Shown in pieces: positions 1 through 41,896 of a stretch of DNA of 41,896 nt. Each line of letters starts with the position of its first letter. Within the stretch, counting starts at the first letter, position 1. The DNA comes from an uncultured Gammaproteobacteria bacterium (lineage in GTDB: Bacteria > Pseudomonadota > Gammaproteobacteria > Pseudomonadales > Azotimanducaceae). Both the position numbers and the translations under genes were made by a program. The DNA is taken from the NCBI GenBank assembly GCA_913050035.1, contig CAJXAC010000015.1, forward strand, positions 1 through 41,896. The letters are read 5' to 3'. Below the pieces are notes generated by a model. That model was not told the origin of the DNA and did not search any database. It was given only the letters and a program-made list of their open reading frames with translations.

Positions 1-2314
1 AGTCGAAGTCTCCGCTCGACGTTTCCCATGTTTCTACGTGATCCTGATAATCCTCGTAATCATAGTAATAGAGCGCGCCAGTTAACTGGGCTCGTCCATC
101 TAAGAAGGCGCTTTTGAAGCCGACTTCCCATGCCTTCAGTTTTTCATCATCGTAAAACACCAGAGAGCCGGTTCCGTCAATATACACGCGGTTATCTGAG
201 CCTCCCATATTAAATCCGCCAGCTCGGTAGCTAGAGGTCATCCCTGCGTAGACAAGATGGTCTGGGCTAGGCTCCCAATTAAAGTTAATTCGGAAGCTGG
301 TGTTGGTTGTGGAGTAATTACCGCCAATCCGACTACCAAAAGATATGGGTATGCCACCAAGCCGCAGTGGCGTAGCGCACTCGGTCGAACCTAGCGCGCA
401 GGTCGGCGTTATGGGATTGTAGAGATCGCCCGTCATGGTTGCAGCACCTGTAGCAACATTAATTGCCGCAAGTGGCGTCATCCCAGGCGCCATTATTGCG
501 GCGGCTGTCTCCGCATCGGGCGCAGTTGCGGCAATAGTTGCTTGAATCCAGGGGTAATCAACGGCCTCAAGCTCGGAGTAGCCGCCTCGCGCCTCGCGTG
601 CTTCTCTGGAATCCTCTGAGTAACGAACACCTAAGGTCACGCTCAAAGTATCAGAGATTTGATAATCGCCTTGAGTATAGAACGCCTTATTCGTAGTTAT
701 GACGTTGTTGTCATGTTCATATACAGCGCCAATGTCATTAGTAATGCTGAACGCGCGGCCATCATCACCGCAGTAGGCGCCATAGCCTCCCGCAGCGCCA
801 ACCACAGCTGTTTTATAGTCAAAGCATGGCGGCATAATCCAGCCAACAACAGCCATAGCATCGGTAAGCCAAGTTGGGCTTTCATCCGTTCCATAACTAG
901 CCGCTTGATTGATCATTGGGATCCGATTGCGGATTCCATACAGCTGATCACGATCTTCTTCAAAGAAGTACAAACCAGACGTAGCTGTCCAGCGATCACC
1001 CATACTCCAAAACACTCGAAGTTCATGCGACTTCGAGCGCACAGATTCATCTACAGTGTCTCCCAAGTTTGAGAACTCACTGTCTGAAAAATCATTATCC
1101 CTGTTGAAGTAGTAGAGGAAGCTCTGATAATTCGTGAGATATTTTAGAGACAGACGATCGCTAATGTCCCAATCGAAGACCACGTTGGCAGAGTTGTGAT
1201 CGAAGATCTCGTTAACCTCGTTATTGGTCAATGACATGAACTCGGGCTTAGCATTGTCTCCACCGTCATAGGCGGCTACGTTTGCGTTACCGTAATTTGG
1301 GGATGGCGTGTACGGCCATTTTACACCGTCTACGCCGGGTCTATTGTAAGCAGCCCATTGCGCTTCGCCAGTAACAGGGTGACGGAAAGGAAATTTAGCC
1401 GCTGGATCATCCGCATCAACTGGGCGCAGACCGCGCGCAAAGTAGTTGGTGTCACGAGAAACTCGATACTGCGGATCACATTGATCAAGGCTAGTTATCT
1501 TGGCAACGTTAGCGTTGATACAGGGCCCTTCGCTCAAAATACCGTGCCCGCCGTTACCGAAGTTTCTCGGCGCTTCGGATTCTCTGTCGTTAACCCGTAA
1601 GTTCAGGTTCATCGTGTCGGAAATTTTAAAGTCCAGCGTCAGCGCAATATTTGCGTCATTTGCGGCTTCCATATCCTCAGAATCACCCATGCCGTCAATG
1701 CGCCCATCACTGGTGCGCTTCGACATGTTCAGTCGGTAAGCTAGTACGTCATTAATCGGCCCACTGAGCACAGCGTAGCCCTCTGAAACATTGTACTGAC
1801 CGCCAACCCAGCGCACTTGAGCCTCGAACTCATCGTGATTGGCCGGGTTGGTGACATAGTTCACAACACCGCCGATCGAGTTTCGACCATATAAAGTACC
1901 CTGCGGGCCACGCAATACCTCGATGCGTTGGATGTCGTACAACCCTCCCTCAGTTGAGGCAATACCAAAATCTGGTGAGTAAATGCCGTTGTAGTAGGTA
2001 CCCACTCCGGGATCGCCACCGAGACCACGGAAGTTTCTTCCAATGCCGCGGATTTTAATGTCCCAGTCGGTACGGGTGGTTGCAGGAATAAAGTTCACCA
2101 TTTCATTCGGGCCCTGGATGCCCATGTCCATGAGGAACTCTTCGCTCATTGCGGTAATGGATATAGAAGTATCCGAGACGGTGGATTCTACTCTGTCGCC
2201 GTAAACGACCACATCCTCGATTCGCTTACTGTCAGAATCATCTTCAGCCCACGCTGGCGCTACTAGGAGCGCGCAGGCAAGCCACGACGCTATTACGCGT
2301 ATGCTGCTCAACAT
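1..2314 (-). CDS. TonB-dependent outer-membrane receptor (C-terminus beyond window)
   Basis: I read the minus strand as one open frame of 771 codons from the ATG at 2314 to the window edge, with no stop. Residues 1-23 form a signal peptide ending in APAWA. The plug domain follows, with IEDVVVYGDRVES (a TonB-box-like start), IRGIGRNF and the hallmark RIEVLRGPQGTLYGRNSIGG near residues 130-150. The rest reads as beta-barrel strands, including SSYRAGGFN and AWEVGFKSAFLDGRAQL near the window edge, which are typical of the barrel's last third. Only the final strands and the terminal aromatic residue are missing. Family knowledge says it imports a scarce substrate across the outer membrane using TonB energy. 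The substrate cannot be told; the barrel type resembles the many receptors of marine gammaproteobacteria. The Shine-Dalgarno GGGGAG lies 7 nt before the start. In E. coli the gene after holA is nadD; here the receptor follows instead. Confidence 0.93.
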   Translation of the reverse strand, partial: MLSSIRVIASWLACALLVAPAWAEDDSDSKRIEDVVVYGDRVESTVSDTSISITAMSEEFLMDMGIQGPNEMVNFIPATTRTDWDIKIRGIGRNFRGLGGDPGVGTYYNGIYSPDFGIASTEGGLYDIQRIEVLRGPQGTLYGRNSIGGVVNYVTNPANHDEFEAQVRWVGGQYNVSEGYAVLSGPINDVLAYRLNMSKRTSDGRIDGMGDSEDMEAANDANIALTLDFKISDTMNLNLRVNDRESEAPRNFGNGGHGILSEGPCINANVAKITSLDQCDPQYRVSRDTNYFARGLRPVDADDPAAKFPFRHPVTGEAQWAAYNRPGVDGVKWPYTPSPNYGNANVAAYDGGDNAKPEFMSLTNNEVNEIFDHNSANVVFDWDISDRLSLKYLTNYQSFLYYFNRDNDFSDSEFSNLGDTVDESVRSKSHELRVFWSMGDRWTATSGLYFFEEDRDQLYGIRNRIPMINQAASYGTDESPTWLTDAMAVVGWIMPPCFDYKTAVVGAAGGYGAYCGDDGRAFSITNDIGAVYEHDNNVITTNKAFYTQGDYQISDTLSVTLGVRYSEDSREAREARGGYSELEAVDYPWIQATIAATAPDAETAAAIMAPGMTPLAAINVATGAATMTGDLYNPITPTCALGSTECATPLRLGGIPISFGSRIGGNYSTTNTSFRINFNWEPSPDHLVYAGMTSSYRAGGFNMGGSDNRVYIDGTGSLVFYDDEKLKAWEVGFKSAFLDGRAQLTGALYYYDYEDYQDHVETWETSSGDFD

Positions 2315-2334
2315 AACTTTTCTCCCCTCTAGCA

Positions 2335-2403
2335 ATCTTGAAGGTTGCCGGGGTCGGCGACCGCCAAGATCTGTTTTAAGGCCCAACCCCTCAGAAGGGC
2401 CTT
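2335..2403 (-). other. Structured 5' leader of the TonB-dependent receptor mRNA
   Basis: The minus-strand RNA can form a perfect 7-bp hairpin, AAGGCCC (2403-2397) with GGGCCTT (2384-2378), and a second stem ATCTTG (2370-2365) with CAAGAT (2340-2335). The hairpin loop carries GGGGT (2390-2386), which is complementary to ACCCC (2354-2350) inside the second stem, so a 5-bp pseudoknot is possible. The interior also carries CCCGGCAACC (2352-2343), a stretch also found in S-box (SAM-I) riboswitch cores, but the rest of that consensus is absent. ACCCC could also pair with the GGGG of the Shine-Dalgarno at 2327-2322. The structure is seen in the sequence; a regulatory role is inferred. Confidence 0.4.
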
Positions 2404-2409
2404 TTTCGA

Positions 2410-2438
2410 TTGTTAACCAAAAATATACGGGGGGTCAA
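2410..2438 (-). promoter_or_regulatory. Predicted sigma70 promoter of the TonB-dependent receptor
   Basis: On the minus strand TTGACC (2438-2433) is followed after exactly 17 bases by TAACAA (2415-2410), a good -35/-10 pair. The expected start is near 2403, about 89 nt before the ATG at 2314. That start coincides with the first base of the leader hairpin. It also gives the receptor its own transcript, separate from holA. Confidence 0.6.
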
Positions 2439-2486
2439 CGATTTTAACGCGGCCAAAATCATCAAAAAAACAACACTTTGAGTATT

Positions 2487-3494
2487 TTAACGGCCTCTAA
2501 ATAACCGTTGATGGACGCTCGGACGCGGTATGGTGGCGACACCAGCCATGTTCAATAACAGCTGCTCGAGGCTAATCCATGGGTCGCCAACGCCAATTCC
2601 CTTGGCCAACTGATCGATTACCGCGCACTCGGCAAGCCACTGATGGGTAGGCACCCGACTGCGCTGCAAAAACTGTTGAATCGCACGCGCACGGGCCGGC
2701 GGTAGCCCACGAGTTTGATCTAAACGCCGCAATTGGCTGGTGAGAGCACCCATAATAGCGAAAACGCTAACGCCTTCTTCTTGCAGCCCACGCAACACCT
2801 TATGCACTCGCGCTCCATCACCCTGCAGCGCCGCATCAACAAGATCAAAACTATTAAATCGAGAGGTATCCTCTAGGCATGCGGCCATCGCTTGCACCGA
2901 TATCGGGGCACTAAGATCCTGCAGCGCGAGCTTTTCAATTTCCTGTACCGCCGCTAACAGATTACCCTCAACTCGCGCCGCCAAGTAGTCGAGAGCGTCA
3001 GCCTGCAGCTGCAGACCTCGATCCTGCAGCCGCGCTTGCAACCAACGTGGAAACTCGTGACTGGCCAACGGCCAAATCAGCAGCACAACACCCTCTTTAT
3101 CTAACGCTTTAAACCATGCGCTGGAACGCTGCTTAGGCTGCAGCCGGTCGGTGCGTAGTAATAGAACCGTATCTGCTGCCGCGCCGTTAACCGCAACCCA
3201 ATCTCGAAGCAACGCTGACGCGTCCTTGTCGAGTTTTTTACTCGGCACACGGACATCTAGAATTTTTCGCTCCGCAAACAGCGACAGACTTGCAGCATCT
3301 TGCCCTAGGCTATGCCAACTGAAACCAGTGTCTACGTGATGTACGCTGCGCTCTGTATAGCCCTGCGCCCGGGCCGCCGCAATAATTTGGTCGCAGGCTT
3401 CTGTGACAAGTAGGGTGTCATCGCCGCTCACCAGATAAACCGGCGCCAGACCCTTGGCTAGCACGCTACGCAGTTGGTCCGGTCTAACCGGCAT
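2487..3494 (-). CDS. holA: DNA polymerase III subunit delta
   Basis: HolA is the delta subunit of the clamp loader; it opens the beta sliding clamp during replication. The predicted 335 aa is close to the E. coli length (343). It shows the N-terminal fold segment PVYLVSGDDTLL with its degenerate nucleotide-binding site, the middle segment EGNLLAAVQEIEKLAL (compare EGNLLALAQALERLSL in E. coli), and the collar-domain helices at the C-terminus. A GTG at 3506 would give four more residues. I prefer the ATG at 3494 because GGGG sits six bases before it. The start lies inside the end of lptE (11-bp overlap), so the two are translationally coupled. It is the last gene of the leuS-lptE-holA run; the nadD that follows in E. 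coli is missing here. Confidence 0.93.
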   Translation of the reverse strand: MPVRPDQLRSVLAKGLAPVYLVSGDDTLLVTEACDQIIAAARAQGYTERSVHHVDTGFSWHSLGQDAASLSLFAERKILDVRVPSKKLDKDASALLRDWVAVNGAAADTVLLLRTDRLQPKQRSSAWFKALDKEGVVLLIWPLASHEFPRWLQARLQDRGLQLQADALDYLAARVEGNLLAAVQEIEKLALQDLSAPISVQAMAACLEDTSRFNSFDLVDAALQGDGARVHKVLRGLQEEGVSVFAIMGALTSQLRRLDQTRGLPPARARAIQQFLQRSRVPTHQWLAECAVIDQLAKGIGVGDPWISLEQLLLNMAGVATIPRPSVHQRLFRGR

Positions 3495-4014
3495 CGCTGA
3501 CCCCACGCATCTGCTGCACGAGATTTAAACTGCGCAACAGCTGCGCGATCAGTTCATCTTCTAAAGACTCGGCGACCTGCTCTTTAACCGCCGCCGTTGC
3601 CAATAAGTTGCTGCGATCCAAGCGAAAATAGCGTTGTCGACTAAGAGTACTCTCTGCCTGCAGTTCCTCTCCTGCTGCGTCGACGATGCGAAACCTTACG
3701 TCTATGCGAACGGCCTGCTCCAGCAGCATGGCCTCGGCCGTTACTGCACCATCTACCTGTTGACGCCTAACGTCGATCAACTCAACGGTAATCTCAGCAG
3801 CGTCTTGGGCCAACACACCTGACTGGGACAACCGAGCCGAAAGCTCACGGGCTAAGCGGCTATCCTTAGCTTCACCGCTGACCACATAGCTGTAACCAGA
3901 ATTTATCAGGTCTTGCCCACGCAGTTGAAAACCACACCCAACCAGCGCGAGTGCAATAACTACAGCCGTTAAGCTTTTAACCAACGACAATATTGACCAA
4001 CTTATTTGGCACAT
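3484..4014 (-). CDS. lptE: LPS-assembly lipoprotein LptE
   Basis: LptE is an outer-membrane lipoprotein that plugs the LptD barrel during delivery of lipopolysaccharide to the cell surface. The protein has 176 aa with a hydrophobic segment (LTAVVIALALVGC) ending in the lipobox LVGC, followed by GFQLRG, the conserved start of mature LptE. The C-terminal half is a helix-rich stretch (EQVAESLEDELIAQLLRSL). The ATG at 4014 has an AAGAG ribosome site and overlaps the end of leuS by 38 bases; a TTG within the leuS stop region is a shorter alternative. It sits between leuS and holA as in E. coli. Sequence identity in this family is low, so the call rests on the lipobox, length and position. Confidence 0.88.
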   Translation of the reverse strand: MCQISWSILSLVKSLTAVVIALALVGCGFQLRGQDLINSGYSYVVSGEAKDSRLARELSARLSQSGVLAQDAAEITVELIDVRRQQVDGAVTAEAMLLEQAVRIDVRFRIVDAAGEELQAESTLSRQRYFRLDRSNLLATAAVKEQVAESLEDELIAQLLRSLNLVQQMRGVSDAG

Positions 4015-6430
4015 AGATCTCTTTACGCACAGTCTTGCCGTCTAAATGCCGCGCGACATTTTCCTCGTGCTTAGCTTTGTCGAGAATATCACCTTGGGAA
4101 GCATCTGCCGCAACGTCAATTTGGCCACGAACCTTACCGTTAACCTGCACCACCAGCGACAGCCGTTGTTGGGTTAATGCGTCCTGATCGATCTGCGGCC
4201 AGGGTTGATTGACCAAATCGCCCTGCTGCCCCAGCTCAGACCACAACCGATGCGCTATATGCGGTGCTATCGGTGAAATAATCAGCGTGGCGCTCACCAG
4301 TGCTTCTTGCACCGCAGCACGATCCGCAACGACATCGGAGTCCACACGGGCCACTTCATTTGCCAACTCCATGACCGCCGAGACCACCGTATTGAATTGC
4401 AACCGGCGACCATAATCGTCATCAGCCTTAGCTAACGTTGTATGAGTTTTACGCCGCAAGTCTTTGCCGACATCGGACAACGCTGCAACATCCAGGTCCG
4501 GTACATCACCCTTACTGACGTGATCCAGTACCAATGTCCATAAGCGCTTGAGAAAACGCATCGCGCCTTCTAGCCCTGCTTCGCCCCATTCAAAGGACTG
4601 TTCCGGGGGTGCTGCGAACATCATGGCCACCCGCACCGCATCGGCACCATATCGATCCAACAGCTTTTGTGGATCGCCGGCATCCCCTGCGGACTTAGAC
4701 ATCTTCTTACCGCCTTGCAGCACCATGCCCAACATCATCAAGCGCTTGAATGGCTCATCGCCGACAACTAGGCCCTCGTCGCGCATCAACTTGTAATAAA
4801 ACCGCGCGTACAACAAATGCAGTATGGCGTGCTCGATACCGCCGACATAGTGATCTACCGGAGCCCAATATTTGGCCCGTTCATCTACCATCGCATCGGC
4901 ACCAGGAGAGGCAAATCTCGTGAAGTACCAAGATGACTCCATAAACGTATCGAAGGTATCGGTCTCACGTCGTGCTGGGCCACCGCAATTCGGGCACGTG
5001 ACATTTAAAAATTCTGGCAAATCCACCAACGGCGAACGCACCCCATCTAGGGTGACATCAGTGGGTAATACCACCGGCAAATCTTCTTCGGGTACAGGCA
5101 ACACCCCACAGTCAGGACAGTGGATCATAGGAATCGGGCAGCCCCAATAACGTTGTCGAGAGACCCCCCAATCGCGCAGCCGATAATTAGTGATCGAGCG
5201 TCCTGCTTCACGTTCCTGTAATGCGGCGATAATTTGCTCGAAGGCCTCAGCAGAGGTCAGGCCGTCAAATTCTCCAGAATTGATCAACCGGCCTTTAGCA
5301 GTAAACGCCGCTGTCGCCATATCACAGTCTTCATCGGCTAAGGGTTCAATAACCTGCGCAACAGCAATGTCGTATTTACGCGCAAACTCCCAATCCCGCT
5401 GATCGTGCGCGGGTACCGACATTACCGCGCCAGACCCGTATTCCATCAATACGAAATTAGCGACCCACACTGGCAACGGCTTACCCGTAAGCGGGTGCTC
5501 AACCGTTGCCTGAGTAGCGATGCCGGCCTTTTCCATAGTTGCCATATCGGCTTCGGCCGTAGTGTTTTGTGCACACTCGGCAATAAACGCCCGGACTTTT
5601 GGATCCTGTTCGGCCGCCGCCTGCGCCAGTGGATGCTCCGGCGCCACCGCCACATAGGTTGCCCCCATCAAGGTATCTGGGCGTGTGGTAAATACCGTCA
5701 ACACGGTCGCCGACTCATCGTTGACGCGAAAATCAATCTCCGCGCCAAAAGACTGGCCGATCCAATTTCGCTGCATGCTCTTGACCGATTCTGGCCATCC
5801 GTCCATCTGATCAAGTTCGGTCAGAAGTTCTTCGGCGTAATCAGTGATTTTCAGGAACCATTGCGCCATTTCACGACGCTCAACAATGGCACCGGAACGC
5901 CAGCCCCGACCCTCAACAACCTGTTCGTTTGCCAATACCGTTTGATCTACTGGGTCCCAGTTAACCATAGCGTTTTTGCGGTACACCAAACCCTTCTTGT
6001 ACAGGCGCACAAACAGCCATTGCTCCCAGCGATAGTATTCCGGATCGCAGGTAGCGAACTCTCGCGACCAATCGAAACCAAAACCCAAGCGCTGCATTTG
6101 GCCACGCATATAAGCAATGTTGTCCTTGGTCCAAGCCGCCGGGGCAACACCATGCTTAATCGCAGCATTCTCCGCCGGCAAACCAAATGCATCCCAACCC
6201 ATAGGCTGCATAACATTGCGACCTTTGTGGCGTTGGTAACGATTGATGACATCGCCCAGGGTATAGTTGCGGACATGGCCCATATGCAAGCGACCGCTCG
6301 GATACGGGAACATAGACAAGCAGTAGAATTTTTCCCCGGCGCCCTGGTCATCACCAACAAAACACTCGTTGTCTTGCCAATAGGTTTGCGCGCTGTTCTC
6401 CACCTCTTGGGGGTCGTAATTCGGATTCAT
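3977..6430 (-). CDS. leuS: Leucyl-tRNA synthetase
   Basis: LeuS is a class I aminoacyl-tRNA synthetase that attaches leucine to tRNA-Leu. From the ATG at 6430 it has 817 aa, slightly shorter than the E. coli enzyme (860). The class I signatures are plain: PYPSGRLHMGHVRNY with HMGH at 49-52, and KMSKS at 576-580. The inserted editing (CP1) domain lies between, with TTRPDTLMGATYVAVAPEHPL. A zinc-type CPDC/CPNC cluster follows (residues about 445-500). The open frame continues 17 codons upstream, but family alignment begins at MNPNYDPQEVE, so 6430 is chosen. No clear Shine-Dalgarno is visible there. The gap to lnt is 80 bases and the gene overlaps lptE downstream. Confidence 0.98.
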   Translation of the reverse strand: MNPNYDPQEVENSAQTYWQDNECFVGDDQGAGEKFYCLSMFPYPSGRLHMGHVRNYTLGDVINRYQRHKGRNVMQPMGWDAFGLPAENAAIKHGVAPAAWTKDNIAYMRGQMQRLGFGFDWSREFATCDPEYYRWEQWLFVRLYKKGLVYRKNAMVNWDPVDQTVLANEQVVEGRGWRSGAIVERREMAQWFLKITDYAEELLTELDQMDGWPESVKSMQRNWIGQSFGAEIDFRVNDESATVLTVFTTRPDTLMGATYVAVAPEHPLAQAAAEQDPKVRAFIAECAQNTTAEADMATMEKAGIATQATVEHPLTGKPLPVWVANFVLMEYGSGAVMSVPAHDQRDWEFARKYDIAVAQVIEPLADEDCDMATAAFTAKGRLINSGEFDGLTSAEAFEQIIAALQEREAGRSITNYRLRDWGVSRQRYWGCPIPMIHCPDCGVLPVPEEDLPVVLPTDVTLDGVRSPLVDLPEFLNVTCPNCGGPARRETDTFDTFMESSWYFTRFASPGADAMVDERAKYWAPVDHYVGGIEHAILHLLYARFYYKLMRDEGLVVGDEPFKRLMMLGMVLQGGKKMSKSAGDAGDPQKLLDRYGADAVRVAMMFAAPPEQSFEWGEAGLEGAMRFLKRLWTLVLDHVSKGDVPDLDVAALSDVGKDLRRKTHTTLAKADDDYGRRLQFNTVVSAVMELANEVARVDSDVVADRAAVQEALVSATLIISPIAPHIAHRLWSELGQQGDLVNQPWPQIDQDALTQQRLSLVVQVNGKVRGQIDVAADASQGDILDKAKHEENVARHLDGKTVRKEIYVPNKLVNIVVG

Positions 6431-6510
6431 GGGTAGGGGTCTTGTGTCGACTGTAAAACGGCGGCAAGGATACCACCTCATAACGCAAATTGAGCGATCC
6501 GGCCCAGCGT

Positions 6511-8055
6511 TTAGGTAATTTTTACCTTATCCGCCACTGACCGTTGACGGAACACCAAAATCAGCCCAGCGATGATAACCAACAGTGGCCAATCCCCCAT
6601 CACACTGTATGGAGTAGTGCCCTGCATAACCTGAAAAGAGGTCGCTAAGACACCCTCAACAAATTGCGGCAATCGGGCGCGAATCTGACCATGGTGGTCA
6701 ACTACCCCAGTGATACCGTCGTTGGCGGCGCGCAGCAACCAACGACCGTTCTCCAAAGCTCTTACCCGGGCAATCTGCATATGCTGGTGAGGGCCAATGG
6801 ATCGGCCGAACCAGGTGTCATTGGTGAGGGTCATCAACAGCCCCGCTCCCTGCGTGCGGTGCCGCATGGAATTTCCGTAGGCAATTTCATAACAAATGCC
6901 AATGGCTGTCTCGACGGGCTTGCTCTGCAGCGACAACACAACATTAGCCTGCTGAGCGGCACCACGAGTCGCATTGGACATGGGTAAATCGAAAAAATCG
7001 ATAAGCCCGCGCAACCAATCCTGCAAGGGCACATAGTCACCAAAGGGCACCAAATGATGTTTGGTTACAATGCCTTGTGCCTGACCCAAGCCGACGGCCG
7101 CGTTAAATAGTTTGTAACGTGGAACGTTAGTGTCTGCTCCTTCAATATCACGCCGCCATTCCACTCGGGGTGCGCCGATAACAACATTGGTAGACGATTG
7201 CATACCTCTTGCATCCAGCCCACTGGTAATGCGCTCTGCATCAGCGCCAAAGGCCGTCAAGGCAAACTCGGGCCATACCAAAGTGTCAGCCGACCAGTGC
7301 GGCTCAGACAATCTCAGATAGCGATTGACGATGGCCTGGCGTTGGTCGGCATCCCACTTGACCGCCTGATCGACGTTACCCTGAACAATGGCCACCGAAT
7401 GCGTGCCCGATGAGGTCACCCATTGCCACGGCAAGGCAAGCAATACCAATGCAAGAGGCAACACAGCCATTACCAGTGATCCACGGGCAATGGGCAAACG
7501 CTGCCATGCTGCGCGGACACATAGTAAGCCGCCGATGGTCCATAGAAGTGCCCAGAAGCCGGCCCCTAAGGCGCCCCATACTGGCAGTAACCCGACAAAT
7601 AACGAATCCGTCAAACTGTAACCGACAAATAGCCAAGGGAAACCTGTGAGTAGCCAAGTCAATGACCACTCCATAAGTGACCAAGCACAACAAAATATCA
7701 TCGCGTTAATCGAGGGTGTAGCCATACGAAAACGCTGCATGACCCAACCCACGGGCAGCATAAACAGGGCTAATGCAGCGACAAAGAGCCCAACTAACAA
7801 CCCAGCCAGCAATGGCGATGCATTACCGTATTGATGAATACTGACGTAGATCCAAGAAGCACCACTGAGGTATTTGCCGACACCGAAAAACCAAGCGAGC
7901 CACCCTAGTCGGTGTTGAGAGAGGTGGAGTAATAGAAATAGGCCCGCAGCGGATAGTAGGCTTAGGGGCCACCAACCATACGGCGCAAAACCCAGGGGGA
8001 AGCCAGCGCCCAGCAATAATGCCAGGCCGGCGTTACGCCAATCAGTCTTGAGCAT
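6511..8055 (-). CDS. lnt: Apolipoprotein N-acyltransferase
   Basis: Lnt adds the third acyl chain to the N-terminal cysteine of lipoproteins in the inner membrane, before sorting by Lol. The 514-aa protein has about seven hydrophobic N-terminal segments (residues 8-205), then a nitrilase-like periplasmic domain. Its catalytic triad is visible: E263 in VWPEFAL, K332 in KHHLVPFGDY and C388 in GICYEIAYG. A last membrane segment (VMGDWPLLVIIAGLILVF) lies near the C-terminus. The start codon overlaps the corC stop by 14 bases, so the two are coupled, as in many gammaproteobacteria. Confidence 0.97.
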   Translation of the reverse strand: MLKTDWRNAGLALLLGAGFPLGFAPYGWWPLSLLSAAGLFLLLHLSQHRLGWLAWFFGVGKYLSGASWIYVSIHQYGNASPLLAGLLVGLFVAALALFMLPVGWVMQRFRMATPSINAMIFCCAWSLMEWSLTWLLTGFPWLFVGYSLTDSLFVGLLPVWGALGAGFWALLWTIGGLLCVRAAWQRLPIARGSLVMAVLPLALVLLALPWQWVTSSGTHSVAIVQGNVDQAVKWDADQRQAIVNRYLRLSEPHWSADTLVWPEFALTAFGADAERITSGLDARGMQSSTNVVIGAPRVEWRRDIEGADTNVPRYKLFNAAVGLGQAQGIVTKHHLVPFGDYVPLQDWLRGLIDFFDLPMSNATRGAAQQANVVLSLQSKPVETAIGICYEIAYGNSMRHRTQGAGLLMTLTNDTWFGRSIGPHQHMQIARVRALENGRWLLRAANDGITGVVDHHGQIRARLPQFVEGVLATSFQVMQGTTPYSVMGDWPLLVIIAGLILVFRQRSVADKVKIT

Positions 8056-8926
8056 CCGCCGCGTCAGAGTGCGCCTTCTCTACCTTTAACAGCCGGATCC
8101 TTCTCGATTCGGCGTTCAGCACTTCGAAGCTCATATCAGCAAATACAATGCGCTCACCGCGCTCAGGTAAATGGCCCAATTGATGTAGAACTAGGCCACC
8201 GATAGTGTCGAATTCTTCATCACTAAATTCGGTGGCAAAGTATTCGTTAAAATCTTCAATGGTTGTATTGGCTTTGACATGAAAGGTGTTGGGCTCCAGC
8301 TGCTTTACGAAGCTGTCATCGTCCACGTCATGCTCGTCTTCGATTTCGCCGACAATCTGCTCGAGCACGTCTTCAATGGTCACGGCGCCGGAAATTTGGC
8401 CGTATTCATCAACCACGAGCGCCATGTGATTACGATTCGCGCGAAACTCTTGCAACAACACGTTCAACCGCTTGCTTTCAGGAATCAGTAATGCCGGCCG
8501 GATGCAGTCGCGCATAGTGAAATTCTGCTGATTTTCCGGCAGCAATAATGGCAACAGATCTTTAGCGTGAAGAATACCTTTGATGTCATCAACGTTGTCG
8601 CCAACAACCGGAAATCGCGAATGCCGAGAATCTACAATCACCGGCAATAATTCTTCTAGCGTTTGATCTTCACCAACCACCACCAGGGACGAACGCGGGA
8701 TCATGATGTCCCGGGCATGCATATCAGAAACCTGCAAAGCGCCGAAAATGATATTCAGTGCATCCACCTCGATAAGCTGCCGCTCAGCGGCATCACGAAG
8801 AATACTTACAAGTTCAGGAAGATTTTCTGGTTCATCCGAAAATAAGTCAGCAAGCCACTCGCGGACGCCACGTCGCGGCGCAGTATTTTCGGCTGAGTCT
8901 CTTAACAACTCAGATGTGTCACTCAT
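8042..8926 (-). CDS. corC: CorC/YbeX-type CBS-domain protein (Mg/Co homeostasis)
   Basis: This 294-aa cytoplasmic protein has two tandem CBS domains (about residues 70-195, beginning ARDIMIPRSSLVVV and including DSRHSRFPVVGD and ALVVDEYGQISGAVTIEDVLEQIVG). A C-terminal CorC_HlyC domain follows (residues about 205-285). The family binds adenine nucleotides and has been linked to magnesium/cobalt efflux and to ribosome-related stress. Its place between ybeY and lnt matches E. coli ybeX. No Shine-Dalgarno is evident before the ATG; the 69-base gap to ybeY may still allow co-transcription. Confidence 0.95.
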   Translation of the reverse strand: MSDTSELLRDSAENTAPRRGVREWLADLFSDEPENLPELVSILRDAAERQLIEVDALNIIFGALQVSDMHARDIMIPRSSLVVVGEDQTLEELLPVIVDSRHSRFPVVGDNVDDIKGILHAKDLLPLLLPENQQNFTMRDCIRPALLIPESKRLNVLLQEFRANRNHMALVVDEYGQISGAVTIEDVLEQIVGEIEDEHDVDDDSFVKQLEPNTFHVKANTTIEDFNEYFATEFSDEEFDTIGGLVLHQLGHLPERGERIVFADMSFEVLNAESRRIRLLKVEKAHSDAADAQD

Positions 8927-8995
8927 AGATGGGAGATAAAGACCTTATGGACTGCCTTTTTAGGTAAGAACCTCGAAAAAAGCAAGAGCTGGTAT

Positions 8996-9478
8996 TCACA
9001 TATATGGGTCGGCCACGCCTAAATTGGCCAAAATCTGGGTCTCGATCCGCTCCATGGCCTCCGCGTCGCCATCATCAGCGTGATCGTAGCCAAGCAAATG
9101 CAGCACACCATGCACGCACAGATGGGCGACATGATGCGCCACCGTTTTACCCTGCTGCTGCGCCTCTGCAACGGCAACCGGCCAGCAGAGCGCCAAGTCT
9201 CCAAGGGGCACAGTAACGCCATCCATACCAGCAGCGGTAAAGCTCAATATATTCGTTGGCGTATTACGACCCCTGAAAGTTTGGTTCAGATCCTGAGATT
9301 CCGCAGAATCACAGACCCGCAGACATACGTCGCGCTCCAGCTGCTCATCAAGCACCACGTCCCGAACCCGCTGCAAAAGCACATCCAACCCGCTAGCCGG
9401 CCCTACAGAAAACTCTTTAAATGCTGCATGCACCAGCGTTGCAGCAACGCCGTCAGCGATCTGCAAGTCAACAGCCAA
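8996..9478 (-). CDS. ybeY: Endoribonuclease YbeY (rRNA maturation factor)
   Basis: YbeY is a metal-dependent RNase involved in 16S rRNA 3'-end processing and ribosome quality control. In the 160 aa the zinc motif H-x3-H-x5-H is complete: H123, H127 and H133 in HGVLHLLGYDH. The segment RGRNTPTNILSF (70-80), equivalent to the RN..TDVLSF family signature, is also present. The frame has no ATG near the start. The first usable codon is TTG at 9478, two bases after the ybeZ stop, so initiation probably depends on coupling to ybeZ. It is part of the conserved ybeZ-ybeY-corC-lnt set. Confidence 0.95.
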   Translation of the reverse strand: MAVDLQIADGVAATLVHAAFKEFSVGPASGLDVLLQRVRDVVLDEQLERDVCLRVCDSAESQDLNQTFRGRNTPTNILSFTAAGMDGVTVPLGDLALCWPVAVAEAQQQGKTVAHHVAHLCVHGVLHLLGYDHADDGDAEAMERIETQILANLGVADPYM

Positions 9479-9480
9479 TG

Positions 9481-10587
9481 TTAGCGGCCGCTACTCGAGC
9501 TTTGGTTATCGCCTTTTCCGGAGGGCTCGGTAAACGCTTCATAGGCGTCGACAATGCGCTGCACTAACGGATGTCGAACCACATCCTTAGAGCCAAAATG
9601 AGTGAAGCTGATCCCCTTGGTATGCCGTAGCACATTGATAACGTTCACCAGTCCGGAGTTTTCGCCTCGCGGCAAATCGATTTGGGTGATGTCTCCAGTA
9701 ACAACTGCAGTGGACCCAAAGCCGATACGCGTTAAGAACATTTTCATTTGCGCTACGGTGGTATTTTGCGATTCATCCAGAATGATATAGGCGTTATTCA
9801 AGGTACGGCCACGCATATAGGCCAAGGGCGCCACTTCAATAATATTGCGCTCAATATATTTATTGACCCGCTCAACACCGAGCATTTCGTAAAGCGCGTC
9901 GTAGAGGGGCCGTAAGTAGGGATCAATTTTTTGCGCTAGGTCACCAGGTAGAAACCCTAACTTCTCGCCCGCCTCCACTGCAGGGCGCACCAGTAAAATG
10001 CGTGATACCTGTTGCGATTCCAGCGCTTCAACCGCACATGCCACGGCCAGATAGGTTTTACCGGTACCTGCAGGGCCAACCCCGAAACTGATGTCATGAC
10101 TGCGCACTGCGCTGACATAGAGCTGCTGATTTCGACCACGCGGCTTGATGGATTTCTTTAGCGTACGAATGACCGGCCCGTCTGCTGCTTGATCCGCGGT
10201 CTGCTGCTGTTTTTGATCGATTTGGTCTTGGCGTTGTAACAACTCTTCCACTCCTGCTTCCTGCAAAAACAGATGCACCTGATCGGGCTCCAATGTTTGC
10301 TGATGCGCTGTTTCTCTATACAACTGGTGCAATAGCGCCTCTGCCGCGCGCACACGGACATCGGGGCCACTAATTTGAAATTCATTACCCCGGTTACGAA
10401 TGTGTACATCCAACCGCTGTTCGAGCTGTTTGAGATTAGCATCCACCGGGCCAACCAGTATCGCCAGACGCTCCGCATCGTCTGGCTCAAGTAAAGTACG
10501 TCGGGTTAATGGAACGACTGTGGCGGGACTCGGCGCTGCCGAGGTTTCTGCAAGGGACCGCGAGGACTCAGTATTTTGTTCGTGCAA
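9481..10587 (-). CDS. ybeZ: PhoH-family ATPase YbeZ
   Basis: The protein is a 368-aa PhoH-like P-loop ATPase, a proposed RNA helicase-type partner of YbeY. The Walker A motif GPAGTGKT lies at 171-178 and Walker B IILDESQN has D271-E272. The PhoH-specific segment VRPAVEAGEKLGFLPGD is at 200-216. The N-terminal region (residues 35-110) resembles a KH-like RNA-binding domain. An in-frame stop lies just upstream, so the TTG at 10587 is the first possible start. It adds about 20 residues before the region matching E. coli YbeZ, so a later non-ATG start remains possible. It runs directly into ybeY. Confidence 0.95.
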   Translation of the reverse strand: MHEQNTESSRSLAETSAAPSPATVVPLTRRTLLEPDDAERLAILVGPVDANLKQLEQRLDVHIRNRGNEFQISGPDVRVRAAEALLHQLYRETAHQQTLEPDQVHLFLQEAGVEELLQRQDQIDQKQQQTADQAADGPVIRTLKKSIKPRGRNQQLYVSAVRSHDISFGVGPAGTGKTYLAVACAVEALESQQVSRILLVRPAVEAGEKLGFLPGDLAQKIDPYLRPLYDALYEMLGVERVNKYIERNIIEVAPLAYMRGRTLNNAYIILDESQNTTVAQMKMFLTRIGFGSTAVVTGDITQIDLPRGENSGLVNVINVLRHTKGISFTHFGSKDVVRHPLVQRIVDAYEAFTEPSGKGDNQSSSSGR

Positions 10588-10669
10588 TGTTCACCATTTA
10601 ATTTTTAGCTTGCCGCTAGGCCTCAGCTTAAGCCTAAGTACTACGCTGTCAATTGCCCAGCGTCCGTCA

Positions 10670-12001
10670 TTAATCTGCCAGCATCACCCCACGCATAGAG
10701 TTAGGCAGCGCTTCGGTAATTTCAACTTCGCAGAATCCGCCGACTAACTCAGCGGGGCCAACGAAATTCACCACTCGGTTGTTCTCGGTACGCCCAGCGA
10801 GTTGCTTCCCCGTCGGATCTTTCTTCGCAAAACCCGTTACCAGCAGCCGTTGGCGCGTGCCCACCATCGCGTCGGCAATGGCCTCCGCCTGAGTACGCAG
10901 AGTTGCTTGCAAATGCTGCAACCGCTGTTTCTTGAGCGACTCCGGCGTATCGTCTGCTAGAGCCGCCGCTGGCGTGCCAGGACGAGCACTGTAGATAAAA
11001 CTGAAGGACACATCGAAACCCACGCGCTCAATTAAATCCATAGTGGCGTTGAAGTCCTCCTCGGTCTCGCCCGGAAAACCAACAATGAAGTCCGAAGACA
11101 GGCTTATATTTGGGCGAATCTCTCGCAGCGCGTTAATTTTATCGATGTATTGCTGAGCGGTATGACCGCGCTTCATCGCCGTCAAAATGCGATCTGAACC
11201 CGCCTGCACAGGCAGGTGCAAGTGATCGACCAATTGCGGTACGTCGCGGTACGCGTCCAGCAGACTGTCAGAAAAATCCATTGGATGAGAGGTGGTAAAA
11301 CGAATGCGCTCAACCCCCGCAATATCTGCGACGTAGTAAATAAGCTCAGCAAGATCCGCTTGATCATCGTCAATACTCCCCAGATAGGAGTTTACATTTT
11401 GCCCAAGCAGATGGATTTCACGTACCCCCTGAGCCACCAGACCACGGACTTCCTGCAGTACTGAATCGACTGAGCGGCTGACCTCTTCGCCCCGGGTATA
11501 GGGCACGACACAAAAACTACAGTACTTACTGCATCCCTCCATGATCGACACGAATGCGGAGGGGCCATCCATTTTGGGTTCTGGTAACCGATCGAACTTT
11601 TCCACTTCGGGAAATGTGACATCAACTACCGACAGCAGATTCTGCTTACGACTGTCTAACATCTCCGGTAAACGATGAATCGTCTGTGGGCCAAATACCA
11701 TGTCCACCACCGGTGCACGACGCATGATGGCATCACCTTCCTGACTGGCCACACAGCCGCCCACACCGATGACTAGGTCAGGGCGCTCAGATTTAAGTTT
11801 TTGCCAGCGACCAAGTTGATGGAAAACTTTCTCTTGGGCTTTTTCGCGAATAGAGCAGGTATTGAGCAACAATACATCCGCATCTGCTTCATTTTCAGCG
11901 CGCTCATAGCCCTGAGTTTCGCGCAGCACGTCGTACATACGCGCTGAGTCGTACTCATTCATCTGGCAGCCATGAGTTTTTACAAAAAGCTTTTTAGCCA
12001 T
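10670..12001 (-). CDS. miaB: tRNA-2-methylthio-N6-dimethylallyladenosine synthase
   Basis: MiaB is a radical-SAM methylthiotransferase that converts i6A37 to ms2i6A37 in tRNAs reading UNN codons. The chosen ATG at 12001 gives 443 aa beginning [19 protein letters not shown], the family start; the open frame extends 35 codons further but has no homology there. Three cysteines of the N-terminal cluster are at C12, C49 and C83. The radical-SAM CxxxCxxC is at C157, C161 and C164. A TRAM domain occupies the last 65 residues or so. It heads the housekeeping operon and is separated from ybeZ by 82 bases containing a weak hairpin (TAGGC/GCCTA). Confidence 0.97.
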
Positions 12002-12028
12002 GCTCACTAAACCATTGCAGGGGCGGCG

Positions 12029-12034
12029 ATTATA
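12029..12034 (-). promoter_or_regulatory. Predicted -10 box of the miaB operon
   Basis: A perfect TATAAT on the minus strand at 12034-12029, preceded by TTTGCG, lies 27 bases before the miaB ATG. Transcription would start near 12022. No good -35 hexamer lies at 16-18 bases (a TTGAGA is 23 bases away), so the promoter may be weak or need an activator. Confidence 0.45.
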
Positions 12035-12156
12035 CGCAAAGTACAGCGCCACCATAGTCTCAAACCACGCCCTAAATACCCTTGAAAAGCGTCCGCCGAT
12101 CCCCAACTATCTCGCACGAGCACATACCGTTCGAAATCTTGATAAAGGCAAGCTAT

Positions 12157-12492
12157 ATGGCCGCTAAAGAAATGACTGAAAACACCTATCGGATCCTCTT
12201 CCATAATCAGGGTCAAATCTACGAGGTGTATGCGCGCAGCATCTATCAAAGCGATTTATACGGATTTGTTGAAGTCGAAGACTACGTGTTCGGCAACCAT
12301 TCGCAAATGCTCATCGACCCAGCAGAAGATCGCCTGCGTAGCGAGTTTGAAGGCGTGCAGCGCTCGTATATCCCAATGCACGCCATAGTGCGCATCGACG
12401 AGGTCGAAAAAGAGGGCGTCGCAAAAATCACTACCGGTTCCGGGGAGAAAGTTACACCCTTCCCCATGCCGATGCCCAAGGACAAAGGCTAA
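12157..12492 (+). CDS. DUF1820 family protein
   Basis: This is a small soluble protein of 111 aa from the ATG at 12157, which has an AAAGG ribosome site 8 bases upstream. It matches the DUF1820 pattern known to me: NTYRILFHNQGQIYEVYAR, SDLYGFVEVEDYVFG, an IPMHAIVRIDEVEKEG segment and a proline-rich PFPMPMPKDK tail. The function of the family is unknown; it is widespread in gammaproteobacteria. A longer frame from 12082 and a shorter one from ATG 12172 are possible. The last four bases overlap the convergent hydroxyacid oxidase gene. It is divergent from miaB, with their starts 155 bases apart. Confidence 0.85.
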   Translation: MAAKEMTENTYRILFHNQGQIYEVYARSIYQSDLYGFVEVEDYVFGNHSQMLIDPAEDRLRSEFEGVQRSYIPMHAIVRIDEVEKEGVAKITTGSGEKVTPFPMPMPKDKG

Positions 12493-13577
12493 TAACCTTC
12501 CTCCAACAACGGAAACGCACTCAACGCATGGCTTGCTCCCTGAGGCTGCCCCCGGTGAAGTAGCCCAGGGTGCAGATCAGCAATATCAGACACTCCAGTC
12601 AAAGCCAGCGAAATTTGGATTTCGCGCTCTAGAATCGACAAACCACGCAGGATTGCAGGAGCACCACCAGCCGCTGCCGCAAGGGCTTCAAAGCGCCCCA
12701 TCCCCACTGCCGTGGCGCCTAGGCATAAGCCCTTGATGACATCAGCACCGCGCATAAAACCACCGTCTACCACCACCGGCACACGCCCAGCCACCGCCTC
12801 TACCACGGCTGGTAGCGCATCAATACAGGCTACCGTGTGGTCGAGTTGACGTCCGCCATGATTCGATACATAGACCACATCAACGCCGGCCTCTACACAC
12901 TGCTTAGCGTCGTCAGGGTGCATAACGCCCTTAACGACCAATGGGATATCGAACTTTTCCTTAATGTGCGCGACCGTATCCCAGTTCATAGTGGACTGAT
13001 AATTAACGCCAGTTTGGTCGAGCATGGTGCCCGTCGCCATGCGCGCCTGCATGGGCACATAGCCTTTCATAATGTCGCGTTCACGCCGCGAGTAGACCTG
13101 CGTATCTGCGGTGAGACAGAAGCCGATATAGCCACTGTTAATCGTGCGCTCAATCTGATCATCCAACCATGCCTGATCACCAGACAGGTAAAGCTGATAA
13201 ATACGCGGTCCAGGCACCTCTTGAGCGACGGTCTCAAAATCTGGCATACACGAAGAACTTAGAATCTGCAGCACCCCAAAGTCTGCCGCAGCCTGAGCAA
13301 CCGCAGTGCCCCCATCTTCGGTGAATGCCTGAACCGACCCAATCGGCGGCAACAGCACTGGAATCCGTAACGTTTGACCGAGCATCTGGGTTGCAGTTTT
13401 GACATCACTGACGTCGCGCAGAATGCGCGGCAAAAACGTCCATGAATCTAACGCCGCGCGGTTGCGACGCAACGACGCTTCAGTATCCGCCGCACCCACC
13501 AAATAGTCCCAATCACCCTTATCTAAGTTGCTCTTAGCAACTCTAACAATATCGGTTAGTGTATTGAAATCCCCCAC
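12489..13577 (-). CDS. FMN-dependent alpha-hydroxy-acid oxidizing protein
   Basis: The protein is a 362-aa TIM-barrel flavoprotein of the lactate/glycolate/mandelate oxidase-dehydrogenase family, which oxidises an (S)-2-hydroxy acid to the 2-oxo acid. Visible active-site features are LPPIGS (76-81), YQLY (127-130), K216 in VVKGV, the catalytic H240 and R243 in SNHGGRQLD, and the FMN phosphate site VDGGFMRGADVIK. No membrane anchor loop typical of LldD is obvious, so a soluble enzyme is likely. The start is a GTG with a strong GAGGAGG site. The substrate is not predictable. It is divergent from the ferredoxin reductase gene with a 100-base gap that contains GCCAT/ATGGC (13602-13618). Confidence 0.88.
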   Translation of the reverse strand: MGDFNTLTDIVRVAKSNLDKGDWDYLVGAADTEASLRRNRAALDSWTFLPRILRDVSDVKTATQMLGQTLRIPVLLPPIGSVQAFTEDGGTAVAQAAADFGVLQILSSSCMPDFETVAQEVPGPRIYQLYLSGDQAWLDDQIERTINSGYIGFCLTADTQVYSRRERDIMKGYVPMQARMATGTMLDQTGVNYQSTMNWDTVAHIKEKFDIPLVVKGVMHPDDAKQCVEAGVDVVYVSNHGGRQLDHTVACIDALPAVVEAVAGRVPVVVDGGFMRGADVIKGLCLGATAVGMGRFEALAAAAGGAPAILRGLSILEREIQISLALTGVSDIADLHPGLLHRGQPQGASHALSAFPLLEEGY

Positions 13578-13677
13578 GCCGCCTCCTCACTCTTAAATAG
13601 CGCCATAAAGTTCATGGCATGTAAGTGCTCTCAGGGTAAACTAGCTGCCAATACAGACACAACGACAGGATAGTTTC

Positions 13678-14883
13678 ATGGCAGGTATGGTCATTATCGG
13701 TGCAGGTCACGCAGCGGGCCAAGCCGCAGCAACTTTGCGACAAGAAAAGTACACTGGCCCCATCACCATCATCGGCGACGAACCGCATTTACCCTATCAA
13801 CGACCACCGCTGTCAAAAGCCTATCTGTCTGGCAGCCAAGAAGTCGAGCGAGTTTACCTACGCGCGGAAAAGTTTTATCAGGACAAAGACATCGACCTGA
13901 AACTGTCCACCCGGGCAACGGCAATTGACCCAGACACCAAAGTCGTTGAACTGGCAGACGGCAGTAGCATCGACTACGACAAACTGCTGATCAGCACCGG
14001 CTCACGGCCGCGCATATTGAACATTCCCGGCAGTGACCTTGGCGGCATTCATTACCTGCGCACCATTGACGATGTAGACGGAATACGTGCCGAGATGCGA
14101 GAAGGCGCTAATTTGGTCATCGTCGGCGGTGGCTATATAGGCCTCGAAGTGGCCGCCGTTGGCGTCGAACAGGGCCTCAACGTACATGTCTTAGAGATGG
14201 AAGACCGCATACTGCAGCGGGTGACCACCCCCACCATGTCAAAATATTACGACGAATTGCATCGAGGCCGTGGTGTAAATATCCATACCAATACTGGAGT
14301 CACCGGCTTCAGCGGTGACGACAAGGTACAAAAAGTATTATGCGGCGACACTGAATTCGCCGCAGATATGGTTATCGTCGGCATCGGCATCGTGCCAAAT
14401 ATCGAACTCGCCCAAGCCGCGGGATTAACTTGCGACAATGGCATTGTGGTAGACGACCACTGCCGAACCTCAAACCCAGACATTTACGCGGCCGGCGACT
14501 GCACGAACCATCCAAATGCACTGCTGGATCGAAGATTACGCCTAGAGTCCGTACCGAATGCCATGGACCAGGCGCGCACTAGTGCTGCTAACATGTTGGG
14601 CGGTGATAAAAGCTATGCCGCAATTCCCTGGTTTTGGTCCGATCAATACGAACTGAAACTACAGATGGTTGGATTTTCTGCAGACGGCAACCGCGAGGTA
14701 CTGCGCGGTGATATGGCGAGTAATCAGTTCGCCGTCTTCTATTTGAAGGACAACACCGTTGTAGCGGCGGATGCGGTGAACAGCCCAAAAGAATTCATGC
14801 TGTGCAAACAACTAGTGGGCAAAGAGGCTGATGCCACAGTCCTCGCAGACAGTACTAGCGACCTGAAATCCCTGTTGGCATAG
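13678..14883 (+). CDS. Ferredoxin/rubredoxin--NAD(+) reductase (FAD-dependent)
   Basis: The 401-aa protein belongs to the two-dinucleotide-fold reductases (putidaredoxin reductase, rubredoxin reductase type). It passes electrons from NAD(P)H through FAD to a small iron-sulfur protein, usually serving a cytochrome P450 or an alkane/ring hydroxylase. It shows an N-terminal FAD site VIIGAGHAAGQAA (5-17), the family segment LPYQRPPLSKAYL, a second site VIVGGGYIGLEVA near 150, and the IYAAGDC FAD motif near 275. AGGA eight bases before the ATG is the ribosome site. No ferredoxin, rubredoxin or P450 gene is in the window, so its partner is encoded elsewhere. Confidence 0.9.
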   Translation: MAGMVIIGAGHAAGQAAATLRQEKYTGPITIIGDEPHLPYQRPPLSKAYLSGSQEVERVYLRAEKFYQDKDIDLKLSTRATAIDPDTKVVELADGSSIDYDKLLISTGSRPRILNIPGSDLGGIHYLRTIDDVDGIRAEMREGANLVIVGGGYIGLEVAAVGVEQGLNVHVLEMEDRILQRVTTPTMSKYYDELHRGRGVNIHTNTGVTGFSGDDKVQKVLCGDTEFAADMVIVGIGIVPNIELAQAAGLTCDNGIVVDDHCRTSNPDIYAAGDCTNHPNALLDRRLRLESVPNAMDQARTSAANMLGGDKSYAAIPWFWSDQYELKLQMVGFSADGNREVLRGDMASNQFAVFYLKDNTVVAADAVNSPKEFMLCKQLVGKEADATVLADSTSDLKSLLA

Positions 14884-14898
14884 CCTGTGGATGGGCCA

Positions 14899-16074
14899 CT
14901 ACAGGCCCAGAACCTGCTTGGCAATGATGTTGTGTTGTACCTCGGAAGAGCCACCAGCAATGGTGAATCCGCGATGGTGATAACGGCCTGAGGCTATATA
15001 TTCCGCCCAATCAGGGGTCACAGCGGCGCCGCCAGTGGCGGTATCTAGCGGTAATGCGAGGTAGTCGATCATCGTAAACAGCACTTCGTCCTGAGCCTGA
15101 ACCAGTTCGCTGCCCTTTAATTTCAGCATGCTCGGTTCGGCCCCAATGTCACCACCGCCATCGAAGGCGGTAAGAATTCTAAGACTCGTTGCTTCCAACG
15201 CCTGCAAACGAATATCCAATTCATTAATTGCCCTACGAGTGGCATCCAATGCTGACGAACTCCGCGACAACTGGTGTTCTAACGTCTCTCGCAGGTTAGC
15301 TAATATGCGACGATTCTCGGCCACCCGCGACACCATCAGCCGCTCGTCACCGAGCAAGCTCTTGGCCACGGTCCAACCACGATCCTCATCGCCCAAGCGC
15401 TGACTCACCGGCACCCGTACATCTTCAAAAAACACCTGATTCCATAAGCGCTTGCCATTAAACGCATACAGGGGCTTCACCGTAACGCCGGGCGAGGTCA
15501 TGTCGAACAATAGAAAGCTAATGCCTTTTTGCTGTTGTACGTCAGGATTAGTGCGCACAAGACAAAAAATCCAATCCGCAAGCTCAGCGCCAGAGGTCCA
15601 GATTTTCGAGCCGTTGATCAGATACTCGTCGCCGTCGCGTTGCGCCCGGGTACGCACACTAGCGAGGTCGGAGCCCGCCTGAGGTTCTGAGTAGCCCTGA
15701 CAAAACCATAGATCTGCATTGCGAATTTTGGGTAAAAACTCAGCTTTCTGTGCCTCACTGCCATATTTGATGATCGCGGGACCGACCATATTAAAGCCGA
15801 AACCAGACAACGCCGGAGCGTGAAATTTCCGGCACGCCACGTCAAAAATATGCCGATAAGTTAAATTCCAGCCCGTGCCACCGTAGGCAACCGGCCAATT
15901 CGGCGCAGCCCAACCCTGAGCATTAAGGATGCGTGTCCATTCTGTCAGCTCATCCTTCGATACCGACGCACCATTGCGCACTTTTGCAGCTGTCTGGCTG
16001 GGCAAATTGGCGGCTAAAAACTCTTCCACCTGTTGTTGAAATGCCAACTGCTCCGCTGAAAATTGAAAACGCAT
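14899..16074 (-). CDS. Acyl-CoA dehydrogenase family protein
   Basis: The ATG at 16074 gives 391 aa beginning MRFQFSAEQLAFQQQVEEFL; GGGAG stands before it. An upstream ATG in frame adds 12 unconvincing residues. The family pattern is clear: N-terminal helices, the FAD segment WFCQGYSEPQAGSDLAS, NGSKIWTSGAELADW and a C-terminal helical domain ending in GGSSEVQHNIIAKQVLGL. Members introduce an alpha-beta double bond in acyl-CoA esters with FAD and pass electrons to ETF. This type resembles those acting on bulky, for example steroid side-chain or branched, acyl-CoAs, but that is inference. It converges with the ferredoxin reductase gene (15 bases apart) and diverges from the PTPS homologue. Confidence 0.92.
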   Translation of the reverse strand: MRFQFSAEQLAFQQQVEEFLAANLPSQTAAKVRNGASVSKDELTEWTRILNAQGWAAPNWPVAYGGTGWNLTYRHIFDVACRKFHAPALSGFGFNMVGPAIIKYGSEAQKAEFLPKIRNADLWFCQGYSEPQAGSDLASVRTRAQRDGDEYLINGSKIWTSGAELADWIFCLVRTNPDVQQQKGISFLLFDMTSPGVTVKPLYAFNGKRLWNQVFFEDVRVPVSQRLGDEDRGWTVAKSLLGDERLMVSRVAENRRILANLRETLEHQLSRSSSALDATRRAINELDIRLQALEATSLRILTAFDGGGDIGAEPSMLKLKGSELVQAQDEVLFTMIDYLALPLDTATGGAAVTPDWAEYIASGRYHHRGFTIAGGSSEVQHNIIAKQVLGL

Positions 16075-16113
16075 CCAGTCTTTTCTCCCAAATCCTACTG
16101 ACCCCATCATAGG

Positions 16114-16134
16114 CTTGAGAGTGATAGACTCAAG
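16114..16134. promoter_or_regulatory. Inverted repeat in the acyl-CoA dehydrogenase / PTPS divergent spacer
   Basis: CTTGAG (16114-16119) and CTCAAG (16129-16134) form perfect 6-bp arms around nine bases. The element ends just before the ATG at 16137 and sits between two divergent genes only 62 bases apart, so it could be an operator controlling both. No specific regulator can be named. Confidence 0.3.
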
Positions 16135-16136
16135 TG

Positions 16137-16625
16137 ATGCATACCACTATCGAAATAAGTAAAGAATATCTGCACTTTGCCGCAGCCCACTTCACCCTGT
16201 TCAGCGCCACCGAACGGGAAAATCTGCACGGCCACAATTTTCAGGTCACCTTGAACGCTACCGCGCCAGTTCATGACGATGGCCTAACGTTCGACTACAA
16301 CATTTTGAAAAAAACACTCAAGGCACTGTGCGACGAATACGACGAGCAAGTGCTCATGCCCACGCAGTCGCCCTATTTGGAATTTGAGAAAGACAACGAA
16401 TTCACCTATGTCTTATTCAACGGCGAACGCATCCCCTTTCTCGAGCGCGACCTGACGCTACTGCCGATCCGCAATGTCACCGTAGAAGAGTTAGCCCATC
16501 ACTTTTTAGATCGCCTGGTTGCAGATCCAACCATCGCAGCCTTGGATATTGAGCATCTATTACTCCGCTGCGCGTCAGGAGAAGGCCAGTGGGCACGCGC
16601 TGAATGGTGGTCAGAGCCATCCTAG
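16137..16625 (+). CDS. 6-pyruvoyl-tetrahydropterin synthase / QueD-like protein
   Basis: The 162-aa protein belongs to the PTPS/QueD superfamily, zinc enzymes that act on dihydroneopterin triphosphate or relatives. The zinc ligands H18 (AAAHF), H31 and H33 (LHGHNF) are present, as is the C-terminal VTVEELA segment equivalent to the PTSEVLA of QueD. The catalytic cysteine that PTPS and QueD carry shortly before HGH is absent: the stretch from H18 to H31 has no cysteine but has glutamates at 26 and 28. Replacement of cysteine by glutamate here is the mark of PTPS-III enzymes, which make 6-hydroxymethyl-dihydropterin for folate. It is longer than QueD (about 120 aa) because of an insert around 75-110. 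A GTG directly precedes the chosen ATG. Which reaction it performs is open. Confidence 0.8.
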   Translation: MHTTIEISKEYLHFAAAHFTLFSATERENLHGHNFQVTLNATAPVHDDGLTFDYNILKKTLKALCDEYDEQVLMPTQSPYLEFEKDNEFTYVLFNGERIPFLERDLTLLPIRNVTVEELAHHFLDRLVADPTIAALDIEHLLLRCASGEGQWARAEWWSEPS

Positions 16626-16640
16626 CGAATACAGATTTTC

Positions 16641-16790
16641 GGCAACCAGATACCATCCGACCGGGTTTACGGTTGCCGGTACGGTCATACCGCAGAGGCC
16701 GGAGTTTAGTCCGGTACCGGTCTAAATTATTGTTTCAGGTAACCGCTGATAAGGGCAGAAGATATTCCAACAATTGGATATCTTGGCTGC
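16641..16790. repeat. Highly palindromic spacer between the PTPS homologue and an SDR
   Basis: Four inverted repeats are packed in 150 bases. GGCAACC (16641-16647) pairs with GGTTGCC (16671-16677). CCGGTAC (16676-16682) pairs with GTACCGG (16714-16720), enclosing CGGTcatACCG and CCGGagtttagtCCGG. A long hairpin runs from AAGATAT (16759) through the loop CAA to ATATCTT (16784) with one bulged T, extendable by GCAG/CTGC. No T-run follows, so a simple terminator is unlikely. It could be an RNA element in the leader of the following SDR or a set of protein-binding sites. I recognise no known family. Confidence 0.4.
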
Positions 16791-16844
16791 TGGTGACCCG
16801 GACCTATTTGGTTCAACCTACGCTTAAACTTTAAGGACGTCTCT

Positions 16845-17540
16845 ATGCCACATCTTGTCATCACCGGCGCCAGTGCGGGGATTGGTGCAGCAACCGCCGA
16901 ACTCTTTCAAAACAATGGCTTTGACATTGTTAACCTGTCGCGCAAACCCTGTCCGGTGGCAGGCGTAACGAACATCCCGTGCGACTTGTCGGAGTCGGAT
17001 TTCATTCAGGCAATCCAAGATGACTTGTACAATGCGCTCCGCGACAGCGCCCAGATCACGCTGATTCATAACGCTGCGTTGCTGATCAATGACAACATCG
17101 CCAGTACCGACTCGGAGCAACTGCGACGCGTACTCGAAATCAATGTGGTCGCTGCAAGCAGCCTCAACCAGATACTTATTCCGCGTATGGGCACCGGGTC
17201 GTCAGTGCTATACGTGGGTTCTACTCTGGGTGAGAAAGCGGTGCCCAATAGCTTTACCTACGCTACCAGCAAACACGCAGTTATCGGCATGATGCGCGCC
17301 ACCTGCCAAGATCTGGCCGGCAGCGGTGTACATACTGTATGTATCAATCCGGGCTTTACCAATACTGAGATGCTGCGCGAACACGTGCCGGCAGATGTCA
17401 TGCCACAGATCGCTGCCATGAGCGCTTTCGAACGCTTGATCGAGCCAGAAGAAATAGCTACAGCGCTGTTATTTGCCGCCCAAAACCCCGTACTCAACGG
17501 CGCCGCCATCAACGCCAATCTTGGGCAAATCGAGCGCTAG
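16845..17540 (+). CDS. Short-chain dehydrogenase/reductase
   Basis: This is a 231-aa classical SDR with the NAD(P) site TGASAGIG (7-14) and catalytic S126, Y139 and K143 in YATSK. The NNAG-like HNAAL motif lies at 75-79. AAGGA seven bases before the ATG is a good ribosome site. Because it follows a PTPS homologue on the same strand, a sepiapterin-reductase-like or dihydromonapterin-reductase-like role in making a tetrahydropterin is conceivable, but the 219-base spacer argues that it may have its own control. The substrate is not determinable from sequence. Confidence 0.85.
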   Translation: MPHLVITGASAGIGAATAELFQNNGFDIVNLSRKPCPVAGVTNIPCDLSESDFIQAIQDDLYNALRDSAQITLIHNAALLINDNIASTDSEQLRRVLEINVVAASSLNQILIPRMGTGSSVLYVGSTLGEKAVPNSFTYATSKHAVIGMMRATCQDLAGSGVHTVCINPGFTNTEMLREHVPADVMPQIAAMSAFERLIEPEEIATALLFAAQNPVLNGAAINANLGQIER

Positions 17541-17549
17541 TCCCAGTAC

Positions 17550-18311
17550 TCAGAGATTCGTCGCTTCTTCATTATCGCCGAGTCCAAGGTAAACCCTTAG
17601 ATAACGCACTGCGAGGTAAATAGGGCCGGTGTCCAGCGCAGCTACCACCAGTTTGAATACGTAGCCAGATGCAATCAGCGCCAGCAGTTGTGGCCACACC
17701 GGCTCGCTATCGTTCAAAGGTAAAAAAGACGCGGCTGCAATGTAGGTCACCAAGATCACAGCTGTAGAGTCAACCAGTTGACTGAACATAGTAGATACGT
17801 TGTTGCGCAACCATAGATGCCGGCCCTTGGTGAGCCGTTTCATCCAGTGAAAAATCCGTACATCGCAAAACTGCGCTACTAGGTAGGCAACCATTGAAGC
17901 AGCCACAGCACCAAATGCGGCGTCTTTGACTTCGAAAAACACAGGTTTACGTCCAGCAGCATCGATGAGCGGAGCGCCAGTGGCCGGGTCTACTCCAGCG
18001 CCCGGCAACACACTGCCCAGCCATAACAAGAACACCACCCAAACGTTCAGCAACAAACCCACTAAAACCATATCGCGCGCTTTTTCTTCACCAAACAGCT
18101 CACTGATCAGGTCAGTGCACATAAACGTCACCGGATAGGGCAGCACCCCAACCGCCACGATCATGGGGATTTGCAGCCCAAACAACGTAAACGAAAAATC
18201 CAGAAACCGCGTAACACCCAAAATATTGAGCATCGCGAGAGTGCCAAGAAACATCCCCGACAGCACGAAGAACACCCGTTGGCGACGTTTCTGATAAATA
18301 GCTTCAGTCAT
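17550..18311 (-). CDS. yhhQ: Queuosine precursor transporter (YhhQ / VUT family)
   Basis: The 253-aa membrane protein has about six to seven hydrophobic helices and the family segments PYPVTFMCTDLISELFGEEKA and MFSQLVDSTAVILVTYIAA. YhhQ of E. coli salvages preQ0/preQ1 for the tRNA modification queuosine. The ATG at 18311 has GGAGA before it; a TTG six codons upstream is less likely. It converges on the SDR gene (nine bases apart). A pterin-family QueD homologue lies 0.9 kb away, so a queuosine theme is possible but not proven. Confidence 0.85.
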   Translation of the reverse strand: MTEAIYQKRRQRVFFVLSGMFLGTLAMLNILGVTRFLDFSFTLFGLQIPMIVAVGVLPYPVTFMCTDLISELFGEEKARDMVLVGLLLNVWVVFLLWLGSVLPGAGVDPATGAPLIDAAGRKPVFFEVKDAAFGAVAASMVAYLVAQFCDVRIFHWMKRLTKGRHLWLRNNVSTMFSQLVDSTAVILVTYIAAASFLPLNDSEPVWPQLLALIASGYVFKLVVAALDTGPIYLAVRYLRVYLGLGDNEEATNL

Positions 18312-18347
18312 CTCTGTCTCCAAAACCAAGGCAATGCCAATCCTGCG

Positions 18348-19355
18348 TCAGCGCGGATTTTCCACCCATTGCTGGTTCACACAATTGTCTAAGCCGTTGC
18401 CGTCGAGGTATTTGATCGCCACTTCGCCGCCTTTGAAACGCATGTCATAAACGCTCTCAGGGGTAAAAAAAGCGGAGTGCGGAGTGATCAACAATCGGTG
18501 ATCTATCCACTCCTCGTCCGCTGCCCAGGCCTTAATCAATGGATGGTCAGGATTTGCCGGCTCCTCTGGCAACACGTCCAAACCACAGGCCTGAATCATA
18601 TTTTCTTGCATCGCCGTATATAGATCATCAAGGTCAATAATTGGCCCACGCGCGGTATTCACCAGCACCAAGCCAGGTTTCGACGCTGACAGCACTTCCA
18701 AATTAATGAGTTTCTCAGTGGTCGGGCCCAGCGGCAGGTGCAAGCTGACCACATCGCATTGGCCAAACAATTCCTCAAGCGAGTGCACACGCCGAATCCC
18801 GACCGCCAGCTCGGCACCGTTTTCACGGTAGGGGTCGTACATCACCACATCCATGCCGAAGGCTTTCGCCCGCAACACAGCAGCAGTGCCAATCCGGCCC
18901 AACCCAACCACACCAAAAACACAGGAAGAAAGTCTTTTCCCAAAGGGGTTTAGCGCCGGGCGCCATAGCCCCTTGGGATCTTGCTTAAGCTCGCGGGTAT
19001 GAAAAGTAATGCCCTTCATCAAGGACAACATCAGCGCCATAGCATGGTCGGCGACTTCCTGAGTACCGTAGTCAGGCACGTTGCACACAGGCAACCCCAG
19101 AGCCCCCCATGCGGCCAGATCCAGATTGTCGAAACCAACTTTTGGGGTTACAACGATCCGGCACTTTTTCAGTTTGGCACGGTATTCCGCAGGGACATCG
19201 TTAACGGTCACAATGCCATCACAATTTTCCCATTGCTCATCGGTAACGTCCTCGAAGCGCTCGCAAAACTCTGCGCGGTGCTCGCCCACACTAGTTGTTT
19301 CGATGTCTCGACCATCGGGCCAGCGCATCGCAGGCCATAAAATTCGGTACGTCAT
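18348..19355 (-). CDS. D-isomer-specific 2-hydroxyacid dehydrogenase (NAD-dependent)
   Basis: The 335-aa protein has the split catalytic domain and NAD-binding Rossmann domain of the D-2-hydroxyacid dehydrogenases. GLGRIG lies at 151-156, followed by the acidic MYDPY at 172-176. The catalytic residues are R236 (NTARGP), a glutamate in DVLPEEP (264-265) and H293 (TPHSAF). This sub-type resembles CtBP-like members of unknown substrate. The start has a strong GGGGGAAAG site. It shares direction with the luciferase-like gene upstream (30-base gap) and with yhhQ downstream, so a run of co-transcribed genes is likely. Confidence 0.9.
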   Translation of the reverse strand: MTYRILWPAMRWPDGRDIETTSVGEHRAEFCERFEDVTDEQWENCDGIVTVNDVPAEYRAKLKKCRIVVTPKVGFDNLDLAAWGALGLPVCNVPDYGTQEVADHAMALMLSLMKGITFHTRELKQDPKGLWRPALNPFGKRLSSCVFGVVGLGRIGTAAVLRAKAFGMDVVMYDPYRENGAELAVGIRRVHSLEELFGQCDVVSLHLPLGPTTEKLINLEVLSASKPGLVLVNTARGPIIDLDDLYTAMQENMIQACGLDVLPEEPANPDHPLIKAWAADEEWIDHRLLITPHSAFFTPESVYDMRFKGGEVAIKYLDGNGLDNCVNQQWVENPR

Positions 19356-19385
19356 CTTTCCCCCTAATTAATCCGCAAAATGATG

Positions 19386-20321
19386 TTACAACCCGTCTAA
19401 TGTTTCCGCTAGCAAAGCAACACTGGCGCGCAACATCGGCTCCTGCAAACCGCCCAAACGTATCCGGGTAGCGATCATATGAGTCATGCCCAAGGACTGT
19501 TGGTATTCCTGTACGCGCTCGCGAACGAAACTCGGTTCACCAATAATGGTCCAATCGTCAATACTCTCACCGTCCTGCAAACGGCTATTGTCGGCCTGAG
19601 CGGTAAGCAATTCGCGCAGCCGCTGACACTCACTGGTATCGCGACTGACAAATACTGTGCGCATCAGCGGCAACACCTCGGGCGGGGTTACCCCTGCAGC
19701 CACCGCAGCCGCCTGATGCTGAGCATAGTTTTCGCGCAGCGTGCCCAGACTTTCCATCGGCGACGACAAATAGGGCAAACCCAAGCCACCGGCTTGAGCC
19801 AGCGCCTTAGGACCAAACGCAGCAACCCAAATCGGCGGCTCCGGCTGTTGCGCAGGCCGTGGATAAACCTTGATCGCATTCTCGGGTTCGTTGTCTAGCG
19901 TCACCGCTTCGCCTGCCCAAGCGCGACGCATAATGTCTAAAGTCCATGCAAATATTCTGCGCTTTTCCGCCACCGGCACGTGAAAGGCACGCAACATTTC
20001 CGGCGCATAACCACGGCCCACGCCAAGAATAAGACGACCGCCGCTCATTTGATCGAATACCGCGACTTGTTCAGCCGCCTGCAACGGATTACGCAGAGTC
20101 AATAAATAAGAGGTTGTACCCAACTTGATCGTTTTTGTAACACCCGCTACCGCGGCCAGCAGCGTCAATGGATCGGGTAGCGCGCTTTCACCGAAATGAT
20201 TTTCTGGTAGCCATAGCGATTGGTAGCCGCACTCTTCAGCAAATTGCGCCTGATCACACAAACTGTGCGCCGAAAGATTAGAAAAATTCCACGGTGTTAA
20301 GCCCAAATGCAACTTAGTCAC
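19386..20321 (-). CDS. LLM-class flavin-dependent oxidoreductase
   Basis: The 311-aa protein belongs to the bacterial-luciferase-like family, which uses reduced FMN or F420 with a TIM-barrel fold. Typical segments are LHLGLTPWNFSN at the start, AEECGYQSLWLPENHFGE, the MSGGRLILGVGRGYAPEM flavin-site region (about 91-108) and PEPPIWVAAFGPKAL. The last 60 residues include SVALLAETLDGL. The start codon is GTG with AAGGAG four bases before it. The actual substrate is unknown; relatives take part in alkane, sulfonate or terpene oxidation. Confidence 0.88.
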   Translation of the reverse strand: MTKLHLGLTPWNFSNLSAHSLCDQAQFAEECGYQSLWLPENHFGESALPDPLTLLAAVAGVTKTIKLGTTSYLLTLRNPLQAAEQVAVFDQMSGGRLILGVGRGYAPEMLRAFHVPVAEKRRIFAWTLDIMRRAWAGEAVTLDNEPENAIKVYPRPAQQPEPPIWVAAFGPKALAQAGGLGLPYLSSPMESLGTLRENYAQHQAAAVAAGVTPPEVLPLMRTVFVSRDTSECQRLRELLTAQADNSRLQDGESIDDWTIIGEPSFVRERVQEYQQSLGMTHMIATRIRLGGLQEPMLRASVALLAETLDGL

Positions 20322-20339
20322 GATGCTCCTTAAACGCAG

Positions 20340-21266
20340 TTATTGCACTTGCTGTAATTTAGCCGCCTCATTGTCGTAATGTTGCATTAGCAACATCGCG
20401 CGCATGGTCGCCATTACCGCCGACGTATGGCGCTGGTGGGCAAAATCCTGATACAGCGGATCATCTTCCAACAGCAAGCAAGTATCCTCACCACAGCGAA
20501 AACTGGTTCGCTCACCGAATTTATTGCCTGCAGGACCATAATTGCCAAATTCATCAGCCGCACCGAATTGCCAGAAAGCCGTCCACTGGGTAGGTAGACC
20601 CTCTATAGGCGCGCGCACACTACCAATGGTTTCTTGGGCTGTAGCTTCCAACAATTGCTGCAATCCAGGCCTATCGTCAGGAGACTGCAAAACCTCATCA
20701 AATGCCACCAGATCGGGACAACGACTGGCTAGGGTGCGCTCTAAGCGTTCAACATCCACATTGAACCGATCAAAGCGGTCAAAGAAAGAAAAACGCCACC
20801 AGCGGCTAGTAAAAACGGGCACCACGCGCGGCGGCGATGTCACATCCTGCAAATAACTCAACAGACGACCAAAGGTTTTAAGGCGTTTTTGCCGGTCGCT
20901 CGTTTGCTCAAGCTCCCGATTCAAGCCGTTAAAGTGGTCATGGAATCGAGTGTCGATAAGCCCCAGAGCAGCACGGCTTTGGGCCGCATCGCGGTTGTAG
21001 TAGTTCCAGCGAAACATGCGCCAGAACACATTACGGTCGGCCTGGGCGATATTCGCGCGCACTACATAGCGGGTATCTAGAGCCGACAAAGGTTGCAGCT
21101 CTGATGTTTGATCGCAGCGACTCAACTGTTTGGCTGCCAAAAACGTCAACTGCTGATGCACTGCGCTTTCGTAGCCAAAAGCCGGCATAGCCGCAATCAG
21201 CAAAAGCCAGGCGACCCAGCGCGACCGGGCACCGCTAAAACCACTTAGGGTCGATCTAGGCCACAT
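20340..21266 (-). CDS. Exported phospholipase C / S1-P1 nuclease-like protein
   Basis: I do not recognise a named family with certainty. From the ATG at 21266 the 308-aa protein has a positively charged N-terminus and a hydrophobic core (VAWLLLIAAMPAFG) that looks like a signal peptide. The order ESAVHQQLTFLAA, RFHDHFNG (about 108-114) and FGRLLSYLQDVTSPPRVVPV (132-151) resembles the zinc-ligand helices of zinc-dependent phospholipase C and S1/P1 nucleases. Cysteines in CGEDTC may form a disulfide. An in-frame ATG at 21305 is an alternative. The start overlaps the folK end by 11 bases with no own Shine-Dalgarno, so translation is probably coupled to folK. Confidence 0.65.
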   Translation of the reverse strand: MWPRSTLSGFSGARSRWVAWLLLIAAMPAFGYESAVHQQLTFLAAKQLSRCDQTSELQPLSALDTRYVVRANIAQADRNVFWRMFRWNYYNRDAAQSRAALGLIDTRFHDHFNGLNRELEQTSDRQKRLKTFGRLLSYLQDVTSPPRVVPVFTSRWWRFSFFDRFDRFNVDVERLERTLASRCPDLVAFDEVLQSPDDRPGLQQLLEATAQETIGSVRAPIEGLPTQWTAFWQFGAADEFGNYGPAGNKFGERTSFRCGEDTCLLLEDDPLYQDFAHQRHTSAVMATMRAMLLMQHYDNEAAKLQQVQ

Positions 21267-21771
21267 AAAAAGGCGGCTGTGTTGGTAACGGCATAACACG
21301 TTCATCCGTTTCTAATTCGTCCAGCAACTGCTGTAGTGTCTTACCCGTATTTGGCCACACTACGTCCGGCACCAATTCTACTGCCGGCTGCAACACGAAG
21401 AGCCGGTTCTTGGCCCGCGGGTGCGGTAACACAAAGTTTTCCGAGTCACGCAATTCATCATCAAACAGCAACAAGTCCAAATCCAGTTCGCGCGGTGCGT
21501 TGCGCACATGCTTTTCACCCCGACCAAACTGGCGTTCCAATTGCTTTAGTTCAGCCAGTAATTGTTCCGGCAGCAGACCGTCAATGGGGTCAAAAACTGC
21601 CGCCGAATTAACAAAATCGCCCGAATCTGGCGGGCAGTCAACCGGCGTGGTGCGCCACAACCGCGAGCTGCGCAAACTGCCCGGCTGAGCGAAACGGACC
21701 AAAGCCTCAATCGCCGCAACCATCGTTTGCGTTGAATCTCCACGGTTCGACCCGAGCCCTAACAGCACCAT
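21256..21771 (-). CDS. folK: 2-amino-4-hydroxy-6-hydroxymethyldihydropteridine pyrophosphokinase
   Basis: FolK transfers pyrophosphate from ATP to 6-hydroxymethyl-dihydropterin, the step before dihydropteroate synthase in folate synthesis. The 171-aa protein begins MVLLGLGSNRGD, contains NAPRELDLDLLLFDD with the magnesium-binding D97 and D99, and LPHPRAKNRLFVLQPAVELVPD, all characteristic. It is about a dozen residues longer than E. coli FolK. Here it lies apart from the usual pcnB-folK-panB neighbourhood, although panB is about 6 kb away on the same strand. Confidence 0.95.
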   Translation of the reverse strand: MVLLGLGSNRGDSTQTMVAAIEALVRFAQPGSLRSSRLWRTTPVDCPPDSGDFVNSAAVFDPIDGLLPEQLLAELKQLERQFGRGEKHVRNAPRELDLDLLLFDDELRDSENFVLPHPRAKNRLFVLQPAVELVPDVVWPNTGKTLQQLLDELETDERVMPLPTQPPFYVA

Positions 21772-21955
21772 CTACAACAACTCTTAACTATGAACCACCA
21801 AAATATAGAGAACAGGACGGAAAGCAACCGCAAACCACCCGTGATCGGGGCAAATTACCGAATCTTCAACAATAGTCTTAAGGCAGCCGCTGGTAATGCT
21901 GAAACGAATTCTTAACTACGATGCATCTAAAGTTGCAGACCTCGAACGCCGGCAC

Positions 21956-23347
21956 CTATCGAATAGTAATCGGGCCAAACCGACCATTGCGGTAAACCCG
22001 CAACATTAGGCGTCGATTGTCCCGCCGCACCGCCTCGCGCAGCTCGGCGATATCCGTGACCGTATTGCGGTTGGCACCCACAATGATATCCCCTGATCGC
22101 AACCCGTAAGCGTAGGCCGAACTATTGATCATAACTTCCGCCACCACCACGCCACCGCCAAGATCATCTGCAGCGCTAAGATTTTGCAACACTACACCAT
22201 TAAGCCGCGGCGTTATTCGTTGTCCCGCCACCTGTTCTTGGGTGTCCGCAAAAATCTCCAGCGTCAGTGTTTGCTGCTCACCTTGGCGCACCAGCACAAT
22301 GTCCAATCGATCGCCAATAAACATCACAGCTGCTTGATTTTCAAAGTCCGCAACACTGGTAATTTTTTTGTCGCCCATTTGCACAATGACATCGCCCGGA
22401 GTGAGTCCGGCTTTTTCTGCCGAACTCGCCGGCTGAACATCCACCACCACCACACCCGCCGGCGCACCGTCGGCGGGCAATACGTCAAAGGCTTTCGCCA
22501 GCTCGCGATTGAGCGGCTGCACGACCGCTCCGACATAACCTCGATTAACTTCACCGTTTTCGATCAGTTCGGCAATAATCGCCGCGGTCATATTGGCGGG
22601 AATCGCAAAGCCAATGCCCACATTACCGCCGCTGGGTGCGTAGATGGCAGTATTAATACCTACCAGATCACCACGCAGATCCACTAATGCACCACCTGAG
22701 TTGCCCGGATTGATGGGTGCATCGGTCTGAATAAAATCTTCATAGCCCTCTATGCCTAGGCCACTGCGACCCAAAGCACTGACAATACCGCTGGTTACCG
22801 TTTGATTCAGACCAAAGGGATTGCCGATGGCAACCACGAAGTCGCCAACCCGCAACGCGGCACTGTCGGCAAATTGAATGGCCACCAGGTTCTGCGCTGA
22901 TACCTTCAACAACGCAAGATCGACTTGGGGATCACGACCCACCAGTTCGGCTTCCAAGGTGCGGCCGTCAGAGAGACCAACGGTGATCTCATCGGCTCCG
23001 TCGATAACATGGTTATTGGTAACGATATAGCCCTTGGCCGCATCAACCACCACACCAGAACCAGCACTTTGGGTGCGACGGTAACGGCGCCGGCTTTCAG
23101 GAATATTAAAAAAGCGCCGAAAAAACGGATCCGCCAATAAGCGATTGTGCTCAACTACCGTTGAGCGAGTAGCAATATTAACGACGGCCGGATTAGCCCG
23201 CTCCAGCATGTCGGCAAGGCTAGGCAGCGCCACCGTAGATTCACCATTTGCGTCGGCAATCGCCGCAGGCAGTGCCGCCTGCAAAGACCCACAAGCCGCA
23301 AGCAAAATTATCCCAAGAATAGATCGATACCGCTTTGCACTCGCCAC
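21956..23347 (-). CDS. degQ: Do/DegQ-type periplasmic serine protease
   Basis: The 463-aa protein is a trypsin-like HtrA-family protease with two PDZ domains. The catalytic triad is H113 (TNNHVI), D143 (DPQVDLALL) and S217 (NPGNSGGAL). The PDZ segments begin near 260 (NRGYVGAVVQPL) and 370. It degrades or chaperones misfolded envelope proteins. The N-terminus has a hydrophobic segment that includes LAAC (residues 16-19), which fits a lipobox; cleavage after SLQA by signal peptidase I is also possible. The only plausible start is a GTG without a strong ribosome site. The 184-base gap to folK shows no clear terminator. Symbol chosen by architecture; mucD or degS naming is possible. Confidence 0.92.
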   Translation of the reverse strand: MASAKRYRSILGIILLAACGSLQAALPAAIADANGESTVALPSLADMLERANPAVVNIATRSTVVEHNRLLADPFFRRFFNIPESRRRYRRTQSAGSGVVVDAAKGYIVTNNHVIDGADEITVGLSDGRTLEAELVGRDPQVDLALLKVSAQNLVAIQFADSAALRVGDFVVAIGNPFGLNQTVTSGIVSALGRSGLGIEGYEDFIQTDAPINPGNSGGALVDLRGDLVGINTAIYAPSGGNVGIGFAIPANMTAAIIAELIENGEVNRGYVGAVVQPLNRELAKAFDVLPADGAPAGVVVVDVQPASSAEKAGLTPGDVIVQMGDKKITSVADFENQAAVMFIGDRLDIVLVRQGEQQTLTLEIFADTQEQVAGQRITPRLNGVVLQNLSAADDLGGGVVVAEVMINSSAYAYGLRSGDIIVGANRNTVTDIAELREAVRRDNRRLMLRVYRNGRFGPITIR

Positions 23348-23369
23348 AGGCTAAGTCACTCCAGCTAAT

Positions 23370-24620
23370 TTATGTACTTGTGTTGTGGGCATCAGCACTG
23401 GCGATCCACACCACCACAAAGGCTACTAACGACGTTACTAACGCGCCGATATAGGCAAAAGTATAGGACCCAAGGATGTCAAAAACCCAACCCAAACAGA
23501 AGGGTCCAACAGCCACACCCAATACCGAAATTGCATTGGCCCGCGCAAACAATTGGGGATAGATGTCCACGGGAAATCGTTCCGCTAACCACAACGGCTG
23601 AGTCATCAGCAGATTTCCCACGCTCAAGCCAAATACCGCTGCCGCGATTACTCCAACTACGGCATTCGGTGCCAAAGCGATCAACGCCATACCCAGGCTT
23701 TGCAGCAGTAGGTTACCTAATGCGAACCAACGAATCGAAATCCGACTCACCAGCCAGCCACCAAAGAAACGACCACCAATGCTGGCAATAGACAAAGCCT
23801 GCACAGCCATAGCCGCCATACCAAAACCACCCAGCAACTCCACGCGACTATAAAGGTGCGCAATACCGCCCACCTGAGACGCCATAATGAGCACATAGGC
23901 TAGCGCCAATAGCACATAAAACCGGCTACGCAGCGCCGCCGCCAGATCGGCGGCGAGAGTTTCTGATTGCTGTTGCTGAGCCTCAGCGGATTCGACTGCT
24001 GCTGTTGCAGCGCTAGGAAATCGCAAAAACAGCGCAATCGGCACCACGGTAACAATCAAGAACGCCCCCAGCCCGTGCATGGTCAGATCTAGCCCTAAGG
24101 CGTTCATAGAATAGGCAGAGACGGGTGTGATTAAAAAACCGCCAAGCGACAGCCCGGTCGACGCAATGGCAAGGGCCATGGAACGCTCAGGTCCAGGAAA
24201 CCAGCGGGTAATCAGCGTGGTGGAAATAACAATGGAGATGCCGGCATTACCGACACCAAATAGCGAAAACAACAAATAGACCTGCCACAGGGTATCAGCA
24301 AAACCAACCAACCCCACCGATACACCCGAAACCAACGCCCCAACGATAACAACCTTGCGTACCGACCAGACCCGCAATAAATCAGCCACGTACAAACCGG
24401 CAACACCGCCAACCACAAAAAATAGGCTCACGGCAAAGGATATATCTGCCAGCGAGACCGCCAATTCTACCGCAAGCCGATTGATGTACACCGACATATT
24501 GTAGAACCCCAACCCCGAACTAACAGTCTGCATAAGCAACGTCAGCGCAACGATCACCCATCCGGCACGATTACCCGCCGGCAGGTCAGAGGAGTTTTGT
24601 AAATCCGGAGATAACGCCAT
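23370..24620 (-). CDS. MFS transporter (monocarboxylate-type)
   Basis: The 416-aa protein from the ATG at 24620 shows twelve hydrophobic segments and a hydrophilic central loop rich in A, E and Q (residues about 205-235). The motif GLYVADLLRVWSVRKVVIVG after helix 2 is the MFS loop 2-3 signature in diverged form. LITRWFPGPERSMALAIASTGLSLGG resembles monocarboxylate or oxalate/formate antiporter-like carriers. The frame remains open for another 32 codons upstream, but these are compositionally odd (A, P, R, S) and without homology. It reads toward degQ with 22 bases between them. The substrate is unknown. Confidence 0.88.
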   Translation of the reverse strand: MALSPDLQNSSDLPAGNRAGWVIVALTLLMQTVSSGLGFYNMSVYINRLAVELAVSLADISFAVSLFFVVGGVAGLYVADLLRVWSVRKVVIVGALVSGVSVGLVGFADTLWQVYLLFSLFGVGNAGISIVISTTLITRWFPGPERSMALAIASTGLSLGGFLITPVSAYSMNALGLDLTMHGLGAFLIVTVVPIALFLRFPSAATAAVESAEAQQQQSETLAADLAAALRSRFYVLLALAYVLIMASQVGGIAHLYSRVELLGGFGMAAMAVQALSIASIGGRFFGGWLVSRISIRWFALGNLLLQSLGMALIALAPNAVVGVIAAAVFGLSVGNLLMTQPLWLAERFPVDIYPQLFARANAISVLGVAVGPFCLGWVFDILGSYTFAYIGALVTSLVAFVVVWIASADAHNTST

Positions 24621-24780
24621 AAAACCTATCAACCTTGATGAAAAACGCGCCGACTGAATGCGCTCAGCGGTCGGAGCAGAACCCGGAGCAAGCGCAGGGG
24701 CGCGAGCGCGCAACACTATAGAACCGACCTAATAAAAGGTCTATCGTGCTGGTCTTCAGAAAATAAACAGGGAAGAGAGC

Positions 24781-25551
24781 GTGGAGCTAGAAAATAAAAT
24801 CATCGTGGTCACCGGCGGCGCCAGCGGCATCGGCAGAGAAATGTGCCGACGCTTCGCACGCGAGGGCGCAAAGAAAATAGTCGTCGCTGATTTGGACGCT
24901 GCAGGGGCTGCTGCCGTGGCTGAGGAGATTGACGGTATCGCAATGGGTGTGGATGTCAGCGATGAAGCCCAGATTGTGAACCTGATCGAGACCACTGAGA
25001 ACGATGTCGGTCCTATTGATCTGTTCTGCTCCAATGCTGGCATAGGAATCGGCCGGGGCATCGACACAGCAGACGATGTTTGGCAAACCATTTGGGAGGT
25101 CAACACCATGGCCCATGTGTGGGCAGCTCGCGCGCTGGTTCCGCGCATGATCGCGCGTGGTGGCGGCTATCTGTTGAACACCTCATCAGCAGCCGGACTG
25201 CTCAGCCAAATTGGCTCGGTAACTTACGCGGTAACAAAACACGCAGCGGTCGCATTGGCCGAGTGGTTGTCGATTACCTATGGCGACCGGGGCATTAAGG
25301 TATCCGTACTGTGCCCACAAGCGGTGCGCACTGCCATGACCGCTAAGGGGCCAGGCGTCGCCGGAGTTGACGGCATGATTGAACCGGAAATGGCGGTTGA
25401 GGCCGTAGTAGAAACCCTGCGCGAAGAGCGATTTTTGGTCCTACCGCATCCAGAGGTTGCCGAATACATCAAGCGTAAGACCTCCGACTATGATCGTTGG
25501 CTTACCGGCATGCGGCGCCTGCAGCAACAGTACAGTCGCGCAGACAGCTGA
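24781..25551 (+). CDS. Short-chain dehydrogenase/reductase
   Basis: This is a 256-aa classical SDR with TGGASGIG at 11-18 and acidic D37/D39 after the second strand (VVADLDA), suggesting NAD preference. NAG is at 85-87 and the catalytic S136, Y149 and K153 sit in YAVTK. It starts with GTG; CAGGGAAGAG stands in front. The family acts on alcohols, steroids, 3-oxoacyl groups and more; the substrate is not evident. Its last base abuts the end of the convergent coaX gene with no space for a terminator. Confidence 0.88.
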   Translation: MELENKIIVVTGGASGIGREMCRRFAREGAKKIVVADLDAAGAAAVAEEIDGIAMGVDVSDEAQIVNLIETTENDVGPIDLFCSNAGIGIGRGIDTADDVWQTIWEVNTMAHVWAARALVPRMIARGGGYLLNTSSAAGLLSQIGSVTYAVTKHAAVALAEWLSITYGDRGIKVSVLCPQAVRTAMTAKGPGVAGVDGMIEPEMAVEAVVETLREERFLVLPHPEVAEYIKRKTSDYDRWLTGMRRLQQQYSRADS

Positions 25552-26340
25552 TTAGCCCGCGTCTTCTATGTAGCCGTTTAAGCGCAGAGCTTCGAGCAGA
25601 CCCACGAGGATCAGATCAGAGACCACGTGGTCGAATAAATCCTCGCGGTCAAACAGGTGGGCGAAACCGCCGGTGGCAATCACCACTGGCGGTTCCTCGG
25701 CAAATACTTCCGCACTGATGCGCGAGGTCAGTTCGCGCACCATGCCAACGTTGCTCCAATACAGACCTCGCTGGATGCTCTCAGTCGTGGTCTTACCCAT
25801 CGCCTCCTTGGCGGGTTTGATTTCTACCGAAGGTAATTTCGCAGTTTTAGATTCCAGAGCTTCCATAGCCAAACGGATGCCGGGCATGATGTTGCCACCC
25901 AAGAACACCCGATCTTTGGACACCGCACAGACCGTGGTGGCGGTACCAAAGTCGACAACAATAAGATTACGCTCAGGAAACAATTTAACCGCCCCCATGG
26001 CGTCGGCAATACGATCGCTGCCCACTTCCTTGGGATCTTTGTAGCTAATCTGCAAACCGGTTTTTAACCCCGGCCGCAGCACCATGGGGTCGACGTCAAA
26101 ATATTTCTGACAGCATGCCCATAGGGTGTAGTTCAATTCGGGTACCACCGACGAAATGCCAATGGTTTTGACCGCTTCTGGCGCCACGCCGTTCTCCCGC
26201 AAAGCGCCGCGCAGAAACACCCCGATTTCATCCGACGAACTGCGCGACGTTGAGGCATAACGGAATTGCACACTCAATTCGCCACCGTCAAAAACTCCGC
26301 AAAAGATCTGACTATTACCAACGTCGAGTACAAGAATCAT
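25552..26340 (-). CDS. coaX: Type III pantothenate kinase
   Basis: CoaX phosphorylates pantothenate, the first committed step to CoA, and needs a monovalent cation. The 262-aa protein shows the ASKHA nucleotide site LVLDVGNSQIFCGVFDGG at the N-terminus, EVGSDRIADAMGA and VVDFGTATTVCAVS in the middle, and ATGGFAHLF near the end. It resembles the Legionella/Francisella type more than the Pseudomonas type, judging from my memory of those proteins. It is the last gene after panC (17-base gap), so panB-panC-coaX makes pantothenate and then phosphorylates it. Confidence 0.95.
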   Translation of the reverse strand: MILVLDVGNSQIFCGVFDGGELSVQFRYASTSRSSSDEIGVFLRGALRENGVAPEAVKTIGISSVVPELNYTLWACCQKYFDVDPMVLRPGLKTGLQISYKDPKEVGSDRIADAMGAVKLFPERNLIVVDFGTATTVCAVSKDRVFLGGNIMPGIRLAMEALESKTAKLPSVEIKPAKEAMGKTTTESIQRGLYWSNVGMVRELTSRISAEVFAEEPPVVIATGGFAHLFDREDLFDHVVSDLILVGLLEALRLNGYIEDAG

Positions 26341-26357
26341 GGCTTATTCCAAAGTTA

Positions 26358-27146
26358 CTAGTGCACATCCACCGGCTGTGGTGGTGGGCAATTATCAATT
26401 AACCGTACCTCACCGTTGCCGCTGGGCAGCACAATGGCGCCAAAGCGTCGACCGGCGTGGGTTTCCACATAATCTACCCGCACGCCCAGCGCTTGCAGTT
26501 GCGCAACAGCCGCGTCATCACTCGGTGCGTTGTGCAGTATCTTATTAAACTGCCCAGCCTTGGCTCGCGCGCATGCATCAAGCAATTGATTACGCGACGA
26601 CATGGCCAACCCGTCCGCTTCGCGCACGGTATCGCAACCAATAATTTGCACCGGCAAAAAGAACGCCGCACTCATATCTTGAATCAAGCGGAACTGCTGA
26701 TAGTCCTTGAGACCGAAATACGCTGTATTTGGACTAACAATATTTAACAGCTTCATCACCACGGTCAGCACACCGGTAAAATGTCCCGGCCGATCAGCCC
26801 CACACAACCCTTTACTAAATCGGGTCTCGTCCAACTGAAAGCTAAAGTCATCGGGGTAGATCTGCGCATAGGTTGGCAGCAGTACAGCGTCCACCCCTGC
26901 CTGTTCTGCCATCTGCAAATCAGCGTCTAATGTTGCAGGGTAGGCTGCTAGATCTTTGGGGTCGTTAAACTGAGTGGCGTTAAGGTAAATACTCAACGCC
27001 GTCTTGCTGTTTTCAGCCACACAGCGCTGCAATAGCGACTGATGCCCAGCATGCAGCGCACCCATAGTCGGCACAAAGCCTAAGTCTTCATCATCAAGCC
27101 CACGGCGCCAATCGCGCCACTGCTCAAGATCAGTAAAAACTTTCAC
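26358..27146 (-). CDS. panC: Pantothenate synthetase
   Basis: PanC joins pantoate and beta-alanine using ATP, via a pantoyl-adenylate. The 262-aa protein has the HxGH nucleotidyl-transferase motif (TMGALHAGH, H32 and H35) and YFGLKDYQQFRLIQDM. It also has the DGLAMSSRN loop, which corresponds to the KMSKS-like segment. The C-terminus is slightly shorter than in E. coli (283 aa). The start overlaps the panB stop by four bases (ATGA), so translation is coupled. Confidence 0.97.
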   Translation of the reverse strand: MKVFTDLEQWRDWRRGLDDEDLGFVPTMGALHAGHQSLLQRCVAENSKTALSIYLNATQFNDPKDLAAYPATLDADLQMAEQAGVDAVLLPTYAQIYPDDFSFQLDETRFSKGLCGADRPGHFTGVLTVVMKLLNIVSPNTAYFGLKDYQQFRLIQDMSAAFFLPVQIIGCDTVREADGLAMSSRNQLLDACARAKAGQFNKILHNAPSDDAAVAQLQALGVRVDYVETHAGRRFGAIVLPSGNGEVRLIDNCPPPQPVDVH

Positions 27147-27931
27147 TGATAAGCTTCCTGGCAGGTCGGAAATGCCCCTTCTGCCACGTCATTGTGAAAA
27201 TGATTCACCGCATCTGTGAGCGCTTGATGCCCGGCCATGTAATGCCGCAAAAACTTTGGCTTAAAGTCTGCCTGCATGCCCAGTAAGTCCTGCAGCACCA
27301 GCACTTGGCCATCAGTAAAGGGACCAGCACCAATGCCTATGGTCGGTATAGACAACGCCTGAGAGATTTTGCGACCGAGCATTTGCGGTACACATTCAAG
27401 CACTAGAGCAAAACAGCCCGCCTGCTCCAAAGCCTTGGCATCCGCCAATATCTGCTCCGCCGCTGCCTCAGCACGGCCTTGTACCTTGTGGCCACCAAAA
27501 GCCTCAACAGACTGTGGGGTTAAACCCAAGTGACCCATAACCGGCACACCGGACTCAACAATGCGCGCCATCAGATCAAGCTGCCCGGCAGCGCCTTCAA
27601 TCTTCACCGCGTTGCTGCCGGCACGCATCAGTTGCGCAACCCCTTCCAAAGCCACGTCTTGGCTATACCGGGCCTGCATAAATGGCATGTCACCGACAAT
27701 AAATTTGCTCGGTGCACCGCGGCGTACAGCGGCAATGTGCGTTGCCATCATGTCCACAGTGGCGTGCACTGTACTTGGAAACCCGTGCATAACCATGGCC
27801 AAACTGTCGCCCACCAGAATAGTGTCGACATCCGTCTGGTCGAGGATTTGTGCCGACCAAAAGTCGTAACACGTCACCATAGAGAGTTTTTCGCCACAGA
27901 CTTTGCGGCGCGCGAAATCATTAATGTTCAT
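27143..27931 (-). CDS. panB: 3-methyl-2-oxobutanoate hydroxymethyltransferase
   Basis: PanB makes ketopantoate from 2-oxoisovalerate and methylene-tetrahydrofolate. The 262-aa TIM-barrel protein has MVTCYDFWSAQI near residue 18, the metal site LVGDSLAMVMHG (D42), GDMPFM and the catalytic region FALVLECVPQMLG. It is the first gene of panB-panC-coaX. The predicted Shine-Dalgarno GGAG (27945-27942, ten bases before the ATG) is inside a perfect hairpin, described separately. Neither panD nor panE (ilvC-like) is seen in the window. Confidence 0.97.
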   Translation of the reverse strand: MNINDFARRKVCGEKLSMVTCYDFWSAQILDQTDVDTILVGDSLAMVMHGFPSTVHATVDMMATHIAAVRRGAPSKFIVGDMPFMQARYSQDVALEGVAQLMRAGSNAVKIEGAAGQLDLMARIVESGVPVMGHLGLTPQSVEAFGGHKVQGRAEAAAEQILADAKALEQAGCFALVLECVPQMLGRKISQALSIPTIGIGAGPFTDGQVLVLQDLLGMQADFKPKFLRHYMAGHQALTDAVNHFHNDVAEGAFPTCQEAYQ

Positions 27932-27938
27932 TGAATCA

Positions 27939-27980
27939 GTGCTCCACGCAACAGGAGCACCGTGTTCGATTGCACGAACA
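27939..27980 (-). promoter_or_regulatory. Tandem hairpins burying the panB ribosome binding site
   Basis: In the minus-strand RNA, TGTTCG (27980-27975) pairs with CGAACA (27968-27963). Then GTGCTCC (27960-27954) pairs perfectly with GGAGCAC (27945-27939) across an 8-base loop. The second stem contains the only plausible Shine-Dalgarno of panB (GGAG). When folded it should hide the site, so translation of panB, and of the coupled panC, may be switchable. Known pan-motif RNAs also come as tandem hairpins before pan genes, but their conserved bulged adenosines are not seen here. Confidence 0.45.
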
Positions 27981-28145
27981 GGCTAACTAGTAACATACCG
28001 GCGCTTCCTGGTACCTGCCTAAAAGATCAGGTCCTAACGTTGTATGAATCAGATCGAAAAGATCCCCCCAGTCTCTGCCTGCAAGCCTTTAGGGCTAGCT
28101 GTGGTCAGAGCTTGGGCGAAAAGTACCGTAACCAGGTTAGCCTGT
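27978..28145 (-). ncRNA. Candidate structured RNA upstream of panB
   Basis: A perfect 10-bp stem, ACAGGCTAAC (27978-27987) with GTTAGCCTGT (28136-28145), encloses about 150 bases of ordered local pairing. CCTGGT (28007) can pair with ACCAGG (28131). Hairpins occur at ACCTG/CAGGT (28013-28032), GATC-gaaaa-GATC (28052-28064) and CTCTG/CAGAG (28073-28110), the last enclosing GCAAGCC/GGCTAGC. GTTAGCCT can instead pair locally with AGG and CTAACC (28150-28160), overlapping the stop of the upstream gene, which gives two exclusive states. Both strands could fold this way. The minus strand is preferred because it would form the panB leader. No known RNA family is recognised. Confidence 0.35.
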
Positions 28146-28154
28146 CGATAGGTA

Positions 28155-29171
28155 CTAACCCGGCTGATAACCGTTCATAGTCACCACCGCCTTACCGATA
28201 ACCTCGCGATTTTCCAACAAGCGCATAGCGTCCACTGCCTGTTCTAGGGGCAGCGCATGGCTAATGTAGGGGTCGATCTCGCCAGCCTCGGCCATAGCGT
28301 GCAAACGGTCTCGATTTTCCTGACCCTTTACTGGGTCCAGCCGGCCGTATTCACCAGCACGCACACCAATAACCGACAACTGCTTAATCAGAATTAAATT
28401 TACCGCCGCCTGCGGCCAACGACCACTGGTAAAGCCAATGGTTAACAGCCGCCCGCCAACGTTGACACAGCGCATGCTCTCATCAAATACATCACCCCCC
28501 ACCGGGTCGTACACCACATCGGCACCGCGACCCTCGGTAAGCGCCTTAACCTGATCGCGAAAGCCGCCTAACGAACCATCCGCTTGAGTGTAGTTAATAA
28601 CATGGTCAGCCCCGCGCGACTGCACCACTGCTAACTTATCGTCGCGGCCGCCGGTACCGATGACCTGAGCACCGAAGTATTTGCCCAAATCCACCGCCGC
28701 CATGCCGACACCACCGGTAGCACCGTGCACGAGCAAATGTTCGCCGGGCTGCAAATCACCGCGCCGGTACAGGGCGACATAGGCCGTTAAATAGGCGGTT
28801 TGATAACTGGCCGCCTTGGCGTAGTCCATACCCTTGGGCAGCGGTTTCAGCTGGGACTCATCCACTACCACGGCCTCGGCAAACCCGCCGTAACGCATAC
28901 TGATAATGACCGCATCACCTTCTTTTACCGAAACCCCCGGCCCACAGACCTCCACATCGCCGGCCGCTTCACCCCCAGGGGCAAAGGGCAATGGCGGCTT
29001 AAACTGATATTTGCCCTGAATCATCAATAGATCTGGAAAGTTCACCGCACAGGCTTTTAGGCGCACCCGCACCTGTCCAGGGCCGGGCGCAGGCATGTCC
29101 ACCTCACGCAATACCACCGAGCCAATGTCTTCCGAAATCGCGTCGCACATAAGCGCGTTAATTCGCGTCAT
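28155..29171 (-). CDS. NADPH:quinone oxidoreductase (zinc-free MDR family)
   Basis: The 338-aa protein belongs to the medium-chain dehydrogenase/reductase superfamily, quinone reductase branch. The N-terminal GroES-like domain includes ACAVNFPDLLMIQGKYQFKP and lacks the zinc cysteines. The cofactor site LLVHGATGGVGMAAVDLGKYFGA lies near residues 135-157, and ADHVINYTQ follows. It likely reduces quinones or enoyl compounds with NADPH. The ATG at 29171 has GGGGAGG four bases before it; a start five codons upstream is less likely. Its stop codon lies inside the alternative hairpin of the candidate RNA. Confidence 0.92.
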   Translation of the reverse strand: MTRINALMCDAISEDIGSVVLREVDMPAPGPGQVRVRLKACAVNFPDLLMIQGKYQFKPPLPFAPGGEAAGDVEVCGPGVSVKEGDAVIISMRYGGFAEAVVVDESQLKPLPKGMDYAKAASYQTAYLTAYVALYRRGDLQPGEHLLVHGATGGVGMAAVDLGKYFGAQVIGTGGRDDKLAVVQSRGADHVINYTQADGSLGGFRDQVKALTEGRGADVVYDPVGGDVFDESMRCVNVGGRLLTIGFTSGRWPQAAVNLILIKQLSVIGVRAGEYGRLDPVKGQENRDRLHAMAEAGEIDPYISHALPLEQAVDAMRLLENREVIGKAVVTMNGYQPG

Positions 29172-29307
29172 AGAGCCTCCCCACATTGTTACAAGGTGCC
29201 CACAAACCCATGGTCACCCGGGCGGCGACCTAAGCACCGCGCATGCCTAGATGGATTGATCAGATAAATCTGCTTCAGCGCCCCCAAAACACGCCAAGCA
29301 AAAAGAC

Positions 29308-29463
29308 CTAAAGCGCCAACACCATCGCCAAAATCAGTACCGCGAACGCAATAACCCAAATCATGCCGGTACCGTCGGTTGCCCGTTGCTCTGGATCTGC
29401 TCCATCTTGCTGTTCAGACTGGTCAAGTTGGTCAGACTGCTCGGTATTCTCTTCATCGCTCAT
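29308..29463 (-). CDS. Small single-span membrane protein
   Basis: The 51-aa protein begins MSDEENTEQSDQLDQSEQQD, a very acidic, glutamine-rich head of about 32 residues. It ends in one hydrophobic helix (MIWVIAFAVLILAMVLAL) at the very C-terminus, as in tail-anchored proteins. GGAG lies about nine bases before the ATG at 29463. I do not know a family or function. The frame is open further upstream, but the extra residues look unrelated. Neighbours are a nitroreductase upstream and a quinone reductase downstream, all on the same strand. The 136 bases between this gene and the quinone reductase start show nothing obvious. Confidence 0.55.
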   Translation of the reverse strand: MSDEENTEQSDQLDQSEQQDGADPEQRATDGTGMIWVIAFAVLILAMVLAL

Positions 29464-29588
29464 GCGGACATCTCCAGTGGCATTAACACCGGCGGTAATC
29501 GCCCGTGCAGCGCAAACGTTAGCAAAAAAAACCACCCAACGAACCCAACCGGCAGCGAAATCCCCTTGGGTTTAAATCCTGTACAGCA

Positions 29589-30254
29589 CTAGCCTTCAAG
29601 CGCAGGTCCATCAAAACGCTCCAGTGCCGCAAACTCAGACACCGGCTTACGCGACAGCTTAGTGAGTTGCTTAACAGGCTTACCCATGGGAATCATCGCC
29701 GCAAAGGCATACTGAGACGGCACCCCAAGCAGCTCATGCAGCGCCGGCTCCTGCGCCCCAACAAAAGTAGTCAGGGTACCGCCCAGGCCTTCGTTTCGGG
29801 CGGCCAGCAGAATATTCCACGCAAATGGGTATATCGAACCGCCGGAAATCACCCCAATGCGATCCAGACCAGAATCGAACGACGCCACCACCGCCAAATC
29901 CACAAATACCAGCAACACCACCGGCGCACCGGTGAGCTTGTCGACAAACCCCGGCGGCAAAGTTGTCGCCGCCACCTGCTCGTCAGAAACCGCAGAGGCA
30001 TTAATAGTATTCCAAGGCGCTTCGCCAGCCTGCACCTGCGCCACATAACTGCGAAACCCGGGTTCAATCAACTCACCCAGCCGCGCCCGGGTGGCATCAT
30101 CCCGCACCACAACCACCTTCCAACCCTGACGATTACCCCCACTGGGGGCAAAGCGCGCGTTGTCTAAAACCCGCGCCAACGTGGCGTCCGACACCGGCTC
30201 ATCAGTGAAATCCCGCGCCGCAAACGTAGTGCGCATAACGTCATAAAGATCCAT
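29589..30254 (-). CDS. Nitroreductase family protein
   Basis: The 221-aa flavoprotein begins MDLYDVMRTTFAARDFTDEP, and NARFAPSGGNRQGWKVVVVRD is the FMN-binding loop of the family. WNILLAARNEGLGGTLTTFVG and the FAAMIPMGKPVKQLTKLSRK end segment complete the pattern. Members reduce nitro groups, quinones or enones with NAD(P)H through FMN; the true substrate is usually unknown. GGGAG seven bases before the ATG is the ribosome site. An 18-base palindrome lies 30 bases upstream of the start. Confidence 0.9.
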   Translation of the reverse strand: MDLYDVMRTTFAARDFTDEPVSDATLARVLDNARFAPSGGNRQGWKVVVVRDDATRARLGELIEPGFRSYVAQVQAGEAPWNTINASAVSDEQVAATTLPPGFVDKLTGAPVVLLVFVDLAVVASFDSGLDRIGVISGGSIYPFAWNILLAARNEGLGGTLTTFVGAQEPALHELLGVPSQYAFAAMIPMGKPVKQLTKLSRKPVSEFAALERFDGPALEG

Positions 30255-30283
30255 AAACAGCTCCCGTCTGAACCGAATAATCT

Positions 30284-30301
30284 AACAGGGATATTCCTGT
30301 T
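30284..30301. promoter_or_regulatory. Palindromic operator-like site upstream of nitroreductase
   Basis: AACAGGGATATTCCTGTT has perfect 6-bp arms (AACAGG/CCTGTT) around GATATT. It lies 30-47 bases before the nitroreductase start and 83-100 bases before the divergent rluE start, a natural position for a repressor site. The half-site order (ACAG-N8-CTGT) is the reverse of a LexA box, so LexA is not implied. Confidence 0.35.
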
Positions 30302-30383
30302 GTCGTCAAAATCTTAAACAAAAAAGTCAGCGGGGAGCTCTTCCCCACTATCTGAAGAGAAACATTTAAGGTCAAATACTCCC

Positions 30384-30929
30384 ATGGCTACCACTCTGCT
30401 TTTCAACAAACCCTTTAATGTGCTGTGTCAGTTTCGTGACGCGCAAGCGCGGGCCTGTTTGGGTGACTTTATTGATGTGGACGGCGTTTACGCCGCGGGT
30501 CGGCTGGATCGCGACAGTGAAGGTTTGTTGGTGCTGACCGATGACGGCGCGCTGAATCATAAGATTACCGATCCGGCGAATAAGATGTCTAAAACCTATT
30601 GGGTGCAGGTGGAAGGCATACCTACTGAGGCGGATCTTGCGCCGCTGGCTGAGGGCATCGAACTCAAAGATGGGCTGTGTCTGCCGGCACAATTTGCTCT
30701 AGGAGAACCGGTTTGGCCGGCGGGTGGCTTATGGCCCCGGGTGCCGCCGATTCGGGTACGTCAGTCTATTCCCACCTCTTGGTTGTCTCTGACCTTACGC
30801 GAGGGGCGCAACCGTCAGGTACGGCGTATGTGCGCAGCGGTTGGGTTTCCGGTACTGCGGTTGATTCGCTATCGGGTGGGGTCGTGGACGCTGGATGGCC
30901 TTGCGTCTGGTGAGTGGCGTCGGCTTTAG
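30384..30929 (+). CDS. rluE: 23S rRNA pseudouridine synthase, RluE/RsuA type
   Basis: The 181-aa protein is a member of the RsuA/RluB/E/F family. It starts straight at the catalytic domain ([17 protein letters not shown]), without the N-terminal S4 domain, as in RluE. The catalytic D42 is in [19 protein letters not shown], and [29 protein letters not shown] is the second family block. RluE of E. coli modifies U2457 of 23S rRNA. It ends 23 bases before the convergent nitroreductase gene, where only a minimal CGGG/CCCG hairpin is seen. Confidence 0.9.
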
Positions 30930-30952
30930 TGCTGCTGCGGGTTTTTGCCCGG

Positions 30953-31537
30953 CTATTCCGCACCGTCAGGTAGGCGCCCCGCAAAGGCCACTTCATTTAG
31001 GGCTTTGCGCGGACTGGGTTGCTCGCGCTGTTGCAGCGGCTCAGGCAGATCGTCTTTATTCCCCGGCTCGCCCACAGCCACTATGGCTTGAATCTGCATG
31101 TTGTCCGGCAGATTCAGGGCTTGGGGAATTGCATCATGTTCTATACCCCACATGGCGTGGCTGGCTAGCCCCATAGACTGCGCCTGCAAAGCCAAGCTCA
31201 TCCATGCGGCTCCTGTATCAAAGCTATGGGTGGGCGCTGGCGCGTCGTTGCCCTGATAGGTATTGCGCGATACCACCGCAATAAGTGCGCCGGCGTGTTG
31301 CGCCCATGCCTGGTTCATATCCATCAGCAGCGCCAGCATGGCCGGCCAGTGCTCGCTGCCCTTGATCGCATACACAAAGCGCCAGGGCTGGGAGTTGAAG
31401 CAACTGGGTGCCCAGCGTGCCGCTTCAATCAGCGCCATCACCTGATCGTGGTTGAGCGCCGCGCCATTGAACGCCCGGGGTGACCAGCGCTGCATAAACT
31501 GCGCATCTGCCGGTGCCTGAGCGTCCCGTGTGCTCAC
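30953..31537 (-). CDS. Nitroreductase family protein (transhydrogenase operon)
   Basis: The 194-aa FMN-binding protein has the signature RWSPRAFNGAAL, ARWAPSCFNSQPWRFVYA and GAAWMSLALQAQSMGLASHAMWG. It starts with GTG two bases after the pntB stop. Its Shine-Dalgarno AAGGG lies within the last pntB codons, so it is almost certainly the fourth gene of the pnt operon. The link suggests an NADPH-consuming reductase fed by the transhydrogenase, but this is inference. It differs clearly from the first nitroreductase and is not a duplicate. Confidence 0.88.
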   Translation of the reverse strand: MSTRDAQAPADAQFMQRWSPRAFNGAALNHDQVMALIEAARWAPSCFNSQPWRFVYAIKGSEHWPAMLALLMDMNQAWAQHAGALIAVVSRNTYQGNDAPAPTHSFDTGAAWMSLALQAQSMGLASHAMWGIEHDAIPQALNLPDNMQIQAIVAVGEPGNKDDLPEPLQQREQPSPRKALNEVAFAGRLPDGAE

Positions 31538-31539
31538 TG

Positions 31540-32901
31540 TTAGCCCTTAAACTCAGCTACAACCGAGGCGATGGACTGTTTGGCGTCGCCAAACAACATG
31601 CGGGTGTTGTCGCCGAAGAACAACGGGTTGTCGACACCGGAGAAGCCGGATGCCATAGACCGCTTCAGTACGAATACCGTACGTGCTTGGTCTACGTTAA
31701 TGATCGGCATACCGTAAATCGGGCTGTTTTCGTCGTTGCGTGCCGCGGGGTTAACCACGTCGTTGGCGCCAATGACTACCGCTACATCGACGTTGTCGAT
31801 ACGTGGGTTAATGTCTTCCATTTCTACCAGTTGGTCGTAGGGCACATTCGCCTCCGCCAGCAGTACGTTCATATGACCGGGCATACGGCCTGCTACCGGG
31901 TGTATGGCATACGTTACTTCGGCACCGTTCTTTTCTAATAACTCTCCAAGCTCACGCACTACGTGCTGGGCTTGGGCCACAGCCATACCGTAACCAGGCA
32001 CAAACGATACCGACTGGGCCGCTTCCAAGATCAGGAAGGCGTCGTCTGCAGTAATAGGCTTCACCTCTCCTTCGACCTTGGTGGCTTGCTTGGCCGCACC
32101 AAAGCCCGAGAACAATACGTTCGCCAACGAGCGGTTCATGGCCTTACACATAATATTGGTAAGAATAATGCCCGCCGCACCCACCATGGAGCCGGCAACG
32201 ATCAATATATTGTTATTAATGGCGAATCCGGCAGCACAGGCGGCAAGACCGGAATAACTGTTGAGTAGCGAGATCACTACCGGCATGTCGGCACCGCCAA
32301 TGGGCAGTACCGCCATAACCCCAAACAACAGCGCTAGGCCGATAACCGCATATAGGTAAGGCGAATTCACAGCAGGTTCCATGCAGAACAATACCGCACA
32401 GGCGACCATGCCGATCAGAATAAGCGCGTTAACAATACGCTGGGCACCGAATACCACGGCCGCTGACGTCATCACTTCGGACAGCTTGCCCCAGGCCAAA
32501 ATACTGCCGCTAAACGTCATACCGCCAATAATTATGGACAGCAAAATTGTGATGTTGGTAAAGGTACTGTTGTCGATGTTGTACAACGCTGCCCAACCGA
32601 CCATAAGGCTGGCTACGCCGCCCGAGCCGTTAAACAGTGCGACCATCTCCGGCATGCTGGTCATTTCGACCTTTTGTGCCACTACCGCACCAACAATACC
32701 GCCAATCAAGGTGGCGCCGATTATCCATTCCCAGGGCAATATGTTTTTATTGAACAAGGTCACCGCAATCGCAATGAACATGCCCAATGACGACAGGGTA
32801 TTACCACGCACCGCGGTCGCAGGCGAACCCAGCTGTTTCAGACCGAAGATGAACAGCGCAGCTGCGGCCACATAGCATAGGTTGATCAGTTCAATACTCA
32901 T
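31540..32901 (-). CDS. pntB: NAD(P) transhydrogenase subunit beta
   Basis: The 453-aa protein supplies most of the proton channel (about nine helices in residues 1-260) and the C-terminal NADP-binding domain III. That domain has the site VPGYGMAVAQAQHVVRELGELL (about 298-319), VTYAIHPVAGRMPGHMNVLLAEA and the KRSMASGFSGVDNPLF segment. The complex uses the proton gradient to drive hydride transfer from NADH to NADP+. It overlaps pntAB by four bases (ATGA). Confidence 0.97.
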   Translation of the reverse strand: MSIELINLCYVAAAALFIFGLKQLGSPATAVRGNTLSSLGMFIAIAVTLFNKNILPWEWIIGATLIGGIVGAVVAQKVEMTSMPEMVALFNGSGGVASLMVGWAALYNIDNSTFTNITILLSIIIGGMTFSGSILAWGKLSEVMTSAAVVFGAQRIVNALILIGMVACAVLFCMEPAVNSPYLYAVIGLALLFGVMAVLPIGGADMPVVISLLNSYSGLAACAAGFAINNNILIVAGSMVGAAGIILTNIMCKAMNRSLANVLFSGFGAAKQATKVEGEVKPITADDAFLILEAAQSVSFVPGYGMAVAQAQHVVRELGELLEKNGAEVTYAIHPVAGRMPGHMNVLLAEANVPYDQLVEMEDINPRIDNVDVAVVIGANDVVNPAARNDENSPIYGMPIINVDQARTVFVLKRSMASGFSGVDNPLFFGDNTRMLFGDAKQSIASVVAEFKG

Positions 32902-33200
32902 GCCTGACCTCCTGGTTGCTCAGTATCTTTCTTCTTAAACATACTGAGCATGCGATTAGTCACTAAGTAACCGCCCACCACGTTGATGGCGGCAAACATC
33001 ACCGCCGCGGCACCTAAGTAAGTGGCTAGGGGATCGCTGCCGTCGCCAGCGGCAATCAGCGCCCCGACGATGGTGATACCGGAGATTGCGTTGGCACCCG
33101 ACATCAGCGGCGTGTGCAAGGTCGCGGGCACTTTAGAGATCAGTTCAAAGCCCAAAAATATGGACAGCATTAATACTAGGGCGAGAAATACGGCTTCCAT
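32898..33200 (-). CDS. pntAB: NAD(P) transhydrogenase subunit alpha part 2
   Basis: This is a 100-aa membrane protein with four hydrophobic segments, including AVFLALVLMLSIFLGFELI, TPLMSGANAISGITIVGALIA and FAAINVVGGYLVTNRML. It corresponds to the membrane tail that is fused to the alpha subunit in E. coli PntA but separate in Rhodospirillum. The ribosome site GGAGG is clear. It sits two bases after the pntAA stop, between pntAA and pntB. Confidence 0.96.
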   Translation of the reverse strand: MEAVFLALVLMLSIFLGFELISKVPATLHTPLMSGANAISGITIVGALIAAGDGSDPLATYLGAAAVMFAAINVVGGYLVTNRMLSMFKKKDTEQPGGQA

Positions 33201-33202
33201 AA

Positions 33203-34342
33203 TTAGCCTCCGCTGTAGATGTTCTTGATGGTTTCATTAACAACCGCGCCGTCGCGTGTAATTACACAACTGCGCACAATGTCGTCTTCAGGATCTAAGT
33301 TCAGCGTTTTCGCCTCTTCGTCCCAGAATTCCTGCAATAGATTGACTAGGTTGTTGGAATACATTTCGCTGGCGTTACGTGCCACTTCGCCGGGCAAGTT
33401 GCCCTGACCGATGACTTTTACACCGTTAATGTCTACGACTTCGTTCATCACAGAGCCTTCAACATTGCCGCCAGACTCTACCGCCATGTCCACCACAACG
33501 CTGCCGGGCTTCATGGCCTCGACCATGTCGCGGCCGACAATTACCGGTGCAGCACGACCAAACAACTGTGCGGTGGTAATCACCACATCGGATTGCGCAA
33601 TCACCGCCTTCTGGCCTTCGCGCTGCAGCTCCAGTTGTTCCGGGGTCAGTTCTTTGGCGTAACCCTGTTCGGTCTGGCCCACGTCACCCAAGTCAATTTC
33701 CACGAATTTAGCCCCTAGGGATTGCACCTGTTCAGCCACTACCGGGCGTGTATCAAAGGCCTCTACCCGGGCACCTAGGCGCTTGGCGGTCGCAATGGCT
33801 TGCAGCCCTGCAACACCCGCACCAATCACAAACACTCGCGCCGGGGCAATGGTGCCGGCTGGGGTCATCATCATCGGCATAATCTTCGGACTGTGATAAG
33901 CCGCCTGTACAACGGTTACATAACCCGCAAGGTTCGCTTGGGACGACAATGCGTCCATCTTCTGGGCACGGGTACTGCGTGGAATCATTTCCATTGATAT
34001 CGACGTGACACCCTTTGCCGCCAACGCTTCGATCAGCGCCTTTTCATTGTACGGGTCGAGGAAACTGACACTAATGGCGCCGGATTTAAGCTGGTCTACC
34101 TCGGCAGTGTCGGGTTTACGCACTGCCAGGAAAATATCCGCAGCGGCCATCACTTCAGCACGGCTACTAACGATGCTTACGCCAGCATCAGTGTACTGTT
34201 GATCGGTGAATCCGGCGGCTTGCCCTGCGCCCGACTCCATAGAAATACTGAATCCGCTCTTAATGAGCTTGGTTGCGTTGGCTGGCACCAGTGCACTGCG
34301 CACTTCACCAGGCCAGGTTTCTTTAGCTACGCCTATCAGCAT
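33203..34342 (-). CDS. pntAA: NAD(P) transhydrogenase subunit alpha part 1
   Basis: The 379-aa soluble NAD(H)-binding domain I begins MLIGVAKETWPGEVRSALVPA. It carries the Rossmann site VFVIGAGVAGLQAIATAKRLGA (about 171-192) and VVDMAVESGGNVEGS. It ends at residue 379, well short of the fused E. coli PntA (510 aa), so this is the three-subunit form. GGAGG six bases before the ATG is a strong ribosome site. The promoter must lie in 34343-34629, shared with the divergent TRAP operon; I see no convincing -35/-10 pair. Confidence 0.97.
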   Translation of the reverse strand: MLIGVAKETWPGEVRSALVPANATKLIKSGFSISMESGAGQAAGFTDQQYTDAGVSIVSSRAEVMAAADIFLAVRKPDTAEVDQLKSGAISVSFLDPYNEKALIEALAAKGVTSISMEMIPRSTRAQKMDALSSQANLAGYVTVVQAAYHSPKIMPMMMTPAGTIAPARVFVIGAGVAGLQAIATAKRLGARVEAFDTRPVVAEQVQSLGAKFVEIDLGDVGQTEQGYAKELTPEQLELQREGQKAVIAQSDVVITTAQLFGRAAPVIVGRDMVEAMKPGSVVVDMAVESGGNVEGSVMNEVVDINGVKVIGQGNLPGEVARNASEMYSNNLVNLLQEFWDEEAKTLNLDPEDDIVRSCVITRDGAVVNETIKNIYSGG

Positions 34343-34476
34343 AAAGCCTCCTAGTAGTTTGCTGTTCTCCCAGACTAACCCATCTAACTGTTTCTCCTAG
34401 TATTACAGATCAGACGAATCGACCGCACCACTCCCTGTAGCCGCGCAGGTTAACGGGGCAGTGTTATCAAAAAAAC

Positions 34477-34502
34477 GGAATAATTGAAAAGAAATATATT
34501 CC
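34477..34502. promoter_or_regulatory. Inverted repeat in AT-rich spacer between pnt and TRAP operons
   Basis: GGAATA (34477-34482) and TATTCC (34497-34502) are perfect inverted arms 14 bases apart. They lie in the only AT-rich part (34470-34530) of the 287-base divergent spacer. A TTGAAA (34484) with TAAGAA 16 bases later gives a weak plus-strand promoter. The site could control either operon. The rest of 34343-34629 holds no gene that I can support. Confidence 0.3.
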
Positions 34503-34629
34503 ACATAAGAAAGATTAAAAGAGCAGCAAAGTGTCGGTACATTTATCCCTTTGCCTCCTTGCATCCCTGCTCTAGGGTTCCCACAATCCATGCCGTGGTT
34601 GATTACCAACGGGGAGCGCAATAGCAGCT

Positions 34630-35763
34630 ATGTCGAGTCAGACTAGGGGAATTTCTAATCGCGCGGCGTTAGTCGCCGTAACCATCGCTTTCTTGGTGGG
34701 CATCATCGGCAGTCTCGCGGTGCGCCCACCTGGCCAGGTGGCCGGTAGCGTCGCAACCGAAAACGGGCAGACCGTCGCCACACGTATTCGCTGGCGAGTA
34801 CCTTTGGTTTTTCAAACCACAATTCCTGTATTGGGTGACAACCCGGTTTATGTCGCTGACATTATCGAGCGGGCCAGCGCGGGCGCGGTAAAACTGGACT
34901 TATTTGAACCGGGAGAGATCGTACCGGCGTTTTCTATCACCGATGCCGTGCGCGACGGCAAGATCGAGGCCGGCTATACCTGGCTCGGTTACGACCAAGG
35001 AAAAATCCCCGCCTCGCCGCTGGTGTCTGCAGTACCCTTTGGCATGGAACCCTGGGAATACAGCGCCTGGTGGTACGTTGGCGGCGGGCAACAACTGACC
35101 GAAGAGTTATATAAGGGCCACAATCTACACCCGCTATTGTGCGGGTTAACCGGGCCAGAAACTGCGGGTTGGTTTCGTAACCGCATCGTCAGCTTAGATG
35201 ACGTCAAAGGCTTAAAAATTCGTTTTGCAGGACTCGGCGGGCGCGTGATCGAGCGCCTAGGAGCCAGCGTGACCATGATCCCGGGTGGTGAAATATTTCA
35301 AGCCCTAGAAAAAGGCGCCATCGACGCCAGTGAGTTCGCCCTACCCATCGTCGATCAATCTCTGGGCTTTAACCGGGTCGCCAAATTCAACTACTACCCC
35401 GGCTGGCATCAACCGTTCACTTCCTCTCATTTGGTCGTGAATCTAAAAGTATGGGAAGCCTTAGCCCCAGCAGACCAAGCGCTACTGGAGGCAGGCTGCA
35501 CTGCCGCGGTTACCCGTAACCTAGCTCAGGCTGAGGCTTTGCAGGGTGAAGTGATTGCTGGGTTTCCGGAAATTGGCGTCAATGCTGAACGGCTACCCGA
35601 ACCGCTGTTGCGCGAGCTGAACCGAGTGGCCGACACTATTATCGCCGAGGAAGCGGCCAAGGATGCAGACTTTGCAAAAATTTTAGCGTCCCAGCAGCAA
35701 TTCCGCGGCAATTATAAGTACTGGAAGTCCCTCGCCTATTTGCCCCGGGATTTCGATGAATAA
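34630..35763 (+). CDS. dctP: TRAP transporter solute-binding protein
   Basis: The 377-aa protein has an N-terminal hydrophobic export signal or anchor (ALVAVTIAFLVGIIGSLAV) and then a DctP-type periplasmic binding fold. Recognisable blocks are PFGMEPWEYSAWWYVGGG, the ligand-arginine region VKGLKIRFAGLGGRVIERLG (the family binds the substrate carboxylate with this arginine), GEIFQALEKGAIDASEFALP and YYPGWHQP. The last block is typical of the TakP-like branch known for 2-oxo acids and lactate, so an organic acid ligand is likely but not certain. The Shine-Dalgarno is poor (GGGGAG lies 15 bases away). It overlaps dctQ by eight bases. Confidence 0.93.
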   Translation: MSSQTRGISNRAALVAVTIAFLVGIIGSLAVRPPGQVAGSVATENGQTVATRIRWRVPLVFQTTIPVLGDNPVYVADIIERASAGAVKLDLFEPGEIVPAFSITDAVRDGKIEAGYTWLGYDQGKIPASPLVSAVPFGMEPWEYSAWWYVGGGQQLTEELYKGHNLHPLLCGLTGPETAGWFRNRIVSLDDVKGLKIRFAGLGGRVIERLGASVTMIPGGEIFQALEKGAIDASEFALPIVDQSLGFNRVAKFNYYPGWHQPFTSSHLVVNLKVWEALAPADQALLEAGCTAAVTRNLAQAEALQGEVIAGFPEIGVNAERLPEPLLRELNRVADTIIAEEAAKDADFAKILASQQQFRGNYKYWKSLAYLPRDFDE

Positions 35764-36316
35764 CACCACTCTGCCCCATATCCCCGCATCCATCGCCATT
35801 GACGGCGTTATCGCACGCATCGGCCAAGGGCTATCGTACATTTGGATACTGTTGCTCGGCATCATTGTGGTCAATGTGGTGGCCCGGTATTTATTCGATC
35901 AGGGCCGCATAGAACTCGAAGAACTGCAGTGGCATCTCTATTCCGTTGGATTTTTATTTGGCATGAGCTATGCCTATCAGGCCGATACGCATATTCGCGT
36001 GGATGTATTGCACGAGCGTATGCGCCCAAGAACTCAGGCGTGGATCGAGCTGTACGGTATTTTGCTGTTCTTGTTGCCGTTTGTTGCCCTGATTTTGATT
36101 TACAGCGTACCGTTTGTACTCTCGTCCTATGACCTCAGCGAGGTTTCCGCCTCCCCCGGCGGGTTGCCGCTGCGCTGGTTGATCAAAGCGGCCCTGCCAG
36201 CGGGTTTCGCATTTTTACTGTTAAGCGTTATCAGTCGCTTGTTACGGGTTTGGCACTTTCTCTTCTTACGCGAATCCACGGCCGATACCACGCCTATAGA
36301 GCGAGGGCAGGAATAA
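35756..36316 (+). CDS. dctQ: TRAP transporter small permease subunit
   Basis: The 186-aa protein has four predicted membrane helices. It shows the DctQ patterns IILLGIIVVNVVARYLFDQGRIELEELQWHLYS in relaxed form, FGMSYAYQADTHIRVDVLHERM, and a C-terminal helix pair ending in a charged tail. It forms the permease with DctM, and transport is sodium-driven in this class. The start is inside the dctP end and the stop TAA shares a base with the dctM ATG (TAATG), so the three are translationally coupled. Confidence 0.93.
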   Translation: MNNTTLPHIPASIAIDGVIARIGQGLSYIWILLLGIIVVNVVARYLFDQGRIELEELQWHLYSVGFLFGMSYAYQADTHIRVDVLHERMRPRTQAWIELYGILLFLLPFVALILIYSVPFVLSSYDLSEVSASPGGLPLRWLIKAALPAGFAFLLLSVISRLLRVWHFLFLRESTADTTPIERGQE

Positions 36317-37665
36317 TGGCGGCCAACGAAATCCTTGCGGTACTCATGTTCCTCAGCTTTATTGCACTGGTGTTCTCAGGCTTTCCTGTAGCGTGGCTCC
36401 TCGGCGGCCTGGCGGTAATTTTTAGTGCCTTGGCCATTGTGCTGCAGGTGGACTTTAATCTGCCCATCGCCCTGGACTGGTCCTATACCTCGCTGTCGGT
36501 AGAACGTATTTGGAACGTTATGGAAAACTGGGTGATGGTGGCATTGCCCATGTTTATTTTGATGGGGCTGCTGCTGGACAGGTCCGGTATCGCGAATCAG
36601 CTGATGACCAGTTTCGCGCGCTTGTTTGGCCAAGTGCGCGGCGGCTTGGCAGTGACCGTAGCGGTCATTGGTCTGTTACTGGCCGCTACAACCGGCATTA
36701 TTGGCGCCTCAGTGGTACTGCTCGCCCTACTTGGCCTGCCTGCCATGCTGCAGCAGGGCTACGATAAGAGCTTAGCCAGCGGCACAGTTTGCGCTGTAGG
36801 CACCCTGGGTATATTGATTCCGCCCAGTATTATGCTGGTGCTCATGGCTGATCGTATGGCCATGAGTGTGGGCGATCTATTTCTCGGTGCGGTTTTCCCC
36901 GGCGCGCTTTTAGGTGGCCTGTATATTGCCTACATTCTATTAGTGGGTTGGCTACAGCCGCATAAAGCCCCCGCGGCGGCTGTCGAGGCCTTTAACTGGC
37001 AGGCTGTTATTGACCTCTTCAAAGCCATTTTGCCACCCGCATTCTTAATTCTTGCAGTGCTGGGAAGCATCTTTATGGGCCTTGCCACGCCCACCGAAGC
37101 TGCCGGAGTTGGCGCTGCCGGAGCTTTGTTACTGGCTATTGTGAAACGCCAAATGAACCAATCCGTTATGCGCGAGGTGCTGCAAGAAACCACTCGCACT
37201 ACGGCCTTTATTTTTGCTGTGTTGCTGGGCGCCACTGCGTTTTCTCTGGTACTACGTGGCCTCGGCGGCGATGAATTGATCGAAAGATTACTTTTAGGCC
37301 TGCCTTTTGGGCCCACTGGTATTATCATCTGCATCCTCGCCGCGACATTCATTCTTGGATTCTTCCTCGACTGGATTGAACTGACATTGATCGTCTTACC
37401 CTTGGTGGCCCCGGTTGTGGCCAACCTGGGCTTCGATCCAGTGTGGTTTACAATCTTGTTTGCGGTATGTCTGCAGACGAGTTTTCTAACGCCACCAGTA
37501 GGATTTGCTATTTTTTATCTGAAAGGCGTCGCACCTGAGGGTGTAGACGTAACCACTATTTATCGCGGCGTTTTACCCTTTATTGCGCTGCAGGTTGTCG
37601 GCATGCTGATTATCTTTAACTGGCAGCAACTGGTCACTTGGCTTCCGACACAAGCTTATGGTTAG
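36316..37665 (+). CDS. dctM: TRAP transporter large permease subunit
   Basis: The 449-aa protein has about twelve hydrophobic segments and the DctM hallmarks: VMVALPMFILMGLLLDRSG, LLAATTGIIGASVVLLALL, GTLGILIPPSIMLVLMADRM and LATPTEAAGVGAAGALLLA. QTSFLTPPVGFAIFYLKGVAP lies near the end. It provides the transport channel. The frame extends 22 codons upstream into dctQ, but the ATG at 36316 follows a GAGGGCAGG site and starts at the usual family position. It overlaps the downstream purN-like gene by eight bases. Confidence 0.95.
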   Translation: MAANEILAVLMFLSFIALVFSGFPVAWLLGGLAVIFSALAIVLQVDFNLPIALDWSYTSLSVERIWNVMENWVMVALPMFILMGLLLDRSGIANQLMTSFARLFGQVRGGLAVTVAVIGLLLAATTGIIGASVVLLALLGLPAMLQQGYDKSLASGTVCAVGTLGILIPPSIMLVLMADRMAMSVGDLFLGAVFPGALLGGLYIAYILLVGWLQPHKAPAAAVEAFNWQAVIDLFKAILPPAFLILAVLGSIFMGLATPTEAAGVGAAGALLLAIVKRQMNQSVMREVLQETTRTTAFIFAVLLGATAFSLVLRGLGGDELIERLLLGLPFGPTGIIICILAATFILGFFLDWIELTLIVLPLVAPVVANLGFDPVWFTILFAVCLQTSFLTPPVGFAIFYLKGVAPEGVDVTTIYRGVLPFIALQVVGMLIIFNWQQLVTWLPTQAYG

Positions 37666-38227
37666 ACTCGCGGTTCTTGCCTCCCACGAGGGTACAACTC
37701 TGCAAGCGTTAATCGACGCCTGCGCTGCAGGGCATTTGCCTGCCGAGCTGGTCGCGGTAATCAGCAACAATAGCGGCTCTGGCGCCCTGCGACGCGCTGC
37801 TGCTGCAAATATCCCAACCCATCATATCAGCGGCAAAACACATGCCAACGAAGACCTCGCGGTACTGACAGCCTGCCAGCAAGCACGAGCAGATTGGGTA
37901 CTGCTACTTGGTTATATGAAAAAGCTTGGCGAGCAGACTCTGGCGGCTTACAAGGGCAAGATTATTAACACCCATCCCGCTTTGTTACCGAAGTTTGGTG
38001 GCAAGGGCTATTTTGGCTCGCGTGTGCACCAAGCGGTAATTGCAGCCGGGGAGACTGAAAGTGGCGCCACGGTGCATTTAGTTGATTACGACTATGATAC
38101 CGGCCCGATTCTGGCTCAAACCACTGTTCAGGTAATGACCGACGATACGCCAGAGACGTTAGAGACACGAGTCAAAGCAGCCGAACAAGCGCTGCTGGTA
38201 AAGACCGTCAGCGAACTCGACACTTAA
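37658..38227 (+). CDS. purN: PurN-like phosphoribosylglycinamide formyltransferase
   Basis: The 189-aa protein has the formyltransferase fold with the catalytic trio N104, H106 and D147 (INTHPALLPKFGGKG and YDYDTGPILAQ). ESGATVHLVDYDY is also present. It would transfer formyl from 10-formyl-tetrahydrofolate to GAR in purine synthesis. The N-terminal phosphate loop reads ASHEGTTLQALID instead of the common SGxGSNLQ, and KFGGKG resembles the Bacteroides-type PurN. It is not beside purM, as in most gammaproteobacteria, but overlaps dctM by eight bases. A standard purMN pair may exist elsewhere, and this copy could have another formyl acceptor. Confidence 0.82.
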   Translation: MVRLAVLASHEGTTLQALIDACAAGHLPAELVAVISNNSGSGALRRAAAANIPTHHISGKTHANEDLAVLTACQQARADWVLLLGYMKKLGEQTLAAYKGKIINTHPALLPKFGGKGYFGSRVHQAVIAAGETESGATVHLVDYDYDTGPILAQTTVQVMTDDTPETLETRVKAAEQALLVKTVSELDT

Positions 38228-39051
38228 CTTCGCAGTTTCTCTAAGACCTGCCGATGCAACGCTGCATTGGCTGAGGCCACAACATGCCCACCCATGCTCG
38301 GGTTACCGCCGTCCCAAGTGGTAATGACACCACCGGCTCCACGGATAATAGGGATAAGCGCCTGAATGTCGTAGGGATTGAGGGATCCGTCTAGACCAAT
38401 GTGCATTTGCCCCATAGCTACCAGACCAAACAGATAACAATCGCCACCAGTGCAATTAAGTTGCGCCGCAGCGGCTAAGGCTGCGTATTGTGCGCGCTGC
38501 TCTGGAGCCAACCACTGGGTACCCGTGGTACAGGTGGTCGCCGCAGACAGCTCAACCAGCGATGCGGTTTTGAGCGGCCGCTCTTGCCCCCTGTGCTGGA
38601 TGCCCGCTATCACTCCATCACCGAAAAAAAGCTCGTCCGTATAAGGCTGGTACAGCACACCCACGATAGGGTTTTCGCCATCAAATAACGCGAGCAAAAC
38701 GCCCCAATGCAGCATGCCACTCATAAAAGCGCGGGTGCCATCTATGGGGTCAATAACCCACGTCAGTCCGTTACCTGTCTGCAAGCCGAACTCTTCACCG
38801 TATATCCCATGATCCGGATAGGTTTGGCTAATACGCTGTCTGATCAGTCGTTCGGCCTCGCGATCCGCGCGGGTTACTGGATCAAAACCGTCTTGGGCTT
38901 TATTTTCCAGCTTCATGCCATCGGCATTAGTCCGAAAATACGGCAAAATCACTGCGCCCGCGGCTCGCGCCACGGCTTTAGCAAACTCCAAGTACTCAGA
39001 ACGCGCAGCTGTCGTTACGACGACCGCCGGGGTGTAATCGAACATAGACAA
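38224..39051 (-). CDS. hisN: Inositol-monophosphatase family protein, histidinol-phosphatase type
   Basis: The 275-aa magnesium-dependent phosphatase has the family motifs GEEFG (85-89), WVIDPIDGTRAFMSG (98-112, metal ligands D101 and D104) and YDIQALIPIIRGAGGVITTWDGG. TRAFMSG followed by WGVLLALF is typical of the HisN group that removes phosphate from histidinol phosphate; a broader phosphatase role cannot be excluded. It converges with the purN-like gene and overlaps it by four bases. Confidence 0.87.
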   Translation of the reverse strand: MSMFDYTPAVVVTTAARSEYLEFAKAVARAAGAVILPYFRTNADGMKLENKAQDGFDPVTRADREAERLIRQRISQTYPDHGIYGEEFGLQTGNGLTWVIDPIDGTRAFMSGMLHWGVLLALFDGENPIVGVLYQPYTDELFFGDGVIAGIQHRGQERPLKTASLVELSAATTCTTGTQWLAPEQRAQYAALAAAAQLNCTGGDCYLFGLVAMGQMHIGLDGSLNPYDIQALIPIIRGAGGVITTWDGGNPSMGGHVVASANAALHRQVLEKLRS

Positions 39052-39207
39052 ATTCTCGAGCGGCTGGTCATGACATCATACAAGACTTAGCGGGCCATAG
39101 GATCGGCACAGCTCAAACGCACCGTTCTCGCACGGATGAGGCACGTGGCGATCTGATCGTCAAATCGCTAAAAACAGCCGCTCGCAGCAAATTTTCGAAG
39201 GTACAAA

Positions 39208-39233
39208 GAAAAATCCCATTAACAGGGATTTTC
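39208..39233. terminator. Strong AT/GC hairpin in hisN-MATE divergent spacer
   Basis: AAAATCCC and GGGATTTT form a perfect 8-bp stem with loop ATTAACA. Read on the minus strand it is followed by TTTTTCTTT, so it looks like a factor-independent terminator for leftward transcription, about 160 bases before hisN. Read rightward it lies in the MATE leader, 38 bases before the start, and is followed by CACCTCCT, which is complementary to a Shine-Dalgarno. The same stretch encodes a possible 40-codon minus-strand frame (39113-39235). The rest of 39052-39270 shows no clear promoter. Confidence 0.4.
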
Positions 39234-39270
39234 ACCTCCTCATGATGTTCAGTCGTGAGATACTTACGCT

Positions 39271-40626
39271 ATGCCCCAAACCGACCTTACCCAAGGCCAC
39301 GTTCCGCTGTCGCTGGCCCGTCTGACTGCGCCTATGATGATGGGGGTGTCGTCGAGCATCTTAGTGCAGGTTCTGGAAATGGGCTTCATAGGCCAACTAA
39401 GCACCGCCCACGTTGCGGCCATCACTTTCACCTTTCCGTTGACCATGGTGCTGACCAGCATCGCCCTGGGAATAAGCATCGGCACATCATCAGTGATCGC
39501 TCGCAGTGTGGGCCAACAATCCCACAGCCGCAGCGACAGCGATGACGTACAACGCCTAGGCACCCACAGTTTGATATTAGTGACCGTAGCCATGTCTATT
39601 CTGGCGGCGCTTTGCTGGCTGACCTTGGACCCAATATTTCTTGCACTGGGCGCCAATGCTGAGATGCTGCCGCTGATTCACAGTTACCTAGATATCTATC
39701 TACCTGGCAGCGTCTTTTTCACTACTAGCATGATTCTCGGCAGCATTATGCGCGCTAATGGCAGCGCAACCGCCCCGGGGATTATCATGACCGTGGGGTC
39801 GCTCGTGCACTTACTGCTCGATCCTATTCTCATCTTCGGTTGGTTCGGCCTGCCCGCTATGGAGCTGAGCGGCGCTGCCATAGCCATGACTGTCACCCGT
39901 TTCGCGACCCTGATTGTTACTCTGGTTTTTGTCTTCAAGGGTAATATGGTGCTTAACGGGGACCACTTCCAGGCCTTTTTCGCGTCAACCAGGCGCATTC
40001 TGCATGTCGGTATTCCTGCGATTGCGACCAACCTTATCGGCCCAGTAACCGCCGCCTATATCACTCGATTGATGGCGAATTATGGCGAAACAGCTGTAGC
40101 CGGATTTGGCGTCGCTGGCCGTATAGAATCAGTCGCAGCAATGCTTTTGTTTGCGCTCTCTGGATCCATCGGCCCTTTCGTCGGCCAAAACTTAGGGGCT
40201 AAACGCCTAGACCGGGTACGTCAGGGGGTGAGGGCGAGCTACCAGTTCTCGTTACTCTGGGGATTCGCCGTGGCTTTACCAATGTTCATTTTCGGTGAGG
40301 CCATCTCAAGTCTGATTGACAGTTCACCCGAGGTCATCGCCATTGCTGCACTGTACCTAGCCCTGGTGCCTTGGAGCTATGGTTGTTGGGGCATGCTGAT
40401 GATGGCCACAGCATCCTTCAACGCGGTTGGCAAACCTTTGCCAAGCACCGCCTTAGCTTTTGCCAGAATGATTGTCGTTTATATTCCACTGGCATCGGTC
40501 CTCGACCACTATTTCGGCTATCAGGGGATTTTCATTGCCACACTGGTCAGTAATTCACTACTCGGTATCGCTGCCTACTACTGGTTTCGCTCACAACTCT
40601 CAACTATGTCCGGAGCTTATGCATGA
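39271..40626 (+). CDS. MATE-family efflux transporter
   Basis: The 451-aa protein has twelve hydrophobic segments in two similar halves. MATE features include TAPMMMGVSSSILVQVLEMGFIGQL, LGISIGTSSVIARSVGQ, GSIMRANGSATAPGI and the second-half ISVAGFGVAGRIESV-like segment (AVAGFGVAGRIESVAAMLL). SGSIGPFVGQNLGAKRLDRVRQG follows. Family members export cationic drugs or metabolites in exchange for sodium or protons. The start lacks a visible ribosome site. Its stop overlaps the acyltransferase start (ATGA). Confidence 0.93.
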   Translation: MPQTDLTQGHVPLSLARLTAPMMMGVSSSILVQVLEMGFIGQLSTAHVAAITFTFPLTMVLTSIALGISIGTSSVIARSVGQQSHSRSDSDDVQRLGTHSLILVTVAMSILAALCWLTLDPIFLALGANAEMLPLIHSYLDIYLPGSVFFTTSMILGSIMRANGSATAPGIIMTVGSLVHLLLDPILIFGWFGLPAMELSGAAIAMTVTRFATLIVTLVFVFKGNMVLNGDHFQAFFASTRRILHVGIPAIATNLIGPVTAAYITRLMANYGETAVAGFGVAGRIESVAAMLLFALSGSIGPFVGQNLGAKRLDRVRQGVRASYQFSLLWGFAVALPMFIFGEAISSLIDSSPEVIAIAALYLALVPWSYGCWGMLMMATASFNAVGKPLPSTALAFARMIVVYIPLASVLDHYFGYQGIFIATLVSNSLLGIAAYYWFRSQLSTMSGAYA

Positions 40627-41579
40627 TCAAACGCCGCTGCTTTACTATTGGTGCTCTGATCGTGATTACTTCGCTTCTGGTCGTGCTAGCACCGCTATTC
40701 ATATCAGTATCGCTAATCGCCAGCCTTCTTCCCGCGTTTCGGACCGCGCCGCATAGTTTGATTTTCGTGTACTGGTTTGTAATTTGTGAATGGATGGGAC
40801 TGGCACGCTTCGCTTGGGTATGGACTTTGTATCGCCACGATCCGAGTTTTATGCGGCGCTTGCGCGACATTCAATTTTGGTGGGGCCAGGCACTTTTTGA
40901 TCTCGGAAAATGGGTCTTCCAACTAGATATCGAGGTGCGTGGCAGCGATTCACTGGAAGGACCTTGTGCCATTCTGCTATCGCGCCATACCAGCATGGCG
41001 GATACGGTTTTACCCCTTTTGTATTTTGGCAAGACCCGCATGGAGAGCCTGCGCTATGTGCTCAAACAAGAACTGCAACTACTTCCCTGCTTAGACATAG
41101 GCGGTAACTTACTGCCTAATGTTTTTGTTGACCGTTCAGGGGCCGATAGCGCTGCCGCGGTGCGCGAAGTCAGCGATCTTGTAGCCACCGCTGGGGATGA
41201 TGAGTCGGTCTTAATATACCCAGAGGGCACCCGCTTCACCCAGAAAAAGCACGACGAATTGGCAGCACGCCGCCCCCAACTGCAGGAGCAGTTGACGCGC
41301 TGGCCAGGCCTCCTGCCCCCACGTCTGGGCGGCGTATCCGCTATGTTAGACAAAAACCCGCAAAAAGATCTGGTATTCCTCGCCCATGTGGGCTTTGAGG
41401 GTTCAGCCAGCATCCACGACCTCCTCGGCGGCGGCTGGCTTAAGCAGCGCGTTATTTTAAAATTTTGGCGCATTTCCTATCGCGACTTACCAACGGGCGA
41501 CCCCACAGAATTCTTATTCGCCGAGTGGGACAAAATGCAAAGCACCGTCGATGCGCTAAAGACAGAGCTTGCGACATAA
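40623..41579 (+). CDS. PlsC-type lysophospholipid acyltransferase
   Basis: The 318-aa protein has a hydrophobic N-terminus with two membrane segments (residues 8-40 and about 45-65) and an acyltransferase domain. The HX4D motif is H122-D127 (RHTSMAD), the second block FVDRSG is at 168-173, and YPEGTRF is at 199-205. The family acylates lysophosphatidic acid or similar lipids in the inner membrane. This extended sub-type (over 300 aa) is not the housekeeping PlsC. Four-base overlap with the MATE gene indicates joint expression. Confidence 0.9.
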   Translation: MIKRRCFTIGALIVITSLLVVLAPLFISVSLIASLLPAFRTAPHSLIFVYWFVICEWMGLARFAWVWTLYRHDPSFMRRLRDIQFWWGQALFDLGKWVFQLDIEVRGSDSLEGPCAILLSRHTSMADTVLPLLYFGKTRMESLRYVLKQELQLLPCLDIGGNLLPNVFVDRSGADSAAAVREVSDLVATAGDDESVLIYPEGTRFTQKKHDELAARRPQLQEQLTRWPGLLPPRLGGVSAMLDKNPQKDLVFLAHVGFEGSASIHDLLGGGWLKQRVILKFWRISYRDLPTGDPTEFLFAEWDKMQSTVDALKTELAT

Positions 41580-41690
41580 AAGTTTGCCTTTGGATTAGTA
41601 AGACGCATTGATGGGAGTCACCATTCTCGACAATCAGCCTTGCCAAACAGCGAAAAAGTTGTCTTCCACTTCAGCATTCTTAATTTTCGG

Positions 41691-41896
41691 CTAACTAACA
41701 TCGAGCCAATACCCGCCTTCGGGTAAACCTTTGACATGGCCCGCCGTTGGCGTCGCGAAATGCGTACCAATGACCAAGATATTTTGATTAACCAGCTCGG
41801 ACAACAGATTCTCTCTGGTGAGGCGGCCTTCTGACTGGTCGTAATCCGCCGACGAACACCAATCGGTGCGTGTCATTTGTACCGGGTGATGAATAC
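41691..41896 (-). CDS. MBL-fold metallo-hydrolase (C-terminal part; continues beyond window)
   Basis: The minus-strand frame is open from the right edge to a TAG at 41691, giving 68 residues without a required start. It reads IHHPVQMTRTDWCSSADYD near the edge, and VIGTHFATPTAGHVKGLPEG followed by GYWLDVS at the end. The HHPVQ and GTHFATPTAGHV segments are typical of the last zinc-ligand histidine region of metallo-beta-lactamase-fold hydrolases of the lactonase-like type. The substrate is unknown. The 111 bases between it and the convergent acyltransferase gene show no clear terminator. Confidence 0.72.
   Translation of the reverse strand, partial: IHHPVQMTRTDWCSSADYDQSEGRLTRENLLSELVNQNILVIGTHFATPTAGHVKGLPEGGYWLDVS

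Follow-up and report, generated by a model that had tools for sequence, protein, structure and literature searches.

What does the stretch between a quinone oxidoreductase gene and panB, the first gene of a pantothenate operon, do in an uncultured gammaproteobacterium? We examined this question in a contig of 41,896 nt (hereafter the window), where an earlier note had described, at 27978-28160, a candidate RNA with two mutually exclusive folds upstream of panB. The locus was analyzed by folding, by comparison with homologous leaders, and by covariance-model and pattern searches of related genomes.

The panB leader and its gene neighborhood

The genes on the minus strand are ordered qor-like, leader, panB, panC, and coaX. 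The upstream neighbor, which lies outside the RNA, is a qor-like zinc-binding/quinone oxidoreductase gene (28155..29186; Pfam PF00107 and PF08240). Downstream of the leader are panB (ketopantoate hydroxymethyltransferase, 27143..27931; PF02548, E 3.6e-102), panC (pantoate-beta-alanine ligase, 26358..27146; PF02569, E 2.2e-76), and coaX (type III pantothenate kinase, 25552..26340; PF03309, E 9.1e-68), all on the minus strand. Because coaX begins only 17 nt after panC, it is probably part of the same operon as panB-panC in the window. The leader extends from the qor stop to the panB start (27932..28154, minus strand) and is transcribed from 28154 to 27932.

A DNA search of 96 other genomes returned homologues of approximately full leader length in five, with 77-97% identity, all of them from the window's own genus, a gammaproteobacterial genus of the K189A clade (a marine clade including HTCC2089); the leader is thus homologous in six genomes of that genus. 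The interval is bounded by inverted repeats of about 10 bp, as might be expected of chance secondary structure or of a mobile repeat. We consider the probability of either to be negligible, as the position and covariation of the element are conserved across genera and in a second order; a mobile repeat was ruled out because the whole leader is present as a single copy in its genome.

The stretch might also serve in the processing or stability of a qor-panB mRNA, or attenuate its transcription, given that it lies between two co-directed genes and that no sigma-70-like promoter was found in 27900-29350. We regard this as quite unlikely: no terminator-like site (a Rho-independent hairpin with a U tract) was found in the leader (27900-28154), and the element stays before panB, coaX, or coaBC despite changed upstream neighbors and overlaps start codons (see below).

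Two observations concern the upstream neighbors in other genomes. In one of these (L045 in G004, 250-1274) the qor homologue matches as two overlapping pieces in different frames and may be frameshifted or mis-assembled. At four loci of neighboring genomes (L069, L070, L071, and L072) the panB leader is closely preceded by a tRNA gene; the Rfam "Plastid-ycf2" matches at these loci were rejected, being the upstream tRNA read on the other strand.

The two exclusive folds

Both of the stems described earlier are present in the window. On the minus strand, 28136-28145 pairs with 27978-27987 to form the 10-bp closing stem, which has a probability of 0.5-1.0 in the thermodynamic ensemble, and 28155-28160, which contains the qor stop TAG, can pair instead with 28135-28140; judged by eye, this alternative hairpin does reach the 9 bp originally given, with one G-U pair. 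The minus strand folds at -66.4 kcal/mol as compared to -53.4 kcal/mol for shuffled sequences (z -2.94, with 1 of 200 shuffles as good), and the plus strand fold has a z of -2.38 relative to shuffles.

Across the six homologous leaders, 10, 10, 6, 6, 6, and 4 of the 10 closing pairs are kept, and the 6-bp core of the alternative hairpin retains 6, 6, 3, 4, 4, and 4 pairs. Both stems are intact in only two of the six leaders, and the two exclusive folds are a property of the window genome and its nearest relative. We rejected the exclusive stems as a conserved switch, the other four leaders keeping 4-6 of 10 and 3-4 of 6 pairs. Conservation lies instead in a block of about 75 nt within the domain, which is kept almost letter for letter, and in hairpins downstream of the interval first noted. 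The proposal of a riboswitch or translation-linked switch therefore survives in one part, a conserved cis-regulatory RNA of the pantothenate operon that would serve as a platform for control at the level of translation, and falls in the other, as the opposition of closing stem to stop-codon hairpin is not conserved.

Several other candidates were discarded. A CAUAC/GUAUG helix proposed by RNAalifold is invariant, is without covariation support, and has a probability of 0.02 in the window ensemble. A resemblance to the TPP riboswitch, seen by eye, had no Rfam match, and the sub-threshold Rfam matches in the window, mir-4451 and Flavi_CRE, were also rejected.

Two hairpins with bulged adenosines

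Two hairpins in the leader have a common geometry, which we defined as two bulged adenosines exactly 5 bp apart with a YC/GR step above and at least 2 pairs below. Hairpin 1 (28070..28112, minus strand) has the form AG-CUCUG-A-CC(23-nt loop)GG-CAGAG-A-CU with bulged A at 28105 and 28072, and hairpin 2 (28010..28034, minus strand) the form GG-ACCUG-A-UC(UUUUA)GG-CAGGU-A-CC with bulged A at 28027 and 28012. Between them is a small hairpin, GGAUC-UUUUC-GAUC (28052..28065, minus strand), found only in close relatives, whose five pairs are unchanged in all six. A stem with two conserved bulged A, usually in tandem, is how the pan RNA motif is described in the available passages of its first report (RF01749; Weinberg et al., 2010, PMC2864571). 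The earlier statement that no known family could be recognized was thus wrong on structural grounds, as these are tandem hairpins with the geometry of the pan motif, though Rfam's own model gives them no score.

Hairpin 1 keeps 5 of 5 central pairs in six of six close relatives, and over 17 leaders it shows changes on both sides at 7 of its 9 pairs. Hairpin 2, which has an ensemble probability of 0.88-0.97 in the window, is paired in 100% of cells over the same 17 leaders; its sequence is nearly invariant, which argues for recognition of that sequence and adds little covariation. For the tandem as a whole, 99.4% of cells are paired and 9 pairs have both-side changes, a result matched by none of 500 shuffles, and sliding the partner by 1-3 columns lowers pairing to 30-43%. 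Since the 17-leader alignment had been fitted to the covariance model, a second test was carried out on a sequence-only alignment of 26 leaders from a second order (a set that omits loci with other hairpin lengths or truncated flanks and also omits L212 and L229, which did fit). RNAalifold, unaided, returned exactly the two bulged-A hairpins from this alignment, and hairpin 1 again shows compensatory changes, for example G-C in 14 leaders and A-U in 11. The earlier note had named a lack of conserved pairing upstream of relatives' panB genes as grounds for abandoning the candidate; such pairing was looked for and is present, in the bulged-A hairpins.

A strict descriptor of this geometry was also scanned over 36 panB leaders, eight panB loci that duplicate others being skipped. 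At least one hairpin was found in 35 of the leaders and at least two in 18, whereas shuffled leaders gave 0.018 hairpins each and reverse complements 0.023.

Some leaders have a third hairpin with bulged A and pan geometry, in which the panB Shine-Dalgarno itself lies; it was observed in L081, L101, L116, L119, L132, L145, and L148 at about -31 to -4 before panB (-40 to -13 in L119), e.g., GC-AUUCU-A-CC(..)GG-AGAAU-A-GC. In L043 (G029) the contig starts within the leader, and only the 3' strand of hairpin 2 is visible, directly before GGAGG.

Burial of the panB Shine-Dalgarno

Two more conserved hairpins lie closer to panB. The first, UGUUCG-ugcaau-CGAACA (27963..27980, minus strand), covaries, with 5 of 5 pairs in six of six leaders and both-side changes (GUUCG/CGAAC, GUUCA/UGAAC, and GUCCA/UGGAC). 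The second is a sequestor hairpin, CGGUGCUCC(uguugcgu)GGAGCACUG (27937..27962, minus strand), which buries the panB Shine-Dalgarno GGAG (27942-27945) and keeps 7 of 7 core pairs in six of six relatives, several of them by way of G-U. The unpaired probability of the Shine-Dalgarno in the window is 0.00, as compared to 0.34 when the 5' arm is shuffled. Over 76 leaders, 16 of 92 without a separate or recognizable Shine-Dalgarno region having been set aside, the corresponding values are 0.15 and 0.27, with a p of 8e-7 that is too small since the leaders are related. In leaders other than the window's, the end of hairpin 2 is 1-10 nt away from the start codon. Judging from these predicted structures, what buries the translation start is a separate sequestor hairpin in the case of the window and, for other gammaproteobacteria, the pan hairpin, and we have moderate confidence that the element acts on translation in the window.

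The 3' flank of hairpin 2 (GGAAGCGCC, 28000..28008, minus strand), invariant in the six leaders, is part of a proposed antisequestor: AGCGCCG (27999-28005) can pair with CGGUGCU (27956-27962). In the window this duplex has an energy of -20.3 kcal/mol, with 1.5% of shuffles as good, and forcing the alternative gives a fold of -74.7 as compared to -83.9 for the MFE. For several relatives, the possible pairing is between GAGGGAC in hairpin 2 and GUCCCUC in the sequestor. The complementarity between hairpin 2 and sequestor over 78 leaders is -14.8, vs. -12.5 for shuffled sequences (p 2e-5) and -13.35 for sequences crossed between genomes (p 0.011), p-values that are too small since the genomes are related; the margin is clear over shuffles and slight over swapped genomes. 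These predicted pairings, for which support is moderate, suggest that hairpin 2 and the sequestor are linked.

Distribution in the family and target genes

A covariance model built from the six leaders was searched against 206 genomes of the family at E<=0.1, which resulted in 14 matched genomes, with all matches, including the weak ones, located directly upstream of panB. A refined tandem model (R2) gave 113 matches in 104 of the 206 genomes. Assigned by their coordinates relative to panB and by reading of the loci, 99 of these are before panB, 9 before coaX, 1 before coaBC-coaX, and 4 elsewhere, the last of which are probably spurious. Pfam confirmed L105, L106, L108, and L137, three coaX in all together with the coaBC-coaX pair, and the five other coaX genes were named by near-identical translations. 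The exact pattern of hairpin 2 occurs in 94 of the 206 genomes and the reversed pattern in none. About half of the family lacked the element in these searches, R2 leaving 102 of 206 genomes unmatched and the pattern 112. When 390 genomes sampled from the order were scanned, R2 matched eight; seven belong to this family and the eighth match is false.

The window has its coaX within the panB operon, downstream of the element. Where coaX or coaBC is separate, as in other genera, it has its own hairpin before it, so the regulon follows the pathway, not one gene. In some genomes (G150, G151, and G152) panB and coaX both carry the element, and some coaX leaders have a single hairpin according to the descriptor.

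The matches set aside as spurious include G575, which lies inside an ORF (L084) that we take, from its translation, to be dnaE-like, and G209:C37, G185:C8, G186:C143, G192:C114, and G099:C17. A sub-threshold match of the Rfam pan model at G617:C12 (L104) was likewise judged spurious, the locus being without panB. One genome has panB twice (G001:C42 and G001:C48), each copy carrying the element and scoring the same; the genome's contamination is listed at 7%, and one copy may be a second strain's.

A start codon in the hairpin loop

Among 185 genomes sampled from the class, the pattern was found in 10, i.e., in 9 besides the window's own. At these loci the hairpin is GGACUUGAUC-AUGA-GACAGGUACC or similar, with the AUG within the loop and a GGA(GGA)-type Shine-Dalgarno overlapping the 5' strand. 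The hairpin starts PanG-like DUF2520 genes at four loci, with panB directly after at three and approximately 136 nt on at the fourth. PanG is described as a ketopantoate reductase (in the passage available from PMC5449765), and we infer that the DUF2520 proteins are PanG. At two loci MFS transporter genes start inside the hairpin (L198:1511-2758 and L205:1-1166, minus strand), and elsewhere a short leader ORF before panB does so. The two MFS proteins, which score far below the NCBIfam cut-offs of efflux families, are possibly importers of pantothenate or of a CoA precursor.

In the second order, which is also gammaproteobacterial, the hairpin is present in 73 of 85 genomes and the reversed pattern in none; at the loci read, its loop holds the start codon. 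The leader ORF ends in an ATGA overlap with the panB start at 23 of 30 loci, as compared to an expectation of 8.6 with shuffled spacers, and one locus of the 30 has the panB start within the hairpin. At L208 the leader ORF before panB consists of a start and a stop only, UGA coming directly after the loop AUG (AUG-UGA).

An AUG in the loop and an ORF so often overlapping panB are what would be seen if a short ORF starting in the hairpin controlled panB through coupling and the signal were sensed by the peptide or by its codons. We consider such a leader-peptide device very unlikely, given that the peptides are not conserved past MRQVP, from which it follows that the RNA is what is kept: the constant part is an RNA hairpin, not a peptide. 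In other genomes, moreover, what starts in this hairpin is panB, a PanG-like gene, or an MFS gene, and some copies, the window's among them, have no AUG.

Proposed mechanism and effector

Taken together, these results suggest that a tandem pan-type element in the panB leader probably regulates panB-panC-coaX translation, with CoA or a late CoA precursor as the most likely effector. Comparison of related leaders shows the pair of hairpins with a strictly kept geometry, their position ahead of pantothenate and CoA genes, and the buried translation start; the direction of regulation and the effector we infer from gene content alone. The element follows panB, the PanG-like gene, coaX, and coaBC wherever these are placed, which is why CoA or a late CoA precursor appears the most likely effector. 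The wider regulon points to a signal from the CoA pathway, with low to moderate confidence as to the ligand itself.

Translation of the pantothenate and CoA genes is thus probably under feedback control by a compound of the CoA pathway. With ample end product, the effector, CoA or a late CoA precursor acting on the RNA directly or through a protein, would bind the two bulged-A hairpins, the Shine-Dalgarno would remain buried, and translation would stop. When the end product is scarce, the hairpin 2 region would open and could pair with the 5' arm of the sequestor, which would free the Shine-Dalgarno.

How the effector would be sensed admits two readings. In one, the hairpins work as an operator at which a protein controls translation, for instance a dimeric RNA-binding protein responsive to CoA or pantothenate or a pathway enzyme acting on its own mRNA, and no metabolite aptamer is involved. 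Consistent with such an operator, the sequence of hairpin 2 hardly varies, as in a site bound by protein, single hairpins are found by the descriptor in some coaX leaders, and the discoverers of the pan motif argued, in the passage available, that two small similar hairpins suggest a dimer (PMC2864571). We give the operator somewhat less than an even chance, bearing in mind that simple tandem hairpins can also bind metabolites, as in the NAD+-I riboswitch.

In the other reading, which we put forward tentatively, the pan pair may itself be a direct CoA-sensing RNA (for CoA, dephospho-CoA, or phosphopantetheine) and so the missing CoA riboswitch. Such an RNA would govern the pathway from ketopantoate (panB and the PanG-like gene) by way of coaX up to the synthesis of phosphopantothenoylcysteine (coaBC). 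In one order, where it folds over the initiation codon, the aptamer would be the translation block. Passages in reviews of riboswitch ligands treat the missing CoA sensor as a notable blind spot (PMC9971707). The compact forms, with one or two hairpins over the start codon, amount to small constructs, which makes the question of the ligand directly testable.

Comparison with known systems

The window element most closely resembles the pan motif (RF01749). The Rfam consensus, CUG-CCUGG-A-UCC..GGA-CCGGG-A-CAG, agrees in the 5-bp spacing and the YC/GR tip and passes our descriptor; both have two bulged A per stem and a tandem of two hairpins, and panB, the gene behind the window element and behind 99 of the 113 R2 matches, is among the published targets, which in the available passages are the panB, panC, and aspartate decarboxylase (panD) genes (PMC2864571). 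The same passages give the range of the motif as Chloroflexi, Firmicutes, and deltaproteobacteria (PMC2864571), and pan leaders are reported in Bacillus transcriptomes in the excerpts at hand (PMC4342826, PMC4634765). The window element is gammaproteobacterial and thus extends this range. It differs further in that hairpin 2 of the gammaproteobacterial form is nearly fixed (GGACUUGAUC..GACAGGUACC) and hairpin 1 is often long-looped and, relative to the available part of the published description, in that the genes behind the element also include coaX, coaBC, a PanG-like gene, and an MFS gene and that the start codon can lie inside it. With the same hairpin placed before coaX and coaBC, the signal to be expected from that description would move from pantothenate towards CoA.

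The Rfam pan model itself had no match in the window, either at its gathering cut-off (36.2 bits) or at E<=10. Below the cut-off it reaches 2 of the 206 family genomes, where both matches fall on this element upstream of panB, and 1 of 369 class genomes. As Rfam's model gives the window no score, membership of the pan class rests on geometry, tandem arrangement, and context; the cut-off is a measure of Rfam's model rather than a definition of the motif, and the public model misses most of the gammaproteobacterial copies examined here. With high confidence for a structure predicted in this way, we interpret the window element as a pan-type regulatory leader, a gammaproteobacterial variant of an orphan RNA class. 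A search of the open PubMed Central set returned no paper that connects pan with coaX or coaBC or deals with a ligand of pan.

In its manner of working, the element can be likened to the NAD+-I (nadA motif) riboswitch, in which two small hairpin domains stand in tandem before cofactor-synthesis genes and bind a metabolite. The two are alike in having tandem small hairpins before cofactor genes and differ in sequence and in the genes concerned. Finally, the element can be set beside a hypothetical CoA riboswitch. The available passages of reviews from 2022 list no validated CoA riboswitch class (PMC9971707, PMC10043782), and the genes found here, panB, panC, coaX, and coaBC, are the regulon that a CoA sensor should control.
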